This document shows, in pieces, positions 1-64,000 of a DNA stretch of 64,000 bases. The first letter of the stretch is position 1. Every line of letters starts with the position of its first letter. A program made the position numbers and the translations under genes. This DNA is from Micromonospora sp. HM5-17 (lineage in GTDB: Bacteria > Actinomycetota > Actinomycetes > Mycobacteriales > Micromonosporaceae): the NCBI RefSeq assembly GCF_003762835.1, contig NZ_RJWA01000001.1, positions 558,001-622,000 on the forward strand, in the 5' to 3' direction. The notes beneath the pieces were generated by a model, which was given only the letters and a program-made list of their open reading frames with translations, ran no database searches and had not been told where the DNA came from.

Positions 1-233
1 ACCGGGAGGGCGATCGGGTCAGCGTCCTGCTCGAGCGGTGTTCCCACCAGAGCGGCCCGCTCGGTGAGGGGGAACTGGTGACGGTGGACGGCCATGCCTG
101 CGTGACGTGCCCGTGGCACGGCAGCACCTTCCGGCTTGACGGGGGCGAGGTGGTGCGCGGCCCGGCCGGCACCGACCAGCAGGCGTTGCCCACCCGGGTG
201 GTCGGCGGGGTCCTTCAGGTCCGCCTGCCCTGA
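1..233 (+). CDS. Rieske [2Fe-2S] domain protein, C-terminal part only
   Basis: The gene enters from the left edge; codons are in phase from base 3 and stop at TGA 231-233, leaving about 76 residues. Both halves of a Rieske cluster-binding site are visible: CSH (Cys13, His15) and CPWH (Cys36, His39), the C-x-H...C-x-x-H pattern that ligates a [2Fe-2S] centre. The short loop and the GSTF after the second half match small soluble Rieske ferredoxins or the Rieske end of a larger oxidoreductase; the missing N-terminus prevents choosing. It probably carries electrons to an oxygenase or reductase. A TetR gene follows on the same strand behind its own promoter. Confidence 0.85.
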   Translation, partial: REGDRVSVLLERCSHQSGPLGEGELVTVDGHACVTCPWHGSTFRLDGGEVVRGPAGTDQQALPTRVVGGVLQVRLP

Positions 234-305
234 CCGGCCCGGACCCCGGCTCGCCTCGGCTCACGCCGCGACCGGCCCGCGCCCGTGGGGTCTTCTCGCC
301 CACGT

Positions 306-330
306 TGAGTAAATGATCACTCACTATACT
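306..330 (+). promoter_or_regulatory. Promoter and likely autoregulatory TetR operator
   Basis: TGAGT (306-310) and ACTCA (319-323) form an inverted repeat with an 8-nt centre. A TATACT -10-like hexamer follows at 325-330, about 35 bp upstream of the TetR start. An inverted repeat touching the core promoter of a tetR gene is the usual autorepression layout. The hairpin is seen; the binding is inferred. Confidence 0.55.
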
Positions 331-364
331 GGGCGCGCTCGCCTACCCGCGCCCGGAGGTGTCG

Positions 365-1027
365 ATGAGCACCCGCGACCGGATACTCGACGCGGCCGCG
401 CACGTGATGCGGACCCGGGGTCTCGCCCGCACGACCACCAAGGAGATCGCCAGGGCGGCCGGCTGCTCCGAGGCCGCGCTGTACAAGTACTTCCGGGACA
501 AGGCCGACCTGTTTCTCGCCGTGCTGTCGGAACGCACCCCGAACAGCCCCGTGGCGATGTTCGACGGGTTGCGCCAGCGGGTCGGGCGGGGCCTGCTGCG
601 GGAGACGCTGGAGGAGGTCGCCCGGGCGGCCGTCGATTTCTACCACCACACCTTCCCGATCGGGGCGTCGCTCTTCTCCGAACCGGAGCTGCTCGCCGCG
701 CACCGCGAGGCGCTGCGCCGGTACGGCATCGGTCCGCAGCACGTCGTGGACACCCTGGCCGACTACCTCGTCGCGGAGCAGCACCAGGGCGGCATCCGGC
801 CCGATGCCGACCCGCAGGCCGCCGCGGCGCTCCTGCTCGGCGCCTGCTTCCAGCGGGCCTTCCTCTGTCACTTCGTCGACCGGCCGGACGACGAGGACGC
901 CCGGAGGAGCTTCGCGGCCTCCCTGACCCGTACGCTCCTGGCCGGTCTCCTGGCACCACCGGGCGACGCACCGGGGGAGGCTGTGCCCGTGCGCGACGAG
1001 CCCGGGCCGGAGCGGGCGTCGGGCTGA
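365..1027 (+). CDS. TetR/AcrR family transcriptional regulator
   Basis: A 220-residue protein of normal TetR length. The N-terminal helix-turn-helix is clear (TTTKEIARAAGCSEAALYKY, about residues 22-42), followed by a ligand-binding helical domain that is not diagnostic of a ligand. I chose ATG 365 because GGAGG at 355-359 lies 5 nt upstream; an in-frame GTG at 359 would overlap that ribosome binding site. The gene sits alone between a Rieske gene and the convergent end of the Tad locus. An inverted repeat over its promoter suggests it represses itself. The effector and other targets are unknown. Confidence 0.88.
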   Translation: MSTRDRILDAAAHVMRTRGLARTTTKEIARAAGCSEAALYKYFRDKADLFLAVLSERTPNSPVAMFDGLRQRVGRGLLRETLEEVARAAVDFYHHTFPIGASLFSEPELLAAHREALRRYGIGPQHVVDTLADYLVAEQHQGGIRPDADPQAAAALLLGACFQRAFLCHFVDRPDDEDARRSFAASLTRTLLAGLLAPPGDAPGEAVPVRDEPGPERASG

Positions 1028-1046
1028 GGACGGCGCTGGCCGGGGC

Positions 1047-2261
1047 TCAGTCGCGGAGGCGGTGCCGGCCGCTGGTGGCGGTGGGGCGCCGGGCCGACCG
1101 GCCGCGCAGCCCGAAGACCGTGCCGAGCTGCGCGCCGACCATGCCCGCCACCGCGAGCACCGCCGAGACCGCGAGCGGTCGGTTGACCTCGTCCGTCGCG
1201 TCCTCGGCCGGGGCACCGGCCACGTACGTGGTGCGGTCGTCGCCACCGGTGCCGGAGTGCGGGCCGGGCGTCGGGGCCGCGGACGGGGCGTGAGCCGGGG
1301 CCGACGGCTGCCACTGACCGGGCCCGGAGCCCTTCGCCGGTGGCGTCACGTCTGGCCGGACACCGTCGGTGCGTGACTCCCCGCCCTTCTGCTCCGGCTG
1401 GTCCGGGTTCGGCTGGCTGCGGCGCCTGCTGTCCTCCTCCGGGCCGCCGGGCGCCGGCGGGGTCGCGACCAGCCCGGTGGCGTGCTCGCGTACGCCCCGG
1501 TCCTCGGCTGACTCGGGGAGGCGCAGCATCTGGCCCGGATGGATGCGGTCCGGGTTACGGATCTTGTTGAGCCGGGCCAGCTCCGGGTACCGGTCGAAGT
1601 CACCGAGGTACCGATCGGCGATGTGCCCGAGGTAGTCCCCCTTCTCGACCCGGTAGACCGGCTCTGGCCGGCCGGACCGCTCGGCCGGGGTGGCCGGGGC
1701 GGCGAGCCAGTGCGGTGCCGGTCCGGAGGGTCGGGGGGCGAGCCAGTGTGGTGCCGGACCGGACGGTGTGACGCCGGGGCTCACCGGTGTGGTCGCCGTG
1801 CTGGCCGGTGTGGCCGCCGGCCCGGTCGACGGCGGGGCGCTCGTCGTCACCGCGGGCCCGGCCGCCGTCGCGGTGACGGCCGCCGCCGGGCTCGCGACCA
1901 GGGCCAGGGCGACCGAGCCGACCAACGCCGCGGCCCAGCGCTGCTGACGGCCCAACCCAGGCAGCCGGATCGCGGGTCGGCGAAGGATCCGGGCCGGCAC
2001 CTCCACGAGTACGGAGAGCGCGAAGGTCGCCCACCCTGCCCAGCCGACGAGGGCCAGCGCCCGCAGGAAGAGCTGTCCGTCGTCCCGGCTCGTCAGCACG
2101 GTGCCGAGTTCGCCGAGGGTGGGCACGTGGTCGGGGAGCGGGTTGCCGGCGAAGGTCAGCAGGGCGATCGGCGCACCCGCCAGGAGTCCGACCAGGATGA
2201 TCAACGCGCCGAGGCCGGCGGCCAGTCGACCGGCCCGGTGGGCCGTCCGCGATCCAGGCAT
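1047..2261 (-). CDS. LysM-domain membrane protein at the end of the Tad locus
   Basis: A 404-residue protein. Two membrane segments are seen near the N-terminus (about 13-37 and 67-88), another at about 110-130, then a Pro/Thr/Ala-rich stretch with a near-duplicated SGPAPHWLA unit (about 168-187). A LysM domain follows at about 203-249 (YRVEKGDYLGHIADRYLG...IHPGQMLRLP), then a low-complexity region and a final membrane helix near 362-383. LysM domains bind peptidoglycan, so the protein may anchor the pilus machine to the wall. It is the last gene of the minus-strand locus, 15 nt after the TadG-like gene. The LysM call is firm; the pilus role is inferred from position. Confidence 0.8.
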   Translation of the reverse strand: MPGSRTAHRAGRLAAGLGALIILVGLLAGAPIALLTFAGNPLPDHVPTLGELGTVLTSRDDGQLFLRALALVGWAGWATFALSVLVEVPARILRRPAIRLPGLGRQQRWAAALVGSVALALVASPAAAVTATAAGPAVTTSAPPSTGPAATPASTATTPVSPGVTPSGPAPHWLAPRPSGPAPHWLAAPATPAERSGRPEPVYRVEKGDYLGHIADRYLGDFDRYPELARLNKIRNPDRIHPGQMLRLPESAEDRGVREHATGLVATPPAPGGPEEDSRRRSQPNPDQPEQKGGESRTDGVRPDVTPPAKGSGPGQWQPSAPAHAPSAAPTPGPHSGTGGDDRTTYVAGAPAEDATDEVNRPLAVSAVLAVAGMVGAQLGTVFGLRGRSARRPTATSGRHRLRD

Positions 2262-2276
2262 GGCAGTGCCCCCTAT

Positions 2277-2711
2277 TCAGCGGTTTGACGTGGTGAGGAG
2301 TGTCGCGGTGGCGGTGCCGGGAACCGAGACGGTGTCGGCGAAGCTGAAGAGGTCCAGGAAGGCCCGGTCATAGGTGATCGCGAGTTCCACCGTCAGCCGG
2401 GGGACGCCATCGACCGTCTCGATCTGGACGTCCCACTCCGTGACGTCGTCCACGCCACGCAGGTAGCTGTCGACCGCGGCCCGGGCCGCGTCCTCCTCCA
2501 GGACCGTGCTCCCGTCCTCGAGCAGTTGTTGGAGGTCGACGGCCTGACCGCCGGCGCGTGCGGCCTCGGCCGCCAGGTTGTCGGCGCGCTGCATCGTCCG
2601 AAGTTGGCCCGCGCCGTCGTACGCCAGCGCGATGATCGCCAGTACGCCGATCATGGCGATCACCAGGAAGAGGCTCACCCGTCCCGCGTCCCGGTCGAGG
2701 CGGCCGGTCAT
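2277..2711 (-). CDS. TadG/TadE-like pilus assembly protein
   Basis: A 144-residue protein with one N-terminal membrane helix (about residues 12-32) starting just after DRDAGRVSLFL, followed by an extracytoplasmic domain. This is the layout of TadE/TadG pseudopilins and Flp-associated minor proteins. ATG 2711 overlaps the stop of the upstream TadE-like gene as ATGA, so the two are probably translationally coupled; a longer open frame upstream is just overlap. The final LysM gene follows closely. There is no cleavage motif clear enough to separate TadE from TadG. Confidence 0.72.
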   Translation of the reverse strand: MTGRLDRDAGRVSLFLVIAMIGVLAIIALAYDGAGQLRTMQRADNLAAEAARAGGQAVDLQQLLEDGSTVLEEDAARAAVDSYLRGVDDVTEWDVQIETVDGVPRLTVELAITYDRAFLDLFSFADTVSVPGTATATLLTTSNR

Positions 2712-3202
2712 GGCGTCTCCCGAGCGCGGTAGCGGTCCAGTGGGGAGACGAACGTCGCCTCGACCGTGGTGTACGCCGGCATCGGCGAGAGCTGCGGCAG
2801 CCACAGGTCCCGGACGTCCACGTCGCAGGAGACGGTCACGACGACCGCGGCGTCCGTGCCGGGGGCGGTGGCGAACGCCTCGTCGAGGCTGGTGGGTGTG
2901 CCGTCGACCGTACCGGTGAGGGTGGGCAGCGGTGGCTCGGCGCAGGAGAGTCCCCGCCACCGGAGCCCGGCCCGGACGGCCTCCTCGGCCGCCGTCCGGG
3001 CGGCGTCGGCGGTCCGGGAGATCGACGCGGCCCGGGCGGCGTCGTGCGCCACGGCCTCGATCGCCTCGTCCGCCACGGCGGTCCGGCCGGCCACGCCGGC
3101 GAGCACGATGAGGGCCAGGAAGGCCGGGGCGAGGACCGCCACCTCGATCGAGACCGAGCCACGGTCCACCCGACGCCGCCCCCGGCTCGACCCGCCGGTC
3201 AC
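2708..3202 (-). CDS. TadE-like pseudopilin
   Basis: A 164-residue protein starting at GTG 3202, which overlaps the preceding stop as GTGA. After a basic leader, DRGSVSIEVAVLAPAFLALIV shows the Gly...Glu pattern at the start of a hydrophobic helix (about residues 14-38) typical of TadE/TadF pseudopilins. In the family this Glu-containing segment is processed by the prepilin peptidase, here encoded divergently at 10938. The rest is an exported domain with two cysteines. It is the second of three adjacent TadE/TadG-type genes. Confidence 0.78.
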   Translation of the reverse strand: MTGGSSRGRRRVDRGSVSIEVAVLAPAFLALIVLAGVAGRTAVADEAIEAVAHDAARAASISRTADAARTAAEEAVRAGLRWRGLSCAEPPLPTLTGTVDGTPTSLDEAFATAPGTDAAVVVTVSCDVDVRDLWLPQLSPMPAYTTVEATFVSPLDRYRARETP

Positions 3203-3687
3203 GGCGATCCCGCCTCGGTGAACCGCTCGACCGTGCCGAAGGCCGTCTCGCTGATCCCGGGCAGCGGCACCAGCGGCACCACCCGCAGCGGATGGCCGGT
3301 CACGGTGGCACTCACCCGCTCGCCGCCCGGCCCCGGGCCGGTCACCGTCACCTCCCAGCTGGCCAGCCAGTCCCCGGCGCGGTTCAGGAAGTCCTCCGCG
3401 CGCTCGACACCGGCACCCTCCTCCGCCCGGTAGGTCCGTTGGGCGCTGACCGCGGCCTGGGCCGCGTGCAACGCCGTGGCCCGGGCGATGAACCAGGCGG
3501 CGGTCTGGATGGAGGCGAAGAGCAGGACGAGGATGGCCGGCATCAGGACGGCGAGCTCGACCGGATTCGCTCCCCGGTCCCGCCGCGCACCTCCGATCCG
3601 GTCCCCGACCCCCGCGCGCGGACGCCGGCCCGGGACCGGTCCGGCCGGGCCGCGGCGCGGGAGTCGGCGGCTGGGCGGGCGCGGCAC
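3199..3687 (-). CDS. TadE-like pseudopilin
   Basis: A 162-residue protein. An Arg/Pro-rich cytoplasmic leader of about 40 residues precedes DRGANPVELAVLMPAILVLL, the characteristic TadE transmembrane motif with a conserved Glu. The remaining 100 residues should face outside. The start is the first ATG, but the unusually long basic leader means an internal start cannot be excluded. The stop overlaps the next gene's GTG (GTGA), and the small pilin-like gene ends 3 nt upstream, so expression is very likely polycistronic. Confidence 0.77.
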   Translation of the reverse strand: MPRPPSRRLPRRGPAGPVPGRRPRAGVGDRIGGARRDRGANPVELAVLMPAILVLLFASIQTAAWFIARATALHAAQAAVSAQRTYRAEEGAGVERAEDFLNRAGDWLASWEVTVTGPGPGGERVSATVTGHPLRVVPLVPLPGISETAFGTVERFTEAGSP

Positions 3688-3690
3688 GGG

Positions 3691-3918
3691 TCACTCGACT
3701 CCGGCCTCGTCGCCCGCGCCCGGGTCGGTGGGCTCGGGGATCTGGTCCATCCAGTCCTCGGCCACGCCCAGGGCCAGGGCGGTGACCGCCATGGCCACGG
3801 CGACCAGCCCGAAGATGATGACGGCGGTGGGCACCGGGCTGTCGCCCCGGTCCCCGTACCGGCGCAATGCGGCGAGACGCGCCTTCCACGCGGTGTGCAG
3901 GTAGACGATGGCGATCAT
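3691..3918 (-). CDS. Small single-helix protein, Flp pilin candidate
   Basis: A 75-residue protein: a 23-residue basic leader, then DRGDSPVPTAVIIFGLVAVA leading into one membrane helix (about 30-52) and an acidic tail ending GAGDEAGVE. Position between tadC and the TadE genes, size and single helix suit the major Flp pilin. However, the canonical Gly/Glu/Tyr processing pattern is weak: Pro-Thr stands where Flp pilins carry Glu-Tyr. I chose ATG 3918, preceded by AAGG, over an upstream in-frame ATG at 3954 that overlaps the tadC end. It may be a pilin or a structural accessory. Confidence 0.6.
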   Translation of the reverse strand: MIAIVYLHTAWKARLAALRRYGDRGDSPVPTAVIIFGLVAVAMAVTALALGVAEDWMDQIPEPTDPGAGDEAGVE

Positions 3919-3950
3919 GTGGCACCTTCTCGGGTTGGATGTGTGGCGGG

Positions 3951-4820
3951 TCACAGGCGGGCCATGAAGGGATAGATCATGAAGCCGATCAGGACGAAGA
4001 CGAGCAGGGCGCCCGGGATGTCGAGCCGGCTGGTCACCGCCTCGGCCCGGGCCAGGTTGTCGGTACGGATCTGGTCCCGCAGCGAGTCGGCGCGGCCTCG
4101 CAACGAGTCGTGTACCTGGGCGCCCTCGGTCCCGGAGGACTGCATGATGGCGCCGACGTCACCGAGTTCCGGGACCCCGATCCGTTCGGCGAGCTCGCGC
4201 AGCTCCGCCCAGGGGGAGTGCATCTGCAACTGTGCGATCCGCAGGGCCTCGCGGATCCGTTCGAAGACCCAACCGTCGCAGACCTCGGCGGCCCGCTCCA
4301 GCGCCTGCACCGGCCCGTGCGCTGCGGCGAGCTGCAACGCCACCAGGTCCAGGTAGGCGCAGACGGCCTGCCGAAACTCGCGGCGGGCCCGCTCGGCCCG
4401 CGTCAACACGCTGCGGTGCGCCAGCAGGACGGCGACGAGGGCGAAGCCGAGTGCCCCGACGGTCGGCACCGCGATCGGTGGCCGGATGCCGGCCGCGACG
4501 AGGATCGCGGTCGACACGGCGGGGGCGGCCAGACCGACCAGGGCGGACAGCACCAGGGACAGCGTGTACTGCTCCGGGGTCTGGCCGAGCAGGGCGAGCT
4601 GCCGCTGGGGTGGACGTACCCAGCGGGTGAGCCCGCTTAGCCACTCCAGGTCGCGCCCCTTGGACCCGGGCCGGGTCAGCCCCGTGGGCGGGTGCAGCCG
4701 GCGCAGCGCGGGACCGAGGGCGGGGGTGGCCGGCATCGCCTCCCGGACCAGCAGGAACACGCCGAGCCCGACCGCCCCGCCGCCGAGCACACTGACCGCG
4801 AGATGCCCGTTGAGGATCAC
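3951..4820 (-). CDS. TadC-like type II/IV secretion F-domain membrane protein
   Basis: A 289-residue protein with membrane segments near residues 8-27, 87-109, 113-134 and 267-286. The cytoplasmic helical domain between them (EFRQAVCAYLDLVALQLAAAHGP) is typical of the T2SSF/TadC family. TadB and TadC form the inner-membrane platform on which the CpaF ATPase drives pilus assembly. It lies 112 nt downstream of tadB on the same strand. Length and topology are normal for the family. Confidence 0.85.
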   Translation of the reverse strand: MILNGHLAVSVLGGGAVGLGVFLLVREAMPATPALGPALRRLHPPTGLTRPGSKGRDLEWLSGLTRWVRPPQRQLALLGQTPEQYTLSLVLSALVGLAAPAVSTAILVAAGIRPPIAVPTVGALGFALVAVLLAHRSVLTRAERARREFRQAVCAYLDLVALQLAAAHGPVQALERAAEVCDGWVFERIREALRIAQLQMHSPWAELRELAERIGVPELGDVGAIMQSSGTEGAQVHDSLRGRADSLRDQIRTDNLARAEAVTSRLDIPGALLVFVLIGFMIYPFMARL

Positions 4821-4932
4821 GTGGCTCCTCCCTCCACTCCGGACCTCGCGGCCCGCCGATGCGGCTCGTGCGACGGGTGCCGTCCGCCGCGCGCTCCGGG
4901 CTCGCTCGGCCGGCCCCGCTCGTCCGGCGTGC

Positions 4933-5850
4933 TCATCCGGCCCTGCCTTCCGTGGCGACCTCCTCGCCGCTGGGCGGGGCGAGGAACCGTGCGGGCCGCG
5001 GGGGCAGGCTCATCGCCCGGGCCCAGGCGAGCAGGCCGACGAACGCGGTACCGAGCAGCACCATCACCAGCTGGCCGGTCGGGGTGCCGTACGGGCGCAT
5101 GTAGTCGGCGTTGACCAGCCCGTACGCGAGCACCAGCAGGGTCATCCCGGTCAGGAAGCGGACCGCGAAGCGCGGTTGCGCCCGCTTCGCCTCCACCTCG
5201 CGCCGCGTGATCACCTCGGCGGCCGCCGCGTTCGCGATCGCCCCGAGGACGTCGCCGAGCCGCTCGCCCCGGTCGGTCAGGTGCAGGATCAGCGCCGCCA
5301 CGACCTGGTCGCAGACCGGGTCGCCGATCTCGTCGGCGAAGGCGAGCAGCGCGGTCCGGCCGTGCCAGCCGGCCGCCAGGCGGGCGGCGAGCAGGCGTAC
5401 CTCCTCGTCGATCTGCTCCGGCGCGGTGGCGGCGGTCCCGATGATCGCCTGTTGCAGCCCCTGCCCGGTGCCGGAGACGTCCCGGAGCCGGCGGGTCCAC
5501 TCGCCGATCGCCTCGATCCGGTTGATCGCCCGCCGTTCGGCCCGACCCGTGGTGAACAGCCACGGCGCTCCGGGTACCGCGATCGCGACCAGCAGGCCGA
5601 CCACGGGCAGCCCGGTGAGCAGGAACGCCACCGCGCCGGCCAGGAGCGCGCCGACGAGGAGGCTCTGGTACGCCCGACGTTCCCGCGCGGTGGTGCCGCT
5701 GCCCTGCCAGAGCCGCCGCAGTCCGGGGCCGGGACCCGGGCGGGCCGGCCGGGTGGTCCCGACGATCGCGACCACGGCAAGGACCAGCCCGGCGACGCAG
5801 GCGGCGCCGGATCCGACGGCGATCAGCTCGACGTTCGACGGCAGGGTCAC
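4933..5850 (-). CDS. TadB-like type II/IV secretion F-domain membrane protein
   Basis: A 305-residue protein with an N-terminal helix (about 10-31), a helix pair near residues 65-98, a long cytoplasmic F-domain with VSGTGQGLQQAI, and two C-terminal helices (about 230-280). It pairs with the TadC homolog downstream as the platform of the Tad machine. The gene is 127 nt after the cpaF stop. The start is ATG 5850; no better alternative is seen. Confidence 0.85.
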   Translation of the reverse strand: MTLPSNVELIAVGSGAACVAGLVLAVVAIVGTTRPARPGPGPGLRRLWQGSGTTARERRAYQSLLVGALLAGAVAFLLTGLPVVGLLVAIAVPGAPWLFTTGRAERRAINRIEAIGEWTRRLRDVSGTGQGLQQAIIGTAATAPEQIDEEVRLLAARLAAGWHGRTALLAFADEIGDPVCDQVVAALILHLTDRGERLGDVLGAIANAAAAEVITRREVEAKRAQPRFAVRFLTGMTLLVLAYGLVNADYMRPYGTPTGQLVMVLLGTAFVGLLAWARAMSLPPRPARFLAPPSGEEVATEGRAG

Positions 5851-5977
5851 GGTCTTCCCCTCCGACTCCGTCGGCCATGGCGGTGCCGCCCCCGGGCAGC
5901 GCCTTCCGGCCCTTCCGGCCGGGCGACCCCCGGCCCGACGAGGGAGGTGGGAGCCGGAGCGGGGAAAACGGGTGCGG

Positions 5978-7546
5978 TCATCGCTGCCGGCCCAGAAGAC
6001 TGTGCCGGGGACGACGCCAGGCGCCGGTACCGGCCTCGATGTACCGGGTCAGCAACCGGGCGTCGTACCCGACCCGGAGCAACTGGTCGCGGATCCGCTC
6101 CGGCAGGTGCCGGGGGATCGCCCGTCCGTCCGGCCCCGGCCCGAAGACCGTGGTGGTGGTGATCCGGCTGCCCTCGCCAACGCCGATCACCTCCTCGACG
6201 TGTGAGACGAAGCGGTGTTTGCGACCACCGATCGCGGTCTCGTCCTCGATGGTGACGTAGACGATCAGGTCGAGCGCGTTGCCGGCCATCCGTCGGGCCT
6301 GCTCGACGGTCATCTCCCGGCCGTGCGACAGGGCCAGCTCGATGATCCGCTCGCTGACCCCGGCCGGGGTACGGGCGTGGATGGTGCACATCGAGCCCCG
6401 GCTGGTCGTCATCGCCTGGAGCATCGGCACGATCTCCCGGGAGCGGACCTCGCCGACGATGATCCGGAGCACGCCCATCCGCAGCGCCAGCGGGATCAGG
6501 TCGGCGATGGTCACCTCGCCGGCGGGCCGTCCGTCGGGACCCCGGTCGCCGTGCCCCTCCCGGGACTCGAAGCTCATCACCGCCCGGTGCCGGTGCCGGC
6601 GTCGGGCGGGCAGCAGTTCCCGGCTCTCCTCCAGCAGCACGTACGGCTCGTCGGGCGGAATCTCGTCCATCAGGGCCCGGATCACCGTGGTCTTCCCCGC
6701 GCCGGCGAGCCCGGCCACCATGATGTTCAGCCCCGCCCGCATCGCGGCCCGCAGGAAGTCCCGGATCAGGACGTCGATCATCTCGTCCAGGTCGGCCCGC
6801 CCGCCCGCGATGTCGTCGAGGGAGACCTCGAGGGTGTTGTGCCGGCGGATCACCGCGTACGGGCGGTGGCTGACCAGGTAGACCGCGGCGAGCCGGCTGC
6901 CGTCCGGCAGCTGCAGGTCGAGGGTCGGCTTCGAGGTGGAGAGGGAGCGTTCGGTGGCGCCGGCCCGCCGGGCCGCCGCCTGGAGGATCTCGACCATCTC
7001 CTCGTCGCTGTCGGCGATCGGATCGCCCCAGTCGACGGCGCCGCCGCGTCGGGTGATCCGCACCAGGTCACAGCCGAGGATGTGCACCTCCTCGATCGAG
7101 TCGTCGACGAGCAGGCTCTGCAACCGGCCCAGCCCGACCAGTTCGGCGTTGACCTGGTCGAGCAGCAGCCGCTCCTCGGCCGCCGACATCGGGGTGCCGG
7201 CCCGACGGACGGAGTCGGCGTACTCGGCGACCACTGCCGCGGCGATCCGGTTCCGCTCCCGGTCCTCGTCCTCGGTGGTGAACTCCCGACCGCGCTGCCA
7301 GGCGGCGAGCCGCTCGCTCAGCTCCCGGCGCAGCTCGCGGACCACCGTGAAGTCGACCTGTCGGGGCGGTGCCGCCGGCGCCGGGGCCGGCTGCGGCGCC
7401 GGCAGGTGCGGCACCACGACGTACGGCGGGGTGCCGGCGGTGACGGTTCCCGGGTGCGGGTGGCCGTTGTGCGGCACCGTCTGCCAGGTCGGCCCGGCGG
7501 CCGGGTCCCGGGGACGGGGATCGTGGAAGACCGGCTCAAACCGCAT
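5978..7546 (-). CDS. cpaF: CpaF/TadA family Tad secretion ATPase
   Basis: A 522-residue ATPase that would power assembly or retraction of Flp pili. An extended proline-rich N-terminus (about 1-70) precedes the CpaF core. Walker A is GLAGAGKTT at about residues 279-287; an acidic Walker B segment (VLRIIVGEVRSRE) is near residue 370, and the Asp/His boxes lie between. I chose ATG 7546 because GGAGG stands 6 nt upstream. A GTG at 7573, nine codons earlier, overlaps the tadZ stop as GTGA and is the alternative start. It lies between tadZ and tadB, as in most actinobacterial Tad loci. Confidence 0.92.
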   Translation of the reverse strand: MRFEPVFHDPRPRDPAAGPTWQTVPHNGHPHPGTVTAGTPPYVVVPHLPAPQPAPAPAAPPRQVDFTVVRELRRELSERLAAWQRGREFTTEDEDRERNRIAAAVVAEYADSVRRAGTPMSAAEERLLLDQVNAELVGLGRLQSLLVDDSIEEVHILGCDLVRITRRGGAVDWGDPIADSDEEMVEILQAAARRAGATERSLSTSKPTLDLQLPDGSRLAAVYLVSHRPYAVIRRHNTLEVSLDDIAGGRADLDEMIDVLIRDFLRAAMRAGLNIMVAGLAGAGKTTVIRALMDEIPPDEPYVLLEESRELLPARRRHRHRAVMSFESREGHGDRGPDGRPAGEVTIADLIPLALRMGVLRIIVGEVRSREIVPMLQAMTTSRGSMCTIHARTPAGVSERIIELALSHGREMTVEQARRMAGNALDLIVYVTIEDETAIGGRKHRFVSHVEEVIGVGEGSRITTTTVFGPGPDGRAIPRHLPERIRDQLLRVGYDARLLTRYIEAGTGAWRRPRHSLLGRQR

Positions 7547-7569
7547 CCGGCACCTCCGGGGAGACCAGG

Positions 7570-8370
7570 TCACACCGCATCGGGCACCTCCTGGGCGGCG
7601 GGCCAGCCCAGCCGCGCCCGCCGGCGGTCGAGCAGCGCCCGGACCGGTACCTCCAGGGCGCCGGCCGCGCGCATCAGCGGACGTCCGCTGCGGACGGTGC
7701 CGCCGTGGCTGAGCACCTCGGCGGTACGCGGATCGTGCGGCAGGTGCTCGATCACCGGCAGCCGCAGCGCCTTGCTGACCTCGCCGCGGCTGTGTCCGTC
7801 GCCGACCAGCAGCAGTCGCAGCGAGCCGGCCGGGACCCGGTGCTCGGCGAAGTCCCGCTCGATCGCCCGGATCGTCGCCTGGCTGCTGGAGAGGCTGGGC
7901 AGCCGGGCGGCGGTGACGATCAGGACGACGTCGGCGGCGCGCAGGATCGGCCAGGGGGTGCCGACGACGTGCAGACGCCCGCAGTCGACGATCACGTCGT
8001 AGGCCGGTCGGCCCCTGCCGAGCGCGGCGAAGAAGTCGGCGAAGCGCTGCCAGAGCGGGATCACGCTGCCGGCCTGGGCCGGGTCGACGACGCCGGGGAG
8101 CAGCAGCCGTTCCCGTTTGGGCGCGTCGAGGTCGACGAGCTGCGACCAGAACGTCTCCTCCAGGTTGCCGTCGCGCAACTCACCGACGGCCAGCTCACCG
8201 AGGCCGCGCGGCCCGGGCAGCGCCCCGGCGAGGTAGCCGGCCATGATCGAGCCGCCGGCGGGGTCGCACTCGGCGAGCACCACCCGGTGGTGCCAGCTCA
8301 GGGTGCAGGCGAGGGCGGTCGTGGTGACCCCCGGTGACCCCTTGGCCGAGACGAGGGCGATGATGGCCAT
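7570..8370 (-). CDS. TadZ/CpaE-like MinD-type ATPase
   Basis: A 266-residue P-loop protein. The deviant Walker A KGSPGVTTT is at residues 10-18, in the ParA/MinD style. VIVDCGRL about halfway along is the switch segment. TadZ/CpaE proteins localise the Tad machine within the cell. It ends 3 nt before the cpaF coding frame and starts 2 nt after the cpaB stop, so it is embedded in the operon. The receiver-like N-terminal domain of long CpaE proteins is absent, as in short actinobacterial forms. Confidence 0.87.
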   Translation of the reverse strand: MAIIALVSAKGSPGVTTTALACTLSWHHRVVLAECDPAGGSIMAGYLAGALPGPRGLGELAVGELRDGNLEETFWSQLVDLDAPKRERLLLPGVVDPAQAGSVIPLWQRFADFFAALGRGRPAYDVIVDCGRLHVVGTPWPILRAADVVLIVTAARLPSLSSSQATIRAIERDFAEHRVPAGSLRLLLVGDGHSRGEVSKALRLPVIEHLPHDPRTAEVLSHGGTVRSGRPLMRAAGALEVPVRALLDRRRARLGWPAAQEVPDAV

Positions 8371-8372
8371 GG

Positions 8373-9029
8373 TCAGGCTGCCGCGTTGAGGACGACCGCG
8401 AGCCGATCACTGCTGGCCAGCGCCACCACCGCCGGCACGTCCCGGGCCGCCAGCGCGAGGTAGAGCACCACGGAGTTGTTCGTGGGGGTGGCCATGTCGA
8501 TGACCGTGGCCTGGAAGCGGGTCGGCGGGGCGTCCGGGTCGCCGTTCCGTCCCGGCGTGCTGAGCAGCAGCACCCTGTCGCCCGGGCGGAGCCGTTTCGC
8601 CGGCACCTCGCTCGGCGCGAGGCCGAGGGAGATCTGCTGCTGCCCGGGTTCGAGCAGCGGCTTGTCGGTGACCTGCGCCATCGTCAGCAGGGTGCCGGGG
8701 ACCAGCGTCACCAGCGCCCGCTTGCCGAGCACCTCGCCGATCCGGTCCGCCGGCACCGGGTCGAGCCCCTGGCCGCCGGCGACCTGTACGGTCACCAGGT
8801 CGTCGGCGCTTAGTGCGGTGCCGACCGGTACGGTACGCGCGACCGCCAGGTAGGCGCCGGTGGCGCGGACCGAGGTGACCGCGAACGCCGAGCCGAGCCC
8901 GCCGAGCGCGATCAGCAGGACGGCGAGGCCGAGCAGGCCCGGCCGCATCCGGCGCTGTCGGACGATCCGGGGCGGGGTGACCGGCGCGTCGACCGGCCCG
9001 CCCGTGCTGGTCGTGGTCGCCACCGTCAC
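8373..9029 (-). CDS. CpaB/RcpC-like SAF-domain pilus protein
   Basis: A 218-residue protein with one membrane helix (about 30-52) after a short cytoplasmic leader, followed by a SAF domain (ARTVPVGTALSADDLVTVQV, about 63-83) and a C-terminal RcpC-like half with LRPGDRVLLLS. CpaB/RcpC proteins sit in the periplasmic or wall zone of the Tad apparatus. GTG 9029 overlaps the upstream stop as GTGA, which fixes the start; a much longer open frame upstream belongs to the neighbouring gene's shadow. Confidence 0.85.
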   Translation of the reverse strand: MTVATTTSTGGPVDAPVTPPRIVRQRRMRPGLLGLAVLLIALGGLGSAFAVTSVRATGAYLAVARTVPVGTALSADDLVTVQVAGGQGLDPVPADRIGEVLGKRALVTLVPGTLLTMAQVTDKPLLEPGQQQISLGLAPSEVPAKRLRPGDRVLLLSTPGRNGDPDAPPTRFQATVIDMATPTNNSVVLYLALAARDVPAVVALASSDRLAVVLNAAA

Positions 9030-9964
9030 CGCGTCACCACCTGAAGTTCGTCGATCTGGATCGAGTCCTCGGCCACCGCCGACCGCGCGGCGAGCGGCTC
9101 CTCGTCGCCGCCGATGCTGCTGCCCCACCGGACGGTGAAGTGCTTGACCGCAGTGATCTCGTACGTGCCGCCGGCCTCGTCGTCGCTCGGTCGGGCGTAG
9201 GTGTGGGTGCAGGCGTCGCGCGGCGGACGCCGCGGGTCGTGGACGCCGGCCCGGAACCGGACTCCCGGAGACTCGCAGGTCAGGGTCTCGCCGTCGCCCA
9301 TGGTCCAGACGATCGACGTCGGGACGACCTCGATCCAGACGCTGACCCCGCCCTCGGAGTCGCTCGCCGGCACCGGCTCCCAGGACGACGCGTCGTACAG
9401 CCAGACCGGAACGCCGACCAGGCCGGGCGCGTCGTCGGGCGCGGTCCGGATGGCCGGCGCGGCCAGCGGCACCGAGGCCAGCAGGTCGAGGGCCAGCTGC
9501 CGGGGGTCGGGCGGGTCGAAGCCAGGCGGCGGGTCCGCCAGAAAGACCATCTCTGAGCTGGCCGGGCCGTTGCTGCACGTCCGGATGTACGCGCTCATCC
9601 CGGCCGGGGTCTCCGGCGGCTGCCTGTCGGCGAGCTTGTAGTAGCAGTCGTCGGCGCTGTTGAACCAGCCGCGGAGGTCGTCGTAGCAGGGAACGACCGT
9701 GCCGTCGTCCTTCTTACAGACCCGGTTGCCGCCGCTGCCGCCGTTCGATCCGCCCGGGCTGCCGCCGCCACCGTCCCCGCCCGCGTTGCCGTCCTCGTTG
9801 TCCCAGACGTTGCAGTTGTGCTGACCGGGTGGGCACTCGGCGTCGGGTTCGGCGACGGCCGGGCCGGCGGTCACCGCCAGCGTGGCGGCCAGCACCAGTA
9901 CCAGCGTGGCGGCCGGCGCCAGCAGCGTCGCGGCCCGGGTGCCCCGGGCCCGCCGGGTCAGCAC
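9026..9964 (-). CDS. Secreted PKD-like protein of the Tad locus
   Basis: A 312-residue exported protein. A signal peptide (about 1-38, ending TAGPAVAEP) is followed by a Cys-rich and Gly/Ser/Asn-rich linker, then a domain with WTMGDGETLTCESPG, the PKD-like motif (W-x-F/M-GDG) of cell-surface beta-sandwich domains. GTG 9964 overlaps the stop of the lipoprotein gene (GTGCTGA), giving this start over the ATG at 10003. It lies second in the locus, before cpaB; such proteins are frequent in actinobacterial Tad operons but their role is unproven. An adhesin or pilus-tip role is only a guess. Confidence 0.75.
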   Translation of the reverse strand: MLTRRARGTRAATLLAPAATLVLVLAATLAVTAGPAVAEPDAECPPGQHNCNVWDNEDGNAGGDGGGGSPGGSNGGSGGNRVCKKDDGTVVPCYDDLRGWFNSADDCYYKLADRQPPETPAGMSAYIRTCSNGPASSEMVFLADPPPGFDPPDPRQLALDLLASVPLAAPAIRTAPDDAPGLVGVPVWLYDASSWEPVPASDSEGGVSVWIEVVPTSIVWTMGDGETLTCESPGVRFRAGVHDPRRPPRDACTHTYARPSDDEAGGTYEITAVKHFTVRWGSSIGGDEEPLAARSAVAEDSIQIDELQVVTR

Positions 9965-10515
9965 GGCTGCCCCTTGTGGACGGCACCCTCGTTGATCAGC
10001 CACTGTCCGTCGGGGTAGCGGGTCACGGTGACGGTGGCGACGTACCGGCCGCCCTCGGAACCTGGGACCACGGACCGGTCGGCGCGGTAGACGAGGCGGT
10101 ATCCGGTGGAGTCGAGGCAGTCCTGGATCGAGACGGTGGGCGGTACGGTGTCGAGGCTGACCTCGGTCACCGTCGGGTCGGAGACGAGTTTTCCGGTACG
10201 CATCGCGCCATGCTCCTTCGCGTCGCGAATGGTGAGCCTGACCCGGGTGAGCAGGGGATCAGCCAGGTACTTCGCCAACCGTGGATCGTGGGGGTCGCTG
10301 GCCGACTCCGCCTTGCGCAGGGCTTCGAGGTAGCCGGCGTAGACGGCGAGGGCGGTGCGCTCGGCCTCGACGACCCGGGGATCCGGGCTCGCCGCCGCCC
10401 GGGTGTCGGCCGGTGGGGCGGCGGAACCGGCACGGTCGCCGCAGCCCGCGTCGAGGGCCAACGCGGCGATCGCGAGCAGGATGGTCGGGAGTGTGGCCGA
10501 TCGCCGGGTCCGCAA
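9958..10515 (-). CDS. Putative lipoprotein, first gene of the Tad operon
   Basis: A 185-residue protein. I chose the rare start TTG 10515 because GGAGGAG lies 6 nt upstream and translation from it gives a compact lipoprotein signal peptide: basic LRTRRS, a hydrophobic core, and lipobox LDAGC. Starting at the upstream ATG (10566) would bury the signal behind an acidic leader and place the ribosome site inside the gene. The mature part has no domain I recognise. It leads the minus-strand pilus operon. Confidence 0.72.
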   Translation of the reverse strand: MRTRRSATLPTILLAIAALALDAGCGDRAGSAAPPADTRAAASPDPRVVEAERTALAVYAGYLEALRKAESASDPHDPRLAKYLADPLLTRVRLTIRDAKEHGAMRTGKLVSDPTVTEVSLDTVPPTVSIQDCLDSTGYRLVYRADRSVVPGSEGGRYVATVTVTRYPDGQWLINEGAVHKGQPC

Positions 10516-10937
10516 CGGTCTCTCCTCCTCCTGCTCCGTCCGGCCGGGACGGTGCCGGCCGCCCATTCGGTGTCGGGCCTTCGACGGCTCGACCGGAATG
10601 TGGCGTCCGCCGGCCCGACCCGGGGCGCTCGGTCGGGCTCACAACGGGCGTCCACTGTCGATTAAATCGATCTTGCTTTTCCGTCGGGCTGCGCCGATTG
10701 ATCTGGAAGTGGTTTCGCTGGCGGTTGTCCGTCGTTCAAGGGGCGAGCATAGGCTGGCCGACGGCGATGCAACAGAGGCGGGACAAGACAATACCCACGG
10801 TTACGATCTTCATTGTTGATCAAAGTCAGATCGGTATGACGGAAGTCGATATGTCGCCTGTGATCGATAAAGTGGCGACCTCAGGTGATCGCGGTTGTCT
10901 CGGGTTCGATTGTGCCGGCGCCTCGGGGTGAATTGCC
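10516..10937. promoter_or_regulatory. Divergent intergenic region: Tad operon and prepilin peptidase
   Basis: Non-coding in both directions by composition, with relatively AT-rich patches at about 10660-10680 and 10780-10880. CGATT-A-AATCG is a small inverted repeat near 10661-10671. It must hold the promoters of the minus-strand pilus operon and the plus-strand prepilin peptidase, but I see no convincing -35/-10 pair. Confidence 0.45.
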
Positions 10938-11846
10938 ATGGATGACGATGATCTGACAGCTTCCGTACTCGGGTCCGAGCGGCCGGCCGTGGCCGGTGCC
11001 GGCCCCGTGGCGCCGCGCTCGCGCGCCCCTCGGCCGGACCCCGGACCGGATCCGGCGGGGGAGCGAAGATCCGTTATTGGCGATCATGTAGTTACGCTTC
11101 GTAACCAACGCTCCCGGCGGATCCGGCGTTGGCCGATGCTGCTCCTGACCGGGGCCCCGCTGCTGCGCTGGCTGGCGGTGGCGGATTCGGTCCCCTTCGG
11201 CCAACCCCGCCGATCCGGCTGCGACACCTGCGGTACGCCGATCGGCCCGGCCGGTCCACTCCGGGCGGTCTCCCCGCTGGCCCGCTGCGCGGGTTGCGGG
11301 TGCCGGGTCGGCCCGCCCCCGCTGGCCGTGGAGGTGGTGCTGCTCCTTGCCCTGGCAGCCGTGGCGGCGGCGGGGCGCCCGTGGCCGGAGACGGCGGCGC
11401 TCGTCTGGTTCGTGGGCTGCGCCGTACCGCTGTTCTTCGTCGACGTGGCCGTGCGCCGCCTGCCGGACCGGCTCACGTACGCCGCGGCGGCTGGCACGCT
11501 GGCCCTGTTCGGCCTCGCGGCGCTGCTGGGCGGTGAGGTCGCGGCCTGGTGGCGGGCGCTGCTCGCCGGGGCCGGCGCGGCCGGGCTGTTCGCCCTGACC
11601 ACCGTGCTGTTCGGCGCGCGCGGTTTCGGGCTCGGCGACGCGAAGCTGGCGCTCGGCGCGGTCGCCGTGCTCGGCTGGTTCGGGTGGCCGGTGGTGGTGT
11701 CGGGGCTGGTCCTGGCCTTCGTCGGATCGGGACTCTACGGACTGGTGCTGCTCGCCGCCCGGCGGGTTGCCTGGCGGGACCACCTGCCCTTCGGCCCGTT
11801 CCTGATCCTCGGCGTCCTCGGCGGACTCGTTCTCGCGGCGGGTTGA
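10938..11846 (+). CDS. A24 family prepilin peptidase (TadV/PilD-like)
   Basis: A 302-residue membrane aspartic peptidase that would cleave the leader of Flp pilins and TadE proteins. The two catalytic aspartates are visible: FFVDV (Asp169) and GLGD (Asp234, the GxGD motif). Two CxxC pairs (Cys95/98, Cys117/120) match the zinc-binding cytoplasmic loop of long PilD-type enzymes. About six to seven membrane helices follow residue 65. The N-terminal 60 residues are hydrophilic and unusual, so a later start is possible. It is divergent from the Tad operon. Confidence 0.87.
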   Translation: MDDDDLTASVLGSERPAVAGAGPVAPRSRAPRPDPGPDPAGERRSVIGDHVVTLRNQRSRRIRRWPMLLLTGAPLLRWLAVADSVPFGQPRRSGCDTCGTPIGPAGPLRAVSPLARCAGCGCRVGPPPLAVEVVLLLALAAVAAAGRPWPETAALVWFVGCAVPLFFVDVAVRRLPDRLTYAAAAGTLALFGLAALLGGEVAAWWRALLAGAGAAGLFALTTVLFGARGFGLGDAKLALGAVAVLGWFGWPVVVSGLVLAFVGSGLYGLVLLAARRVAWRDHLPFGPFLILGVLGGLVLAAG

Positions 11847-12214
11847 GGCACGCGGATCGTACCGGGGGGATCGTGGGCGCCGGCGGGTATCATCCCGTGC
11901 GACATCCTCCTGTCGACTTGTCGACACGATCCTTGCGATTTCGGTCCTCGGGCCACCGATGTCGTTCCGGCCGAGAACCGGCCTCCCAAATGATCCTCGT
12001 CGTCGCGTGAACAGTGGTCGGCCGACCAATCCGATCGCCCGACGTCGCGCCGGAGCATCCCGCGATCCCGTGATCGACACGCTGTCCACAGTCGACTAAT
12101 TCGGTGATTCGCGGATACGCCGAAAACCGTTGGCGGCGGGGTCGCGAAGAATGGCGATCGCCGGTACGGTACGGCGGGTCATTCCACTCCGACTCCCTAC
12201 TCATCGGGGGCACG
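11847..12214. other. Intergenic region before the LPxTG gene
   Basis: No gene is supported. TGTCGAC (11911-11917) and GTCGACA (11920-11926) form a perfect 7-bp inverted repeat with a 2-nt centre, a candidate operator or short hairpin after the peptidase gene. An AT-richer patch at about 12080-12125 could hold the promoter of the surface-protein gene. Confidence 0.4.
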
Positions 12215-13420
12215 ATGATTCTGCGTACCCGGCGCGCCTGGACGCGTACCGGTGTTGCCCTGCTCGCGACGCTGACCACCGGCGCGATGATCGCGGTCGG
12301 CGGTGCCGCCCACGCCGACGAGCCCGGCGACCTGGAGTTGGCGCTCTCCGCATCGCGGGTCAGCCTCGGTGAACCATTTCGCGATGTCGAGGTCGTGGTG
12401 ACGAACCACGGCCCGGGCCCGGCGGGCGGCTGGCACGTCGAGTACGACCTCGGTGGCCTCGACGACGAGGTGGTGACGGTTGGCGACAGGTTCGGTCCCG
12501 GGTGCCGGCTGGGCGGCGAGCGCCTCGTCTGCCCCGGGGAGACGGCACTGGGCGCGGGGCACCGCTGGCGCGGGCCGCTGCCGTTCTCACTGACGAAGGT
12601 CGCCGGCCGGCACGGCCCGGCGGGTTCGGTCACCGTCACCGTCGTCGCCGAGGGCGATCCGGTCCCGGCCAACAACGCGGGCCGCTTCGAGGTCGAGGCG
12701 CCGGCGGTCGGGGTCGACCTGGTGGTCCAGGCCGACGACATCCACCAGGTGACCGCGGCGGGCGAGCCAACCGACGCGCCGGTGCCGCCGGGCGGCGAGA
12801 GCATGATGGTCGGAATCGTCGGCAACCTCGGCGACACCGTCGCCGACGGCCTCCGGGTCCGGGTCACGCTGCCGCGGTACGTCACCTTCGCCGAGGCCGA
12901 GCCCGGCTGTGACTACACCGCCGACAGGCGCACCGTCACCTGTGACTACCAGCAGCTTCTTCTGGTTCCGGTGCGTCGGGGCGCCGAACCGGGCGCGCCT
13001 CCCGCGGTCATCGGGGTCTACTTTCCGGTCCGGGTCGCGGAGGACGCTCCCGGGCCGCTGGTCGCGAAGGGGGGCGAGCTGTACGCCGCCGCACTCGGCA
13101 CCATGGACGATCCGGATCCCGCCCTCCGCAGGCGCGGCCGGGGGCCGGCCCTGCCGGAGAACGTCCGGGCGGTCTCGGCCCGGGAGGTCGAGGACGCCGA
13201 CCCGGCGGACAACGTGGACGGGTTCGTGGCGTACCTGGCCGGGCCGCCGAACGGTGGCGGAGGCGGTGCGGGCGAGGGGCTGCCGGTGACCGGCGTCCAG
13301 GCGGGGCTGATCGCCGGGATCGGCACCGGGGTGCTGCTGGTCGGTGGCGTGCTGGTCTTCCTGTCCCGGCGCCGCCGGGTGATGCTGGTGAACCCCGGGG
13401 ACGAGGAGTCGACCGACTGA
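12215..13420 (+). CDS. LPxTG-anchored surface protein
   Basis: A 401-residue exported protein: signal peptide (about 1-35, ending GAAHADEPG), then repeated DUF11-like beta-sandwich segments (VEVVVTNHGPGPAGG; AEGDPVPANNAGRF), typical of cell-wall proteins. A C-terminal sorting signal follows: LPVTG at about 356-360, a hydrophobic helix, and the basic tail SRRRR. Sortase would join it to peptidoglycan through the Thr. No sortase gene is in the window. I chose ATG 12215 after GGGGG because it gives a proper signal peptide; the frame stays open 37 codons further upstream. Confidence 0.82.
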   Translation: MILRTRRAWTRTGVALLATLTTGAMIAVGGAAHADEPGDLELALSASRVSLGEPFRDVEVVVTNHGPGPAGGWHVEYDLGGLDDEVVTVGDRFGPGCRLGGERLVCPGETALGAGHRWRGPLPFSLTKVAGRHGPAGSVTVTVVAEGDPVPANNAGRFEVEAPAVGVDLVVQADDIHQVTAAGEPTDAPVPPGGESMMVGIVGNLGDTVADGLRVRVTLPRYVTFAEAEPGCDYTADRRTVTCDYQQLLLVPVRRGAEPGAPPAVIGVYFPVRVAEDAPGPLVAKGGELYAAALGTMDDPDPALRRRGRGPALPENVRAVSAREVEDADPADNVDGFVAYLAGPPNGGGGGAGEGLPVTGVQAGLIAGIGTGVLLVGGVLVFLSRRRRVMLVNPGDEESTD

Positions 13421-13540
13421 CCCGGCCACCCGCCGCCCGACCCGACCGGCCGGTCACGCGCCGACCGAATGCGTGGCAGCGGTCGACCAGCATCGCCACC
13501 GCTGTCGGCGATCGCGCCCGGACCGGTGGGCGCGGCGGGG

Positions 13541-15781
13541 TCAGGGCGTGTCGAGCCGGTGGGTGAGGGCGGTGTGCCGGCGTCCGGTGCCGGCGGTTCG
13601 GACGGCGATGGCGAGCGCCCTGCGTGACCCGGCCAGCACCACCAGTTTCCGGGCCCGGGTCACCGCCGTGTAGAGCAGGTTCCGTTGCAGCATCGTGTAG
13701 GAGCTGATGGTCACCGGTACGACCACCGCCGGGTACTCGCTCCCCTGCGACCGGTGCACCGTGATGGCGTACGCGTGCTGCAACTCGTCGAGCTCGTCGA
13801 AGTCGTACTCGATCTCCTCGTTCTCGTCGGTGCGGACCGTGAGCTGCCGCTGCTCGACCGAGATCCCGGTGACCACCCCCACGGTGCCGTTGAAGACCCC
13901 GGCCGCGCCCTTGTCGTAGTTGTTCCGGATCTGGATGACCTTGTCGCCGACGCGGAAGACCCGGGCACCGTGTCGCCGCTCCGGCTGTCCCTCCCGGTAC
14001 GGGGCGAGCGCCTGCTGCAACGCGACGTTCAGGTTGCCGGCCCCGGCCGGCCCCCGGTGCATCGGGGTCAGTACCTGGATGTCCCGCGGGTGCAGGCCGA
14101 ACTTCCGGGGGATCCGGCGGGCCACGAGGTCGACCACCAGCTCGGCGGTGGCCTCCGGCTCGTCGACCGGGAAGAGGAAGAAGTCCGGGTACGCCCCGAG
14201 GATCGGCGACTGCCCGGCGTTGATCCGGTGGGCGTTCACCACCACCCCGGACTCCTGCGCCTGGCGGAAGATCTTCGTCAGCCGTACCCGGGGCACCGCC
14301 TCGGCGGCCAGGATGTCCCGCAGCACCTCGCCCGCCCCGACCGAGGGAAGCTGGTCGACGTCACCGACCAGCAGCAGGTGTGCTCCCGGCGGTACGGCCT
14401 TGATCAGCTTGTTCGCCAGGATCAGGTCCAGCATGGACGCCTCGTCGACCACGATCAGGTCGGCGTCGATCGGGTTGTCCCGGTCGTGGGTCGGGTCGCC
14501 GCCCGGCCGCAGTTGCAGCAGCCGGTGCACGGTGGCGGCCGGGTGGCCGGTCAGCTCGGTCATCCGCTTCGCGGCCCGGCCGGTGGGCGCGGCAAGGACG
14601 ATCTTCGCCTTCTTGGCGGCGGCGAGCTGGATGACCGACGAGACCGTGAACGACTTGCCGCAGCCCGGACCGCCGGTCAGCACCGCGACCTTCGAGGTCA
14701 GCGCGAGCCGTACCGCGGTCTCCTGCTCCGGCGCCAACTCGGCCCCGGTCCGGGTACGTAGCCAGGCCAGCGCCCGGTCCCAGTCGACGGTGGCGAAGGC
14801 CGGCATCCGGTCGGCCGAGGTACGCAGCAGCCGGAGCAGGCCGTTCGCCAGCGCGGTCTCGGCCCGGTGGAACGGCACCAGGTAGACCGCCGGTATGCTC
14901 CCGCCCTCGACGGTCGGGTTCGGCACCGCCTCCCGGACCACGCCCTCGTCGGCGGCCAGCTCGTCGAGACACCGGCGGACCAGCTCCGGCCCCACCCCGA
15001 GGATCTCGGCGGCGTCCGCGACGAGGTTCGGCTCCGGCAGGTAGCAGTGGCCCGCGTCGGCGGCCTCGGAGAGGGTGTACTGGATGCCGGCCTTGACCCG
15101 CTGCGGGCTGTCGTGCGGGATGCCGACGCCCCGGGCGATGGTGTCGGCGGTCTTGAAGCCGATGCCCCAGACGTCGGCGGCGAGCCGGTACGGCTCGTTG
15201 CGGACCACCGAGATCGAGCCGTCGCCGTACGTCTTGTAGATGCGTACCGCGAGCGAGGTGGAGACCCCGACCCCCTGGAGGAAGACCATCACCTCCTTGA
15301 TGGACTGCTGCTCCGCCCAGGCGGTGGCGATCATCTTCGTGCGCTTCGGGCCGAGCCCGGGGACCTCCACGAGCCGGCCGGGCTCCTCCTCGATGACCCG
15401 CAGGGTGTCGACGCCGAAGTGGTCGACGATCCGCGTCGCCATCTTCGGTCCGATGCCCTTGATGAGCCCGGACCCGAGGTACCGCTCGATGCCCTGGATC
15501 GTCGCCGGCAGCACCGTCGTGTACGACTCGACCTCGAACTGCCGCCCGTACCTCGGGTGTGACCCCCAGCGCCCGACCAGCCGTACGCTCTCCCCGGGCT
15601 GAACCCCGAGCAGGGAGCCGACGACGGTGAGCAGATCGCTGCCGCTGCGCTCGGTGGCGAACCGGGCGATGGTGTAGCCGGTCTCCTCGTTGGCGTAGGT
15701 GATCCGCTCCAGCACCGCCTCCAGCACCACGGTGCCGGGGCGGCGTCCGGCGGCGGGGGCCTGCGCCTGGGTCGCGGTCAC
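13541..15781 (-). CDS. recD2: RecD2-type ATP-dependent DNA helicase
   Basis: A 746-residue superfamily 1B 5'-3' helicase. An N-terminal OB-like domain is followed by helix-hairpin-helix repeats (GIGPKMATRIVDHFG near 110-124 and VPGLGPKR further on), Walker A GGPGCGKS at about 370-377, motif II VVDEASMLDL, and the C-terminal UvrD-like motif VHRSQGSEYPAVV. The N-terminal extension marks RecD2 rather than RecBCD RecD; no recB or recC is nearby. The only ATG (15847) would add 22 unlikely residues, so I prefer GTG 15781, with moderate certainty. RecD2 acts in replication-fork and DNA-damage tolerance. Confidence 0.9.
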   Translation of the reverse strand: MTATQAQAPAAGRRPGTVVLEAVLERITYANEETGYTIARFATERSGSDLLTVVGSLLGVQPGESVRLVGRWGSHPRYGRQFEVESYTTVLPATIQGIERYLGSGLIKGIGPKMATRIVDHFGVDTLRVIEEEPGRLVEVPGLGPKRTKMIATAWAEQQSIKEVMVFLQGVGVSTSLAVRIYKTYGDGSISVVRNEPYRLAADVWGIGFKTADTIARGVGIPHDSPQRVKAGIQYTLSEAADAGHCYLPEPNLVADAAEILGVGPELVRRCLDELAADEGVVREAVPNPTVEGGSIPAVYLVPFHRAETALANGLLRLLRTSADRMPAFATVDWDRALAWLRTRTGAELAPEQETAVRLALTSKVAVLTGGPGCGKSFTVSSVIQLAAAKKAKIVLAAPTGRAAKRMTELTGHPAATVHRLLQLRPGGDPTHDRDNPIDADLIVVDEASMLDLILANKLIKAVPPGAHLLLVGDVDQLPSVGAGEVLRDILAAEAVPRVRLTKIFRQAQESGVVVNAHRINAGQSPILGAYPDFFLFPVDEPEATAELVVDLVARRIPRKFGLHPRDIQVLTPMHRGPAGAGNLNVALQQALAPYREGQPERRHGARVFRVGDKVIQIRNNYDKGAAGVFNGTVGVVTGISVEQRQLTVRTDENEEIEYDFDELDELQHAYAITVHRSQGSEYPAVVVPVTISSYTMLQRNLLYTAVTRARKLVVLAGSRRALAIAVRTAGTGRRHTALTHRLDTP

Positions 15782-15915
15782 CCGAGCATCATGCAGCACG
15801 CGGTTCCCGGCACGTCCGCCCCGCCACGGCGATCCCGGCAGCCTCACCGGTCCCGGCGGTCCCGACCTGTGCCGATCCGGGCCTGTGCCGGCGCCGGTCG
15901 CCCTAGCGTGAGGTT

Positions 15916-16224
15916 ATGGACGATGCCAGCGCCACCCAGGCGGTGGTGGTCGACGGAGAGCTGTACGAACTGTTGGTCATGCTCGCCGACTACCGCAACC
16001 AGAGCGTGGTGGAGGCTCTCACGGAGCTGATCGAGGCCGAGTTCGAGCGGATCGAACCGGGGCTGCTGGAGGACCTCCGCGGGACCGGCGCGGCGATCAA
16101 GCGCCTCTACGCCGCGACCGGTCGGCCGGTGCCGGCCGCCTTCCGCCGGACGGTCCGTCCGGAGTTCGGCCGGGCGGCTCTGCTGCGTGAACTCGACGAG
16201 ACCGACGAACTGTACCGGCTCTGA
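15916..16224 (+). CDS. Small conserved-looking hypothetical protein
   Basis: A 102-residue soluble protein that I do not recognise. The N-terminal half (ELYELLVMLADYRNQSVVEALTELIEAEF) looks like two amphipathic helices of a dimer-forming or ribbon-helix-helix-like fold; the C-terminal half is rich in Arg and Glu. GTGAGG stands just upstream of the ATG. It is divergent from recD2, 134 nt away. Base composition matches its neighbours, and I see no toxin or antitoxin signature beyond size. Confidence 0.6.
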   Translation: MDDASATQAVVVDGELYELLVMLADYRNQSVVEALTELIEAEFERIEPGLLEDLRGTGAAIKRLYAATGRPVPAAFRRTVRPEFGRAALLRELDETDELYRL

Positions 16225-16280
16225 ATCGGGCCGGACCGGCCCGGGCGGCTCCCGCCGTCGGCCCCGTACCGCCTCCGCGG

Positions 16281-16871
16281 TCAGGCGAGAACCTGGGTGA
16301 TGAAGATCCGGTACCGGGTCTTGAAAATGTCGGCGGCCTCGGCGCAGATGGCCTGCGCCTCCGCCGCCAGTTGCGGCGGGGGTTGTGGTGCCTTGCTGAG
16401 GCCGTAGCAGGGGATCGGGTCACGTAACCGCTGCATGTCCTGCTGTAGTTGGGTGGCGGTGGTGAAGATCGGACCGTAGAGCAGCGTGGCGTGTTCCGGC
16501 TGCGACGCTCGCAGCCGCCGTACGGTCTCGTTGGCGACCTTGCTGGCGGTGGTGAGCTCCCGGCCGCAGGCTCGGTTGGTCAGCGGCGTGCTCCCGGTGC
16601 ACTTGTCCAGGTCGGGCTCGGAGTGCTTGGCGAAGGCGGCCTCGAGGGCGGCCTGCTTCTCCCGGGTCAGTGGTGAGGTCTCCGGCGCCGTGCTCGACGG
16701 AGATGGTCCGGCCGGGGTCGCCACGGGCGTGGCGTCGGCGCCGGTCGGCGACAACGTGGCCGACGACGACACCACCTGCGGCGACGCCGTGCCGGACGAC
16801 CCGTCGGTGCCGCAGCCCACGAGCAGTGCCCCGATGATCACGACCAGCAGCGGATATCGAATCTCTCGCAT
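16281..16871 (-). CDS. Putative lipoprotein of unknown function
   Basis: A 196-residue protein with a lipoprotein signal (MREIRYPLLVVIIGALLVGC; lipobox LVGC, Cys20), a Ser/Thr/Pro-rich spacer (about 22-72) and a mostly helical domain with several cysteines. I start at ATG 16871 because it directly gives the signal peptide; the frame remains open 35 codons upstream without one. It may be a sensor or wall-associated lipoprotein, but nothing in the sequence tells. Confidence 0.68.
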   Translation of the reverse strand: MREIRYPLLVVIIGALLVGCGTDGSSGTASPQVVSSSATLSPTGADATPVATPAGPSPSSTAPETSPLTREKQAALEAAFAKHSEPDLDKCTGSTPLTNRACGRELTTASKVANETVRRLRASQPEHATLLYGPIFTTATQLQQDMQRLRDPIPCYGLSKAPQPPPQLAAEAQAICAEAADIFKTRYRIFITQVLA

Positions 16872-17039
16872 GCCGCCGACCCTAGACTTTTCGGTCAAGC
16901 CGCCCCGGTCCACGGCGGTGTGTCCCCGGTTCGTCGCGCGCCGTCCGCCGCCGTGTCGAGCGGTTCCCCCGACCACGGACGGGCCGGTCCGCGATGTCTC
17001 GCGTACCGGCCCGCCGACGAGGGAGCGGCGCAGGTACGA

Positions 17040-18374
17040 CTAGGGGCTGGTGCAGGTGAGGGTCGGAGTCGCGGGAGTTCCGCTCGCGATGAACCCGAAG
17101 ACGGTCGAACCGTTGGCAGCGAGCGACCCGTTCCAGGAGGCGTTCCGTACGGTGTAGCTCGATCCACTACCGGAGAGCACGCCGTTCCACAGTTGGCTGA
17201 TGCTGATCCCGCCGGGGACGCTGATGCCGACGGTCCACCCGTTGATCGCGGAGGTCCCGGCACGGACCGTGACCTCGCCCTGGAAGCCACCCGGCCAGGA
17301 GTTGACCTGCCGGTAGCTGGCCGAGCAGGCGCCCCCGACCGGCGGGGTCGACGTCGGTGGGGTCGAGGTGGGTGGGGTCGAGGTGGGTGGGGTCGAGGTG
17401 GGTGGGGTCGAGGTGGGTGGGGTCGTTGGCCGGTCGGTGAGGCCGAAGAAGGCGACCGCCGCCGCGGCCATCCCGCCGGCCGGGAGGCTGTGCCCGGCCC
17501 CCTGGATGCTGTACGCCTCGACCTGGACCGTGCCGGACGCGTCGGCGTAGCGGCGACGATTCCAGCCGGGCTGCGGAGTGTCCGTGGACGTCGGGGTCTG
17601 GCTGAGACCGAAGACGTTGGTCCACTGCTCGATCTCCTCCTGGAGCAGCTGGTACGGCACGAGGGTGTCGTTGGTGCCGTGCCAGAGCTGCACCCGGGGC
17701 CGAGGGCCGGTGTAGCCGGGGTACGCCTGGCGGACCGCGTCACCCCACTGCTGAGGGGTGCGGTCCATGCTTCCGCCGGTACACCGGCTGGTCCCGGGTG
17801 GGAAGTCGGCCGCGTTGGCGAAGCAGGCGAAGGGCACGCCCATGAACGCGGCTCCGGCCCGGAAGACGTCCGGGTAGAGGGCGAGCATCTGGTTGGTCAT
17901 CATGCCGCCGGACGAGCTTCCCGTGGCGTAGACGCGATCAGGGTCACCGCCGTACTGGCGCTGGACGTAGGTGATCATCGACATGATCGAGACGGGATCG
18001 CTGCCGCCACCACGGCGCTTGGCCGCGTCCGACCAGGTGTCGAAGCAGTTGCCGAACCCGGCCTGCTGGGTCGCGGTCGGATAGATGACGATGAAGCCGT
18101 ACTGGTTGGCCAGCGAGGCGAACTCGCTGCTCGAGTAGAAGCCCGGACCGGAGCCACCACAGCCGTGCATGGCGACCACGATCGCCGGGTTGGCCGGCCG
18201 GTTGTCGGGGACGTAGACGTGCATCCGCATCCCGCCCGGGTTGTCGCCGAAGGCGGTCACCTCGACCAACGACGCCGCGGTGGCTGGCCTGGTCAGGCCC
18301 GGTACCAGCACCACCGCACCGGCCAGCGCGAGGGACGCGACCAAGCCGGTCACCAGCTTTCGGGTGAGTTTCAC
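17040..18374 (-). CDS. Secreted PHB-depolymerase-family esterase with CBM2
   Basis: A 444-residue secreted enzyme: signal peptide (about 1-34, ending RPATAAS), an alpha/beta-hydrolase domain of the esterase_PHB/feruloyl or acetylxylan esterase family (about 35-315), a Pro-Thr-Ser linker, and a carbohydrate-binding module of family 2 (about 345-444, between paired cysteines). The nucleophile elbow is GSSSGG; a downstream GAGHS carries the likely catalytic His. CBM2 binds cellulose or xylan, so the enzyme probably removes acyl groups from plant polysaccharide. The start is GTG 18374 (GTGAAACTC). An FN3-CBM2 protein lies 1.6 kb away. Confidence 0.88.
   Translation of the reverse strand: MKLTRKLVTGLVASLALAGAVVLVPGLTRPATAASLVEVTAFGDNPGGMRMHVYVPDNRPANPAIVVAMHGCGGSGPGFYSSSEFASLANQYGFIVIYPTATQQAGFGNCFDTWSDAAKRRGGGSDPVSIMSMITYVQRQYGGDPDRVYATGSSSGGMMTNQMLALYPDVFRAGAAFMGVPFACFANAADFPPGTSRCTGGSMDRTPQQWGDAVRQAYPGYTGPRPRVQLWHGTNDTLVPYQLLQEEIEQWTNVFGLSQTPTSTDTPQPGWNRRRYADASGTVQVEAYSIQGAGHSLPAGGMAAAAVAFFGLTDRPTTPPTSTPPTSTPPTSTPPTSTPPTSTPPVGGACSASYRQVNSWPGGFQGEVTVRAGTSAINGWTVGISVPGGISISQLWNGVLSGSGSSYTVRNASWNGSLAANGSTVFGFIASGTPATPTLTCTSP
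17341..17430 (-). repeat. 15-bp tandem repeats encoding the PPTST linker
   Basis: Four perfect copies of GGTGGGGTCGAGGTG lie at 17356-17415, with one degenerate copy on each side. On the coding strand each copy encodes Pro-Pro-Thr-Ser-Thr in the linker between esterase and CBM2. Perfect identity suggests recent slippage, so linker length may vary between strains. Confidence 0.9.
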
Positions 18375-18818
18375 GTGTCTGTCACTCCCTTGGCGCCGCG
18401 GTACGCGCGGCGCGCCGTCGCCCGTCGGCTCGTTCGCCGACGGTTCCTGACTGTCTTGGACCCGGCGGTCGCCCCGGCCCGGCTGGGACCCGGCCCGGCC
18501 GTGGTGGATCGCCGGTCAGGGGCGTTCATGCCGGCCCGGCTCGCCGGGTGACCCCTGCCCGGACGGGGTCGACCGGTTGCCCGTTGGCCCTGCTGGCTCC
18601 CGCGACGGCGAACGTGTCGCATCTAGCGTCCCCGCAGTCGCTAATACTGTCAATCGATGTATCGCGATGGATGGGTGTGGGGCGACACCCGGGGCGCGCC
18701 GCGTCGGGGTCCCGTGGACGGTGACGACGCGGACCGGGCGGTGCCCGGCCGGGTGACTGCGATAATCGAGCCCTGCGATCAAAATCGATGTCTGTCTCGA
18801 TCCGCGCCGGAGCGTCAT
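18375..18818. promoter_or_regulatory. Divergent intergenic region: esterase and PaaX regulator
   Basis: The part next to the esterase is GC-rich. An AT-richer zone at about 18640-18790 has ATCGATG-type sequences at 18653 and 18785, and TAATACT near 18642 as a possible -10. The PaaX-type regulator could bind here and control itself and the esterase. A plus-strand frame from 18657 stays open but lacks coding character. Confidence 0.45.
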
Positions 18819-19790
18819 GTGGTCAGCCCGTTCGACATCGAGGAGATCTTTCCGGACGTCGTGACCGGCTCCGTCCGGTTGCCCCGCAGGCAATCGCGTG
18901 GCTCGCCGCAGAGCCTGGCGGTGACGCTGCTGGCCGACTACACGCTGCGGACCCGTGCCTGGTTGCCATCGGCCGCCATCGTGGCGCTGCTCGCGGAGTC
19001 CGGTGTCACCACGACGGGTGGCCGTACCGCCATCAGCCGGCTGACCCGGCGGGGGGTGATCGAGAGCCGTCGGCACGGACGGCATAGTTCGTACCGCCTG
19101 ACCCGGCCCGCGGCGGACAACCTCGTCCACGGTGGACGGCAGATCGCGAGGTTCGCCGTGGAGGCCGAGTCGTGGGACGGCTGGTGGACCCTGATCGCGT
19201 TCTCGCTGCCACAGCAGGCGAGCGCGGAGCGCCGCGCCCTGCGCGGGCAGCTTCGCTGGCAGGGCTACGCGCCGCTGTACGACGGGCTGTGGGTGTCGCC
19301 GCACGACCTGAACGAGACGGTCACGGCAGAGCTCTCGAAGATCGCGCCCGGCGCCACGAGCGTGTTCCGGGCCAGGCACGTGGAGATCGAGGCCATCGCC
19401 AGCCAGAAGCCGGTCGACGCCTGGGACACCGCGGCCCTCGCCCGGCAGTACGACGACTTCATCCAGAGCTGGAGCGCGCTGCTGCCCCGCGTCCATGCGG
19501 GAGCCGTCACCGGCGCCGCGGCGGTACGCGCCCGTACCGAGGTCATGGAGGCGTACCGGCGCTTCCCGACCCTGGACCCACTGCTGCCGCTCCGGTTGAT
19601 GCCGGCGGGCTGGCCCCGGCAGGCCGCCCGGGAGGTGTTCGCCGCGGTCTACGACGGCCTCGCCGTACCCGCCCAGGAGTACGTGCGGGCCGTGGCCGGC
19701 CGGTACGGCGCCGCCCGGTTGTCCGACATCCGAGCCCACACGACCACGGAGCTGCGGGACCTGGTGCCCGGACCCGAGCCGCGGTCCTGA
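18819..19790 (+). CDS. PaaX family transcriptional regulator
   Basis: A 323-residue protein with the PaaX layout: an N-terminal winged helix (LAVTLLADYTLRTRAWLPSA...SRLTRRGVIESRRHGR, about residues 30-95), a central PaaX domain with WDGWWTLIAFSLPQ (about 115-130), and a C-terminal PaaX_C domain. PaaX of E. coli represses phenylacetate degradation and is relieved by phenylacetyl-CoA. No paa genes are here, so the ligand is unknown. Start GTG 18819 follows GGAG at a usual distance; an earlier ATG at 18657 would add a long non-conserved leader. Position between two CBM2 proteins hints at carbohydrate control. Confidence 0.82.
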   Translation: MVSPFDIEEIFPDVVTGSVRLPRRQSRGSPQSLAVTLLADYTLRTRAWLPSAAIVALLAESGVTTTGGRTAISRLTRRGVIESRRHGRHSSYRLTRPAADNLVHGGRQIARFAVEAESWDGWWTLIAFSLPQQASAERRALRGQLRWQGYAPLYDGLWVSPHDLNETVTAELSKIAPGATSVFRARHVEIEAIASQKPVDAWDTAALARQYDDFIQSWSALLPRVHAGAVTGAAAVRARTEVMEAYRRFPTLDPLLPLRLMPAGWPRQAAREVFAAVYDGLAVPAQEYVRAVAGRYGAARLSDIRAHTTTELRDLVPGPEPRS

Positions 19791-19831
19791 CCGGCCGCCC
19801 GGCGGATGTGCCCTGACCGGCCGCCCGGCGG
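19786..19831 (+). repeat. 20-bp direct repeat spanning the PaaX stop codon
   Basis: CCTGACCGGCCGCCCGGCGG occurs at 19786-19805 and again at 19812-19831, a 26-bp period. The first copy contains the regulator's TGA. Each copy can fold into a short GC hairpin, so it may act as a terminator duplicated by slippage. Confidence 0.7.
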
Positions 19832-19970
19832 GTTCCGGGGCCGAGACGGTGGCGGGGAGGGACGCCCGGTACCGGCCGGAAAGCGGATTCTGCGCGACAC
19901 AGTCCATCGCTCATGATGAATGTCCAGCGTCGGACGGGCCGACGCCGGCAGTCGAGAGCGAGGGATCATC

Positions 19971-20996
19971 GTGCCCGACCGTCCGTCCCGGACGCCGTAC
20001 CCGGGGGTCCGCGGTCTGCTCCTCTGTGTCCTGACGGCCGTCCTGATCGCGGCGGGTGCCGTCCCGGCGTACGCTGCCACCGACACCGAGCCGCCGAGTG
20101 CCCCCGGTCCGATCACCGTCGCCGAGATCACCACCACCAGCGTGCTGCTCACCTGGACGCCCGCCACGGACAACGTGGGGGTGGACCGATACGAGGTGTC
20201 GCAGTTCTTCACCGACGTCGTGGTGCTGCACCGGACGACCGCGACCGGTCTCCGGCTCACCGGTCTCCGACCCTCCCGGACGTACGCGTTCGGCGTCCGG
20301 GCCGTGGACGCGGCCGGCAACTCGTCGCCCTCGTCCCGGACGCTGCGCCTGATCATGCCGCCCGGCGACGACGTGCCGCCGAGCGTGCCGGGCGGGTTGC
20401 GGGTGACGGGGGTGGCCGAGACGGCGGTGGACCTGGCCTGGGACGCCTCCACCGACAACGTCCAGCTCGCGGGCTACGAGGTGCTGTCGATCAGCCCGTC
20501 CGGGACCACCGTGGTGGCGACTGTCTGGTTGATGCCGCCCGCCAATCCCAGCACCGCGGTCCGGGTGACCCGGTTGACCGCCGGTACGACGTACACCTTC
20601 GCGGTTCGTGCCCGGGACGAGGCCGGCAACTACTCGGCACTGTCCGCGCCGGTGACCGTGACCACCCCGTCGGCTTCGATCTGCAGCGTCGGGTACCGGG
20701 TCGCCGCGGAGTGGACGACCGGCCTCCTGGCGCAGCTGACAATCCGCGCCATCGGTTCGGTCGCGATCGACGGCTGGACGTTGACCTGGGCCTTCCCGGA
20801 CAGCCAGCCGCTGCTCGCCCTCTGGGGCGCCGAGCTGGTCCGGCGCGGCGGCGGGACCCTGACGGTCCGGCACCCCGCCGACGACCGGGTGATTCTCCCC
20901 GGGGAGACGCACTTCATCAACTACGTCACCACCGCGCCCGCCCCGACACCGACCCGATTTGTCCTGAACGACTCGCCCTGCGTGACGGGAGGCTAG
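19971..20996 (+). CDS. Secreted protein with two FN3 domains and a CBM2-like module
   Basis: A 341-residue exported protein. The signal peptide (about 1-36, ending VPAYAATD) is followed by two fibronectin type III domains (about 40-130 and 132-227; each has the PPSxPG...W...STDNVxLxGYEV pattern), and a C-terminal CBM2-like module with GYRVAAEW and GWTLTWAF, closed by a final Cys. No catalytic domain is present, so it may be an adhesin or substrate-binding factor on cellulose or chitin. I chose GTG 19971 after GAGGGA; the upstream ATG 19920 gives an acidic leader before the signal. Confidence 0.82.
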   Translation: MPDRPSRTPYPGVRGLLLCVLTAVLIAAGAVPAYAATDTEPPSAPGPITVAEITTTSVLLTWTPATDNVGVDRYEVSQFFTDVVVLHRTTATGLRLTGLRPSRTYAFGVRAVDAAGNSSPSSRTLRLIMPPGDDVPPSVPGGLRVTGVAETAVDLAWDASTDNVQLAGYEVLSISPSGTTVVATVWLMPPANPSTAVRVTRLTAGTTYTFAVRARDEAGNYSALSAPVTVTTPSASICSVGYRVAAEWTTGLLAQLTIRAIGSVAIDGWTLTWAFPDSQPLLALWGAELVRRGGGTLTVRHPADDRVILPGETHFINYVTTAPAPTPTRFVLNDSPCVTGG

Positions 20997-21070
20997 TCGG
21001 TCGATCCGGCCGGGATCTGCCCGTGGCGGTGGCGTGGGTCACATCACGGAACATGGGACACCGTTTGTTA

Positions 21071-21091
21071 CTTGAGTCGTACAGGCTCAAC
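21071..21091 (+). promoter_or_regulatory. HAIR-type HspR operator upstream of lon
   Basis: CTTGAGT, a 7-nt spacer, then GCTCAAC match the HspR-associated inverted repeat (CTTGAGT-N7-ACTCAAG) with two mismatches in the right arm. It lies 20 nt before the lon ATG. In Streptomyces lon is a known HspR target, so heat-shock derepression is expected. No hspR or dnaK is in the window. Confidence 0.8.
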
Positions 21092-21110
21092 TAACGATGG
21101 CAGGTGTTCG

Positions 21111-23453
<2,343 letters not shown>

Positions 23454-23464
23454 CGTGCCCTGAC

Positions 23465-23508
23465 GCGCCGCCGCCGGCCGTCGTTCTCGGCGGGCCGGCG
23501 CGGCGCGC
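23465..23508 (+). terminator. Likely lon terminator hairpin
   Basis: CGCCGGCC (23472-23479) pairs with GGCCGGCG (23493-23500), extended on both sides with one bulge. There is no U-tract, as is common in high-GC actinobacteria. Confidence 0.5.
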
Positions 23509-23685
23509 GACGGCGGGTCGGCACCAGAGTGGGGCCGGGCGACCCGCTCTGGGCGGTCAGGCGTGATCCCGTCGCGGGTCACCCGGCCCGTCCACCTCGC
23601 CGCCGGCTGTCGATCACCCGGAGTGACGGCCGGTACGGCGGGCGAGGGCACCGGACGTGGCGGGTCGGGGTGTGGGGGTCGCAGA

Positions 23686-24222
23686 ATGGTCCCCGTGACA
23701 AGCCAGCCACCCCGTCCCGAGCAGCCTGAGCAGTCACTCTCCGGGTCGCTCCCCGCCCAGCCCGCCCCGCCGGAGACGGCGCCGTCCCCGGAGCCGCCGA
23801 CCGGGCCCGAGGAGGTCCCGGCCTCGCCGGAGGCGCCGGCCACGCCCGCTCCGGCTGGTCCGTCGTCCACGCCGGCCCCGGCGTCGACGTCCGCCGGGGC
23901 GACGTCGACCGGATCGACCTCCGCCGAGTCGGCGGAGGCGACGTCGCGCGACGAGACGCGGTCGGCGACGTCGGACGACAAGGACTCGCACCAGACGAAG
24001 GTCCGCATCGACACGCCGGGCGCCACGATCGAGATCGAGGCGAACGAGCCGCTCGCCGAGGTCGTGGCGACCGCGCTGCGGCTCTTCCACGAGGCCGGTG
24101 GTTGGCCGCAGGTGCCGTACCGGTCGGCCGGGTTCGTCCAGGCCGAGCGGCGCGACACCCTTCCGGTGCAGCCCAGCTCGATGCCGTACGGCCCCGGGGC
24201 GTATCCGGTCCAGATGCCGTGA
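23686..24222 (+). CDS. Proline-rich hypothetical protein
   Basis: A 178-residue protein that I do not recognise as a named family. The first 100 residues are low-complexity Pro/Ala/Ser/Glu, followed by an acidic Ser/Thr stretch and a compact conserved-looking segment (TKVRIDTPGATIEIEANEPLAEVV, near residues 105-130). A Pro/Tyr-rich tail follows. No signal or membrane segment is seen. The start is ATG 23686 or GTG 23695; GGGGGTCG lies before the first. It may be a scaffold, but no function is assigned. Confidence 0.6.
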   Translation: MVPVTSQPPRPEQPEQSLSGSLPAQPAPPETAPSPEPPTGPEEVPASPEAPATPAPAGPSSTPAPASTSAGATSTGSTSAESAEATSRDETRSATSDDKDSHQTKVRIDTPGATIEIEANEPLAEVVATALRLFHEAGGWPQVPYRSAGFVQAERRDTLPVQPSSMPYGPGAYPVQMP

Positions 24223-24618
24223 CCGAAGCCCGGGCCCGCCGGGAGCGTACGGACGATGCGAGTTAATCGGACATAAGTATCGCTACGGTCGTATTGGCGC
24301 TATCGTGGACGATGTCATGAGGCACATCGCCGCGACCTGCGCCGTTGTCGCTGCGGTGCGGGCTCCCGTCGCCCCGGTACCGGCCGACCCCGGAGCCCCG
24401 CCACCGACCACCGACGACTGAGCCAGCCCCCGTACGGCGATCGCCGGCCGGTCCCGGCCCCGGGAGCGGTGCGGCGAGGGCCGCCGCGTGCCCCGGAACA
24501 TCGGGGCCGGCAGTCGCGTCCGATGTGGAGCACAGGGGCCCCGCCCGGGCGCGCAACCGACGCGGTGCTGGCCGGCGCCGAGGCCCGGCAGCCGACCCAT
24601 CCGTCGCACGGAGGTGGT
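24223..24618. other. Intergenic region with AT-rich patch and doubtful 34-codon ORF
   Basis: An AT-richer patch at 24258-24310 contains TACGGT near 24283, a possible -10. Downstream, ATG 24317 to TGA 24421 would encode a 34-residue peptide beginning MRHIAATCAVVAAV and ending in a Pro-rich acidic tail. It lacks a ribosome site, so coding is doubtful. The rest is GC-rich and featureless up to the GGAGGTGG ribosome site of the next gene. Confidence 0.4.
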
Positions 24619-26205
24619 ATGAGCGACAACGGCCCGAGCGCCGAGCGGGATCCGCGTCCCTCGCCGGTACGGCGCGATCGGCGTACCCGTGTCCGGAGGC
24701 GCCTGCTCGCCGGCGGTGCGGTCGCCGTGCTGGTGGCCGCCGGCCTGCTCGCCTACCCCCGCCTGTCCGCGACCGACCCGACGGCCGGCGAGCCCGCCGC
24801 CCGGCCGGCCGCGGGGTGCACAAGCCCGTCACCGAGCGACCGGGTTCCGGAGCGAACGCCGCGCGAAGATTCCGGGCAACACCGTCCGGCCGAGGAGTCC
24901 GGACGGCCGGCTCCGGCCGGAGAGCCCGCGGAGCCACGGCCGCATGAGCTGAAGCCGACGACGGTCACCACCATCGGGCAGGCGTACTACTGCATTCTCG
25001 ACAGCTACTACCGCGGACCGCTCCTGGACAGCCGCTCGTTACTGGTGCCGGCCTTCGCCGCGCTGACCCAGGAACTCCAGCGCCGCGGGCTGGACCAGCC
25101 GCAGGCCGCGCTGCCGGCGCTGACCGGTGGGAAGGACCAGGACTGGGCCGCGTTCCGCCAGGTGTACGACCAGATCACCGACCGGCTGCCCCCGGACGCG
25201 GCGGTCCGGCAGGCCGTCGCGGAGGCGACCCTCCGGGCCATGGTGGAGAGCCTCGACGACAACCACGCCACCTGGCGGCGGTCGCCGCGGAGGAACACGA
25301 CCGGCATCGAGGTCTCCGCCCACACCGGTCCCGGCCACGTCGACCCGACCGCGACGCCGCCGCTCTTCGTCACCCGGGTCGCGCCGGACAGTCCGGCGGA
25401 CCGAGCCCACGTCAGGCCGGGCGACGAGGTACTCGCGGTCAACGGCGTGCCGCCGTACGTGAACGGGGTGCTGGCGGAAGGCGCCCTCGACTGGATCACC
25501 AGCAGCCCCGAGGGCACCCGGCTGACGCTCGAACTGCGGCGGCCCGCCACCGGCGCCACCGTCACCACCACGGTCACCGCCCGGGCGACGGAGCCCGCGC
25601 CCCGTCCCCGCGTCGAGGCCCGGCCGCTGGACGACGGCCTCGGGTACGTCCGGCTGCCGGCCTTCGCCCCCGGACTCGCCGACCAGGTACTCGAGGCCAT
25701 CGCCGACCTGCGGAAGACGGCGGACCTGCGAGGGATCGTCCTCGACCTGCGCGGCAACGGCGGTGGCAGTCCCCGGGAGGTCTCGCGCCTGCTCGGCGCG
25801 CTCGCCCCCGGCAGGATCTTCAGCTACTGGTGCGACGTGCGGGACCACTGCATCCCCAACCGCGGCGACGAGGGGGTGGCGGCGCTGGACCTGCCGCTCG
25901 CCGTCCTCACCGACCGCGGCTGCGCCTCGGCCTGCGACTCCTTCAGCAGCGCGGTCAAGGATCTCGGACTGGGCACGCTGGTCGGCACCCGTACCGCGGG
26001 TGCCGTGGCGGGGCCCGGCGAGCTGTACCCGCTCGACGACGGAAGCCTGCTCAGCCTGCCCCGGTACCACGAGATCGCGGCGAACCGGGAGGTGATCGAC
26101 ACCATCGGCGTCGCCCCCGACCACCATGTGCCGCTCACCTCGGCGGACCTCTCCGCCGGCCGCGATCCCGGCCTCCGCACGGCACGGAAACTCCTCACGG
26201 ACTGA
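24619..26205 (+). CDS. S41 family peptidase with PDZ domain
   Basis: A 528-residue membrane-anchored protein. It has a short basic leader, one membrane helix (about 29-46), a Pro/Glu-rich spacer, a helical N-domain, a PDZ domain (about 230-320; PADRAHVRPGDEVLAVNGVP) and an S41 core. The nucleophile is Ser437 in CASACDS. Where CtpA enzymes carry the general-base Lys this protein has GTRTAGAVAG, so it looks closer to tricorn/IRBP-like S41 enzymes than to classical CtpA. Start ATG 24619 is fixed by GGAGGTGGT. The substrate is unknown; the active site faces outside the membrane. Confidence 0.83.
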   Translation: MSDNGPSAERDPRPSPVRRDRRTRVRRRLLAGGAVAVLVAAGLLAYPRLSATDPTAGEPAARPAAGCTSPSPSDRVPERTPREDSGQHRPAEESGRPAPAGEPAEPRPHELKPTTVTTIGQAYYCILDSYYRGPLLDSRSLLVPAFAALTQELQRRGLDQPQAALPALTGGKDQDWAAFRQVYDQITDRLPPDAAVRQAVAEATLRAMVESLDDNHATWRRSPRRNTTGIEVSAHTGPGHVDPTATPPLFVTRVAPDSPADRAHVRPGDEVLAVNGVPPYVNGVLAEGALDWITSSPEGTRLTLELRRPATGATVTTTVTARATEPAPRPRVEARPLDDGLGYVRLPAFAPGLADQVLEAIADLRKTADLRGIVLDLRGNGGGSPREVSRLLGALAPGRIFSYWCDVRDHCIPNRGDEGVAALDLPLAVLTDRGCASACDSFSSAVKDLGLGTLVGTRTAGAVAGPGELYPLDDGSLLSLPRYHEIAANREVIDTIGVAPDHHVPLTSADLSAGRDPGLRTARKLLTD

Positions 26206-26332
26206 CGGCGCAGAGACTCCTCACGGACCGACGGGGCCGGAACCCGGGTTGGCGGACCGGCATCCCGGAAATCCGGACCGGTTCGCGGCCCGGTCTCGCC
26301 CTCGCGCCCCGCCGGGCGGCACCGTCAGGAGC

Positions 26333-26920
26333 ATGAACACGCCTGGACCGAACGCCACCACGTCCCTGCCCGTCGGGGTCGGCGTACGCCGGTGGCACGC
26401 GATCCTGCACCGCTGGCCGAGCGTGCTCGGGCTGGCCGCCGCCGTCGCCGTCCTGGCCACCGGCGCGGACCGGGAGACGCTGTCGATCGTCGTCTGCGCC
26501 GCGACGCTCTGCTACCTCGGCGCTGCCGCGCTGGCCCGGCCCTGGGTCGCCTGGGCGCTGGTCCCCGGCTTCGGCGTGGTGATCGTCGCCAGCGACCTTC
26601 TCGATCGTCCCTGGTGGGTCGTCACCGGCGTCGCCGCGCTCGTCCTGGTCGGGGTCGGGCTGCTCGGCCGCGTCTCGTACCGGGATCTCGCCGCGCAGGG
26701 CGGGGCGGCGCTGGGGTACGGCGGCCTCGCCGTGGCCGCGCTCCACCTCGCCCCCCAGGCCGGCCTGGTGCTGGTCGGCCTCGTCCTCGCGGCACACGCC
26801 GGCTGGGACGCGATCCACTACCGGCGCGCCCGGGTCGTGCCCCGGTCACTGGCGGAAGCCTGCATGCTGCTGGACCTGCCGCTCGGCCTGGGCTTCCTCG
26901 TCCTGGCCGCGGTCGGCTGA
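26333..26920 (+). CDS. Multi-pass membrane protein of unknown function
   Basis: A 195-residue, very hydrophobic protein with about six membrane helices and few charged loops. I recognise no transport or enzymatic motif. The start ATG 26333 has only AGGAG very close upstream. Its last 103 nt overlap the 3' end of the convergent GlxA-type regulator gene, an unusually long overlap. A different stop is impossible in this frame, so either the overlap is real or one protein's tail is non-essential. Confidence 0.62.
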   Translation: MNTPGPNATTSLPVGVGVRRWHAILHRWPSVLGLAAAVAVLATGADRETLSIVVCAATLCYLGAAALARPWVAWALVPGFGVVIVASDLLDRPWWVVTGVAALVLVGVGLLGRVSYRDLAAQGGAALGYGGLAVAALHLAPQAGLVLVGLVLAAHAGWDAIHYRRARVVPRSLAEACMLLDLPLGLGFLVLAAVG

Positions 26921-27903
26921 CCCGACCCGGCCGAGGCCCGGCCGCGGGTGGTGGCGAAGTGGGCCCGGTAGTGCGAGGGCGTGGCGCCGTACCGGTCGAC
27001 GAAGGCCTGGCGGAGCGCCTCGGCCGAGGGGAAGCCACAGCGGGCGGCGATCCGGGCCAGCGGCAGCCGGCTCGACCCGAGCAACTGGGCGGCGGCCTCG
27101 GTCCGTACGGCGCGGACGTACCGGGCCGGGGACTGGCCGAGCTGGGCGACGAAGAGCCGGGTGAGGTGACGTTCGCTGACCGCGGCCCGGGCGGCCAGCG
27201 CGGCGGGGCTGAGGTCGGCGTCCGGTGCGGTACGGATCAGCCGGACCAGCTCGCGGACCAGGTCGTCGTCCGGCGCCGGTGCGGCGACGAACATGCTCAT
27301 CTGGGCCTGGTTTCCCGGCCGCTGGAGATACGTCACCAGCGCGCGGGCGACGTGCCGGGTCAGCTCGGCGCCGTGGTCCTCCTCGATGAACGCCAGCGCC
27401 AGGTCCAGCGCGCTGGTGACCCCGGCGGCGGTGGTGACGCCCCGGTCCCGGATGTAGATCGGCCGGGGGTCCACCTCGACGGCCGGGTAGCGGGCGGCGA
27501 GCTGGTCGGCGTAGAGCCAGTGCGTGGTGGCACGGCGCCCGTCGAGCAGCCCCGCGGCGGCGAGCACCGACGCGCCGGTGCAGACCGAGGCGACCCGCCG
27601 GCTCTCCCGGGCCAGCCGCCGAACGTGTGCGACGAGCCGGGCGTCCTCGGCGGCGGCCAGGTGCCCCTCCCCGCCGGACACGATCAAAGTGTCGAGCGGA
27701 CCACGCAGCCGTTCCACGGCAGCCTGGGCGTTCAGGACGAGCCCGGACTGGCAGGTGATCGGCCGCCCGGCCGGCGACGCGACCAGGAGGTCGTAGAGCG
27801 GGCCGGCCCGGTTCGCGTAGTCGAAGGCGGTGGTCAGACAGGCGATGTCCAGCAGCTCCGCATCGGGATAGCCGACGACCACCACGCGTCGTGGCCCGTC
27901 CAC
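26818..27903 (-). CDS. GlxA-type AraC regulator with DJ-1/PfpI domain
   Basis: A 361-residue regulator: an N-terminal DJ-1/PfpI domain (about 5-190) with the nucleophile-elbow Cys108 in VASVCTGASV, and a C-terminal AraC double helix-turn-helix (about 215-320; LSPAALAARAAVSERHLTRLF). The family senses small molecules through the DJ-1 fold and activates nearby genes. The last 40 residues (RASAGSGQPTAARTRK...) are basic low-complexity sequence and overlap the convergent membrane-protein gene, so they are probably dispensable. No target is evident. Confidence 0.86.
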   Translation of the reverse strand: MDGPRRVVVVGYPDAELLDIACLTTAFDYANRAGPLYDLLVASPAGRPITCQSGLVLNAQAAVERLRGPLDTLIVSGGEGHLAAAEDARLVAHVRRLARESRRVASVCTGASVLAAAGLLDGRRATTHWLYADQLAARYPAVEVDPRPIYIRDRGVTTAAGVTSALDLALAFIEEDHGAELTRHVARALVTYLQRPGNQAQMSMFVAAPAPDDDLVRELVRLIRTAPDADLSPAALAARAAVSERHLTRLFVAQLGQSPARYVRAVRTEAAAQLLGSSRLPLARIAARCGFPSAEALRQAFVDRYGATPSHYRAHFATTRGRASAGSGQPTAARTRKPRPSGRSSSMQASASDRGTTRARR

Positions 27904-27993
27904 AGCGCGACTGTACTGCCCCGGCTCACACGGCGGGAAGTACGTCGATTCCCCCAGCTCTCCGGCCGGCGTACGGCGCCCCGGTCTGCCCGG

Positions 27994-28272
27994 TCAACCC
28001 ACCGGCTGCATCGGTGCGCCCCGCCGGGCCACCGGCCGCATCGGCGCGTCCTGCCGGGCCACCGGTCGGGGCTGGAGCAGGAACACCTTGGGCGCCACCC
28101 GTTCCATCGCGCCGTCCCGGCCCACCACCAGGCCGGCGGCGAAGTCAACGAGGTGGAGAGCCTCATCGTTGGACAGGCCCGTCAGGTCCATGACCACCGG
28201 GTAGCCCTGGCAGAAGTAGTGCCCGACGTAGCACACCTCACTGTAGTTGCGCGGTCGTACCGTCTTGACCAT
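27994..28272 (-). CDS. Small SepF-like protein (SepF paralog)
   Basis: A 92-residue protein with the SepF core: VKTVRPRNYSEVCYVGHYF, then PVVMDLTGLSNDEALHLVDF followed by AAGLVVGRDG and VFLLQP. SepF tethers FtsZ to the membrane in Actinobacteria, but canonical SepF has an N-terminal amphipathic membrane helix and linker. This copy begins directly with the core and ends in an Arg/Ala/Pro/Met tail with repeats like VARRGAPM. It is away from ftsZ and the dcw cluster, so it is a paralog, perhaps a modulator of division or sporulation. Start ATG 28272 is chosen for the family alignment. Confidence 0.72.
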   Translation of the reverse strand: MVKTVRPRNYSEVCYVGHYFCQGYPVVMDLTGLSNDEALHLVDFAAGLVVGRDGAMERVAPKVFLLQPRPVARQDAPMRPVARRGAPMQPVG

Positions 28273-28386
28273 GGGGGCCAGTCTGCTCCAGGCGTTGTCG
28301 GCCTTTCGGCACCCCCCGGTGTTCGTATCCGGGTACGGCGGCGCGACAATCCTTCGATTCGGCTTCACTCGATGTGGTGCCCCGTC

Positions 28387-30156
28387 TCACCCGCCGGCCA
28401 GGAGGCGCCGCTTGTCGGGTTTGCCGGCGGGGGAGACGGGCACCTCACCGATGACGGTGACGACCCGGGGTACGCTCGCCGCCCCGAGCCGCTCCCGAAC
28501 CAGTGTCCGGAGCACCGCCGGGTCGGGGCGCCGGCCCTCGGCCGGTACGACGAAGGCGTGCACCGCCTCGCCGGTCTCCTCGTCCGGAGCCGCCACCACG
28601 TACGCCTCGGCCACGTCCGGGTGGCTGGCCAGCGTGCGCTCGATCGGGCCGGCGTACCGGAGGTCGGCGTTGACGATGATGACGTCCCGGGTCCGGCCCA
28701 GTAGGTACAGGTACCCGTCGGCGTCCAGCCGGGCGAGATCGCGGGTGCGGACCCAGCCGTCCACGAAGACCTCGGCGGTCTCCGCCGGATCGGCCCAGTA
28801 GCCGCTCGCCTGGGCCGGGGTACGGACGAACAGCTCACCCGCGGTGCCCACCGGCACCGGCCGGCCGTCGGCGTCCCGGACCTGCACCTCGACCGCGTCC
28901 GGTGGGCGGCCCACCGAGGCGAGGATGTCCGACGATCCGACCCGCCCGCCGGGGTCGTGCGACGGGCCGCCCGTCACACCAGGGCCGTCCGGCCGGCCGC
29001 CGAGCGGGGCGGGGCTGGCCGGCGGATGGGTCGAGGGACCGTGGACGGTCGGCCGACGGCCGGCCAGGGCGGCGCTCAGCTCGGCCGGGGTCACCATCGA
29101 GATCATGCCGGTCTCGGTCTGTCCGTAGCCGTGATAGATGACCGGCCCGAGGACCGCCATCGCCTCGGCGAGCCGGCCCGGGTCGAGTGGCGAGCCGGAG
29201 ACCAGCAGGGCGCGCAGCGAGCCGAGGTCGGCCGGAGTGTTCCGCTGGACCGCCACCAGCTTCGCCAGCCGAGGCACGGTGATCACGCTGGCGGTGGCGC
29301 GATGCCGGGCGATCGCCGCCGGGAAGAAGGGTTCCGGCCCCCGGGGCGGGTCGGCCACGACCATGGTGCCACCGGCCGCGAGGGTGAGGATGCCGTACTC
29401 CAGCATCACCTGGCTGCTCAGCGAGCCGAAGACCAGGTACCGGTCGAGGTTGCCGGCGAGGTCGCGGACCGCCGGCGGCCACCGGTCCGGGTACGGTGCC
29501 CAGGCGCGGCCGAGCGCGGCGTACGTCTGGAGGCAGCCCTTCGGGTCGCCGGTGCTGCCGCTGGTGTAGACGACCCGGGCGATGTCGTCGGGGCGGCCGG
29601 CCGGGACCGGCGGGGATGGCGGCGCCGGAGTCGCGGTCAGGTCGGGTGTCCCGTCGACCGGGCCGACCGCCAGCAGCCGCAGCCCGGCCGCCGCCGACCG
29701 CAGCGGCGGGGTCGCGGTCGAGGGGTCGACGAGCACCGCCGCGATCCGGTGGCCGAGGATGTGTCGGAGCTGGCCGGGGGTGAGCCCGGGCCGGACGCCG
29801 GCGACCCGGGCGCCGACGACCTGCGCCGCGATGGTGGCGGCGAACGCCTCCGGCGTCACCCCGAGGACCAGGGCCACCCCGTCGCCGGGGCCGATCCCGG
29901 CATCCCGCAGCCCGGTGGCGATCCGGCCGATCAGATCCCGCATCTCGTCGGCCCCGACGATGCGCGGGCCGTGCTCGAAGACGGGGCGGTCCCGACCCGC
30001 GGCGAGCAGGTCGAGGATGGCCTGCGGGTAGCCCGGCCCGGCCGGCCGCGCCGGAATCCTATGTGGACGGGCCGGGTGCCGTCCGGGGCCGGCGCTGCCC
30101 GGCGCCGGCCCGGCGAGGGGGAGGACGGGACGCGGATCCGGCTCAGCACCCGACAT
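28387..30156 (-). CDS. ANL-superfamily acyl-AMP/CoA ligase
   Basis: A 589-residue adenylate-forming enzyme. The A3 phosphate loop VVYTSGSTGDPKGC, the A5 motif YHGYGQTETG, the A8 hinge RTRDLARLDADGYLYLLGRTRD and the C-terminal catalytic Lys region SPAGKPDKR are all present, so it should be active. A Pro/Gly-rich insert of about 45 residues (after AELSAALAGRRP) is unusual. No carrier-protein domain is fused, so the acceptor is CoA or a separate partner. ATG 30156 overlaps the flavoprotein stop by 14 nt: one operon, controlled by the heptamer promoter at 31723-31754. An aromatic acid from the neighbouring lyase is a plausible substrate (inference). Confidence 0.85.
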   Translation of the reverse strand: MSGAEPDPRPVLPLAGPAPGSAGPGRHPARPHRIPARPAGPGYPQAILDLLAAGRDRPVFEHGPRIVGADEMRDLIGRIATGLRDAGIGPGDGVALVLGVTPEAFAATIAAQVVGARVAGVRPGLTPGQLRHILGHRIAAVLVDPSTATPPLRSAAAGLRLLAVGPVDGTPDLTATPAPPSPPVPAGRPDDIARVVYTSGSTGDPKGCLQTYAALGRAWAPYPDRWPPAVRDLAGNLDRYLVFGSLSSQVMLEYGILTLAAGGTMVVADPPRGPEPFFPAAIARHRATASVITVPRLAKLVAVQRNTPADLGSLRALLVSGSPLDPGRLAEAMAVLGPVIYHGYGQTETGMISMVTPAELSAALAGRRPTVHGPSTHPPASPAPLGGRPDGPGVTGGPSHDPGGRVGSSDILASVGRPPDAVEVQVRDADGRPVPVGTAGELFVRTPAQASGYWADPAETAEVFVDGWVRTRDLARLDADGYLYLLGRTRDVIIVNADLRYAGPIERTLASHPDVAEAYVVAAPDEETGEAVHAFVVPAEGRRPDPAVLRTLVRERLGAASVPRVVTVIGEVPVSPAGKPDKRRLLAGG

Positions 30157-31714
30157 CGGCCAGGCGCTCCTTGACGAAGGCCGCCAGCGGCTGCTGGTGG
30201 ACCGTGGGCAGGTTCCACTGGTTCTCCAGGTTCTCCGCCAGGTGGTGTACCGCAACCACCGTCCCGTCCCGGTAGTGGCGGACCACCGGGTGCAGGTAGC
30301 TGGCCTCGTGTGCGGCGCTCGCGTCGTTCTCCCGGGGCCGGGGGACCGAGATGTCGAACGGGTCCACCATGTCGTGGTTGGCGCCGTACTCCAGGGTGAC
30401 GACGAGCGCGGAACCCCCGCCGAGCCCGCCCTCGGCGAGGTACGCCACCGGCACCTCCTCGTGGTAGGCGGCGGTGCCGCCGCGGAGCGCCACCACGTCG
30501 CCGAGGACGCCGAACTGCTGCCACAGCGCCGAGGAGCGGTTGACCCGGGCGATGATGGCGTCGGCGATCGCCTCCGGGGTCGGCTCGATCGGGGTGGCCG
30601 GCCACCCGATCCCGTGGTAGCGGGCGTTGAGGATGCGGTGCAGCGCCCGGACGCCGTACCGGAAGCCGTGGATGAAGCCGCTGGTCGACCTCTTGAAGTC
30701 ACGCTGCTGGGTGAGGGTGCCGGCGAAGTACAGGTCGGGGACGGTGGTTGACTCGTACGCCGGGGTCTGTTCCGGGAACCGGTCGTTGATGACCAGGCGC
30801 GGCCGGCAGGTGTCGTCGAAGATGTCGGCGTCGAAGCGGAAGCCGGTGCAGACGATGACCCGGTCGTACTCGATCTCCCGGATCGCCTCCACCGTGCGGG
30901 CGTACCGGAACCGGACCCGGTAGCCGCCGTCGGCGCGGCGCTCGATGCTCTCCACCGTGCCGTCGAGGACCGCGTTCTGCGACTTGAGCTGGTACGTGTC
31001 GAGGAAGTTGTTGTTCACCGCCCGCAGGTGGCCGACGTAGTGCGACTGCCAGGCGAACCGGATCGAGTGCGGCCCGGCCACGTGGACGACCGCGGCGGTC
31101 TCCACCAGGTTGTCGGCGGTCTCAAATCCGGAGTTTCCCTTGCCGATGATCATGACGCGCTGGTCGACGAAGTCCTCCGGGTCGACGGTGACCGTGTCGT
31201 ACCGTTCGGCGTGCTCGATCCCGGGGATCGGCGGCACGTAGAGCCGGGAGACGCCGGTCGCGACCACCAGCCGGCGAGCCCGCCAGGTCCGGCCGTCGGC
31301 GTCGACGGCGGCGAACCCGTCGGTGTCGCGGCTGACCCGGACCACCCGGGTCTGGTAGACCACCCGGACCCCGGTCGCCGAGGCGAAGTCGGCGAGGTAG
31401 CGCCGCAGGTCGTCGGCGGCCGGGAAGTAGCGGCGGCTGTACCGGCCGAACCGGAGGGCCGGATCGTCGCTGAGCAGCGAGTTCCAGTCCATCCGCAGGT
31501 TGAACTCGGGGTCGTCGGAGCCGGTGTACACCTTGTTGATGGAGATCAGCCTGCGGTGTCGCGGGTAGGTGGCGAAGAAGGTGCCCGGCGCGGTGCCGGC
31601 CTCCAGCACGACGTAGTCGCGGCCGTCGCGTTCCAGCAGGGCGGCCAGTTGGAGGCCCGCCGGGCCGGCGCCGATGATCAGGTAATCGTGCGTGGTCAGG
31701 CGTTCGTGCGTCAT
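30143..31714 (-). CDS. FAD/NAD(P)H flavoprotein resembling FOXRED2/ERFAD (copy A)
   Basis: A 523-residue two-dinucleotide-domain flavoprotein. The FAD motif GAGPAG is at 15-20; a second Rossmann motif, IGKGNSGFETADN, is near residue 195. From memory of the family, several blocks closely match human FOXRED2 (ERFAD): YPRHRRLISINK, DWNSLLSDDPALRF, HYVGHLRAVNNNFLDTYQLK and SGFIHGFRYGVRALH. It may be a monooxygenase or a thiol/disulfide-type oxidoreductase. The transcript looks leaderless: TACGGT ends 8 nt before the ATG. It heads an operon with the ANL ligase and has a paralog at 35476. Confidence 0.82.
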   Translation of the reverse strand: MTHERLTTHDYLIIGAGPAGLQLAALLERDGRDYVVLEAGTAPGTFFATYPRHRRLISINKVYTGSDDPEFNLRMDWNSLLSDDPALRFGRYSRRYFPAADDLRRYLADFASATGVRVVYQTRVVRVSRDTDGFAAVDADGRTWRARRLVVATGVSRLYVPPIPGIEHAERYDTVTVDPEDFVDQRVMIIGKGNSGFETADNLVETAAVVHVAGPHSIRFAWQSHYVGHLRAVNNNFLDTYQLKSQNAVLDGTVESIERRADGGYRVRFRYARTVEAIREIEYDRVIVCTGFRFDADIFDDTCRPRLVINDRFPEQTPAYESTTVPDLYFAGTLTQQRDFKRSTSGFIHGFRYGVRALHRILNARYHGIGWPATPIEPTPEAIADAIIARVNRSSALWQQFGVLGDVVALRGGTAAYHEEVPVAYLAEGGLGGGSALVVTLEYGANHDMVDPFDISVPRPRENDASAAHEASYLHPVVRHYRDGTVVAVHHLAENLENQWNLPTVHQQPLAAFVKERLADVGC

Positions 31715-31722
31715 GCGGCCGG

Positions 31723-31781
31723 ACCGTAGCGTTCGGTCATCAGAGATTACTCAGATCGTTCTGAGATTTCCCCGCTACGGT
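31723..31781. promoter_or_regulatory. Divergent promoter with shared SARP/OmpR-type heptamer repeats
   Basis: Rightward: heptamers CTCAGAT (31750-31756) and CTGAGAT (31761-31767), 4-nt spacer, then 8 bp and TACGGT (31776-31781), 7 nt before GTG 31789. Leftward (minus strand): CTGAGTA (31754-31748) and CTGATGA (31743-31737), 4-nt spacer, 8 bp, then TACGGT (31728-31723), 8 nt before ATG 31714. The upstream heptamers of the two promoters overlap at 31750-31754. Both transcripts would be leaderless. The identical geometry recurs at 35437-35468. Confidence 0.8.
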
Positions 31782-31788
31782 CGGCCCG

Positions 31789-33303
31789 GTGATGACCCAG
31801 CCCGGGACCGCCACCGCCCACACCGTCGATCTGGCCCGTCCGCTGCGACCACTGGACCTGCGGCGGGCGGCAGAGCCGCTGCGCGTCGAGGTCACCGGTG
31901 AGGTCCGCGACCGGGTCCGGCGGTCCCGGGCGCACCTGCGGGCCGTCCTCGGCGACGACCGCCCGGTGTACGGCGCCACCACCGGGTTCGGTGCGCTCGT
32001 CGGCTTCGCCGGCCGGGACGACGGGGCCGACCAGTGCGACAACACCCTTGCCCACCTCGGGGCGGGTCAGGGTCCGCAGCTCGACCCGGCCGTGGTCCGG
32101 GCCACGATGCTGGTCCGGGTCTGGTCGCTCGCCCAGGGCCACTCCGGCGTCTCGGTCGGGGTCGTCGACGGCCTCGCCGCGATGCTGGGGACGTCGTTCG
32201 TGCCGGCGATGCCACGGCTCGGCTCGGTCGGGGCCAGCGGCGATCTGATCCCGCTCGCCTACGCCGCGCAGTCGCTGCGCGGGCGGGGCTGGGCCTACCT
32301 GGACGGGGTGCGGCTGCCGGCGGCCGAGGCGCTGGACCGTGTCGGCCTGACTCCGCTCGTCCTGGACGGTCGCGACGCCCTGGCTCTGGTCAACGGCACG
32401 TCGCTGACCACCGCCGCCACCGCACTCGCCCTGGAGAGCGTCCGGGCCTCCCACCGGGCGGCCCAGCTGCTGACCTGTCTCCTCGTCGACCTGCTCGGCT
32501 GCGACCCCGACCAGTTCCTCCACCCCCGCCTGCTGGCTGCGTACGGCCACCCGGCCGCCGCCGATGTCGCCGCGCAGATGCGGACGCTGCTCGCCGGCGC
32601 GGTGCCCTCCGGCGACCGGCCGCTGCAGGAGGCGTACAGCATCCGCTGCACCCCCCAGTTGCTGGGCGCGGCCGAGGAGGCGCTGCGGTACGTCGACGGC
32701 GTGGTGGCGGCGGACCTGGGCAGTGTGAGTGACAACCCGCTCCTCTTCCCCGACGCCGACCTGGTACTGCACGGCGGCAACTTCTTCGGCCAGCCGGCCG
32801 CCTTCGCCGCCGACGTACTGGCGTTGGTCACCGCCCAGCTCGGCAACCTCGTCGAGCGCCAGCTCGACCTGCTGGTCGACCCGACACGCAACGGCGGCCT
32901 GCCGCCGATGCTGGCGGCGGGGCCGGGACGCCAGCACGGGTTGCAGGGCGTGCAGCTGGCCGCGACCGCGATCGTCGCCGAGCTCCGTCGCGCCGCCACC
33001 CCGGCGAGCACCCAGAGCCTGCCGACGAACCTGCACAACCAGGACGTCGTGCCGTTCGGCACCCAGGCGGCACTGCGAGCCGTGGACCAGGCCGGGCTGC
33101 TCCGGCTGCTCTGCGGTGCGCTGGCCGTCGGGCTGCGGCAGGCCGGGTACGTCGGCGCGCGGACCCCCACCGCACCCGGCTGTGCCGCCGCGTTCGCGCG
33201 ACTGGCCGAGACCGTACCGGCGATCGACCCGGATCGGCCGCTGGACGCGGACGTCGTCCGCGCCGCCGAGCTGCTCGACCGATTGACCGGGTCGATCGCC
33301 TGA
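31789..33303 (+). CDS. MIO-type aromatic amino acid ammonia-lyase or aminomutase
   Basis: A 504-residue HAL/PAL/TAL-family enzyme. The MIO cofactor triad Ala-Ser-Gly is at 149-151 in GSVGASGDL; the catalytic Tyr61 lies in VYGATTGFG, and a second active-site block is QEAYSIRC. The selectivity pair is His89-Leu90 (NTLAHLGAGQG), where histidine lyases have Ser-His; His-Leu is the tyrosine-lyase/aminomutase signature. It should therefore convert L-tyrosine to p-coumarate or to beta-tyrosine. GTG 31789 or ATG 31792 lies 7-10 nt after a TACGGT -10, so the mRNA is probably leaderless. No hut genes accompany it. Confidence 0.88.
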   Translation: MMTQPGTATAHTVDLARPLRPLDLRRAAEPLRVEVTGEVRDRVRRSRAHLRAVLGDDRPVYGATTGFGALVGFAGRDDGADQCDNTLAHLGAGQGPQLDPAVVRATMLVRVWSLAQGHSGVSVGVVDGLAAMLGTSFVPAMPRLGSVGASGDLIPLAYAAQSLRGRGWAYLDGVRLPAAEALDRVGLTPLVLDGRDALALVNGTSLTTAATALALESVRASHRAAQLLTCLLVDLLGCDPDQFLHPRLLAAYGHPAAADVAAQMRTLLAGAVPSGDRPLQEAYSIRCTPQLLGAAEEALRYVDGVVAADLGSVSDNPLLFPDADLVLHGGNFFGQPAAFAADVLALVTAQLGNLVERQLDLLVDPTRNGGLPPMLAAGPGRQHGLQGVQLAATAIVAELRRAATPASTQSLPTNLHNQDVVPFGTQAALRAVDQAGLLRLLCGALAVGLRQAGYVGARTPTAPGCAAAFARLAETVPAIDPDRPLDADVVRAAELLDRLTGSIA

Positions 33304-33353
33304 TCCCGTCGGGGTACGGACGAACAGGCGGGCCGCCGGCGACCGGGGCTGGT

Positions 33354-34181
33354 TCAGTTCCGCTGATCGTCGAGGAAGGCGAGGGTGGCCGCGGCGAACA
33401 GCGGCGACATGAAGATGGTGTAGTGGGTACAGCCGGGCAGGATGGCGAGCGCGTGGCCGCCCTTCGGCCGGCCCTCGCCCATCCAGCCGCCGTCCCGCTG
33501 TCCGCCGTCGAGCAGTGCGAAGACCTCGACGAAGTGGCTCGGCGGAGCCATGTCCGCGTCACCGGCCACGATCAGCGTGGGCACCTGGAGCCCCCGAACC
33601 TCCTCGGTGAGGTCGAAGTCCTTCGACATCGCCGCCCCGATCTTGTCCAGCAGCCGCGGGAAGTCCTCCGGGCGTGGCGCGACCCGCTGGTACAGCTGGT
33701 ACATCGGGGTGTCCTTCATCATCTCGGCGGTGGCGGCGCCCACCTGGCCCTGCTGCGCCCGGATCTCCGGGTAGACGGCGTCCGACCGGATGAACGCCGA
33801 GGCCGCGACGATCCGGCCGACCGTGTTCGGGTGTCGCACCGCGACGCGGAGCGCCACTCCGCCGCCGAGCGAGTAGCCGACGACGTCCGGCCGGTCCAGT
33901 CCGAGGTGGTCGATCAGCGCCGCGATGTCGTCCGCCAGGAAGTCCGGGTCCAACGGCCGGTCGACGTCCGCGGTCCGCCCGTGCCCCTGAAAGTCGACGG
34001 TGATGACCTGGTGACGCTCAGCCAGCGTGGGCAGGATCGGGCCGAACATGTCGCCGGAGCCGAGCCCGCCGTGCAGCAGGAGCATGGGGCGGCCGGAACC
34101 GTGGGTCTCGTAGTACAGGTTGACGTCGTTGACCTCCGCGTACCGGCCCGTGCCCTGGGTGTCGTTGCTCCACGCTGTCAT
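33354..34181 (-). CDS. Alpha/beta-hydrolase fold protein
   Basis: A 275-residue hydrolase. The oxyanion region LLHGGLGSGDMF, nucleophile elbow GYSLGG (Ser104) and the His in GCTHYTIF near 257 give the likely triad with an intervening Asp. GAGGAG lies 7 nt before ATG 34181. It is divergent from an ECF sigma gene with 175 nt between. It may be an esterase, epoxide hydrolase or haloperoxidase-like enzyme; fold alone does not decide. It lacks the heptamer promoter of its neighbours, so it may be passively included in the cluster. Confidence 0.83.
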   Translation of the reverse strand: MTAWSNDTQGTGRYAEVNDVNLYYETHGSGRPMLLLHGGLGSGDMFGPILPTLAERHQVITVDFQGHGRTADVDRPLDPDFLADDIAALIDHLGLDRPDVVGYSLGGGVALRVAVRHPNTVGRIVAASAFIRSDAVYPEIRAQQGQVGAATAEMMKDTPMYQLYQRVAPRPEDFPRLLDKIGAAMSKDFDLTEEVRGLQVPTLIVAGDADMAPPSHFVEVFALLDGGQRDGGWMGEGRPKGGHALAILPGCTHYTIFMSPLFAAATLAFLDDQRN

Positions 34182-34344
34182 GGTGTTACTCCTCGTTGCC
34201 GGTATGTGGCTGTCACCGGGTCAGACCGTGGGGCCGTCCGGAACTCATCGGTGATCCGCCAGAAATCTTTTTCTCGCCGGTGTCGGGCGTCGTGGCTGCC
34301 GGCTCCCCATGGTCGGCCGAGCCGCCGCTGACGGGGGGTCGAGG

Positions 34345-34350
34345 TACGTT
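34345..34350 (+). promoter_or_regulatory. -10 box of a leaderless sigma-factor transcript
   Basis: TACGTT lies 6 nt before GTG 34357, placing the transcription start at the start codon. No heptamer repeat is present upstream, so this gene is controlled differently from the biosynthetic operons. Confidence 0.5.
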
Positions 34351-34356
34351 GTGCCG

Positions 34357-35358
34357 GTGAGCGAGGGAACCACGGTCGAGCCCGCTGAGCTGCGCCTGGA
34401 GGCGTTCCGGGGCGAGTTGATCGGCTACTGCTATCGGATGCTCGGCTCGGTGTTCGAGGCCGAGGACGCCGTGCAGGACACGATGATCCGGGCCTGGCGG
34501 GGCCTGGACCGGTTCGAGGGCCGGGCGGCGTTGCGGTCGTGGCTGTACCGGATCGCGACCAACGTCTGTCTCACCATGCTGGGCAGCGCCCAGCGGCGCG
34601 CCCGCCCGATGGATCTCGGCCCGGCCGGCACCGCCCGGTCGGCGCCCGGCGAGCCGCTGCCGGAGGACGTGTGGGTCAGCCCGATCCCGGACGCGCTGGT
34701 CGCCGCCGGCGACCCGGCCGAGGTCGCGGTGGGACGGGAGTCGATCCGGCTCGCCTTCGTCGCGGCGCTCCAGCACCTGCCGCCGCGGCAGCGGGCGGTG
34801 CTGATCCTGCGGGATGTGCTCTCCTGGTCGGCTGCCGAGGCGGCCGAGCTACTCGACACGTCGGTCGCCTCCGTCAACAGCGCCCTTCAGCGGGCCCGGG
34901 CCGCGCTGGCCGACGCCGACCTCGGCGGCGACACCCTGCGCCCCATGGACGCGGCCCAGTCCGAACTGCTGGAACGCTACGTCACGGCGTTTCAGGAATA
35001 CGACATGGACGCGCTCGCGTCGCTGCTGCACGAGGACGTCACGCTGAACATGCCGCCGCTGCCGCTGTGGCTGCGCGGGCACGCCGACATCCGCGACTGG
35101 ATGCTCGGCACCGGCAGCGGGTGTCGTGGCTCCCGGCTGGTGCCCACGGTGGCGAACGGGATGCCGGCGTTCGGCCAGTACCGCCCGACCGGGCCGTGGG
35201 CGCTCGTCGTCCTGGACATCTCCGAGGGGCGGATCCGGGAGATCACCAACTTCCTCGACGTGGAGCGGCTGTTTCCGCTGTTCGGCCTCCCGATGCGGTT
35301 CGAGGGCCGAACCGCCCTCCGGTGGAACGACCGCGGCCAGGCCGGTGAGGGCGCGTAG
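34357..35358 (+). CDS. ECF sigma factor with SnoaL-like C-terminal domain
   Basis: A 333-residue group IV sigma factor. Region 2 (GELIGYCYRMLGSVFEAEDA, about 16-85) and region 4 (LPPRQRAVLILRDVLSW, about 145-200) are followed by a SnoaL/NTF2-like domain (about 205-330; LLHEDVTLNMPPLPLWLRG). This is the layout of the SigX5 (TIGR02960)/ECF41-like groups, in which the C-terminal domain modulates activity instead of a separate anti-sigma factor. I chose GTG 34357 because a -10 box ends 6 nt upstream. It is divergent from the hydrolase, a frequent pairing for these sigma factors. Confidence 0.87.
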   Translation: MSEGTTVEPAELRLEAFRGELIGYCYRMLGSVFEAEDAVQDTMIRAWRGLDRFEGRAALRSWLYRIATNVCLTMLGSAQRRARPMDLGPAGTARSAPGEPLPEDVWVSPIPDALVAAGDPAEVAVGRESIRLAFVAALQHLPPRQRAVLILRDVLSWSAAEAAELLDTSVASVNSALQRARAALADADLGGDTLRPMDAAQSELLERYVTAFQEYDMDALASLLHEDVTLNMPPLPLWLRGHADIRDWMLGTGSGCRGSRLVPTVANGMPAFGQYRPTGPWALVVLDISEGRIREITNFLDVERLFPLFGLPMRFEGRTALRWNDRGQAGEGA

Positions 35359-35436
35359 CCGGCGCCGGTGAACGGGCGCGGCCCGCAGCCGGATGTCGGG
35401 CACCGCCGCGTGCGCCCAGATGGTCACCTCGTCGGC

Positions 35437-35468
35437 CTGAGTTTTCTCTGAGTTCTCCCTCGTACGGT
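35437..35468 (+). promoter_or_regulatory. SARP/OmpR-type heptamer promoter of the second flavoprotein operon
   Basis: Two identical heptamers CTGAGTT (35437-35443 and 35448-35454), 4-nt spacer, 8 bp, then TACGGT (35463-35468) and 7 nt to GTG 35476. The arrangement is the same as at 31723-31781, with the most regular repeats of the three. A leaderless transcript is expected. Confidence 0.82.
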
Positions 35469-35475
35469 CTGCGGC

Positions 35476-37056
35476 GTGACCGCAGAGATGCTCGACTATC
35501 TGATCATCGGGGCGGGTCCGGCCGGACTCCAGCTCGCGGCGCTTCTCGAGCGAGACGGCCGCCGGGATTACCTGGTGCTGGAGTCCGCCGCCGCCCCCGG
35601 CGCGTTCTTCACCCGGTTTCCACGGCACCGGCGGCTGATCTCGATCAACAAGCCGCACACCGGCTCCGACGACCCGGAGCTGAACCTGCGGCTGGACTGG
35701 AACTCGCTGCTCAGCGACGATCCGGCGCTGCGCTTCACCCGGTACACCGAGCGGTACTTCCCGCACGCCGACGTCATGGTCCGCTACCTGGCGGACTTCG
35801 CGGCGGCGACCGGGGTCCGCGTCCGGTACGGCAGCCGGGTCACCCGGGTCTCCCGGGCCCCGGACGGCGGCTTCGCGGTCAGTGACCAGACCGGTACGGT
35901 GCACCGGGCCCGCCGGGTCGTGGTGGCGACCGGGGTCTCCCAGCCGTACGTCCCGCCGATTCCCGGTGTCGAGCACGCCGAGCTCTACACCGAGATGTCG
36001 GTCGATCCCCGGGACTTCGTCGACCAGCGGGTCCTCGTCATCGGCAAGGGCAACTCGGCGTTCGAGACCGCCGACAACCTGATGGAGACCACCACCCTGA
36101 TCCACGTCGCCGGCCCGGGCCCGGTCCGGATGGCCTGGCGGACCCATTACGTCGGCCACCTCCGGGCGGTGAACAACAACTTCCTCGACACGTACCAGCT
36201 CAAGTCGGCGAACGCGATCCTCGACGGGCACGTCCGCGAGATCGCCCGCGACGCGGACGGCTACCGGGTGGTGTTCAGCTTCTCCCGCGCCGACGAGGTC
36301 ACCAAGGAGCTGCGCTACGACCGGGTGCTGCTCTGCACCGGCTTCCGGTTCGACGCGTCGATCTTCGACGACGATTGCCGGCCGGCGCTGACCATCGACG
36401 ACCGCTTCCCGGCCCAGACGGCCGAGTGGGAGTCGGTGAGCGTCCCGAACCTGTTCTTCGCCGGCACGCTCTCCCAGGAGCGGGACTTCAAGCGCTCGAC
36501 CAGCGGATTCATCCACGGCTTCCGGTACGGCGTGCGTGCGCTGCACCACATCCTGGAACGGCGGTACCACGACGAGCCATGGCCCGCCGAGAAGCTCGAC
36601 GCCGACGCCGAGCCGATTGCCGACGCGATCATCGAGCGGGTCAACCGCAGTTCCGGGCTGTGGCAGCAGTTCGGGGTGCTCGCCGACGTGGTGACGGTGG
36701 CCGGGGCGAACGCCCGGTACCACGAGGAGGTTCCGGTCGAGTACGCCACCCGGATCGGGCTGGCCACGGCGGACCATCCGGTCGAACACGCCTTCTTCGT
36801 CACCCTCGAGTACGGCCCGGAGCATGACCGGGTCGACCCGTTCGACATCTCGGTGCGTCGGGTCGTCCAGGACGCGGTCGGCCAGGCGCACGCCGCCGCG
36901 TACCTGCACCCGGTGGTCCGGCACCACCGCGACGGCCGGGTGGTCGCGGTCCACCACCTAACGGAGAACCTGGAGAACCGGTGGAACCGGCCGGACGTGC
37001 ACCGGGCGCCACTGGTCGCCTTCCTGGACCGCTGCCTCGACGGCGCCGTGGGGTGA
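35476..37056 (+). CDS. FAD/NAD(P)H flavoprotein resembling FOXRED2/ERFAD (copy B)
   Basis: A 526-residue paralog of the 30143-31714 protein, collinear with it throughout. GAGPAG is near residues 11-16, FPRHRRLISINKPHTG and DWNSLLSDDPALRF follow, the second Rossmann motif is VIGKGNSAFETADN, and FKRSTSGFIHGFRYGVRALH lies near 345. The two copies differ mainly in the C-terminal third. They may catalyse successive steps or form a heteromer. This copy leads an operon with the alpha-hydroxy-acid oxidase (3 nt gap), P450, linker ORF and antiporter. Start GTG 35476 follows the leaderless promoter. Confidence 0.83.
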   Translation: MTAEMLDYLIIGAGPAGLQLAALLERDGRRDYLVLESAAAPGAFFTRFPRHRRLISINKPHTGSDDPELNLRLDWNSLLSDDPALRFTRYTERYFPHADVMVRYLADFAAATGVRVRYGSRVTRVSRAPDGGFAVSDQTGTVHRARRVVVATGVSQPYVPPIPGVEHAELYTEMSVDPRDFVDQRVLVIGKGNSAFETADNLMETTTLIHVAGPGPVRMAWRTHYVGHLRAVNNNFLDTYQLKSANAILDGHVREIARDADGYRVVFSFSRADEVTKELRYDRVLLCTGFRFDASIFDDDCRPALTIDDRFPAQTAEWESVSVPNLFFAGTLSQERDFKRSTSGFIHGFRYGVRALHHILERRYHDEPWPAEKLDADAEPIADAIIERVNRSSGLWQQFGVLADVVTVAGANARYHEEVPVEYATRIGLATADHPVEHAFFVTLEYGPEHDRVDPFDISVRRVVQDAVGQAHAAAYLHPVVRHHRDGRVVAVHHLTENLENRWNRPDVHRAPLVAFLDRCLDGAVG

Positions 37057-37059
37057 GCC

Positions 37060-38181
37060 GTGCCCCCGGTGGCGGACCGGGTGGGCTCGCGCCGCACACC
37101 CACGGCCGGTGCGAGCCCCCTGGTGAACCTCGACGACCTGAGGACCGAGGCCGAGCGTCGGCTCGACCCGGTGCACCGAGACTTCTTCGCCGGCGGGGCC
37201 GGTGACGAGCGCACCCTGCGGGCCAACGAGACCGCCTTCGACGCGTACCGGATCCTGCCCCGGGTGCTGCGCGGCGGGGGTGCGCGCGACCTGCGGATCA
37301 CCCTGTTCGGGGACGAGCTCGCCCTGCCGGTGCTGGCCTCTCCGACGGCCTTCCACCGGCTGGCGCACCCGGACGGGGAACTCGCCTGCGCCCGCGCGGT
37401 CGCCGCCGCCGGCACCGTGATGGTGGTGAGCATGGCGGCCACCACGCCGATCGAGGCGGTCGCCGCGGCGACGGACGCCGAAAGGCGGCGGGCCCGGCTG
37501 TGGTTTCAGCTCTATCCGCAGCCGGATCTCGGCTTCACCGAGTCGGTGATCCGGCGGGCCGAGGCCGCCGGCTGCCAGGCCCTGGTGGTGACCGGCGACT
37601 CACCGGTGTTCGGGTGGCGCGAACGCGACCTGCGTAACGGTTTTCTCGACCTGCCGTCCGGCCTGTGGTGCGAGAACATGCGGGATCCCCAGACCGGGAC
37701 GGTGCGGAACATCGTGATGGACGACCGCCTCGACTGGGCTCGGATCGACTGGCTGCGCGAGATCACCCGGCTGCCGGTCGTGTTGAAGGGCGTCCTGCAT
37801 CCGGCCGACGCCCGGCTGGCGGTCGAGCACGGGGTCGACGCCGTCCTGGTCTCCAACCACGGCGGGCGGCAACTGGACGGCGTACCGGCGAGCATCGACG
37901 CGCTGCCGGCGGTGGTCGACGCCGTCGAGGGGCGTGTTCCGGTCCTACTCGACGGCGGTGTCCGCCGGGGAACCGACATCCTCACCGCCCTGGCCTTCGG
38001 CGCCGTCGCGGTCGGGGTCGGGCGGCCGGTGGTCTGGGGCCTCGCCGCGCGGGGCGAGGCCGGGGTACGGCAGGTGTTCGACTGGCTGCGGGCGGACCTC
38101 GCCCGGGCCATGACCCTCGCCGGGGCGGTCCGGCCCGCCGACCTCACCCCGGACCTGATCCTGCCGGGGGCGGCCGGATGA
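37060..38181 (+). CDS. FMN-dependent alpha-hydroxy-acid oxidase/dehydrogenase
   Basis: A 373-residue TIM-barrel flavoenzyme of the glycolate oxidase/lactate monooxygenase/mandelate oxidase family. The active-site signature SNHGGRQLDG is at 265-274 (catalytic His267, substrate Arg270), FMN-binding Lys243 is in VVLKGV, and the phosphate site is LLDGGVRRGTDI. It oxidises a 2-hydroxy acid to a 2-keto acid; family members such as hydroxymandelate oxidase act on aromatic acids. There is no membrane insertion segment, so it is probably an O2-using cytosolic form. Start GTG 37060 is 3 nt after the flavoprotein stop. Confidence 0.88.
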   Translation: MPPVADRVGSRRTPTAGASPLVNLDDLRTEAERRLDPVHRDFFAGGAGDERTLRANETAFDAYRILPRVLRGGGARDLRITLFGDELALPVLASPTAFHRLAHPDGELACARAVAAAGTVMVVSMAATTPIEAVAAATDAERRRARLWFQLYPQPDLGFTESVIRRAEAAGCQALVVTGDSPVFGWRERDLRNGFLDLPSGLWCENMRDPQTGTVRNIVMDDRLDWARIDWLREITRLPVVLKGVLHPADARLAVEHGVDAVLVSNHGGRQLDGVPASIDALPAVVDAVEGRVPVLLDGGVRRGTDILTALAFGAVAVGVGRPVVWGLAARGEAGVRQVFDWLRADLARAMTLAGAVRPADLTPDLILPGAAG

Positions 38182-39551
38182 GGACGCTGCCCGTATTGCT
38201 GTGGGCCCTGGTGGCCGTGGTGGCGGCGGGGTGGCTCCTGCCGCGCTGGCTACCTCCGGCAGTGGTCCGACTGCGTGAGTGGATCTTCGTGCGGGTGAAC
38301 GGCGCTGAGGGCATCCCGATCCCGGGGCCGCTGGTCGGCCCCGAGCACTTCATCCGCGTCTATGCGCACCTCGCGGCCAACGGGCGGAGCCGGGGCGCCG
38401 GCCTCTCCGACCTGTTCTGGTACTGGCTGGCACCCGGCCCGCAGATGCACCAGGAGCACCTGGAACCGGGCGAGCGCTACCGCATCGTCGCCCGGACGAC
38501 CCGACGGGTGCTCGCCGTGCCGCACCGGCGGGCGGCCGAGCTGGCCGGGGCGGCGGCCCGCCGCGTCCTCGCTCGGCTGCCGGCCGACCGTCCCTGTCAC
38601 GTCCGGCTACGCGACCTGATGATGCCACTCTGGGCCGAGGTCTATTACGAACTCGTCTTCGCCGAGCCGTGCCCGCCCGAGGCCCGGGCGCTGATCGTGG
38701 CCAACGCCGACGACGTGGTCACCGCGCTCAAGTGCTGCGGGCTGCGCCACCTGGACCGCCGGGACCGGCTCACCCGCTACCTGCGGGCCCGGGTCGACGC
38801 CGGCACCGCGCCGGTGACCCTCCCGGCGCCGTTCACCGCCGAGGAGACGGTCTGGTACCTCCAGGGGACCTACTTCAACACCGCCGTCGTCCAGATGTCG
38901 GAGGCGATGGCGCACCTGCTGCTCGCCATCGCGCAGCATCCGCCGACGCGGCGCGAGCTGCTGGCCACCCTCGACGACGTCGACGGCGAGGGGGATCGCG
39001 CACTCGACCGGGTGATCGACGAGACGCTGCGGGTGTACCCGCTCTTCGGCGTGGCGCACCGGATCACCACGGGTCCGATCGAGGTCGACGCCAAGGTCAC
39101 CATCCCGGCCGGGTCGGTGCTGCTCTTCAACTACCTCGCCTTCCAGCGCACCGGGGTGGCCGCCGACGACACCTTCGACCCGTCCCGCTGGCGGAGGCTG
39201 GCGCGCGGCGACGCCCACTTCATCCCGTTCGGGGTCACCGCCAACCGGGCCTGCCCGGCCCGCGGGGTGGCCCCGGTGATGATGCGCGCGGTCGCCCGCG
39301 AGGTGTTGCGCTGGTACACCCTGGTCTCCAGCGTCCGGCACACCCGGTCGCTGCCGAACCGGGGACCCTGCTTCCTCGTCCCGGCTGGGGTACGGCCCCC
39401 GGGGCGGATCCGCCTGTGGGCGATGCGGCTGCGCGACCGCTGGGCCGACGTCTGGCGCAGCCTCGTCCAGCTCGTGCTCGGCACCTGGATGGTGCTCGAC
39501 GCGCGACGCCAACGGTTGTGCGCGACCTACTTCGAGGAGGTACGCAAATGA
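38178..39551 (+). CDS. Cytochrome P450 with N-terminal membrane anchor
   Basis: A 457-residue P450. The heme ligand is Cys359 in FGVTANRACPARG, and the ExxR pair is in DETLRVYP (about 280-285). Unusually for bacteria the protein starts with a hydrophobic helix (TLPVLLWALVAVVAAGWLLP, residues 3-22) and a Pro-rich turn (IPIPGP), like eukaryotic microsomal P450s. It also has a C-terminal extension of about 65 residues with an amphipathic or hydrophobic helix (SLVQLVLGTWMVLD). The I-helix Thr motif is not obvious. ATG 38178 overlaps the oxidase stop as ATGA. It probably oxidises a membrane-associated or hydrophobic intermediate. Confidence 0.83.
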   Translation: MRTLPVLLWALVAVVAAGWLLPRWLPPAVVRLREWIFVRVNGAEGIPIPGPLVGPEHFIRVYAHLAANGRSRGAGLSDLFWYWLAPGPQMHQEHLEPGERYRIVARTTRRVLAVPHRRAAELAGAAARRVLARLPADRPCHVRLRDLMMPLWAEVYYELVFAEPCPPEARALIVANADDVVTALKCCGLRHLDRRDRLTRYLRARVDAGTAPVTLPAPFTAEETVWYLQGTYFNTAVVQMSEAMAHLLLAIAQHPPTRRELLATLDDVDGEGDRALDRVIDETLRVYPLFGVAHRITTGPIEVDAKVTIPAGSVLLFNYLAFQRTGVAADDTFDPSRWRRLARGDAHFIPFGVTANRACPARGVAPVMMRAVAREVLRWYTLVSSVRHTRSLPNRGPCFLVPAGVRPPGRIRLWAMRLRDRWADVWRSLVQLVLGTWMVLDARRQRLCATYFEEVRK

Positions 39552-39601
39552 TTACGTCCGGTTCGGTGGCGGCGGTCAGGGCGGGAGGCGGGGCGACATG
39601 A
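39548..39601 (+). CDS. 17-residue linking ORF between P450 and antiporter
   Basis: The ORF encodes MITSGSVAAVRAGGGAT. Its ATG overlaps the P450 stop as ATGA, and its TGA overlaps the antiporter ATG as ATGA. GAGGAGG at 39534-39540 is a near-perfect ribosome site 7 nt upstream of the ATG, whereas the antiporter start has weaker GGAGG-like signals inside the ORF. The simplest role is translational coupling; a functional peptide is possible but has no signature. Confidence 0.55.
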   Translation: MITSGSVAAVRAGGGAT

Positions 39602-40884
39602 GCCCGGTGGAGCTGGCACCCCGCTTCTTCTTCGCCGTCGCGGTGATCCTGCTCTTCTGCCGGCTGATGGCGTGGTTGCTCGGCCGGGTCGGCCAGCCGG
39701 CGGTGGTGAGTGAGATGGTGGCCGGCGTTCTGCTCGGGCCGTCCCTGCTCGGTCTGGTGGCGCCTGGCGTCCAGGACGCGCTGTTCCCGGAGCCGCTCTA
39801 CCCGGTGCTCTACGTCGTCGGACAGGTCGGTCTGGTCATCTTCATGTTCCAGGCCGGGTACGCGTTCACCGCGCATCCGATCACCGGGCTGGCCGGTACC
39901 GCCGGCGCGGTGTCACTGGCCGGGATCTTCGTGCCGCTCGGCCTCGGCGTGCTGCTGGTGCTCGCCACCGCCGCGCACGCGCCCGTCGTGGCGGAGGGCG
40001 CCCCCCTCGGGGTCACCGCCGCGTTCGTCGGGGTCGCCCTGGCCATCACCGCCTTCCCGATGCTCGCCCGGATCATCACCGAGGGCGGGCACGCCGGCAC
40101 CCGGTACGGCTCGCTGGCCCTGGCCAGTGGCGCGATCGACGACGTGGTCGCCTGGATCCTGCTCGCCGGGGTCCTCGCCACCGCCTCCGGCCGCCCCGGC
40201 CCGGCGCTGGTGACGGTCGGCGGCGCGGTGCTGTTCGGGGTACTGCTCTGGTTCGTCGGTCGTCGGCTGGTCGCCGTGCTGATCGGCAGTGACCGGCTCG
40301 GCGACCAGGCCCGGCTGCTCGGCCTGGTCGTGCTCCTCTTCGCGGCTGCGTGGTTCACCGACGAGGTCGGCCTGTACGCGGTCTTCGGCGCCTTCTCGGT
40401 CGGCGCGATCATGCGGCACCACCCCCGCACCGACCGGATGGTCGCCACCATCACCCCGGTCTGCCAGATCGCCTTCCTACCGCTCTTCTTCACCTACTCG
40501 GGCCTGCACACCGAGTTCGGGCTGCTCGGCCAGCCGTCGGTGCTGTTCTTCGCGCTGGCCTGCGTCGCGCTCGCCGTCGTCGGCAAGTTCGGTGCCTGCT
40601 GGTCGGTGGCCCGGATGCGGGGCGAGCCGAAGAGCGTGGCGCTGCGGATCGGCGCCCTGATGAACGCCCGCGGGCTGATGCAGCTCATCGCGATCAACGT
40701 GGGCATGGCGGCGGGGATCGTCAACGCGACGCTCTTCACGGCTCTGGTGCTGGTCGCGCTCGTCACGACGCTGATGACCACCCCGGTGTTGCGCTGGATC
40801 GCGCGGCGTGAGGCGAGAAGTCCCGGTCTGCTGAACACGAAAGATCCGATGCTAGCGGTTCAATCGACCGCCGACAGGACATAG
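39598..40884 (+). CDS. CPA2 family cation/proton antiporter
   Basis: A 428-residue membrane protein with about 12-13 helices and the Na+/H+ exchanger fold of KefB/NapA-type CPA2 antiporters. GVLLGPSLLG, an unwound-helix region with SGAIDDVVAWILL (Asp-Asp pair expected to bind the ion), and LMNARGLMQL are characteristic. No RCK/TrkA regulatory domain is attached. It is the last gene of the heptamer-controlled operon. Similar antiporters occur in biosynthetic clusters as exporters or ion-homeostasis proteins, so export or self-protection is a guess. Confidence 0.88.
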   Translation: MSPVELAPRFFFAVAVILLFCRLMAWLLGRVGQPAVVSEMVAGVLLGPSLLGLVAPGVQDALFPEPLYPVLYVVGQVGLVIFMFQAGYAFTAHPITGLAGTAGAVSLAGIFVPLGLGVLLVLATAAHAPVVAEGAPLGVTAAFVGVALAITAFPMLARIITEGGHAGTRYGSLALASGAIDDVVAWILLAGVLATASGRPGPALVTVGGAVLFGVLLWFVGRRLVAVLIGSDRLGDQARLLGLVVLLFAAAWFTDEVGLYAVFGAFSVGAIMRHHPRTDRMVATITPVCQIAFLPLFFTYSGLHTEFGLLGQPSVLFFALACVALAVVGKFGACWSVARMRGEPKSVALRIGALMNARGLMQLIAINVGMAAGIVNATLFTALVLVALVTTLMTTPVLRWIARREARSPGLLNTKDPMLAVQSTADRT

Positions 40885-40913
40885 GGACATCTATCACTAT
40901 CGATATATGTGGG

Positions 40914-41621
40914 GTGGTGTGCGATCCTCGACGTGTGCTGAAGGCAAGCGGTCAGTCACCCGTCGTGCCCCGGCTGCTTCTGGTCGAGGACGACGTGGAA
41001 CTCGCGGACATGCTCAGCGAGGTGCTGACCGACGAGGGGTACCTCGTCGACGTGGCCCGGGACGGACAGCGCGCCCTGCACCTCGGGCTCACGCGGCCAT
41101 ACGACGTCATGGTGATCGACCGGCTGCTGCCGGCGCTCGACGGGCTCAACCTGCTGGCCCGGCTGCGGTCCCGCGCGGTCGGCGCCCGGGCCCTGATGCT
41201 CACCGCCCTCGGTGCGGTCGACGACCGGGTCGCCGGGCTGGACGCGGGAGCCGACGACTACCTGATCAAACCCTTCGACCTGGACGAGCTGAGCGCGCGG
41301 CTGCGGGCACTGTGCCGGCGCACCTCGGACGGCGCCGACGCGCTCCCGATCGGGGCCGGCCAGCTCGACCTCGCCCTGCGCGACGTCGTGCTGCCCGACG
41401 GGTCCCGGGTGGCACTCTCGGCCCGGGAGTTCGAACTGCTCCGGGTGCTCGCCGTCCGCCCCCGGATGGTGCACTCCCGGGCCGAGCTGCGCCGCCGGGT
41501 GTTCGACGAGGCGGCATCCCCGTCCATTGTGGATACGTACGTGTACTACCTGCGCCGTAAGCTCGGCCGGGCCGCGGTGCGGACCGTGCACGGCCTCGGC
41601 TATCGGCTGGGTGAGCTGTGA
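40914..41621 (+). CDS. OmpR/PhoB-family response regulator
   Basis: A 235-residue regulator: receiver domain with acidic cluster Glu25-Asp26-Asp27, phospho-acceptor Asp69 (VMVIDRLLP) and Lys near 120 (IKPFD), then a winged-helix DNA-binding domain ending VRTVHGLGYRLGE. OmpR-family proteins bind tandem half-sites on an 11-bp period upstream of -10, the pattern at the two cluster promoters, so it is the best in-cluster candidate activator. The start is GTG 40914, close behind an AT-rich GATATA box; GTG 40935 is an alternative. Its stop overlaps the kinase start (GTGA). Confidence 0.88.
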   Translation: MVCDPRRVLKASGQSPVVPRLLLVEDDVELADMLSEVLTDEGYLVDVARDGQRALHLGLTRPYDVMVIDRLLPALDGLNLLARLRSRAVGARALMLTALGAVDDRVAGLDAGADDYLIKPFDLDELSARLRALCRRTSDGADALPIGAGQLDLALRDVVLPDGSRVALSAREFELLRVLAVRPRMVHSRAELRRRVFDEAASPSIVDTYVYYLRRKLGRAAVRTVHGLGYRLGEL

Positions 41622-42895
41622 GAGCTGACCGGCCGGCGCCGTCACGGACCGGGATCTCCTGGGCCGCCGCCGAACGCGCGGTGGTCGCGCGGGCCCGACG
41701 ACGGATCGGGCTGCTGGTCGGGGTCGCGGTGACGGTGCTGGTGACGGCGGTCGGCGGTGTCGCCTACGGGATGCTGGTACGCGGCCAGGAACGCCAGATC
41801 CAGCGGGAACTGGCCTACGCCGCCGAGCACGGTGACCCGTCCGGCCCGCCCGGCTGCACCTGGCTCGTCGTCCTTCACGAGGGAGAGCTGGTCACCGGCC
41901 GGATCCCTGTGCCGGCCGGCTTCCCGCTGACCGACGTGTTGACCGCGACCGCCGCCACCCGGACCACCCACGTGACCACCGTCGAGCGCAACGGCACCGT
42001 CTACGTCGTCCTGACCCGGCCTCGCGGCGAGGACGTGGTGCAGGCCATCTTCGACGCCCGCTACCAGCTCGCCGACCGGCGCCACCTGCTTCTCGCTCTC
42101 GCCGTCGCCGAGGCGGCCGGGCTGCTCGTCGCGGTCTCCAGCGGCATGGCCCTGGGCCGGCGCGCCGTCGCGCCGCTCGCCGAGGCGCTCGCCCGGCAGC
42201 GCCGGTTCGTCGCCGAGGTCAGCCATGAACTGCGGACGCCCATCGCCCAGGTGCACACCCGGGCCCAGGTGCTCGCCCGCCGGGCCGGGAACGCCGGCGT
42301 GCCGGCCGACTACCGCGCCGAACTGGACCGGCTGATCGGCACCACGCGGCGGCTCGGCGAGGTCGTCGACGACCTGCTGCTCTCCGCCCGGCTGGCGGCC
42401 CTGCCGGACAACCGGCCGGTGGCCGACCTGGTGGATCTCGCCGCTCTTGCCGAGGCGGCGGTCGTCGCCGAGACGGACCGCGCTGCCGAGCACGGGGTGA
42501 CGGTCACGCTGAGCCGACCCGACGTCCCGCTGCCGGTGCTCGGCGTCGGCTCCGCGCTACGCCGGGTGGCCAGCGAACTGCTGGCCAACGCCCTGACGCA
42601 CACGCCCGCCGGCGGGCAGATCGAGGTGGTCGTACGCCGTGACGGCCACGTCGTCGAACTGGTCGTCACCGACACCGGGACCGGCTTCGATCCCGCCGAC
42701 CGGATCTTCGACCCGTTCCACAGCGGCAGGGCTGGACGACATACGGGCCTCGGGCTGGCGCTGCTCCGCGAGGTCGTCACCGGCCACGGCGGCACGATCG
42801 AGGCCCGGGGCCGCCCCGGCCAGGGCGCCAGTTTCGCCGTCCGGCTGCCGGCCCGGACCGAGCAGGCTCGGCCGGTGGCCCGGGTCGGCGGCTGA
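41618..42895 (+). CDS. Sensor histidine kinase
   Basis: A 425-residue membrane kinase cotranscribed with the response regulator. Two membrane helices (about 29-54 and 156-178) bracket a short extracytoplasmic sensor of about 100 residues. A HAMP-like linker follows, then HisKA with phospho-acceptor His203 ([12 protein letters not shown]), and HATPase_c with N box [15 protein letters not shown]1 DTGTGFDP and G2 [11 protein letters not shown]. The sensor has no domain that I recognise. Signals may be the pathway product or ion stress related to the adjacent antiporter. Confidence 0.9.
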
Positions 42896-43084
42896 GCCGC
42901 GCCGGAGCCACCGGCCGCCGGCGGTCGGGCGCGCCACCCCGTCCGGGTCGGGCTCACCGGCTGTTCGGAAGGGCCGGCACGCGGGTGACCTCCGCCAGGG
43001 CGGGCGAGGCCCCGGCACCGGTGGGTCCGCCGGCCCGGCGGCCGGACGGGAGCGCCGACACCTCCGGGCCAGCGGCGGTCGGCG

Positions 43085-43090
43085 TAAGGT
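43085..43090 (+). promoter_or_regulatory. -10 box of a leaderless aminotransferase transcript
   Basis: TAAGGT ends 8 nt before ATG 43099, the spacing of leaderless actinobacterial promoters. No CTGAG heptamers lie upstream, so this gene is not part of the neighbouring regulon by that criterion. Confidence 0.5.
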
Positions 43091-43098
43091 GTGCCGAC

Positions 43099-44244
43099 AT
43101 GGAAAACCCCTTGCAGCGCCTCACCCTCGCGGAACTCCGAACCCGGACCAGCGAGAAGTGGCGGCGGTACCCACCGGACGTTCTCCCGCTCTGGGTCGCC
43201 GAAATGGACGTGTCGCTGGCCGAGCCCGTCGCCCGGGCACTCACCGAGGCGGTCGCGCGCGGCGACACCGGTTATCCAATGGGTGCCGAGTACGTCGAGG
43301 CGCTCGCCGGGTTCGCCGCCCGGCGCTGGGGCTGGACCATCAAAGCCGACCACGCCCGACTCGTCCCCGACGTGATGCTCGGCATCGTCGAGGTGCTGAA
43401 GCTGGTCACCGACCCCGGTGACGCAGTGGTGATCAGCCCGCCGGTCTACCCGCCGTTCTACGACTTCGTCGCCGCGGCCGACCGCCGGGTGGTCGAGGCG
43501 CCCTTGACCGCGGCGCACCGGCTCGACCCCGAGGCGCTGGAGCGGGCGTTCGCCGCGGCGGTGGCGGGCGGCCGGCGAGCCGCGTACCTGCTCTGCAACC
43601 CGCACAACCCCAGCGGCACAGTGCACCACCCGGACGAGCTGGCCACCGTCACCGAGCTGGCCGACCGATACGGCGTCCGGGTCGTGGTGGACGAGATCCA
43701 TGCCCCGCTGGTCTACCCGGGGACGACGTTCCGGCCGTACCTCTCGCTGCCCGGCAGTGAACGCGGCTTCGTGCTGCTCTCCGCCTCGAAGGCGTGGAAC
43801 CTGGCCGGGATGAAGGCCGCGGTGGCGGTCGCCGGGGCGGAGGCCGCCGCCGACCTGGCCCGGATGCCGACGGTGGTTGCGGACGGGGCGAGCCACTTCG
43901 GCGTGATCGCCCACAGCGCCGCCCTCCGGTACGGCGAGCCGTGGCTGGACGACCTGCTCGCCGGCCTCGATCACAACCGCCATCTCCTTGGCAAGCTGCT
44001 CACCGAACACCTGCCACAGGTCCGGTACCAGCCGCCGGAGGGCACCTACCTGGCCTGGCTCGACTGCCGGGACCTGGCACTGCCCGGTGACCCGGCCGAG
44101 GTCTTCCTCGACCGGGGACGGGTCGCGCTGGTCTCCGGGCCGACCTTCGGCACCGGCGGAGCCGGCCACGCCCGGCTCAACCTGGCGACCTCCCCGGAGA
44201 TCATCACCGAGGCGGTCCGGCGGATGGCCGCCGCGGTGTCCTGA
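43099..44244 (+). CDS. MalY/PatB-type PLP enzyme (aminotransferase or C-S lyase)
   Basis: A 381-residue fold-type I PLP enzyme. The Schiff-base lysine is Lys231 ([12 protein letters not shown]); CNPHNPSG (166-173) and Asp198 of VVVDEIH contact the cofactor, and [11 protein letters not shown] near the N-terminus is typical of MalY/PatB. Family members act as cystathionine beta-lyases and sometimes aminotransferases. It lies after the two-component system but has its own leaderless promoter, so membership in the upstream pathway is uncertain. A tyrosine-related transamination is possible but unsupported. Confidence 0.87.
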
Positions 44245-44619
44245 GAGCCGTCGTAGGCTGGTCAAAGCCTCCCGACATCGCCGCGGATGGGCGGAGATGG
44301 AGCCCTGCCTGACCTGTCGGGTCCGTTGTCCGGTTTGTGGGTGTTGGTGGGTGGCCGGTCGGGGAACATCGGCCGGCCGGGCGGGGTTGTATCCCCCGTG
44401 CGGGTGGCCAGCAGGACCACCCGGCCCTCAGCTTCGGGCCGCTCGTCCCTGACCGGCGAAGGTCCAGTCCCAGCTCGGTCAGGCTAGTCCGGTCGCCGAC
44501 CGGTTGTTTCCGTCGCCGACCGGTTGTTTCCGGGCGGCCGGTCTCCCACGTGTGTTCGTGCCCACCGGGCACGGGTGTGTGCATCTCCCCCAAGCCAGCA
44601 ACGGAAGGCAGGAACCATC
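44245..44619 (+). other. Long GC-rich leader with hairpins and a 20-bp tandem repeat
   Basis: No gene is supported. GGCCC/GGGCC (about 44430-44448) and CCTGACC/GGTCAGG (about 44451-44484) can form hairpins. A perfect tandem duplication of GTCGCCGACCGGTTGTTTCC occupies 44492-44531. The region may hold the terminator of the aminotransferase and a structured 5' leader for the C39-like peptidase. I compared it with the ydaO c-di-AMP riboswitch and did not find its conserved blocks. Confidence 0.5.
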
Positions 44620-45324
44620 ATGACGTTCGTCACCCGATGGCTACCGGCCATCACCGACACCCCCGTCCGAAAGACCGCACTCGCCGTGGCCGGCCTGGCC
44701 ATCGCCGGCGGCGCGATCGCCGGCCCCGTCGCCACCCTCGACACCGGCCCCGGCACCAGCCTGAACCTCGACCCCGCCGCGGTCACCCACACCATCAAGG
44801 ACATCGAATCGCAGCGTCCGGCGGCCAAACACCTGAACTACCAGTACCAGCCCCAGTCGACGTACTTCTACTGCGCGCCCGCCGCGACCCGTATCGCCCT
44901 GTCCGCGCAGGGCCACACCCCCAGCCAGGACGACGTGGCCGCCAAACTCGGCACCACCGAGGCCGGCACCAACTCGGCCGAGGACACCACCCGGGTCCTC
45001 AACGACACCGGCGGCACCGGCTACCACACGGTGGAGATCCCGAACCCGACCCCCATCCCCGCCGAGATGGACCGCCTCCAGATCGACGTCGTCCAGGCCA
45101 TCGACGCCGGACGACCGGTCGTGGCCAACATCAAGGGCACCGCGGTCGACACCGACGGCAACCCCCACTCCTACGAGGGCGGCCACTACCTGACCATCGT
45201 CGGCTACGACGACCACGGCCGGACCGTCACCATCGCCGACCCGGCCGACCCGAACCACAGCCAGTACCAGATGAGCACCATCACCCTGGCCAACTGGATC
45301 GCCGAACGCGGCTACTCCGCCTGA
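44620..45324 (+). CDS. Secreted C39-like (papain-fold) peptidase
   Basis: A 234-residue exported protein: an N-terminal signal (about 1-36; KTALAVAGLAIAGGAIAG), then a papain-fold domain with Cys85 (STYFYCAPAAT), His189 (GGHYLTIVGYDD) and Asp207 (IADPAD), the expected Cys-His-Asp triad of peptidase_C39-like proteins. Length fits the secreted actinobacterial C39_2 group rather than bacteriocin transporters, which carry an ABC module. It may trim wall peptides or defend against them. ATG 44620 follows AGGCAGGA. A strong hairpin terminator lies 26 nt after the stop. Confidence 0.83.
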   Translation: MTFVTRWLPAITDTPVRKTALAVAGLAIAGGAIAGPVATLDTGPGTSLNLDPAAVTHTIKDIESQRPAAKHLNYQYQPQSTYFYCAPAATRIALSAQGHTPSQDDVAAKLGTTEAGTNSAEDTTRVLNDTGGTGYHTVEIPNPTPIPAEMDRLQIDVVQAIDAGRPVVANIKGTAVDTDGNPHSYEGGHYLTIVGYDDHGRTVTIADPADPNHSQYQMSTITLANWIAERGYSA

Positions 45325-45349
45325 CACCCCCCACACACCACCAACGGAC

Positions 45350-45383
45350 AGGGCCGGCCCCCACCCGGGGGACCGGCCCTTCC
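45350..45383 (+). terminator. Terminator of the C39-like peptidase gene
   Basis: AGGGCCGG (45350-45357) pairs with CCGGCCCT (45373-45380), with CCCC/GGGG pairing inside, and T residues follow. It separates the gene from convergent ltrA. Confidence 0.75.
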
Positions 45384-45578
45384 CCATACCCAAAGACCGG
45401 TCAGACCTCGCCCTTCGCCGACGAGACGGCGATGGGCGGCCGGCGGGCATGATGTCCGTCTCGCTCGCTCGGACTCACCGGGGCCGGCCCTCCGGCCGTC
45501 CGGGCCACGTCTCCACCGCCGGGGGCGCCACCACCCGCCGGCCTGGGCGATCGCTCACCCCCCGGCCTGGACGGTTGC

Positions 45579-46904
45579 TCACCCGCCGGCCGGAGGCGCC
45601 CGCACGGTCGAGGGTCGTTCCGCACCCAACCGCATGATCATTTGAGCGACGACGACCGCGTGGCAGATCACGGCGACGGCGAGGAGCGGCAGGATCAGGG
45701 TCGGCGACGGGGTGGCGGCCGGAACCAGGACGACCAGCGCGACCCCGACCGCCGTGGCGGCGATCCGGGACGGCGGCAGGTGACCGAGGGAGATCCGTTG
45801 CAGGGCCAGGCCGCAGAGCATCCAGATGCCGAGCGAGGCGGCGACGAGGAGCCGCAGGACTCCGGGCAGTTCGGGCGAATGAGCCTCGATCTCCCGGACG
45901 ATCTGCCCGAGAGCCCAGCCGAGCAGGAGCAGGGCCGCGCCGAAGGGCCCGTGCACCGCCGAGTAACCGGCCCCGGCGTGGAGCCGGCGGACGCTCAGGC
46001 CGACGGTGATCAAGGTGGTGTAGACCCACCAGACCGAGGCCGGAATGGCAAAGGCGGCGATCGCGACGCCGACGTCCGCCATCGACGGCCGGGCGGGTAC
46101 CGCGTCGAGCACGTCGGTCAGGCTCACCCCGAGGAGGATGATCGTGAACTGCCCGATCCGCTCGGGCAGGTGCAGCGGGTGGACCGGATGTCGGACCAGC
46201 CAGCGCTGGCCGACCCAGGGTGTCAGCAACTCGATGACGAGTCCGACGATCCAGAGCACCGGCCGGAGGGGTACGGGAAGAGCCAGTGACACGGCCCAGA
46301 GCAGCGAGCCGAGTCCGAACCCGGTGAGGTAGACGGTGGTGAGCCGCCGGGCGTTCGGGCTGATACCCCGAACCCGGAGGTAGAGCGCGAGCAGGGTACC
46401 GCGTACGACGAGGTAACCGAGCGGCAGGAGCAGGGTGTCCGGAGCCTCCTCGGCGCCGATCGCCATGCCCGCGGCGCCGAGCATGCCGACGAGGACGGCC
46501 AGCCGGTGCGCGGCGTCGTCGGGATCGAACCGGGTGTCGTAGAACGCCTGTCCGGCCCACGACCCCCAGACCACGGCGTACAGCCCGGCGGCCTGGAGGA
46601 TCTCGCCGTAGCTGGGGGTGGAGCCGTGCAGCCGGTTCTGTACGGCGAGGAGCGCCAGCACGAAGACGAGGTCGAAGAAGAGCTCCAGCCAACTCGCGTG
46701 CCGCTCCTCGCCCTCGGCGGCCGGGAGGGCGGACGGATCGAGTCCCCAGCGGGCGGCGAGCCAGGGCCGGGGCCCGAGCCGCCGCCGCGGGCGATCGGGG
46801 TCGCCCCGGCGCCGCGTGACGGCGCGTCGCCGCCGTGTCGTGGCGCGTCGGCGGCGCGCTCCCGGCGTACGGCCGGTGTCCGCGTCGTCCCGGCTCCAGC
46901 TCAC
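45579..46904 (-). CDS. Low temperature requirement A (LtrA) family membrane protein
   Basis: A 441-residue protein: an Arg-rich cytoplasmic N-terminus of about 45 residues, then about 11-12 membrane helices. The LtrA signature HASWLELFFDLVFVLAL (about 69-85) and the mid-protein PERIGQFTIILLG are clear. LtrA was named from a Listeria cold-growth locus, but the biochemical function is unknown. It is convergent with the C39-like gene and divergent from the tRNA. The long basic leader is odd; a start nearer residue 50 is possible, though no good ribosome site was found there. Confidence 0.85.
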   Translation of the reverse strand: MSWSRDDADTGRTPGARRRRATTRRRRAVTRRRGDPDRPRRRLGPRPWLAARWGLDPSALPAAEGEERHASWLELFFDLVFVLALLAVQNRLHGSTPSYGEILQAAGLYAVVWGSWAGQAFYDTRFDPDDAAHRLAVLVGMLGAAGMAIGAEEAPDTLLLPLGYLVVRGTLLALYLRVRGISPNARRLTTVYLTGFGLGSLLWAVSLALPVPLRPVLWIVGLVIELLTPWVGQRWLVRHPVHPLHLPERIGQFTIILLGVSLTDVLDAVPARPSMADVGVAIAAFAIPASVWWVYTTLITVGLSVRRLHAGAGYSAVHGPFGAALLLLGWALGQIVREIEAHSPELPGVLRLLVAASLGIWMLCGLALQRISLGHLPPSRIAATAVGVALVVLVPAATPSPTLILPLLAVAVICHAVVVAQMIMRLGAERPSTVRAPPAGG

Positions 46905-47028
46905 AGGCGGTAATCATCTCGGCTCGGCGTACCGACCGGACCCGGTTTCGCGGATCCGGCCAGGTCGGCGCGGGCGCGAATCACCGCCGCGTACGCCGGG
47001 CGACGTCCGGTACGCTGTACGCGCTGGC

Positions 47029-47101
47029 GGGCTGCTAGCTCAATTGGCAGAGCAGCTGACTTTTAATCAGCGGGTTCAGGGTTCGAGTCCCTGGCGGCCC
47101 A
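47029..47101 (+). tRNA. tRNA-Lys (anticodon UUU)
   Basis: A complete 73-nt cloverleaf. Acceptor GGGCTGC pairs with GCGGCCC, D arm GCTC...GAGC, anticodon stem CTGAC/TCAGC-like with loop TTTTAAT giving anticodon TTT, and T arm CAGGG-TTCGAGT-CCCTG. The discriminator is A; CCA is not encoded. TACGCT at about 47011 is a possible -10. Its 3' end abuts a region with decayed genes. Confidence 0.96.
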
Positions 47102-47423
47102 CGGACAAAAGCCCGGGTCACAGGCGTTATGCCGAAACCTGGGCTGTCGTCGTGGTGGGCTGGTACCACCATCCGTACAGCCAGCGCCGACACGTAGCCG
47201 GTGGATCGTCGAACAGACGTGCGGCGGCAGCGTCCATCGCGGCCCGCTCGACGTCGGCCGGCAGGACCTTGAGCCTTTCGCCGTACCCCTTGGTCGGGGC
47301 CGTGGCCCGCCTGCCTCTGCTTTTCCCTGGGCGGTGCCGCCGGCACGGTCGGCTGGGCGGGGCGGCGGCGGTAGGAAACGGAGAGGCGGAGCCAGCGGAG
47401 GTAACGGCATACTCCCAGGCACG
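47102..47423. other. Post-tRNA region with hairpin and possible integrase tail
   Basis: AGCCCGGGT (47110-47118) pairs with ACCTGGGCT (47137-47145): a likely tRNA terminator. On the minus strand a frame open from about 47330 down to 47127 encodes LKVLPADVERAAMDAAAARL followed by a Trp/Tyr-rich end. Its composition recalls the extreme C-terminus of tyrosine integrases of tRNA-targeting elements, and its orientation (3' end next to the tRNA 3' end) would fit, but too little remains for a firm call. Confidence 0.35.
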
Positions 47424-47863
47424 ATGAGCGATCCATTCGTCCTCAGCAGGCCCGGCGGAGCCCGATGGGTGGTTCATCCGCCCCAAGACCCGTATGGCGA
47501 CGGCTACGTCTTCACCGTTGCCACGGAACTGCATGAGGACGGCATGACAGCGTCGACGGTTGCCAACATCGACGGGATCATCGTCGACCCTCGCGTTACG
47601 AGGCTGCCGAGCTTCGTAGCGGGCGCTGGCGGCGGATTGGCGGGGTTGGGACGGAGTCCGCGTCTGGACGTCGTTGGAGGACCATCTTGCCCTCGATGCT
47701 CGCCACGACGGGGCGGGGCTACGTGTCGCTCGGCGTGACGCTTCGGGCACCGGGCCTCGACCTGGGGAACAGCGCCTGGTCCGCACGGGCCGTGTTCGTC
47801 CTGGAGGCAGGGGAGGAGATGACCCGCCTCGCCGCAGACCTCAGCCACTTCCTTGCGACGTAG
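47424..47863 (+). pseudogene. DUF6228-like gene disrupted by two +1 frameshifts
   Basis: Three frames together read as one protein. Frame 1 starts MSDPFVLSRPGGARWVVHPP at ATG 47424 and continues to about 47620. Frame 2 gives ADWRGWDGVRVWTSLEDHLA (about 47632-47712), and frame 3 gives GYVSLGVTLRAPG...LEAGEEMTRLAADLSHFLAT, ending TAG 47861-47863. From memory the whole resembles DUF6228 proteins, often found as small orphan immunity-like genes. Removing one G from the run near 47711-47718 restores the second junction. Either true decay or homopolymer sequencing error. The 230 nt after it hold no recognised gene. Confidence 0.65.
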
Positions 47864-48093
47864 GCGGAGCGGAGCTGTCCCGGCACCTGCGGGCCGCCTG
47901 GGCACACAGCCCCGTGGCAACGTGGGTGACGACCTCGGCGCGGCCGATGCCGCCTGGCCGGACGAACAGCTCCGGGCGGCGGCAACGACCGACCTCGAGC
48001 AGGCGCTGGCCCTCGGCGGCGCGCCGACCGCCCCCGGCGCTGGCGTGCCCGCAGAGTAGCGTCCGAAGTGGCGGTCCCACCCTTCGCCGGAAC

Positions 48094-48633
48094 TCAGCTC
48101 GACCTCGGTAGCGGCAGCACCAGGACGTCCATCGGCGGAATCAGCTTCGGGGCGATCGTGCCGCACTGCTGCCACCCCATCCGCTCGTAGATGCGTCGGG
48201 CCGGTGCCGCCGGATTACTTGCCAAGATCGCGTACGGCTCCGGCCGGCCGTCGAGCAGCATCCCCAGCAGCCGGCGGCCGACGCCCCGGCCGCGGTACGG
48301 CTTCCGGACCATCCACTCTGGAATCATCAGCTTCGGTACGTCGAGCAGGTCTGCCGGCGGCTCGCCGACCCGCGGCTCCATCCACTCTCCAGCCGGCATC
48401 GTGTGGCCGTAAGCCGCGCCGACCAGCCGACCAGCGTCAGCGTCCACCGCCCGGGCCAGGCTGAAACCGGACTGTCGGAGCTGGTCGCGGAACCGGCGCC
48501 GAAACTGGGCGACGTGCTCCGGCCCCTCCTCGTACGGTGGCTCCGCGTACACCTCGGCGTACAGCTCCTGCATCTCGCCGGCGAGCGCGCGCGCCTGGTC
48601 GGCGTCGAGCAGGTCGTACTTCAGGTCGGCCAT
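48094..48633 (-). CDS. GNAT family N-acetyltransferase
   Basis: A 179-residue acetyltransferase. The acetyl-CoA pyrophosphate loop is RKPYRGRGVGRRLLG (about 116-130), followed by ASNPAAPARRIYERMGWQ, the usual final GNAT helix and strand. The substrate is unknown. I set the start at ATG 48633 (MADLKYDLL) because the open frame upstream encodes an unrelated regulator fragment; translation from further upstream would fuse the two. Base composition is as in the surroundings. Confidence 0.8.
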   Translation of the reverse strand: MADLKYDLLDADQARALAGEMQELYAEVYAEPPYEEGPEHVAQFRRRFRDQLRQSGFSLARAVDADAGRLVGAAYGHTMPAGEWMEPRVGEPPADLLDVPKLMIPEWMVRKPYRGRGVGRRLLGMLLDGRPEPYAILASNPAAPARRIYERMGWQQCGTIAPKLIPPMDVLVLPLPRSS

Positions 48634-48879
48634 GGCCAGCAGCCTACCGAGCGGGCAGTACCGCCAACCGGTCTCGCAGATCGCCGGCCTCGGCTCGGCG
48701 TCGCTCCGTCTCCGGACCGCGACAACTCGACGGGCGACCTCGTACAACAGGGCGTTGTGCTGGTCGGCGGGCAGCTCGTCGAGGACGTCGGCGGCGTACC
48801 GGAGCCCGTCCGCGACGTGTCCGGACTGGATCAGGCACGATGCCCGGTGCATCTGCAACGGGGTACGCTCGCGCGCCAC
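48634..48879 (-). pseudogene. C-terminal remnant of a TPR-type HTH regulator
   Basis: In the same frame as the acetyltransferase and without a stop between them, this stretch encodes VARERTPLQMHRASCLIQSG followed by ADGLRYAADVLDELPADQHN and a helical end. This pattern is the C-terminal tetratricopeptide part of actinobacterial helix-turn-helix regulators (from memory of the family). The N-terminal DNA-binding part is absent. Probably a deletion scar. Confidence 0.5.
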
Positions 48880-49077
48880 CGGCGCCCACCGTCGTCGCGG
48901 CCACCGGCCGGATCGAGGAAGCCGCCGGGGAAGCAGGCCGGCCACGAGACACCCGGGCTCCCCGCTCGTGGTACCGCGTGGGCAACACACCGTGGCCGAG
49001 TGTCTCCCGCAGCGGGCGCCTCGTGCGGCCCTCCCCGGGGCGCGGGACGGGTGCGGCCGGGGCCCGGTGCGGGGGCC

Positions 49078-49740
49078 CTAGCCGTGCTGGGGTGAGGCGG
49101 CGTAGGCGCGCATGAAGGTGTCGACGGCGGCGCGCGCGATGTCGCGGAGTTCCTCCTCCGCGACGGGACGGGTGCCGAACCGGGAGCGTGACTCGACCGG
49201 TCCGGTGAGCAGGCTGATGAACTGTTCGGCGGCCTGATCCGGATCGGTGGGACGGATGTGACCGGCGATGCAGAGCCGGGCGAGCCGGTCGGCCAGCGCC
49301 TTGGTGACGCCCGGTCCATCCACCGGCAGCACGTCGAGCAGGTCGGGAAAACGGGTGACCTCGGCGTAGAGCAGGCGCCGCATCGCCCAGGAGCGCTCGT
49401 CGCAGTAGCAGCGAAGCAGCTCGTGCCCCACAGCCTCCAGCATCGCGCGCAGGTCGTCGCCGCGATCGGCCATCCGCTCGATCGCGGCCATAATCTCGGC
49501 CGTCAATGTCGCGGCCGCCGCCTCGATCGCGTGCCGGAACAGGTTCGCCTTGTCGGTGAGGTGGTTGTACACCGTGGGCTTCGCCACGCCTGCCTCGGCG
49601 GCGATCTCGTTGACGCACGCCTGCGCGTAACCCTGACGCGAGAAGACCGCGAAAGCGGCGTTCAGAATCGCTCGCCGCTTGTCGATGCGCCCACGTTGGG
49701 GCTTGCGCCCGGTAGCCGACAGGACCCGTACGTCGCTCAC
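49078..49740 (-). CDS. TetR family regulator of the adjacent MFS exporter
   Basis: A 220-residue TetR protein. The helix-turn-helix is VNEIAAEAGVAKPTVYNHLT (about 45-64), with TetR_C-type ligand domain after it. I chose GTG 49740 over the upstream ATG 49779, which would lie inside the operator region. The MFS exporter gene is divergent, and two operator-like inverted repeats lie between (49784-49799 and 49829-49850). It therefore very likely represses the exporter and itself, and is released by an exported compound. Confidence 0.88.
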   Translation of the reverse strand: MSDVRVLSATGRKPQRGRIDKRRAILNAAFAVFSRQGYAQACVNEIAAEAGVAKPTVYNHLTDKANLFRHAIEAAAATLTAEIMAAIERMADRGDDLRAMLEAVGHELLRCYCDERSWAMRRLLYAEVTRFPDLLDVLPVDGPGVTKALADRLARLCIAGHIRPTDPDQAAEQFISLLTGPVESRSRFGTRPVAEEELRDIARAAVDTFMRAYAASPQHG

Positions 49741-49783
49741 AACCTGTGAGCCTATCGCGCTGCAACAGATCAGAAACAAACGG

Positions 49784-49850
49784 GTTCAATTGTCTGAACT
49801 CGCTTGCGTAGTACCCGAGCGAGCACTAACTTGAACCTACTGGTTCAAGT
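49784..49850. promoter_or_regulatory. Two TetR operators between regulator and exporter
   Basis: Operator 2 is a perfect 22-bp palindrome: ACTTGAACC (49829-49837), TACT, GGTTCAAGT (49842-49850). Operator 1 is a weaker copy: GTTCA (49784-49788), 6 nt, TGAAC (49795-49799), with the same GGTTCAA half-site core on its left. They lie 44 and 26 nt from the two start codons, overlapping any promoter. Confidence 0.85.
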
Positions 49851-49876
49851 GCGCGTCCGTTGATGTGGAGACACCG

Positions 49877-51334
49877 ATGACGCAAGCGCGTGACGACAGG
49901 CTCGATCCCGCACTGCTGCGACTGGTGGGCGTGGTGCTGCTGGGCGGGATCATGGGCATCCTTGACGGCACGATGGTGGCCGTCGCGGTCGACACCCTCA
50001 CCGCCAGGTTCGACACCGCGGTGAGCACGATCGGCTGGGTCTCCACCGGCTACCTGCTCGCCCTCACCGCGACGATCCCCGTGACCACGTGGGCGGTGGA
50101 CCGTTTCGGGGCCCGTCGGCTCTGGCTGTTCGGTCTGCTGTTGTTCCTGTCCGGCTCGCTGGCGTCCGGACTCGCCTGGAACGTCGCCAGCCTGATCGTG
50201 TTCCGGCTCGCACAGGGCGTCGGGGCGGGCATCCTCGACCCACTCGTGTTGACCCTGCTCGCCCGAGCCGCCGGACCAGCCCGCGCGGGACGGGTGATGG
50301 GCCTGATGGGAGCGGTCCTGCCGCTCGGTCCGGTGCTCGGTCCGGTCGTCGGCGGGATCGTCCTAGACACTCTGAACTGGCGCTGGATGTTCCTGGTCAA
50401 CCTTCCGATCGGGGCGGTCGCGTTTCTGCTCGCCCTGCGCGTCGTGCCGGTCGATTCGCCGGCGGAGGAGCAGCCCCAGAGCCGTCTCGACGTGCTCGGC
50501 CTGGCGCTGAGCGGCCCCGGGGCGGCGGCGCTGATCCTGGCCCTGACCCAGGTCGCGCAGACCGGCAGGTTCCTGGCCGGGCCGGTGCTCCTCCCGCTCG
50601 TTCTCGGCGCCGCTCTGCTGGTCGCCTACGTCGTGCACGCACTCCGGGTGCGGGACGTGCCACCGCTGATCGACGTCCGGCTGTTCCGCAGCAGAAGCTT
50701 CTCCGCCAGCGTGACGGTGCAGGGGCTGGTCGGGGTGGCCTCGTTCTCGATCCTCTTCGTGCTGCCGCTCTACTACCAGCAGATGCAGGGAGCCGGTGAC
50801 GGCGCGTTCGTCGCCGGGTTGCTGGTGGCTCCGATGGGGCTCGGCTCCGTGCTCGCCATGCCGGTGGCCGGGCGGCTCAGTGACCGGCTCGGTGCCCGCG
50901 GTCTCGCCCTGGGTGGGGCGGTGGTGGCCGCGCTGAGTGCCCTCGCCTTCACCCGGATCGATGCGGACACCCACCCGGTCTGGTCGGGGCTGGCGGCGTT
51001 CGTCATCGGCGGCGGCCTGGGCTTCGTCGGAGCTCCGACGATGGGTTCGCTGTACCGCACCCTGCCCGGGCACCTGGTGCCGCAGGGCAGTTCCGTGCTC
51101 TACATGCTCAATCAGCTCGGCGCCTCGATCGGGATCGCGGTGGTGGCGGTCATCGTCGACGTCGCTGGACAGGACGACCCGATGCGGGGCTTCCACGGAG
51201 TCTACTGGTGGGTCTTCGCGACCGTCCTCGTCATCCTGGCCGGCAGCGCCCTGCTGCCGGGGCGGCCCGAGGAGGCCGCGGCGACCCCGGCGGACCCGGC
51301 CGACCCGGCGGCCGTGCCGACGACGGCGCACTGA
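49877..51334 (+). CDS. DHA2-family MFS drug exporter
   Basis: A 485-residue transporter with 14 predicted helices, the DHA2 (EmrB/QacA-like) type. Motif C-like GLMGAVLPLGPVLGPVVGG (about 142-160) and motif A-like GRLSDRLGARG (about 333-343) are visible, and the N-terminal GIMGILDGTMVAVAV is typical. ATG 49877 follows GTGGAG at 6 nt; GTG 49865 is a weaker alternative. It is controlled by the divergent TetR. It lies only 2 kb from the polyketide cluster, so it may export its product, but its own regulator suggests independent multidrug use. Confidence 0.9.
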   Translation: MTQARDDRLDPALLRLVGVVLLGGIMGILDGTMVAVAVDTLTARFDTAVSTIGWVSTGYLLALTATIPVTTWAVDRFGARRLWLFGLLLFLSGSLASGLAWNVASLIVFRLAQGVGAGILDPLVLTLLARAAGPARAGRVMGLMGAVLPLGPVLGPVVGGIVLDTLNWRWMFLVNLPIGAVAFLLALRVVPVDSPAEEQPQSRLDVLGLALSGPGAAALILALTQVAQTGRFLAGPVLLPLVLGAALLVAYVVHALRVRDVPPLIDVRLFRSRSFSASVTVQGLVGVASFSILFVLPLYYQQMQGAGDGAFVAGLLVAPMGLGSVLAMPVAGRLSDRLGARGLALGGAVVAALSALAFTRIDADTHPVWSGLAAFVIGGGLGFVGAPTMGSLYRTLPGHLVPQGSSVLYMLNQLGASIGIAVVAVIVDVAGQDDPMRGFHGVYWWVFATVLVILAGSALLPGRPEEAAATPADPADPAAVPTTAH

Positions 51335-51941
51335 GTCTTCGCGCGGATCGCGGTGGGGCAGGCCGACCCCGAGCCCGGTGTCCCGAGTGGACAGCGACGA
51401 ACAAGGCGGTGAGCCGGACGGGGCGGGGTTGGCCGCCCTGCAACGTGCCATCCCCGGCCAGTTGGCCGAATCCACAACATGATCTTGTCGGCAGGCGGCT
51501 CGGCGCGTTGCTGAACGCAGGCCGACGATTGCCGAGTTTCGGATGTCTCGTGTCCTTGGTCGCTGTTCTCGACTGGGCCGTCCGTCTTCGGGTGATCTGG
51601 TGACACCTCTCGGCGGGCGACCGCCCTACCGAGGCCGCCGTATCGGCGGCGTGACCCGCGTCACCATTACTGCCGCTATTCGGTGTCCGGTGCCTGATTC
51701 GTGCCACAACAAGCCGAATGCACGAACTCAATGTCGTTACATACGTAACTCTTTCCACAAATAACTTGCTACTTTGCTTCAAAGACGTGTATAAATCAAC
51801 TGGCAAGATCTAGACCTGTTTCGGAAACGCCGGGTATCCCCTGTGGGGAGTCGCCTGCCCCGCTGCTCAACTCCGTGCAGGTGTCGATCTTCGCCGAGGT
51901 GGACCACGCCTGCGAGCAACGGACGTCGAACGGGGGTTTCC
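51335..51941. promoter_or_regulatory. Intergenic region with AT-rich island before the PKS regulator
   Basis: The left part (51335-51690) has no recognisable gene. An AT-rich island at about 51700-51840 contrasts sharply with the rest. It holds inverted repeats GTTAC-ATAC-GTAAC (51736-51749), CTTTG-CTT-CAAAG (about 51773-51785) and GTTTC-G-GAAAC (about 51816-51826). It probably contains the promoter and binding sites for control of the response regulator gene, at the left boundary of the polyketide cluster. Confidence 0.55.
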
Positions 51942-52634
51942 ATGCGTATCCTCGTTGCTGAAGACCGAGCGCGGACACCCCAGCCACTCGGCGATGCCCT
52001 GGCACGCAACGGATACCGGGTCATCACCGCTGACACCGGTGGCGCCGTCCTCGCCGCGTACGGTGACGTGGATCTGGTGCTGCTCGATGTCGACCTGGCG
52101 GACATCGACGGGCTGGAGGTGTGCCGCCGCATCCGAGCACACAGCCAGACGCCGATAATCGCGTTGACCGAGGCCACCGCCGGCGTCGACCGCGTCCTGG
52201 TGCTTCACGCAGGCGCCGACGACTGCCTCAACAAGCCGTACGAGTTGCGGGAGTTGCTGGCCCGCATCGACGCCGTGACGCGCCGGTTCCGTGCTTCCCA
52301 CGATCGGTGTCGGCAGATGAGAAGCCTCTCGATCGGCGGGCTCTGCATCAACGCGGAAGCACGAGACGTCCGGATGCACGGGCAGCCGGTCGACCTGACC
52401 CGCAAGGAGTTCGACCTGCTGTATCACCTGGCAAGCAACTCCGGCAGCGTGCTCAGCCGCGAACGGCTGATGGCCGAGGTGTGGGGCGACTCGACCGCGC
52501 ACACCCGCACCGCACGGGCCAGCCGCACCATCGACACCCACGTCAGCTCGATCCGCAGCAAGATCGGTAGCAAGTGGATCCGTACCGTGCGGGGCGTCGG
52601 CTTTCAGTTCGGTGTGGCAGACCAGACCACCTGA
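51942..52634 (+). CDS. OmpR-type orphan response regulator of the angucycline cluster
   Basis: A 230-residue regulator: receiver domain with Glu7-Asp8, phospho-acceptor Asp49 (LVLLDVDLADIDG), Thr near 79 and the Lys of NKPYEL, then a winged-helix domain ending IRTVRGVGFQFG. No kinase is adjacent. Regulators of this type (JadR1, LndI, LanI) sit beside angucycline gene sets and activate them, often responding to the end product instead of phosphorylation. A 13-bp hairpin terminator follows 72 nt after the stop. The first biosynthetic gene starts 597 nt downstream. Confidence 0.87.
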   Translation: MRILVAEDRARTPQPLGDALARNGYRVITADTGGAVLAAYGDVDLVLLDVDLADIDGLEVCRRIRAHSQTPIIALTEATAGVDRVLVLHAGADDCLNKPYELRELLARIDAVTRRFRASHDRCRQMRSLSIGGLCINAEARDVRMHGQPVDLTRKEFDLLYHLASNSGSVLSRERLMAEVWGDSTAHTRTARASRTIDTHVSSIRSKIGSKWIRTVRGVGFQFGVADQTT

Positions 52635-53231
52635 CCCTTCGCCGGACGTCGTGATGGTTGCACCCGGCCGGGCGAGGTGATCCTCCCCACCAGCAGGCCC
52701 GGACCTCCGTCTCGGCCGCCCCTGCGGCCGAGACGGATCGGGCGCGGGAGGTGGGCGTCCGGCTGAGCCGCCCGGCCGCACCACCCGAGCCCGACCCGCG
52801 CCGCGGGCCGTGGATTCCCGGCCGGCGGCGCGGGTGTCGCGGGCGGGAATCGGCGTGCGTCCCCGGGAGCCTCCCGGCGCCAGCGGGTGGCGCGTGCCGG
52901 CGCGGCGCCACCCGGCGTCCGCGGTCCGGGTGGCGCCGGCTCGGGTCGCCGGGCCCGCGTGCCGACGTCTCGCCCCGGTTCCAATCCCGCAGCTGCGTTC
53001 GCCTCGTCGGCCGCCGGTCGGGTTGACAATACTCTGACGATTTTCTGCGCATGGTTTTGCGGTCGCCCGCTTGCGGGTGACACCGGCATGTCACAGGATC
53101 AGACCAGAATCAATCATTTGCATCTTCCTGTTCCGCACCGACGGTGGTGCGCGCGAAATCGCGACCTCACCTGCCTCCGACACATGTCAAAAGACTGCAC
53201 ATTGGACGACCAGGCGAGCCGGGAGAAGCTC
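52635..53231. promoter_or_regulatory. Promoter region of the polyketide operon
   Basis: Between the regulator and the first oxygenase gene. TTGACA (53023-53028) is a good -35-like box, without a clear -10 at 17 bp. GTGACA (53077-53082) and TGTCAC (53089-53094) form a perfect inverted repeat with a 6-nt centre, a candidate activator site. The left 350 nt are GC-rich and non-coding by composition. The frame of the oxygenase remains open upstream to 52887 but without coding character. Confidence 0.55.
52707..52736 (+). terminator. Perfect 13-bp hairpin after the response regulator
   Basis: CCGTCTCGGCCGC (52707-52719) and GCGGCCGAGACGG (52724-52736) pair completely across a CCCT loop. There is no U-tract, but in actinobacteria such hairpins terminate transcription. 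Confidence 0.7.
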
Positions 53232-54695
53232 ATGGATGCTTCTGTCATCATTGTTGGTGCGGGACCGACCGGACTAATGCTGGCCGGCGAACTTCGGCTG
53301 GCCGGAGTCGACGTCACCGTCCTGGAGCGCCTGCCCCGGCGTACCGGTGAATCGCGCGGAATCGGTTTCACCGTCCGGACCATGGAGGTCTTTGACCAGC
53401 GCGACCTGCTGCGCCGGTTCGGCGCCTTTCAGACCACCACGCTCGCCCACTTCGGCGGACTTCCGCTTGACCTCGCCGTCCTTGGGACGAGACACCACGC
53501 CGCCCGGACGGTGCCCCAGTCCGAGACCGAGCGGGTGCTGGAGAACTGGGCGACGGAACTCGGCGCGGACATCCGGCGCGGACACGAGGTCATTGGGCTG
53601 ACCGACAGCGGCACCGAGGTTTCGGTGCGGGTCCGCAACGCCGACGGCGAGCACACCCTGCGTGCCCGCTACCTGGTTGGCTGCGACGGCGGCCGGAGCA
53701 CCGTCCGGCGTGCCGCCGGCTTCGACTTTCCCGGCACCGCGGCCACCACCGAGCTGTTCCTGGCCGACCTGCGCGGCGTCGAGCTCGAACCGCGCATGAT
53801 CGGTCAGCAGGTGGCCGGCGGCATGGTGATGGTCGCCCGGCTGCCGGACGGCACCCACCGCATCATCGTCGGCGAGCGCGGCGCTCCACCGCAGCGGCGG
53901 AACAGCCCGCCTCGTTTCGAGGAGGTCGCGGACGCCTGGAAGCGCCTCACCGGGGAGGACATCTCGCACGCCGAGCCGGTCTGGGTGAGCGCCTTCGGCG
54001 ACGCCGCCCACCTGGTTACCGAGTACCGGCGGGGCCAAGTGCTGCTCGCTGGCGACGCCGCCCACGTCCACCTGCCGGCCGGTGGACAGGGAATGAACAC
54101 CGGCATCCAGGACGCGGTGAATCTGGGCTGGAAGCTGGCCGCCGTCATCGGCGGCGCGCCGGAGTCGCTGCTCGACACGTACCACACCGAGCGGCACGAG
54201 GTGGGCCGGCAGTTGCTGATCAACGCCCAGGCCCAGGGCCAGCTCATTCTCGGCGGCAGCGAGGTGCAGCCGCTGCGTGACGTCCTGTCTGAGCTGATCG
54301 GGTACGAGGAGGTGGCCCGGCACCTGGCCGCGAAGGTCAGCGGCCTGGACATCCGGTACGACGTCGGGCGCGGCCACCCGCTGCTCGGCGCGCGCATGCC
54401 GCACCTGGAGCTCCGGGTCGGCACCCGCGAGACCAGCACCACCCGGCTGCTGCGGGCAGGCCGCGGAGTGCTGCTCGACCTGGCAGACAACGACCGGGTG
54501 CGGACCCGGGCGCGGCCCTGGCGGCACCGGGTCGACATCGTCACCGCGGTCGCCCCGGAGCTGCCGTCGGACAGCCCGCTTGCCGGGATCACCGCGGTGC
54601 TGCTGCGACCAGACGGCCACGTCGCGTGGCTGGCACCCGGCAGCCACCACGACCTGCCCATGGCCCTGAACCGCTGGTTCGGGCCTGCCCGCTGA
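53232..54695 (+). CDS. FAD-dependent aromatic hydroxylase (UrdE/PgaE/LanE type)
   Basis: A 487-residue class A flavin monooxygenase. FAD motif GAGPTG is at 9-14, the central YLVGCDGGRSTVRR motif near residue 150, and GDAAHVHLPAGGQGMNTGIQ near 275-294. Gene position before the cyclase and KS genes equals urdE/lanE/pgaE, whose product C12-hydroxylates the angucyclinone. A thioredoxin-like C-terminal domain is also indicated by GRGVLLDLADN. ATG 53232 follows GGGAGAAG. The operon promoter region lies directly upstream. Confidence 0.9.
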   Translation: MDASVIIVGAGPTGLMLAGELRLAGVDVTVLERLPRRTGESRGIGFTVRTMEVFDQRDLLRRFGAFQTTTLAHFGGLPLDLAVLGTRHHAARTVPQSETERVLENWATELGADIRRGHEVIGLTDSGTEVSVRVRNADGEHTLRARYLVGCDGGRSTVRRAAGFDFPGTAATTELFLADLRGVELEPRMIGQQVAGGMVMVARLPDGTHRIIVGERGAPPQRRNSPPRFEEVADAWKRLTGEDISHAEPVWVSAFGDAAHLVTEYRRGQVLLAGDAAHVHLPAGGQGMNTGIQDAVNLGWKLAAVIGGAPESLLDTYHTERHEVGRQLLINAQAQGQLILGGSEVQPLRDVLSELIGYEEVARHLAAKVSGLDIRYDVGRGHPLLGARMPHLELRVGTRETSTTRLLRAGRGVLLDLADNDRVRTRARPWRHRVDIVTAVAPELPSDSPLAGITAVLLRPDGHVAWLAPGSHHDLPMALNRWFGPAR

Positions 54696-54714
54696 CGTCT
54701 TGCGAGAGGACACC

Positions 54715-55041
54715 ATGCACAGCACGTTGATCGTGGCGAGGATGGCGCCGGAGTCGGCAGAGGAGGTCGCCCGGATCTTCGCCGGGTTCGACGAGACCCC
54801 CACGCCGCACCTCATGGGAACCCGGCGGCGGCAGCTCTTCAGCTACCGTGGCCTCTACTTCCACCTGCAGGACTTCGACGACGACACCGGCCGCGAACGG
54901 ATCGAGGAGGCGAAGACCCAGCCCGCCTTCATCCAGGTGAGCGCCGACCTCAAGCCGTACATCACCGCGTACGACCCGGCCACCTGGCGCTCGCCGGCCG
55001 ACGCCATGGCGCGGCGGTTCTACCACTGGAGCGCATCGTGA
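54715..55041 (+). CDS. Polyketide cyclase, TcmI/UrdF type
   Basis: A 108-residue small ferredoxin-fold cyclase of the SRPBCC-unrelated TcmI family. [20 protein letters not shown], the central [12 protein letters not shown] and the C-terminal [15 protein letters not shown] are family-typical. It closes the final ring of the decaketide (UrdF/LanF role). ATG 54715 follows GAGAGGA. Its stop overlaps the KS-alpha GTG (GTGA), coupling it to the minimal PKS. Confidence 0.88.
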
Positions 55042-56318
55042 CCGCGGCCGGTGACCGTCGGGTCGTGATCACGGGCATCGGCGTCATCGCGCCGGGCGGG
55101 GTGGGGGTGAAGGACTTCTGGCAGCTCCTCACCGATGGGCGGACCGCGACCCGGCGGATCTCGTTCTTCGACCCGTCGCCGTTCCGCTCGCAGGTGGCGG
55201 CCGAGGTCGACTTCGATCCCGAGCTGCACGGACTGCGCCCGCAGGAGATCCGCCGGATGGATCGGGCGGCACAGTTCGCGGTGGTGACCGCCCGACAGGC
55301 GGTGCGCGACAGTGGGCTCGAGTTCGACGCCCTCGATCCGCTGCGCACCGGCGTGACCATCGGCAGTGCGGTCGGCGCCACGATGGGGCTGGACCAGGAG
55401 TACCGCACGGTCAGCGACGGCGGCCGGCTCGATCTCGTCGACCACCGGTACGCGGTGCCGCACCTCTACAACTACCTGGTGCCCAGCTCGTTCGCGGCCG
55501 AGGTGGCCTGGGCGGTGGGGGCCGAGGGGCCGGTCAGCGTGGTGTCGACCGGCTGCACCTCCGGGCTCGACGCGGTCGGGTACGCGGCCGAGGTGATCCG
55601 GGAGGGCACGGCCGACGTGATGGTGGCGGGGGCGACCGACGCTCCCATCTCTCCGATCACGGTCGCCTGCTTCGACGCGATCAAGGCGACCACACCGCGC
55701 AACGACGATCCCGAGCACGCCTCCCGGCCCTTCGACGCCAGCCGCAACGGGTTCGTCCTCGGCGAGGGGGCCGCGGTCTTCGTGCTCGAGGAGTTGAGCG
55801 TGGCCCGGGCCCGGGGAGCGACGATCTACGCCGAGGTGGCGGGGTACGCCACCCGCTCGAACGCGTTCCACATGACCGGGCTGCGTCCGGACGGCCGGGA
55901 GATGGCCGAGGCGATCCGGGTCGCGCTGGCCGAGGCCAGGCTCGATCCGGAGGACATCGACTACGTCAACGCGCACGGCTCCGGCACCAAGCAGAACGAC
56001 CGGCACGAGACCGCCGCGTTCAAGCGCAGCCTCGGCGAGCACGCGTGGCGGGTGCCGGTCAGCTCGATCAAGTCGATGATCGGTCACTCGCTCGGCGCCA
56101 TCGGATCGATCGAGATCGCCGCCTCCGTACTGGCGATGACGCACCACGTCGTGCCGCCCACCGCCAACCTGCACAATCCGGACCCCGAGTGTGACCTCGA
56201 CTATGTGCCGCTGGTGGCCCGTGACTGGCGGACCGACGCGGTCCTGTCGGTGGGCAGCGGGTTCGGTGGATTCCAGAGCGCGATGGTGCTCGCCCGACCG
56301 GACCGGGATCGGCGATGA
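55038..56318 (+). CDS. Type II PKS ketosynthase alpha subunit (KS-alpha)
   Basis: A 426-residue condensing enzyme that extends malonyl units on the ACP. The catalytic Cys173 is in [12 protein letters not shown]; the active-site histidines are His313 (NAHGSGT) and His350 (SMIGHSLGA), and Lys345 is conserved. It pairs with the KS-beta gene, with which it overlaps by 4 nt (ATGA). Start GTG 55038 overlaps the cyclase stop. Order cyclase-KS-alpha-KS-beta-ACP is that of angucycline clusters. Confidence 0.96.
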
Positions 56319-57532
56319 CCGCACGGGCCGTCGTCACCGGGCTCGGCATCGTCGCGTCCAACGGCATCGGGCGCGACGCGTACTGGGCCGCGACGCTCGC
56401 CGGCCGCAGCGGCATCGGCCGGATCACCCGCTTCGACCCCACGCCGTACCCGGCCCGGCTCGCCGGTGAGGTGTCCGGGTTCGCGGCCGAGGAGCTCCTG
56501 CCGAGCCGGCTGCTGCCCCAGACCGACCGGATGACCCGGTTCGCGCTGGTCGGCGCGGACTGGGCGTTCGCCGACGCCGGGATACGGCCACAGGAGCTGC
56601 CCGAGTTCGACATGGGAGTGGCCACGGCGAGTCACGCCGGAGGGTTCGAGTTCGGCCAGAACGAGCTGAAGGCACTGTGGAGCAGAGGTGGCCAGTACGT
56701 CAGCGCCTACCAGTCCTTCGCCTGGTTCTACGCGGTCAACAGCGGCCAGATCTCCATCCGGAACGGAATGCGGGGCCCGAGCAGCGTGGTGGTCAGCGAC
56801 CAGGCGGGTGGGTTGGACGCGGTCGCCCAGGCCCGCCGGCAGATCCGCAAGGGCATCCCGCTGATGGTCGCCGGGGCGATGGATTCCTCGATCTGCCCCT
56901 GGGGCTGGGTGGCGCAAATCGCGTGCGGCCGGATCAGCGTCAGCGAGGCGCCCGACCGGGCGTACCTGCCGTTCGATGCCGAGGCCTGCGGATACGTCCC
57001 GGGCGAGGGCGGCGCCCTGCTGATCATCGAGGAGGCCGACCACGCCCGGCGGCGCGAGGCACCCCAGGTGTACGGCGAGATCGCCGGGTACGCCGCGACG
57101 TTCGACCCGCGGCCCGGCAGCGGCCGGGACAGCGGCCTGCGCCGGGCCATCGAGCAGGCGCTGCGGGACGCGGAGATCCCACCGGACGGAATCGACGTGG
57201 TCTTCGCCGACGCTGCGGCGACACCGGAACTTGATCAGGTCGAGGCGACCGCGATCACCGGCGTCTTCGGGCCCGGCGGGGTTCCGGTGACCGCACCCAA
57301 GACGATGACGGGTCGGCTGTACTCCGGTGCCGCCCCGCTGGACCTGGCCGCGGCGTTGCTGAGCATCCGGGACGGGATCATCCCGCCGACCACGCACGTC
57401 CGGCTCGCCGACCGGTACGAGATCGACCTGGTACGGAACGCGCCACGCACCGCCCCGGTGCGGGCGGCACTGGTGCTGGCCCGCGGCTACGGCGGATTCA
57501 ACTCGGCGATGGTGGTGCGCGCCCCGACCTGA
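56315..57532 (+). CDS. Type II PKS chain-length factor (KS-beta)
   Basis: A 405-residue KS-like subunit lacking the nucleophile. Gln163 in [13 protein letters not shown] replaces the Cys, the hallmark of chain-length factors, which decarboxylate malonyl-ACP and set chain length. A decaketide (C20) is expected from the surrounding angucycline genes. The start ATG overlaps the KS-alpha stop, giving equimolar translation. The 57 nt after the stop separate it from the ACP gene. Confidence 0.95.
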
Positions 57533-57589
57533 ACCCCGCGCCGGCACACACCACCCCCTGACGGAGCCTGACAGAAAGGAAGGACGGAG

Positions 57590-57865
57590 ATGAGCACGGC
57601 CCAGACGGGCTCGTTCACCGACGACGATCTCAGGCGCATCCTGCGCGAGGGCGCCGGCTCCGACGAGAGCGTCGACCTCGACGGCGACATCCTCGACAGC
57701 ACGTTCGAGGAACTGGGCTACGACTCGCTGGCACTGCTGGAGACCGGCAGCCGGATCGAACGCGAGTACCAGATCACGCTCGAAGACGACGCCGTCTCCG
57801 GCGTCCGCACTCCCCGCGAACTGATCGACCTGGTGCAGCAGCGGCTCGCGGCCCGGCCGAGCTGA
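57590..57865 (+). CDS. Type II PKS acyl carrier protein
   Basis: A 91-residue ACP. The phosphopantetheine site is Ser46 in ELGYDSLALLE. Acidic helices on either side are typical. The start ATG 57590 is preceded by GAAAGGAAGGACGGAG. It carries the growing poly-beta-ketone for KS, ketoreductase and cyclases. A phosphopantetheinyl transferase is not seen in the window. Confidence 0.95.
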   Translation: MSTAQTGSFTDDDLRRILREGAGSDESVDLDGDILDSTFEELGYDSLALLETGSRIEREYQITLEDDAVSGVRTPRELIDLVQQRLAARPS

Positions 57866-57919
57866 GGGGTGCCGGCGGAGTCACCGGCCGAACCACCGGA
57901 ACGAGACACGAGGAGTGAG

Positions 57920-58705
57920 ATGACCACAGAACCGTCGAGGGTCGCGCTGGTCACCGGCGCCACCAGTGGGATCGGACTGGCCGTGACGCGGCAGCTCGCC
58001 GCGGCCGGGCACCGGGTGTTCATCTGCGCCCGGACCGCCGAGCGGGTGGCCGGCACGGTGAAGGATCTGCAGGGCGAGGGGTACGACGTCGACGGCGTTC
58101 CCGGGGACGTCAGCTCCCCGGAGGACGTCCGCGCCGTGGTACGGGCCGCGGTGGACCGGTACGGACCGATCGACATCCTCGTCAACAACGCCGGCCGCAG
58201 CGGCGGCGGAGTGACCGCGGAGATCACCGACGAACTCTGGTTCGACGTGATCAACACGAATCTGAACAGTGTCTTCCTGGTGACCCGCGAGGTCCTCACC
58301 GCCGGGGGAATGCGGGCCAAGCGGTGGGGTCGAATCATCAACATCGCCTCTACCGCCGGCAAGCAGGGCGTCGTCTTGGGTGCACCGTACTCGGCCTCCA
58401 AGCACGGGGTGGTCGGCTTCACCAAGGCGCTCGGCAACGAACTGGCGCCGACCGGCATCACCGTCAACGCGGTCTGCCCCGGGTACGTCGAGACACCGAT
58501 GGCGCAGCGGGTCCGGCAGGGGTACGCCGCGGCGTACGGCACCTCCGAGGAGGAGATTCTGCGTCGCTTCACAGCCAAGATCCCGCTTGGCCGTTACGCG
58601 ACGCCGGAGGAGGTCGCCGGTCTGGTCGGCTATCTCGCCTCGGACACCGCGGCGTCGATCACCTCGCAGGCGCTCAACGTCTGCGGCGGCCTCGGCAACT
58701 TCTGA
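57920..58705 (+). CDS. C9 polyketide ketoreductase
   Basis: A 261-residue SDR. The NADPH motif is TGATSGIG (12-19), and the catalytic tetrad is Asn114, Ser144, Tyr157 and Lys161 (PYSASKHG). It matches actIII/urdD-type ketoreductases, which reduce the C9 carbonyl of the nascent chain before first-ring cyclisation. ATG 57920 follows GAGGAG. Position after the ACP equals urdD. Confidence 0.94.
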   Translation: MTTEPSRVALVTGATSGIGLAVTRQLAAAGHRVFICARTAERVAGTVKDLQGEGYDVDGVPGDVSSPEDVRAVVRAAVDRYGPIDILVNNAGRSGGGVTAEITDELWFDVINTNLNSVFLVTREVLTAGGMRAKRWGRIINIASTAGKQGVVLGAPYSASKHGVVGFTKALGNELAPTGITVNAVCPGYVETPMAQRVRQGYAAAYGTSEEEILRRFTAKIPLGRYATPEEVAGLVGYLASDTAASITSQALNVCGGLGNF

Positions 58706-58793
58706 CTGCGCCTTCGAACCGGAACACCGACCGTCCGAGCCGGCCCACCCGCCACCCACGTGTCCGCCCTGGCCGGCGACGAGAGGAGAGAGC

Positions 58794-59741
58794 ATGACCC
58801 AGCACGAGCCGCGTGAGGTGGAGCACACCATCACCGTGCACGCCCCCGGCACCGAGGTCTACCGGCTGCTGGCCGAGGTGGAGAACTGGCCACGGCTCTT
58901 CCCACCCTCGGTGTACGTCGACTACCTGGAGCGGAACGGGAACGAGGAACGGATCAGGATCTGGGCCACCGCCAACGGCGACGTCAAGAGCTGGGCCTCG
59001 CGCCGGCGGCTTGACCCGGAGGCGCTGCGCATCGAGTTCCGGCAGGAGGTCTCCGCGCCTCCGGTGGCGGAGATGAGCGGTACCTGGATCATCGAGCCAC
59101 AGGGTCCCGACGAGACCCTGCTGCGCCTGCTGCACCGGTACCGGGCCGTCGGCGACGACCCGGACGGACTGGCCTGGATCGAGCAGGCGGTCGACAGCAA
59201 CAGCCGCGCCGAGCTGGGCGCGCTGAAGACCAACCTGGAACTCGCCGCCGGCGCAGAGGAGCGGCTCCTCTCGTTCACCGACAGCATCCGGGTCAACGGT
59301 GCCGCCAAGGACGTCTACGACTTCGTCAACGAGGCCCAGCTGTGGGCGGAACGGTTGCCCCACGTCGCCCGGGTCCGTCTCACCGAGACCACCCCGGGCC
59401 TGCAGGTGCTCAACATGGACACCCGCACCCGCGACGGGGCAACGCACACCACCGAGTCGATCCGGGTCTGCTTCCCGCACCGGCGGATCGCGTACAAGCA
59501 GACCACGCTTCCGGCCCTGATGACCCTGCACACCGGGTACTGGGAGTTCACCGAGGACGACCAGGGCTGGACCACAGCCACCTCGCAGCACACAGTGATG
59601 ATCGACAGCGAGAAGATCACCCAGGTGCTCGGGCCGGGGGCCGGGGTGACCGAGGCCCGGTCGTTCATTCGGGAGGCCCTCGGCAACAACAGCCGCGCGA
59701 CGCTCCGGCACGCCAAGGAGTACGCGGAAGCGAGGCGCTGA
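58794..59741 (+). CDS. Didomain aromatase/cyclase (UrdL type)
   Basis: A 315-residue protein with two START/Bet v1-like (SRPBCC) halves. The first has EVENWPRLFPPSVYVDYLER (about 27-46), the second repeats the fold after FTDSIRVNGAAKDVYDF (about 161-177). Such didomain enzymes aromatise the first ring of reduced polyketides. A good GAGAGGAGAG ribosome site precedes ATG 58794; the frame is open far upstream over the ketoreductase gene but that is shadow. It ends 3 nt before the next gene's GTG. Confidence 0.93.
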   Translation: MTQHEPREVEHTITVHAPGTEVYRLLAEVENWPRLFPPSVYVDYLERNGNEERIRIWATANGDVKSWASRRRLDPEALRIEFRQEVSAPPVAEMSGTWIIEPQGPDETLLRLLHRYRAVGDDPDGLAWIEQAVDSNSRAELGALKTNLELAAGAEERLLSFTDSIRVNGAAKDVYDFVNEAQLWAERLPHVARVRLTETTPGLQVLNMDTRTRDGATHTTESIRVCFPHRRIAYKQTTLPALMTLHTGYWEFTEDDQGWTTATSQHTVMIDSEKITQVLGPGAGVTEARSFIREALGNNSRATLRHAKEYAEARR

Positions 59742-59744
59742 CCG

Positions 59745-61754
59745 GTGACCGGCCGCCTAGACACCGACGTGATCGTCGTCGGGGCGGGACCGGTCGGGCT
59801 CGTGCTCACCGGCGAACTGCGTCTCAACGGCGTTCGCGCCATCACGCTGGAACGGCTGCCCGAGCCGACCGGCGAGTCCCGGGCCTCGATCCTGCACGCC
59901 CGGACCATGAGCCTGTTCGCCGAACGGGGGGTGCTCGACTGGCTGGGCCCGGTTCCCGAGGGCGGACCCGGTCACTTCGGCGGCATCCGGCTGGACCTGG
60001 CCGCCGCTGCCCCCGGGCATCCCTTCGCCGGCCAGTGGGAGTGCCCGCAGGCCCGGCTGGAGGTGGTGCTCGGGGAGTGGGTCGCCGACCTGGGCGCCGA
60101 CGTCCGGCGTGGCCACCTGGTGACCGGACTGCGCCAGCACCCCGACCGGGTCGAGGTCGACGTACGCACGCCCGACGCCGACGGGATCCGCCGGCTGAGC
60201 GCGGCGTACGTGGTCGGCTGCGACGGCGAGGACAGCACGGTGCGCCGGTTGGCCGGCATCGACCTGGCCGGTGCCGGCGCCACCCGGCAGATGCTCCGAG
60301 CCGACGTGGTCGGGATCGACATCCCGAACCGGCGGCTGCAACGTCTGCCCAATGGTGTCGCCACCGCGTACCGCCGGGCCGACGGCACGACCCGGTTGAT
60401 GGTGCACCGGTATGGGCGGCCGCCCCGGACCGGGCAGCCAGCGCCCGACTTCGCCGAGGTGGTGGCGCTTTGGGCCGAGGTGACCGGCGAGGACATCGGC
60501 CACGGTGTGCCTCGCTGGGTCAACCGGTTCGACGATGCCTGCCTCCAGGCGACCCGGTACCGGATCGGGCGGGTCCTGCTCGCCGGCGACGCCGCACACG
60601 TGCAGATGCCGATCGGCGGGCAGGCGCTCAACCTCGGCATCCAGGACGCGATCGACCTCGGGAGCAAACTCGCCGCCCGGGTCACGGGTGCGGCCGACGA
60701 GGCCGTCCTCGACGCGTACCACGCTGGTCGGCACCCGGTCGGCGCACGCACCCTCACCAACATCAGGGCCCAGGCCCACCTGCTGTTCGGCGCCGACGTC
60801 GACGCGCTGCGTGCCACGTTCGCCGAGCTGCTCTCCATCGACGTGGTCCGGGACCACCTCGCCCGGATGATCAGCGGCCTCGACGTACCGGAGACGACCG
60901 TGACCGCCGGCGCCGGCGAGCCGGCGTCCCCGGCGACGCAGGGCCACCGAACCCGTTCCGCCGCACCCGACAGGAGCGCCAAAATGGAAAAACTCACCGG
61001 CAGGACAGCTTTGGTCACCGGCTCCAGCCGGGGCATCGGCCGGGCCACCGCGCAGCGGCTGGCCAGGGAGGGTGCCCTGGTCGCCGTGCACTACGCGACG
61101 AACGAGGAGGCGGCGCGGGAAACCGTCGAGCTGATCGAGAAGGATGGCGGTCGCGCCTTCCCGGTCCGCGCCGAGCTGGGCGTCCCCGGTGACGTACACG
61201 AACTCTTCCTCGGTCTGGAGCAGGGGCTGAAGGAACGCACCGGGGACACGACGCTCCACATCCTGGTCAACAACGCGGCGGAGACCTCGCCGACCGGCAT
61301 CCCGCCGGCTGACGTCACGCCGGAGCAGTTCGACCGGTACGTCGCGATCAACGCCAAGGCACCCTTCTTCATCGTCCAACGGGCACTGGACCTGATCCCC
61401 GAGGGCGGGCGCATCATCAACATCTCCTCCGGGCTCACCCGCTGCGCCAACCCCGATCAGGTGGTCTACGCGATGACCAAGGGGGCGATCGAACAGATCA
61501 CCCTGCACTTCGCCCGGTACCTCGGGCCGCGCGGGATCACCGTGAACACGGTGGCACCCGGCATCACCAACAACGGCAACCCGGTCTTCGACGTGCCGGA
61601 GATCGTGGTCGAAATGGCGCGGCTGTCGGCGTTCCGGCGTGTCGGCGAGGCCGCGGACGTCGCGGACGTGGTCGCCTTCCTCGCCAGCGACGACGCCCGC
61701 TGGATCACCGGGGCGTTCATCGACGCCAGCGGCGGCACCCTGCTCGGGCAGTGA
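59745..61754 (+). CDS. Fused FAD oxygenase-SDR reductase (UrdM/PgaM type)
   Basis: A 669-residue two-part protein. Residues 1-395 are a class A flavin oxygenase (GAGPVG near 13-18; YVVGCDGEDSTVRR; GDAAHVQMPIGGQALNLGIQ). Residues 414-669 are an SDR (TGSSRGIG; Tyr and Lys in YAMTK). The fusion is characteristic of urdM/pgaM in angucycline clusters. A ribosome site AGGAG and ATG at 60984, in frame, can produce the reductase alone. Together the parts tailor rings A/B after UrdE-type hydroxylation. The start is GTG 59745, 3 nt after the aromatase stop. Confidence 0.93.
   Translation: MTGRLDTDVIVVGAGPVGLVLTGELRLNGVRAITLERLPEPTGESRASILHARTMSLFAERGVLDWLGPVPEGGPGHFGGIRLDLAAAAPGHPFAGQWECPQARLEVVLGEWVADLGADVRRGHLVTGLRQHPDRVEVDVRTPDADGIRRLSAAYVVGCDGEDSTVRRLAGIDLAGAGATRQMLRADVVGIDIPNRRLQRLPNGVATAYRRADGTTRLMVHRYGRPPRTGQPAPDFAEVVALWAEVTGEDIGHGVPRWVNRFDDACLQATRYRIGRVLLAGDAAHVQMPIGGQALNLGIQDAIDLGSKLAARVTGAADEAVLDAYHAGRHPVGARTLTNIRAQAHLLFGADVDALRATFAELLSIDVVRDHLARMISGLDVPETTVTAGAGEPASPATQGHRTRSAAPDRSAKMEKLTGRTALVTGSSRGIGRATAQRLAREGALVAVHYATNEEAARETVELIEKDGGRAFPVRAELGVPGDVHELFLGLEQGLKERTGDTTLHILVNNAAETSPTGIPPADVTPEQFDRYVAINAKAPFFIVQRALDLIPEGGRIINISSGLTRCANPDQVVYAMTKGAIEQITLHFARYLGPRGITVNTVAPGITNNGNPVFDVPEIVVEMARLSAFRRVGEAADVADVVAFLASDDARWITGAFIDASGGTLLGQ
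60971..60986 (+). promoter_or_regulatory. Internal ribosome binding site and start inside the fused gene
   Basis: CAGGAG at 60971-60976 lies 7 nt before an in-frame ATG (60984-60986, Met414) at the start of the SDR part (MEKLTGRTALVTG). Initiation here would give a free 256-residue reductase in addition to the full-length protein, as reported for the PgaM homolog. Confidence 0.75.
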
Positions 61755-61783
61755 ACCGGGCACCGACTCGACGAGGAGACGGC

Positions 61784-62548
61784 ATGATCTCCGACAGTAC
61801 CCGCGTCGCCCTGGTGACCGGCGCCAACAGGGGCATCGGTCGGGCCATCGCGCGCGGGCTCGGCAAACGTGGTTGCCACGTCTACCTGGGAGCGCGTGAC
61901 GAGGGCCGGGGCCGCGCCGCCGAGCGCGAGCTGCGCGCCGAGGGCCTCGACGTCCACTTCATACGCCTCGACGTGACCGACGAGTTCTCGGTGACGCTCG
62001 CCGCGAAACGCATCGAGGAGGAGGTGGGGCGGCTCGACTCGCTGGTCAACAACGCCGGCATCGGCGGGCCGCCCCTGCCGCCCAGCCAGACCCCGATCGA
62101 GCAGGTGCGGCGCACGTTCGAAACGAACGTGTTCGGCGTGATCACCGTGACCAACACCATGATGCCGCTGCTGCGGCGCTCGGCTGCCGGCCGGATCGTG
62201 AACGTCAGCAGCCTGCTCGGGTCGCTGCGGCACGCCGCCGACCGGACCGATCCGACCGGGGTCTTCCCGCCCGGGGTGTTCCCGGCGGTCCTGGACTACA
62301 ACACGTCGAAGGCGGCGCTCAACGCGATCACCGTCACCTACGCGAACGAGCTGCGCGACACCGGAATCCTGGTCAACGCGGTCTCTCCGGGCTTCGTCGC
62401 CACCGACATCAACGACCACCGGGGCGTCCTCACCCCGGAACAGGGCGCCCGCATCCCGGTGCTGCTGGCGACCCTCGGCGACGACGGGCCCACGGCCGCC
62501 TTCCTCACCGAGGACGGAACGCCGACCGGGCGGCGGCTGGAGTGGTGA
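61784..62548 (+). CDS. Short-chain dehydrogenase/reductase of the cluster
   Basis: A 254-residue SDR. The cofactor motif is TGANRGIG (about 11-18), NNAG near 85-90, and Tyr/Lys in DYNTSKAAL. Unlike the ketoreductase it has the carbonyl-reductase-like tail with PVLLATLGDDGPTAAFLTED. Its position after the UrdM-type gene is that of lanV, a C6-ketoreductase, but sequence resemblance to carbonyl-reductase SDRs means I do not assign the position reduced. ATG 61784 follows GAGGAG. The stop overlaps the acyltransferase start. Confidence 0.83.
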   Translation: MISDSTRVALVTGANRGIGRAIARGLGKRGCHVYLGARDEGRGRAAERELRAEGLDVHFIRLDVTDEFSVTLAAKRIEEEVGRLDSLVNNAGIGGPPLPPSQTPIEQVRRTFETNVFGVITVTNTMMPLLRRSAAGRIVNVSSLLGSLRHAADRTDPTGVFPPGVFPAVLDYNTSKAALNAITVTYANELRDTGILVNAVSPGFVATDINDHRGVLTPEQGARIPVLLATLGDDGPTAAFLTEDGTPTGRRLEW

Positions 62549-63870
62549 TGGTCGACGGAGACGCCACCGAGATGAGTACACCCACCCCGCCCTCGGGTCG
62601 GGCCGGCCCCGCCGACCGTCCCGGCCCGCTGCACTCGCTGACCGGGCTGCGATTCGTTGCCGCGCTGCTGGTCTTCCTGTGCCACGCGACCCTCGCCGGC
62701 TCGTACATACCGCCGTACACGCCGATCAACCCGTACGCCGACCCCGACCTGGCCGCCGCCCTGACCTGGGCATTCGGCACGTTCGGCTTCATCGGGGTGT
62801 CGTTCTTCTTCGTCCTGAGTGGGTTCGTGCTCACCTGGTCCCTCCGACCCGGTGAGCCGGCCAGGGCCTTCCTGCGCCGGCGGATCCTGAAGATCTTTCC
62901 GAACCACCTCGTCACCTGGGCGCTGGCCATGGTGCTGTTCGCCGCGGTGCTCACCCCGCCATCCCGATGGCTGCCGAACCTGTTGCTGGTGCACGCGTTC
63001 TTCCCGTCGCCGGAGTTCTTTCTCACCGTCAACGTGCCATCCTGGACGCTCAGCTGCGAGCTGCTGTTTTACCTGCTGTTCCCGCTGATCGTCCGTCCGG
63101 TCCGGCGGATACCCCAAAACCGGCTCTGGACGTGGGCCGGCGTGCTGGTCGTCGGCATGGCCCTGGTCCCGGTCGTGGGCTACCTCCTGCTGCCGGACCA
63201 GCCCTCGTACCAGGGAAGCCCGGCGTCGGTGGCGCAGTTCTGGTTCGGCTACTTCTTCCCGGTGCCGCGCCTGTTCGAGTTCGTGCTCGGCATGGTGCTG
63301 GCGCGAATCGTGCTCTCCGGGCGGTGGCTGCCGCTCGGCATCGCCCCGGCAGCCGGTCTGATGCTGCTCGGGTACGCGGCGGTGCAGGTCGTTCCGTTCC
63401 TGTTCAAGTTCACCGTGGCCACGATCCTGCCGATCGGGGCGCTCATCTGTGCCGCGGCGGCGGCTGACCACCGGGGTGCCCCGTCGGTGCTGCGGGGGCG
63501 GGTCATGCGCTGGCTGGGCGAGGTGTCCTTCGGGCTCTACATCTGCCAGGGGATCGTCCTGTTCTACGGTCGATGGCTACTCGGTCCGGAGCGGGTCTTC
63601 GACGTGCCCGAGGCCACCGCCGTGATCGCCGGGCTGTTCCTGGCCAACCTGCTGGCCGGATGGATGCTCTACGTGGGTGTCGAGCGGCCGATCATGCGGC
63701 GCTGGAGCCACCCGCGCCGCGGTACCGTCGTGGCACCGGCCCGAAAGGCGACCGCCGTGGGGTCCGCACCGGAGGCTGCCGGCGCGGTGGCGACCATGGC
63801 CGCGCCGACTGGCCCGTCCGCCGCCCCACCGGCGGAACTGCCCACCGTGTCAGTGGTGGAGCCGCGATGA
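62548..63870 (+). CDS. Acyltransferase 3 (OafA-like) membrane O-acyltransferase
   Basis: A 440-residue membrane protein with about 10 helices. The family start LTGLRFVAALLVFLCHA (conserved Arg and His) and FGFIGVSFFFVLSGFVL are clear. A C-terminal Pro/Ala tail of about 60 residues is cytoplasmic or disordered. Such enzymes transfer acetyl or other acyl groups to sugars or aglycones; here the acceptor may be the angucycline or a deoxysugar. ATG 62548 follows TGGAG at 5 nt and overlaps the SDR stop; ATG 62572 is an alternative. Confidence 0.85.
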   Translation: MVDGDATEMSTPTPPSGRAGPADRPGPLHSLTGLRFVAALLVFLCHATLAGSYIPPYTPINPYADPDLAAALTWAFGTFGFIGVSFFFVLSGFVLTWSLRPGEPARAFLRRRILKIFPNHLVTWALAMVLFAAVLTPPSRWLPNLLLVHAFFPSPEFFLTVNVPSWTLSCELLFYLLFPLIVRPVRRIPQNRLWTWAGVLVVGMALVPVVGYLLLPDQPSYQGSPASVAQFWFGYFFPVPRLFEFVLGMVLARIVLSGRWLPLGIAPAAGLMLLGYAAVQVVPFLFKFTVATILPIGALICAAAAADHRGAPSVLRGRVMRWLGEVSFGLYICQGIVLFYGRWLLGPERVFDVPEATAVIAGLFLANLLAGWMLYVGVERPIMRRWSHPRRGTVVAPARKATAVGSAPEAAGAVATMAAPTGPSAAPPAELPTVSVVEPR

Positions 63871-64000
63871 CGCCTGTCCACCACGCCAATGGGGGATCCG
63901 CGAGGACGGCCGGGACCGCGGCCCGCCGGACGCCGGTGACCCGATGGGAGCCCCGGCTCTGGGCGCTGCTGCTGGTCCTCTCCGGCAACATGGCGCTGGA
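63867..64000 (+). CDS. Start of an MFS transporter, cut by the window edge
   Basis: ATG 63867 overlaps the acyltransferase stop as ATGA. About 44 residues are present: a basic Thr/Arg-rich leader, then WEPRLWALLLVLSGNMALD, which resembles the first helix of DHA2-type MFS exporters. It would export the polyketide. The call rests on one helix and context. Confidence 0.55.
   Translation, partial: MTPVHHANGGSARTAGTAARRTPVTRWEPRLWALLLVLSGNMAL

Follow-up and report, generated by a model that had tools for sequence, protein, structure and literature searches.

The gene cluster and its promoter elements

The window, a 64,000-nucleotide stretch of the Micromonospora sp. HM5-17 genome, carries an aromatic amino acid pathway cluster together with a two-component system (Table 1). 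The lyase is nearest to R. sphaeroides 2o6y and the tyrosine aminomutases, flavoprotein B lies weakly near the class B monooxygenases, and no solved chain is near the P450 at E 1e-15. The true start of the ligase is uncertain, its open frame extending to 30702. The listings from literature searches aimed at the aromatic amino acid pathway did not bring this pathway up.

Table 1. Genes and promoter elements of the cluster (positions in the window)
Feature	Position	Strand	Basis or detail
ANL-type (AMP-binding) ligase	28387–29943	−	Pfam AMP-binding
Flavoprotein A (fA), Pyr_redox_3 type	30143–31714	−	
fA element (flavoprotein A + ligase), CTGAGTA-N4-CTGATGA-N8-TACGGT	31723–31754	−	Read from sequence; CTGAGTA 31754–31748, CTGATGA 31743–31737, TACGGT 31728–31723, 8 nt to ATG 31714
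Lyase element, CTCAGAT-N4-CTGAGAT-N8-TACGGT	31750–31781	+	Read from sequence; CTCAGAT 31750–31756, CTGAGAT 31761–31767, TACGGT 31776–31781, 7 nt to GTG 31789
MIO-type aromatic amino acid lyase	31789–33303	+	Pfam Lyase_aromatic, 435 bits
fB element (flavoprotein B operon), CTGAGTT-N4-CTGAGTT-N8-TACGGT	35437–35468	+	Perfect direct repeat; CTGAGTT 35437–35443, CTGAGTT 35448–35454, TACGGT 35463–35468, 7 nt to GTG 35476
Flavoprotein B (fB), paralog of flavoprotein A	35476–37056	+	70% identity
FMN-dependent hydroxy-acid oxidase-like enzyme	37060–38181	+	
Divergent cytochrome P450	38178–39551	+	Pfam p450, 39 bits
Sodium/proton antiporter-like membrane protein	39598–40884	+	Pfam Na_H_Exchanger
OmpR/PhoB-type response regulator, proposed element binder	40914–41621	+	Pfam Response_reg + Trans_reg_C
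Sensor histidine kinase, proposed regulator partner	41618–42895	+	Pfam HisKA + HATPase_c

The three heptamer-N4-heptamer-N8-TACGGT elements stand letter for letter where the initial annotation had placed them. All three copies are present, but they are not three separate ones: the divergent plus- and minus-strand elements have the half-site at 31750–31754 in common, as the distal half-site of both, and the divergent fA/lyase region comprises three half-sites at 11-bp steps. The lyase copy is a near-direct repeat, yet CTCAGA/TCTGAG is equally an inverted repeat, since TCTSAGA and its reverse complement differ at the middle base alone. Similarly, the claim of an identical TACGGT −10 holds for the three window promoters but not for relatives, where merely TANNNT is kept. 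Neither promoter region contains a consensus −35/−10 pair, and no element was found in the window upstream of the regulator gene.

Rarity and conservation of the element

The element is unique to these promoters within its own genome. The core pattern CTSA-N7-CTGA-N11-TANNNT, searched with 0 mismatches, has three matches in the 6.17-Mb genome, exactly the three window promoters, and its backwards reading, used as a control, has none. The longer pattern CTGAGWT-N4-CTGAGWT-N8-TACGGT, at up to 3 mismatches, matches twice, at the two plus-strand sites (the minus-strand fA element differs from it at 4 positions), and read backwards it has 0 matches. The genome-wide scan thereby returns no crowd of random matches of the kind that would have counted against the initial annotation. 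Because the core pattern was composed after inspection of the three window sites and their relatives, it is the other genomes that provide independent tests.

Among family genomes, exact sites number about 2.0 per genome in the 74 that carry the cluster and about 0.3 in the 280 that do not. The cluster-bearing genomes hold 146 sites against 13 control matches, which, with the absence of backwards matches in the window's own genome, rules out chance repeats. Cluster-free genomes also show an excess over control (91 sites against 64); 13 of these 91 sites fall in six g25 genomes, five of which have real elements at a reduced cluster, with none in the sixth, G308. Exact sites are missing from four of the 74 cluster genomes (G003, G147, G203 and G299), and in G004 and G029, judged by eye among the matches listed, the exact sites lie on contigs other than those of the flavoprotein genes.

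Across orthologous loci the element is well conserved, as the initial annotation would require: allowing at most 1 mismatch, it adjoins the lyase in 78 of 80 lyase loci of other genomes, 10 of the 78 with an altered spacer. Moreover, 92 stretches totalling 1.91 Mb contain 139 exact sites, every one of them upstream of a cluster operon (125 assigned by script and 14 by inspection); in none of the 139 is the regulator, kinase, P450, antiporter or oxidase the first gene after the element. Where clusters are rearranged, the element is found at the first gene of the operon, and the three-promoter plan recurs in loci L011–L014 and in genomes G333 and G337, both of which support the proposal of one activator for all operons.

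Half-site arrangement and co-occurrence with the regulator

Analysis reveals two arrangements of the half-sites. Promoters that serve a single operon are true direct repeats, in 15 of 15 exact sites at solo fB promoters (window included) and in 10 of 10 at second ligase operons, with an 11-bp period and 8 bp to the −10. Lyase-facing promoters are mostly of the inverted form, unlike the direct-repeat operator of OmpR/PhoB type; specifically, one shared pair of half-sites stands as an inverted repeat in 70 of 81. The divergent promoter of the window and of L011–L014 has three half-sites, with the middle one readable both ways, and four fully separate half-sites occur in seven other genomes (G304–G307, G309, G310 and G353). 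The two-, three- and four-half-site forms keep the same phasing. Individual loci vary in spacing: the half-sites of L061 lie 22 bp apart, again whole helical turns, the half-site step of L085 is 12 bp, and in lyase promoters of the Microbispora type the distance to the −10 is 9 bp.

The ortholog of the regulator is present in 78 of 80 genomes, the same 78 that carry the element, and the kinase family is represented at 60 loci including the window. By eye, the receiver keeps the acidic pair, Asp, Thr and Lys. The two remaining genomes retain most of the enzymes, with the element absent and neither regulator nor kinase beside the enzymes; as these two look closely related, they perhaps reflect one event. 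Loci that keep most enzymes but lack both the element and regulator/kinase are L018, L023 and L202–L204. Co-occurrence alone is weak, because genes of one pathway travel together. In addition, no gene family beyond the nine cluster proteins is common to more than 12 loci; of the families that pass this mark, just two are regulatory, the regulator and the kinase.

Proposed activation by the cluster regulator

The closest known systems are of two kinds. As in PhoB/PhoP control, the cluster encodes a receiver plus Trans_reg_C winged-helix regulator with a sensor kinase, and the window fB element and the solo promoters have the two 7-nt direct repeats with a 4-nt spacer that the excerpted text of PMC4415409 gives for the PHO box; the E. 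coli PHO box heptamer CTGTCAT starts with CTG, like the CTGA-type half-site here. Unlike the PHO box, the half-site here is near-palindromic and occurs both inverted and direct, two divergent promoters share one half-site pair, the starts are probably leaderless, and a single pathway cluster is proposed to be regulated. The second kind comprises SARP-activated promoters (AfsR, PimR), in which, according to excerpts of PMC10936776 and PMC5930380, repeats 11 or 22 bp apart form a box over the −35 region and the 3′ repeat lies 8 bp from the −10. The same spacing is found here, and the initial annotation's view of 11-bp repeats with 8 bp to the −10 as activator geometry agrees with both systems.

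Since the element and the cluster's own two-component regulator co-occur in relatives, this regulator is very probably the on-switch of the pathway. Specifically, we infer, with a probability of roughly 0.75, that the 40914 regulator occupies a pair of half-sites at an 11-bp step and activates all three operons together from leaderless promoters. The suggestion of one winged-helix activator, perhaps this protein, is supported by the uniqueness of the element in the genome, its retention at lyase loci, and its shared presence and absence with the regulator. The kinase at 41618 would presumably phosphorylate the regulator, and a tandem dimer of the regulator would bind a pair of CTGA-type half-sites spaced by one helical turn. 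The proximal half-site is 8 bp from the TANNNT −10, and therefore the dimer would occupy the would-be −35 position; by analogy with PhoB and AfsR, it may recruit the main sigma factor, with transcription beginning at about the start codon. Flavoprotein A with the ligase, the lyase, and flavoprotein B with the oxidase, P450 and antiporter would then be switched on together, a near-palindromic TCTSAGA half-site serving both directions at divergent promoters.

It is unlikely that the same regulator binds but represses, or that the shared element imposes a two-way choice with one operon on at a time. The site does overlap the −35 region, a position at which a bound protein can equally obstruct polymerase, and one half-site pair commonly serves two promoters, but the fixed 8-bp spacing to the −10 and the missing consensus −35 fit activation better, and L069 and L081 retain the lyase-side element though no divergent −10 was found there. 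Activation by a SARP whose gene lies at some other place in the genome would explain the geometry, and 18 BTAD matches occur genome-wide. All 18 fall outside the window, which rejects a SARP there; no further gene family is common to more than 12 loci, and it is the cluster's own OmpR-type regulator, a two-component response regulator unlike the SARPs, that follows the element across rearrangements. Activation by such a distant SARP is quite improbable. A dimeric repressor (TetR, MarR or similar) that blocks both divergent promoters from the palindrome CTCAGA-N4-TCTGAG is very doubtful: the inverted pair prevails at lyase-facing promoters and overlaps both would-be −35 regions, but the solo fB and second ligase promoters lack an inverted repeat and have direct repeats, unreadable by a dyad binder, and no further regulator family is common to more than 12 loci. 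An early reading of the site as a pure repressor palindrome was dropped in view of the direct repeats at the solo promoters. Finally, the ECF sigma factor gene at 34309 sits inside the window's cluster, but promoter recognition by its product is rejected, as this gene and its hydrolase neighbour recur in 0 of 80 other loci whereas the element is in 78.

Within the preferred reading, activation by the cluster regulator, the unusual feature is a half-site apparently read in both directions. Inverted-repeat sites are unusual for tandem-binding OmpR-type regulators. The arrangement of the sites tentatively suggests that one near-palindromic TCTSAGA half-site pair, 11 bp apart and read in either polarity by an OmpR-type regulator, could drive two opposite leaderless promoters, a possibility that we rate somewhat below even. 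If true, either a fixed-polarity tandem dimer forms a two-way switch, or the DNA-bound dimer is symmetric in a way not usual for the OmpR family. Promoters with two, three and four half-sites form a natural series well suited to asking whether a response regulator that binds in tandem can use one operator both ways. The element is, moreover, a specific marker of the cluster, and the proposal provides a testable on-switch, with exact bases given, for a widely shared, little-studied aromatic amino acid pathway in soil bacteria.

Promoter elements and genes of the window

Each of the three promoters carries the element proposed in the initial annotation, which reads directly as heptamer-N4-heptamer-N8-TACGGT, with 7 nt from the -10 to the start codon for flavoprotein B (fB) and the lyase and 8 nt for flavoprotein A (fA). 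The core pattern CTSA-N7-CTGA-N11-TANNNT occurs without mismatch three times in the 6.17-Mb genome, only at these promoters, and its backwards control has no match there. A promoter scan of 31650–31850 and 35340–35520 found no consensus sigma-70 promoter.

Features of the window
Feature	Positions	Strand	Remark
fA	30143–31714	-	
Lyase	31789–33303	+	best alignment R. sphaeroides 2o6y
Hydrolase and ECF sigma genes	33354–35358		alpha/beta hydrolase; ECF sigma with SnoaL domain (SigX5/TIGR02960 type)
fB	35476–37056	+	
P450	38178–39551		39 bits against Pfam p450
AT-rich stretch	40885–40913		contains ATCGAT
Response regulator	40914–41621	+	OmpR/PhoB type
Sensor histidine kinase	41618–42895	+	

Of 253 relatives, the best 80, on named contigs, supplied lyase loci for comparison; their record titles indicate genera including Micromonospora, Actinoplanes, Plantactinospora, Lentzea, Saccharothrix, Nonomuraea, Microbispora, Actinomadura and Streptomyces. 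Over the window and these loci, the two flavoproteins are counted in 79 loci and the lyase also in 79, followed by the ANL-type ligase in 76, the response regulator in 64, the FMN oxidase and the P450 in 62 each, the kinase in 60 and the antiporter in 56. No other family exceeds 12, and the counts, which rest on clustering of simple gene calls, miss some copies. The P450 is very divergent, matching no solved chain at E 1e-15, and is nonetheless kept with the cluster. Absent from all 80 other loci, the hydrolase gene and the ECF sigma gene that separate the lyase from fB look like an insertion that spared the fB promoter.

The lyase retains a His-Leu pair in its alignment with 2o6y, at what we take to be the tyrosine-selective site, while the FMN enzyme is closest to lactate and other hydroxy-acid oxidases. 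In titles and abstract openings, a literature search aimed at the pathway found no description of it.

Conservation across loci and rearranged operons

The element is conserved in orthologous loci, its lyase-side copy being present with at most one mismatch in 78 of 80. Exact matches number 33 on the lyase side and 67 on the divergent side; among 14877 pieces of 235 bp drawn at random from these loci, 34 match exactly, a figure that may include genuine cluster sites lying outside the lyase promoter. Of the 78 lyase-side elements, 68 keep both the 4-nt and the 8-nt spacer, and the other ten have 9 bp to the -10 (seven loci), 7 bp (L079), or a half-site gap of 5 nt (L085) or 15 nt (L061). On the divergent side, the first ATG or GTG lies 7 or 8 nt past the -10 in 61/67 exact cases. 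For the lyase-side elements, the scripted distance was 6–8 nt in 17/33 and 2 nt in another 15, the latter owing to a GTG within the stretch preceding the likely start. From these short distances we infer that the messages may be leaderless.

Gene order varies among groups of loci. The fB operon is positioned behind the ligase and fA in Lentzea and Saccharothrix, and several Actinoplanes have fB at a distance from the lyase; in Streptomyces, fA-ligase forms a separate operon, and another flavoprotein, taken for fB, stands opposite the lyase. Additionally, 11 Microbispora, Nonomuraea and Actinomadura genomes hold a second operon elsewhere, comprising ligase, flavoprotein, oxidase, P450, antiporter, regulator and kinase, in which the oxidase was not found in L161 or the ligase in L162. 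The window, the 80 loci and the 11 second-operon stretches (92 stretches, 1.91 Mb) contain 139 exact sites. Of these, 125 were attributed by script to operons opening with the lyase, fA or fB, and inspection placed two opposite the lyase (L053, L070), two before Streptomyces ligase operons (L074, L086) and ten before second operons (L152–L161); thus, none lies outside the cluster operons. At the L162 promoter, a direct repeat is followed by an imperfect -10, and the solo fB element of L044 has one mismatch.

Five genomes of group g25 (L166, L167, L170, L171, L177) show a reduced cluster, in which the ligase diverges from a stretch toward the FMN oxidase, adjoined by the P450 in some. These carry two complete direct-repeat elements, with no lyase match inside the 3-kb loci.

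A search for fA in 354 genomes of the family gave a match at E <= 1e-60 in 131 of them, remote paralogs (~45% identity) included. The 74 cluster genomes, defined by a flavoprotein match at E < 1e-180, hold 146 exact sites versus 13 backwards matches, with at least one exact site in 70; the other 280 hold 91 versus 64. Several g24 genomes share a different recurrent sequence fitting the pattern, CTGACCGGATCCTGACATCCGCTCGGTATGTT and near copies (e.g. G145:C40:353851, G209:C24:35261, G234:C76:87214); in G197, the sole genome with both among the matches listed, it lies away from the cluster.

Direct and inverted half-sites

All 15 exact sites at fB promoters that run one way, the window's among them, and all 10 at second operons carry G in the distal half-site and are thus true direct repeats; all 12 exact Streptomyces fA-ligase sites carry C there, giving the inverted form. 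Among the 81 lyase-facing promoters, including the window's, one pair of half-sites 11 bp apart serves both directions in 70. Three half-sites at 11-bp steps occur in the window and L011–L014, and two half-sites lie 12 bp apart in L085. Upstream of the L061 lyase they lie 22 bp apart versus the usual 11, exactly one helical turn being inserted with both -10 spacings retained. The remaining four lack the element on both the lyase and divergent sides (L018, L023) or on the divergent side (L069, L081). In seven family genomes (G304–G307, G309, G310, G353), the ligase/oxidase, ligase/fB or fA/lyase divergent regions contain four separate half-sites, spaced at 11 bp within each pair. The fB element of G333, from the window's genus, is identical to that of L011. 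A single rule, CTGA 8 bp from the -10 and CTSA 11 bp farther up, appears to cover all arrangements.

The response regulator and putative activation

An ortholog of the window's regulator (at least 60% identity) lies within 65 of the 80 lyase loci. Searches of 13 of the 15 remaining genomes recover it at 60–65% in 11 but reach only 48–50% in L018 and L023; the last two, L052 and L059, have it at 78%. The regulator is therefore present in 78 of 80 genomes, the same 78 that bear the element. Both L018 and L023 retain ligase, lyase, an fB-like flavoprotein, oxidase, P450 and antiporter (fA was not seen at the L018 lyase locus); neither a regulator nor a kinase lies among these genes, and their promoters lack the element. 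Since the two genomes look closely related, the joint absence may represent one event. Their best regulators (L163 9369–10025, L164 9362–10018) have no cluster genes nearby and a receiver altered with gaps, and their recognition helix closely resembles the one in the cluster regulators. Directly 5' of the window's regulator gene, the short AT-rich stretch differs from its surroundings and is perhaps a separate promoter or operator.

SARP promoters carry direct repeats spaced by 11 or 22 bp with the 3' repeat 8 bp from the -10, the box lying at about -29.5 and bound by a side-by-side dimer touching sigma region 4 (PMC10936776; PMC5930380), and PHO boxes consist of two 7-nt repeats with a 4-nt spacer (PMC4415409). 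The window elements fit both of these descriptions, resembling SARP promoters in repeat spacing and in the 8 bp to the -10, and the PHO box in the two 7-nt repeats and 4-nt spacer. PhoB-type activation is preferred because the conserved partner is a response regulator, and the best reading, by analogy, is that the cluster promoters would be activated in this manner by the regulator at 40914 as their putative binder.
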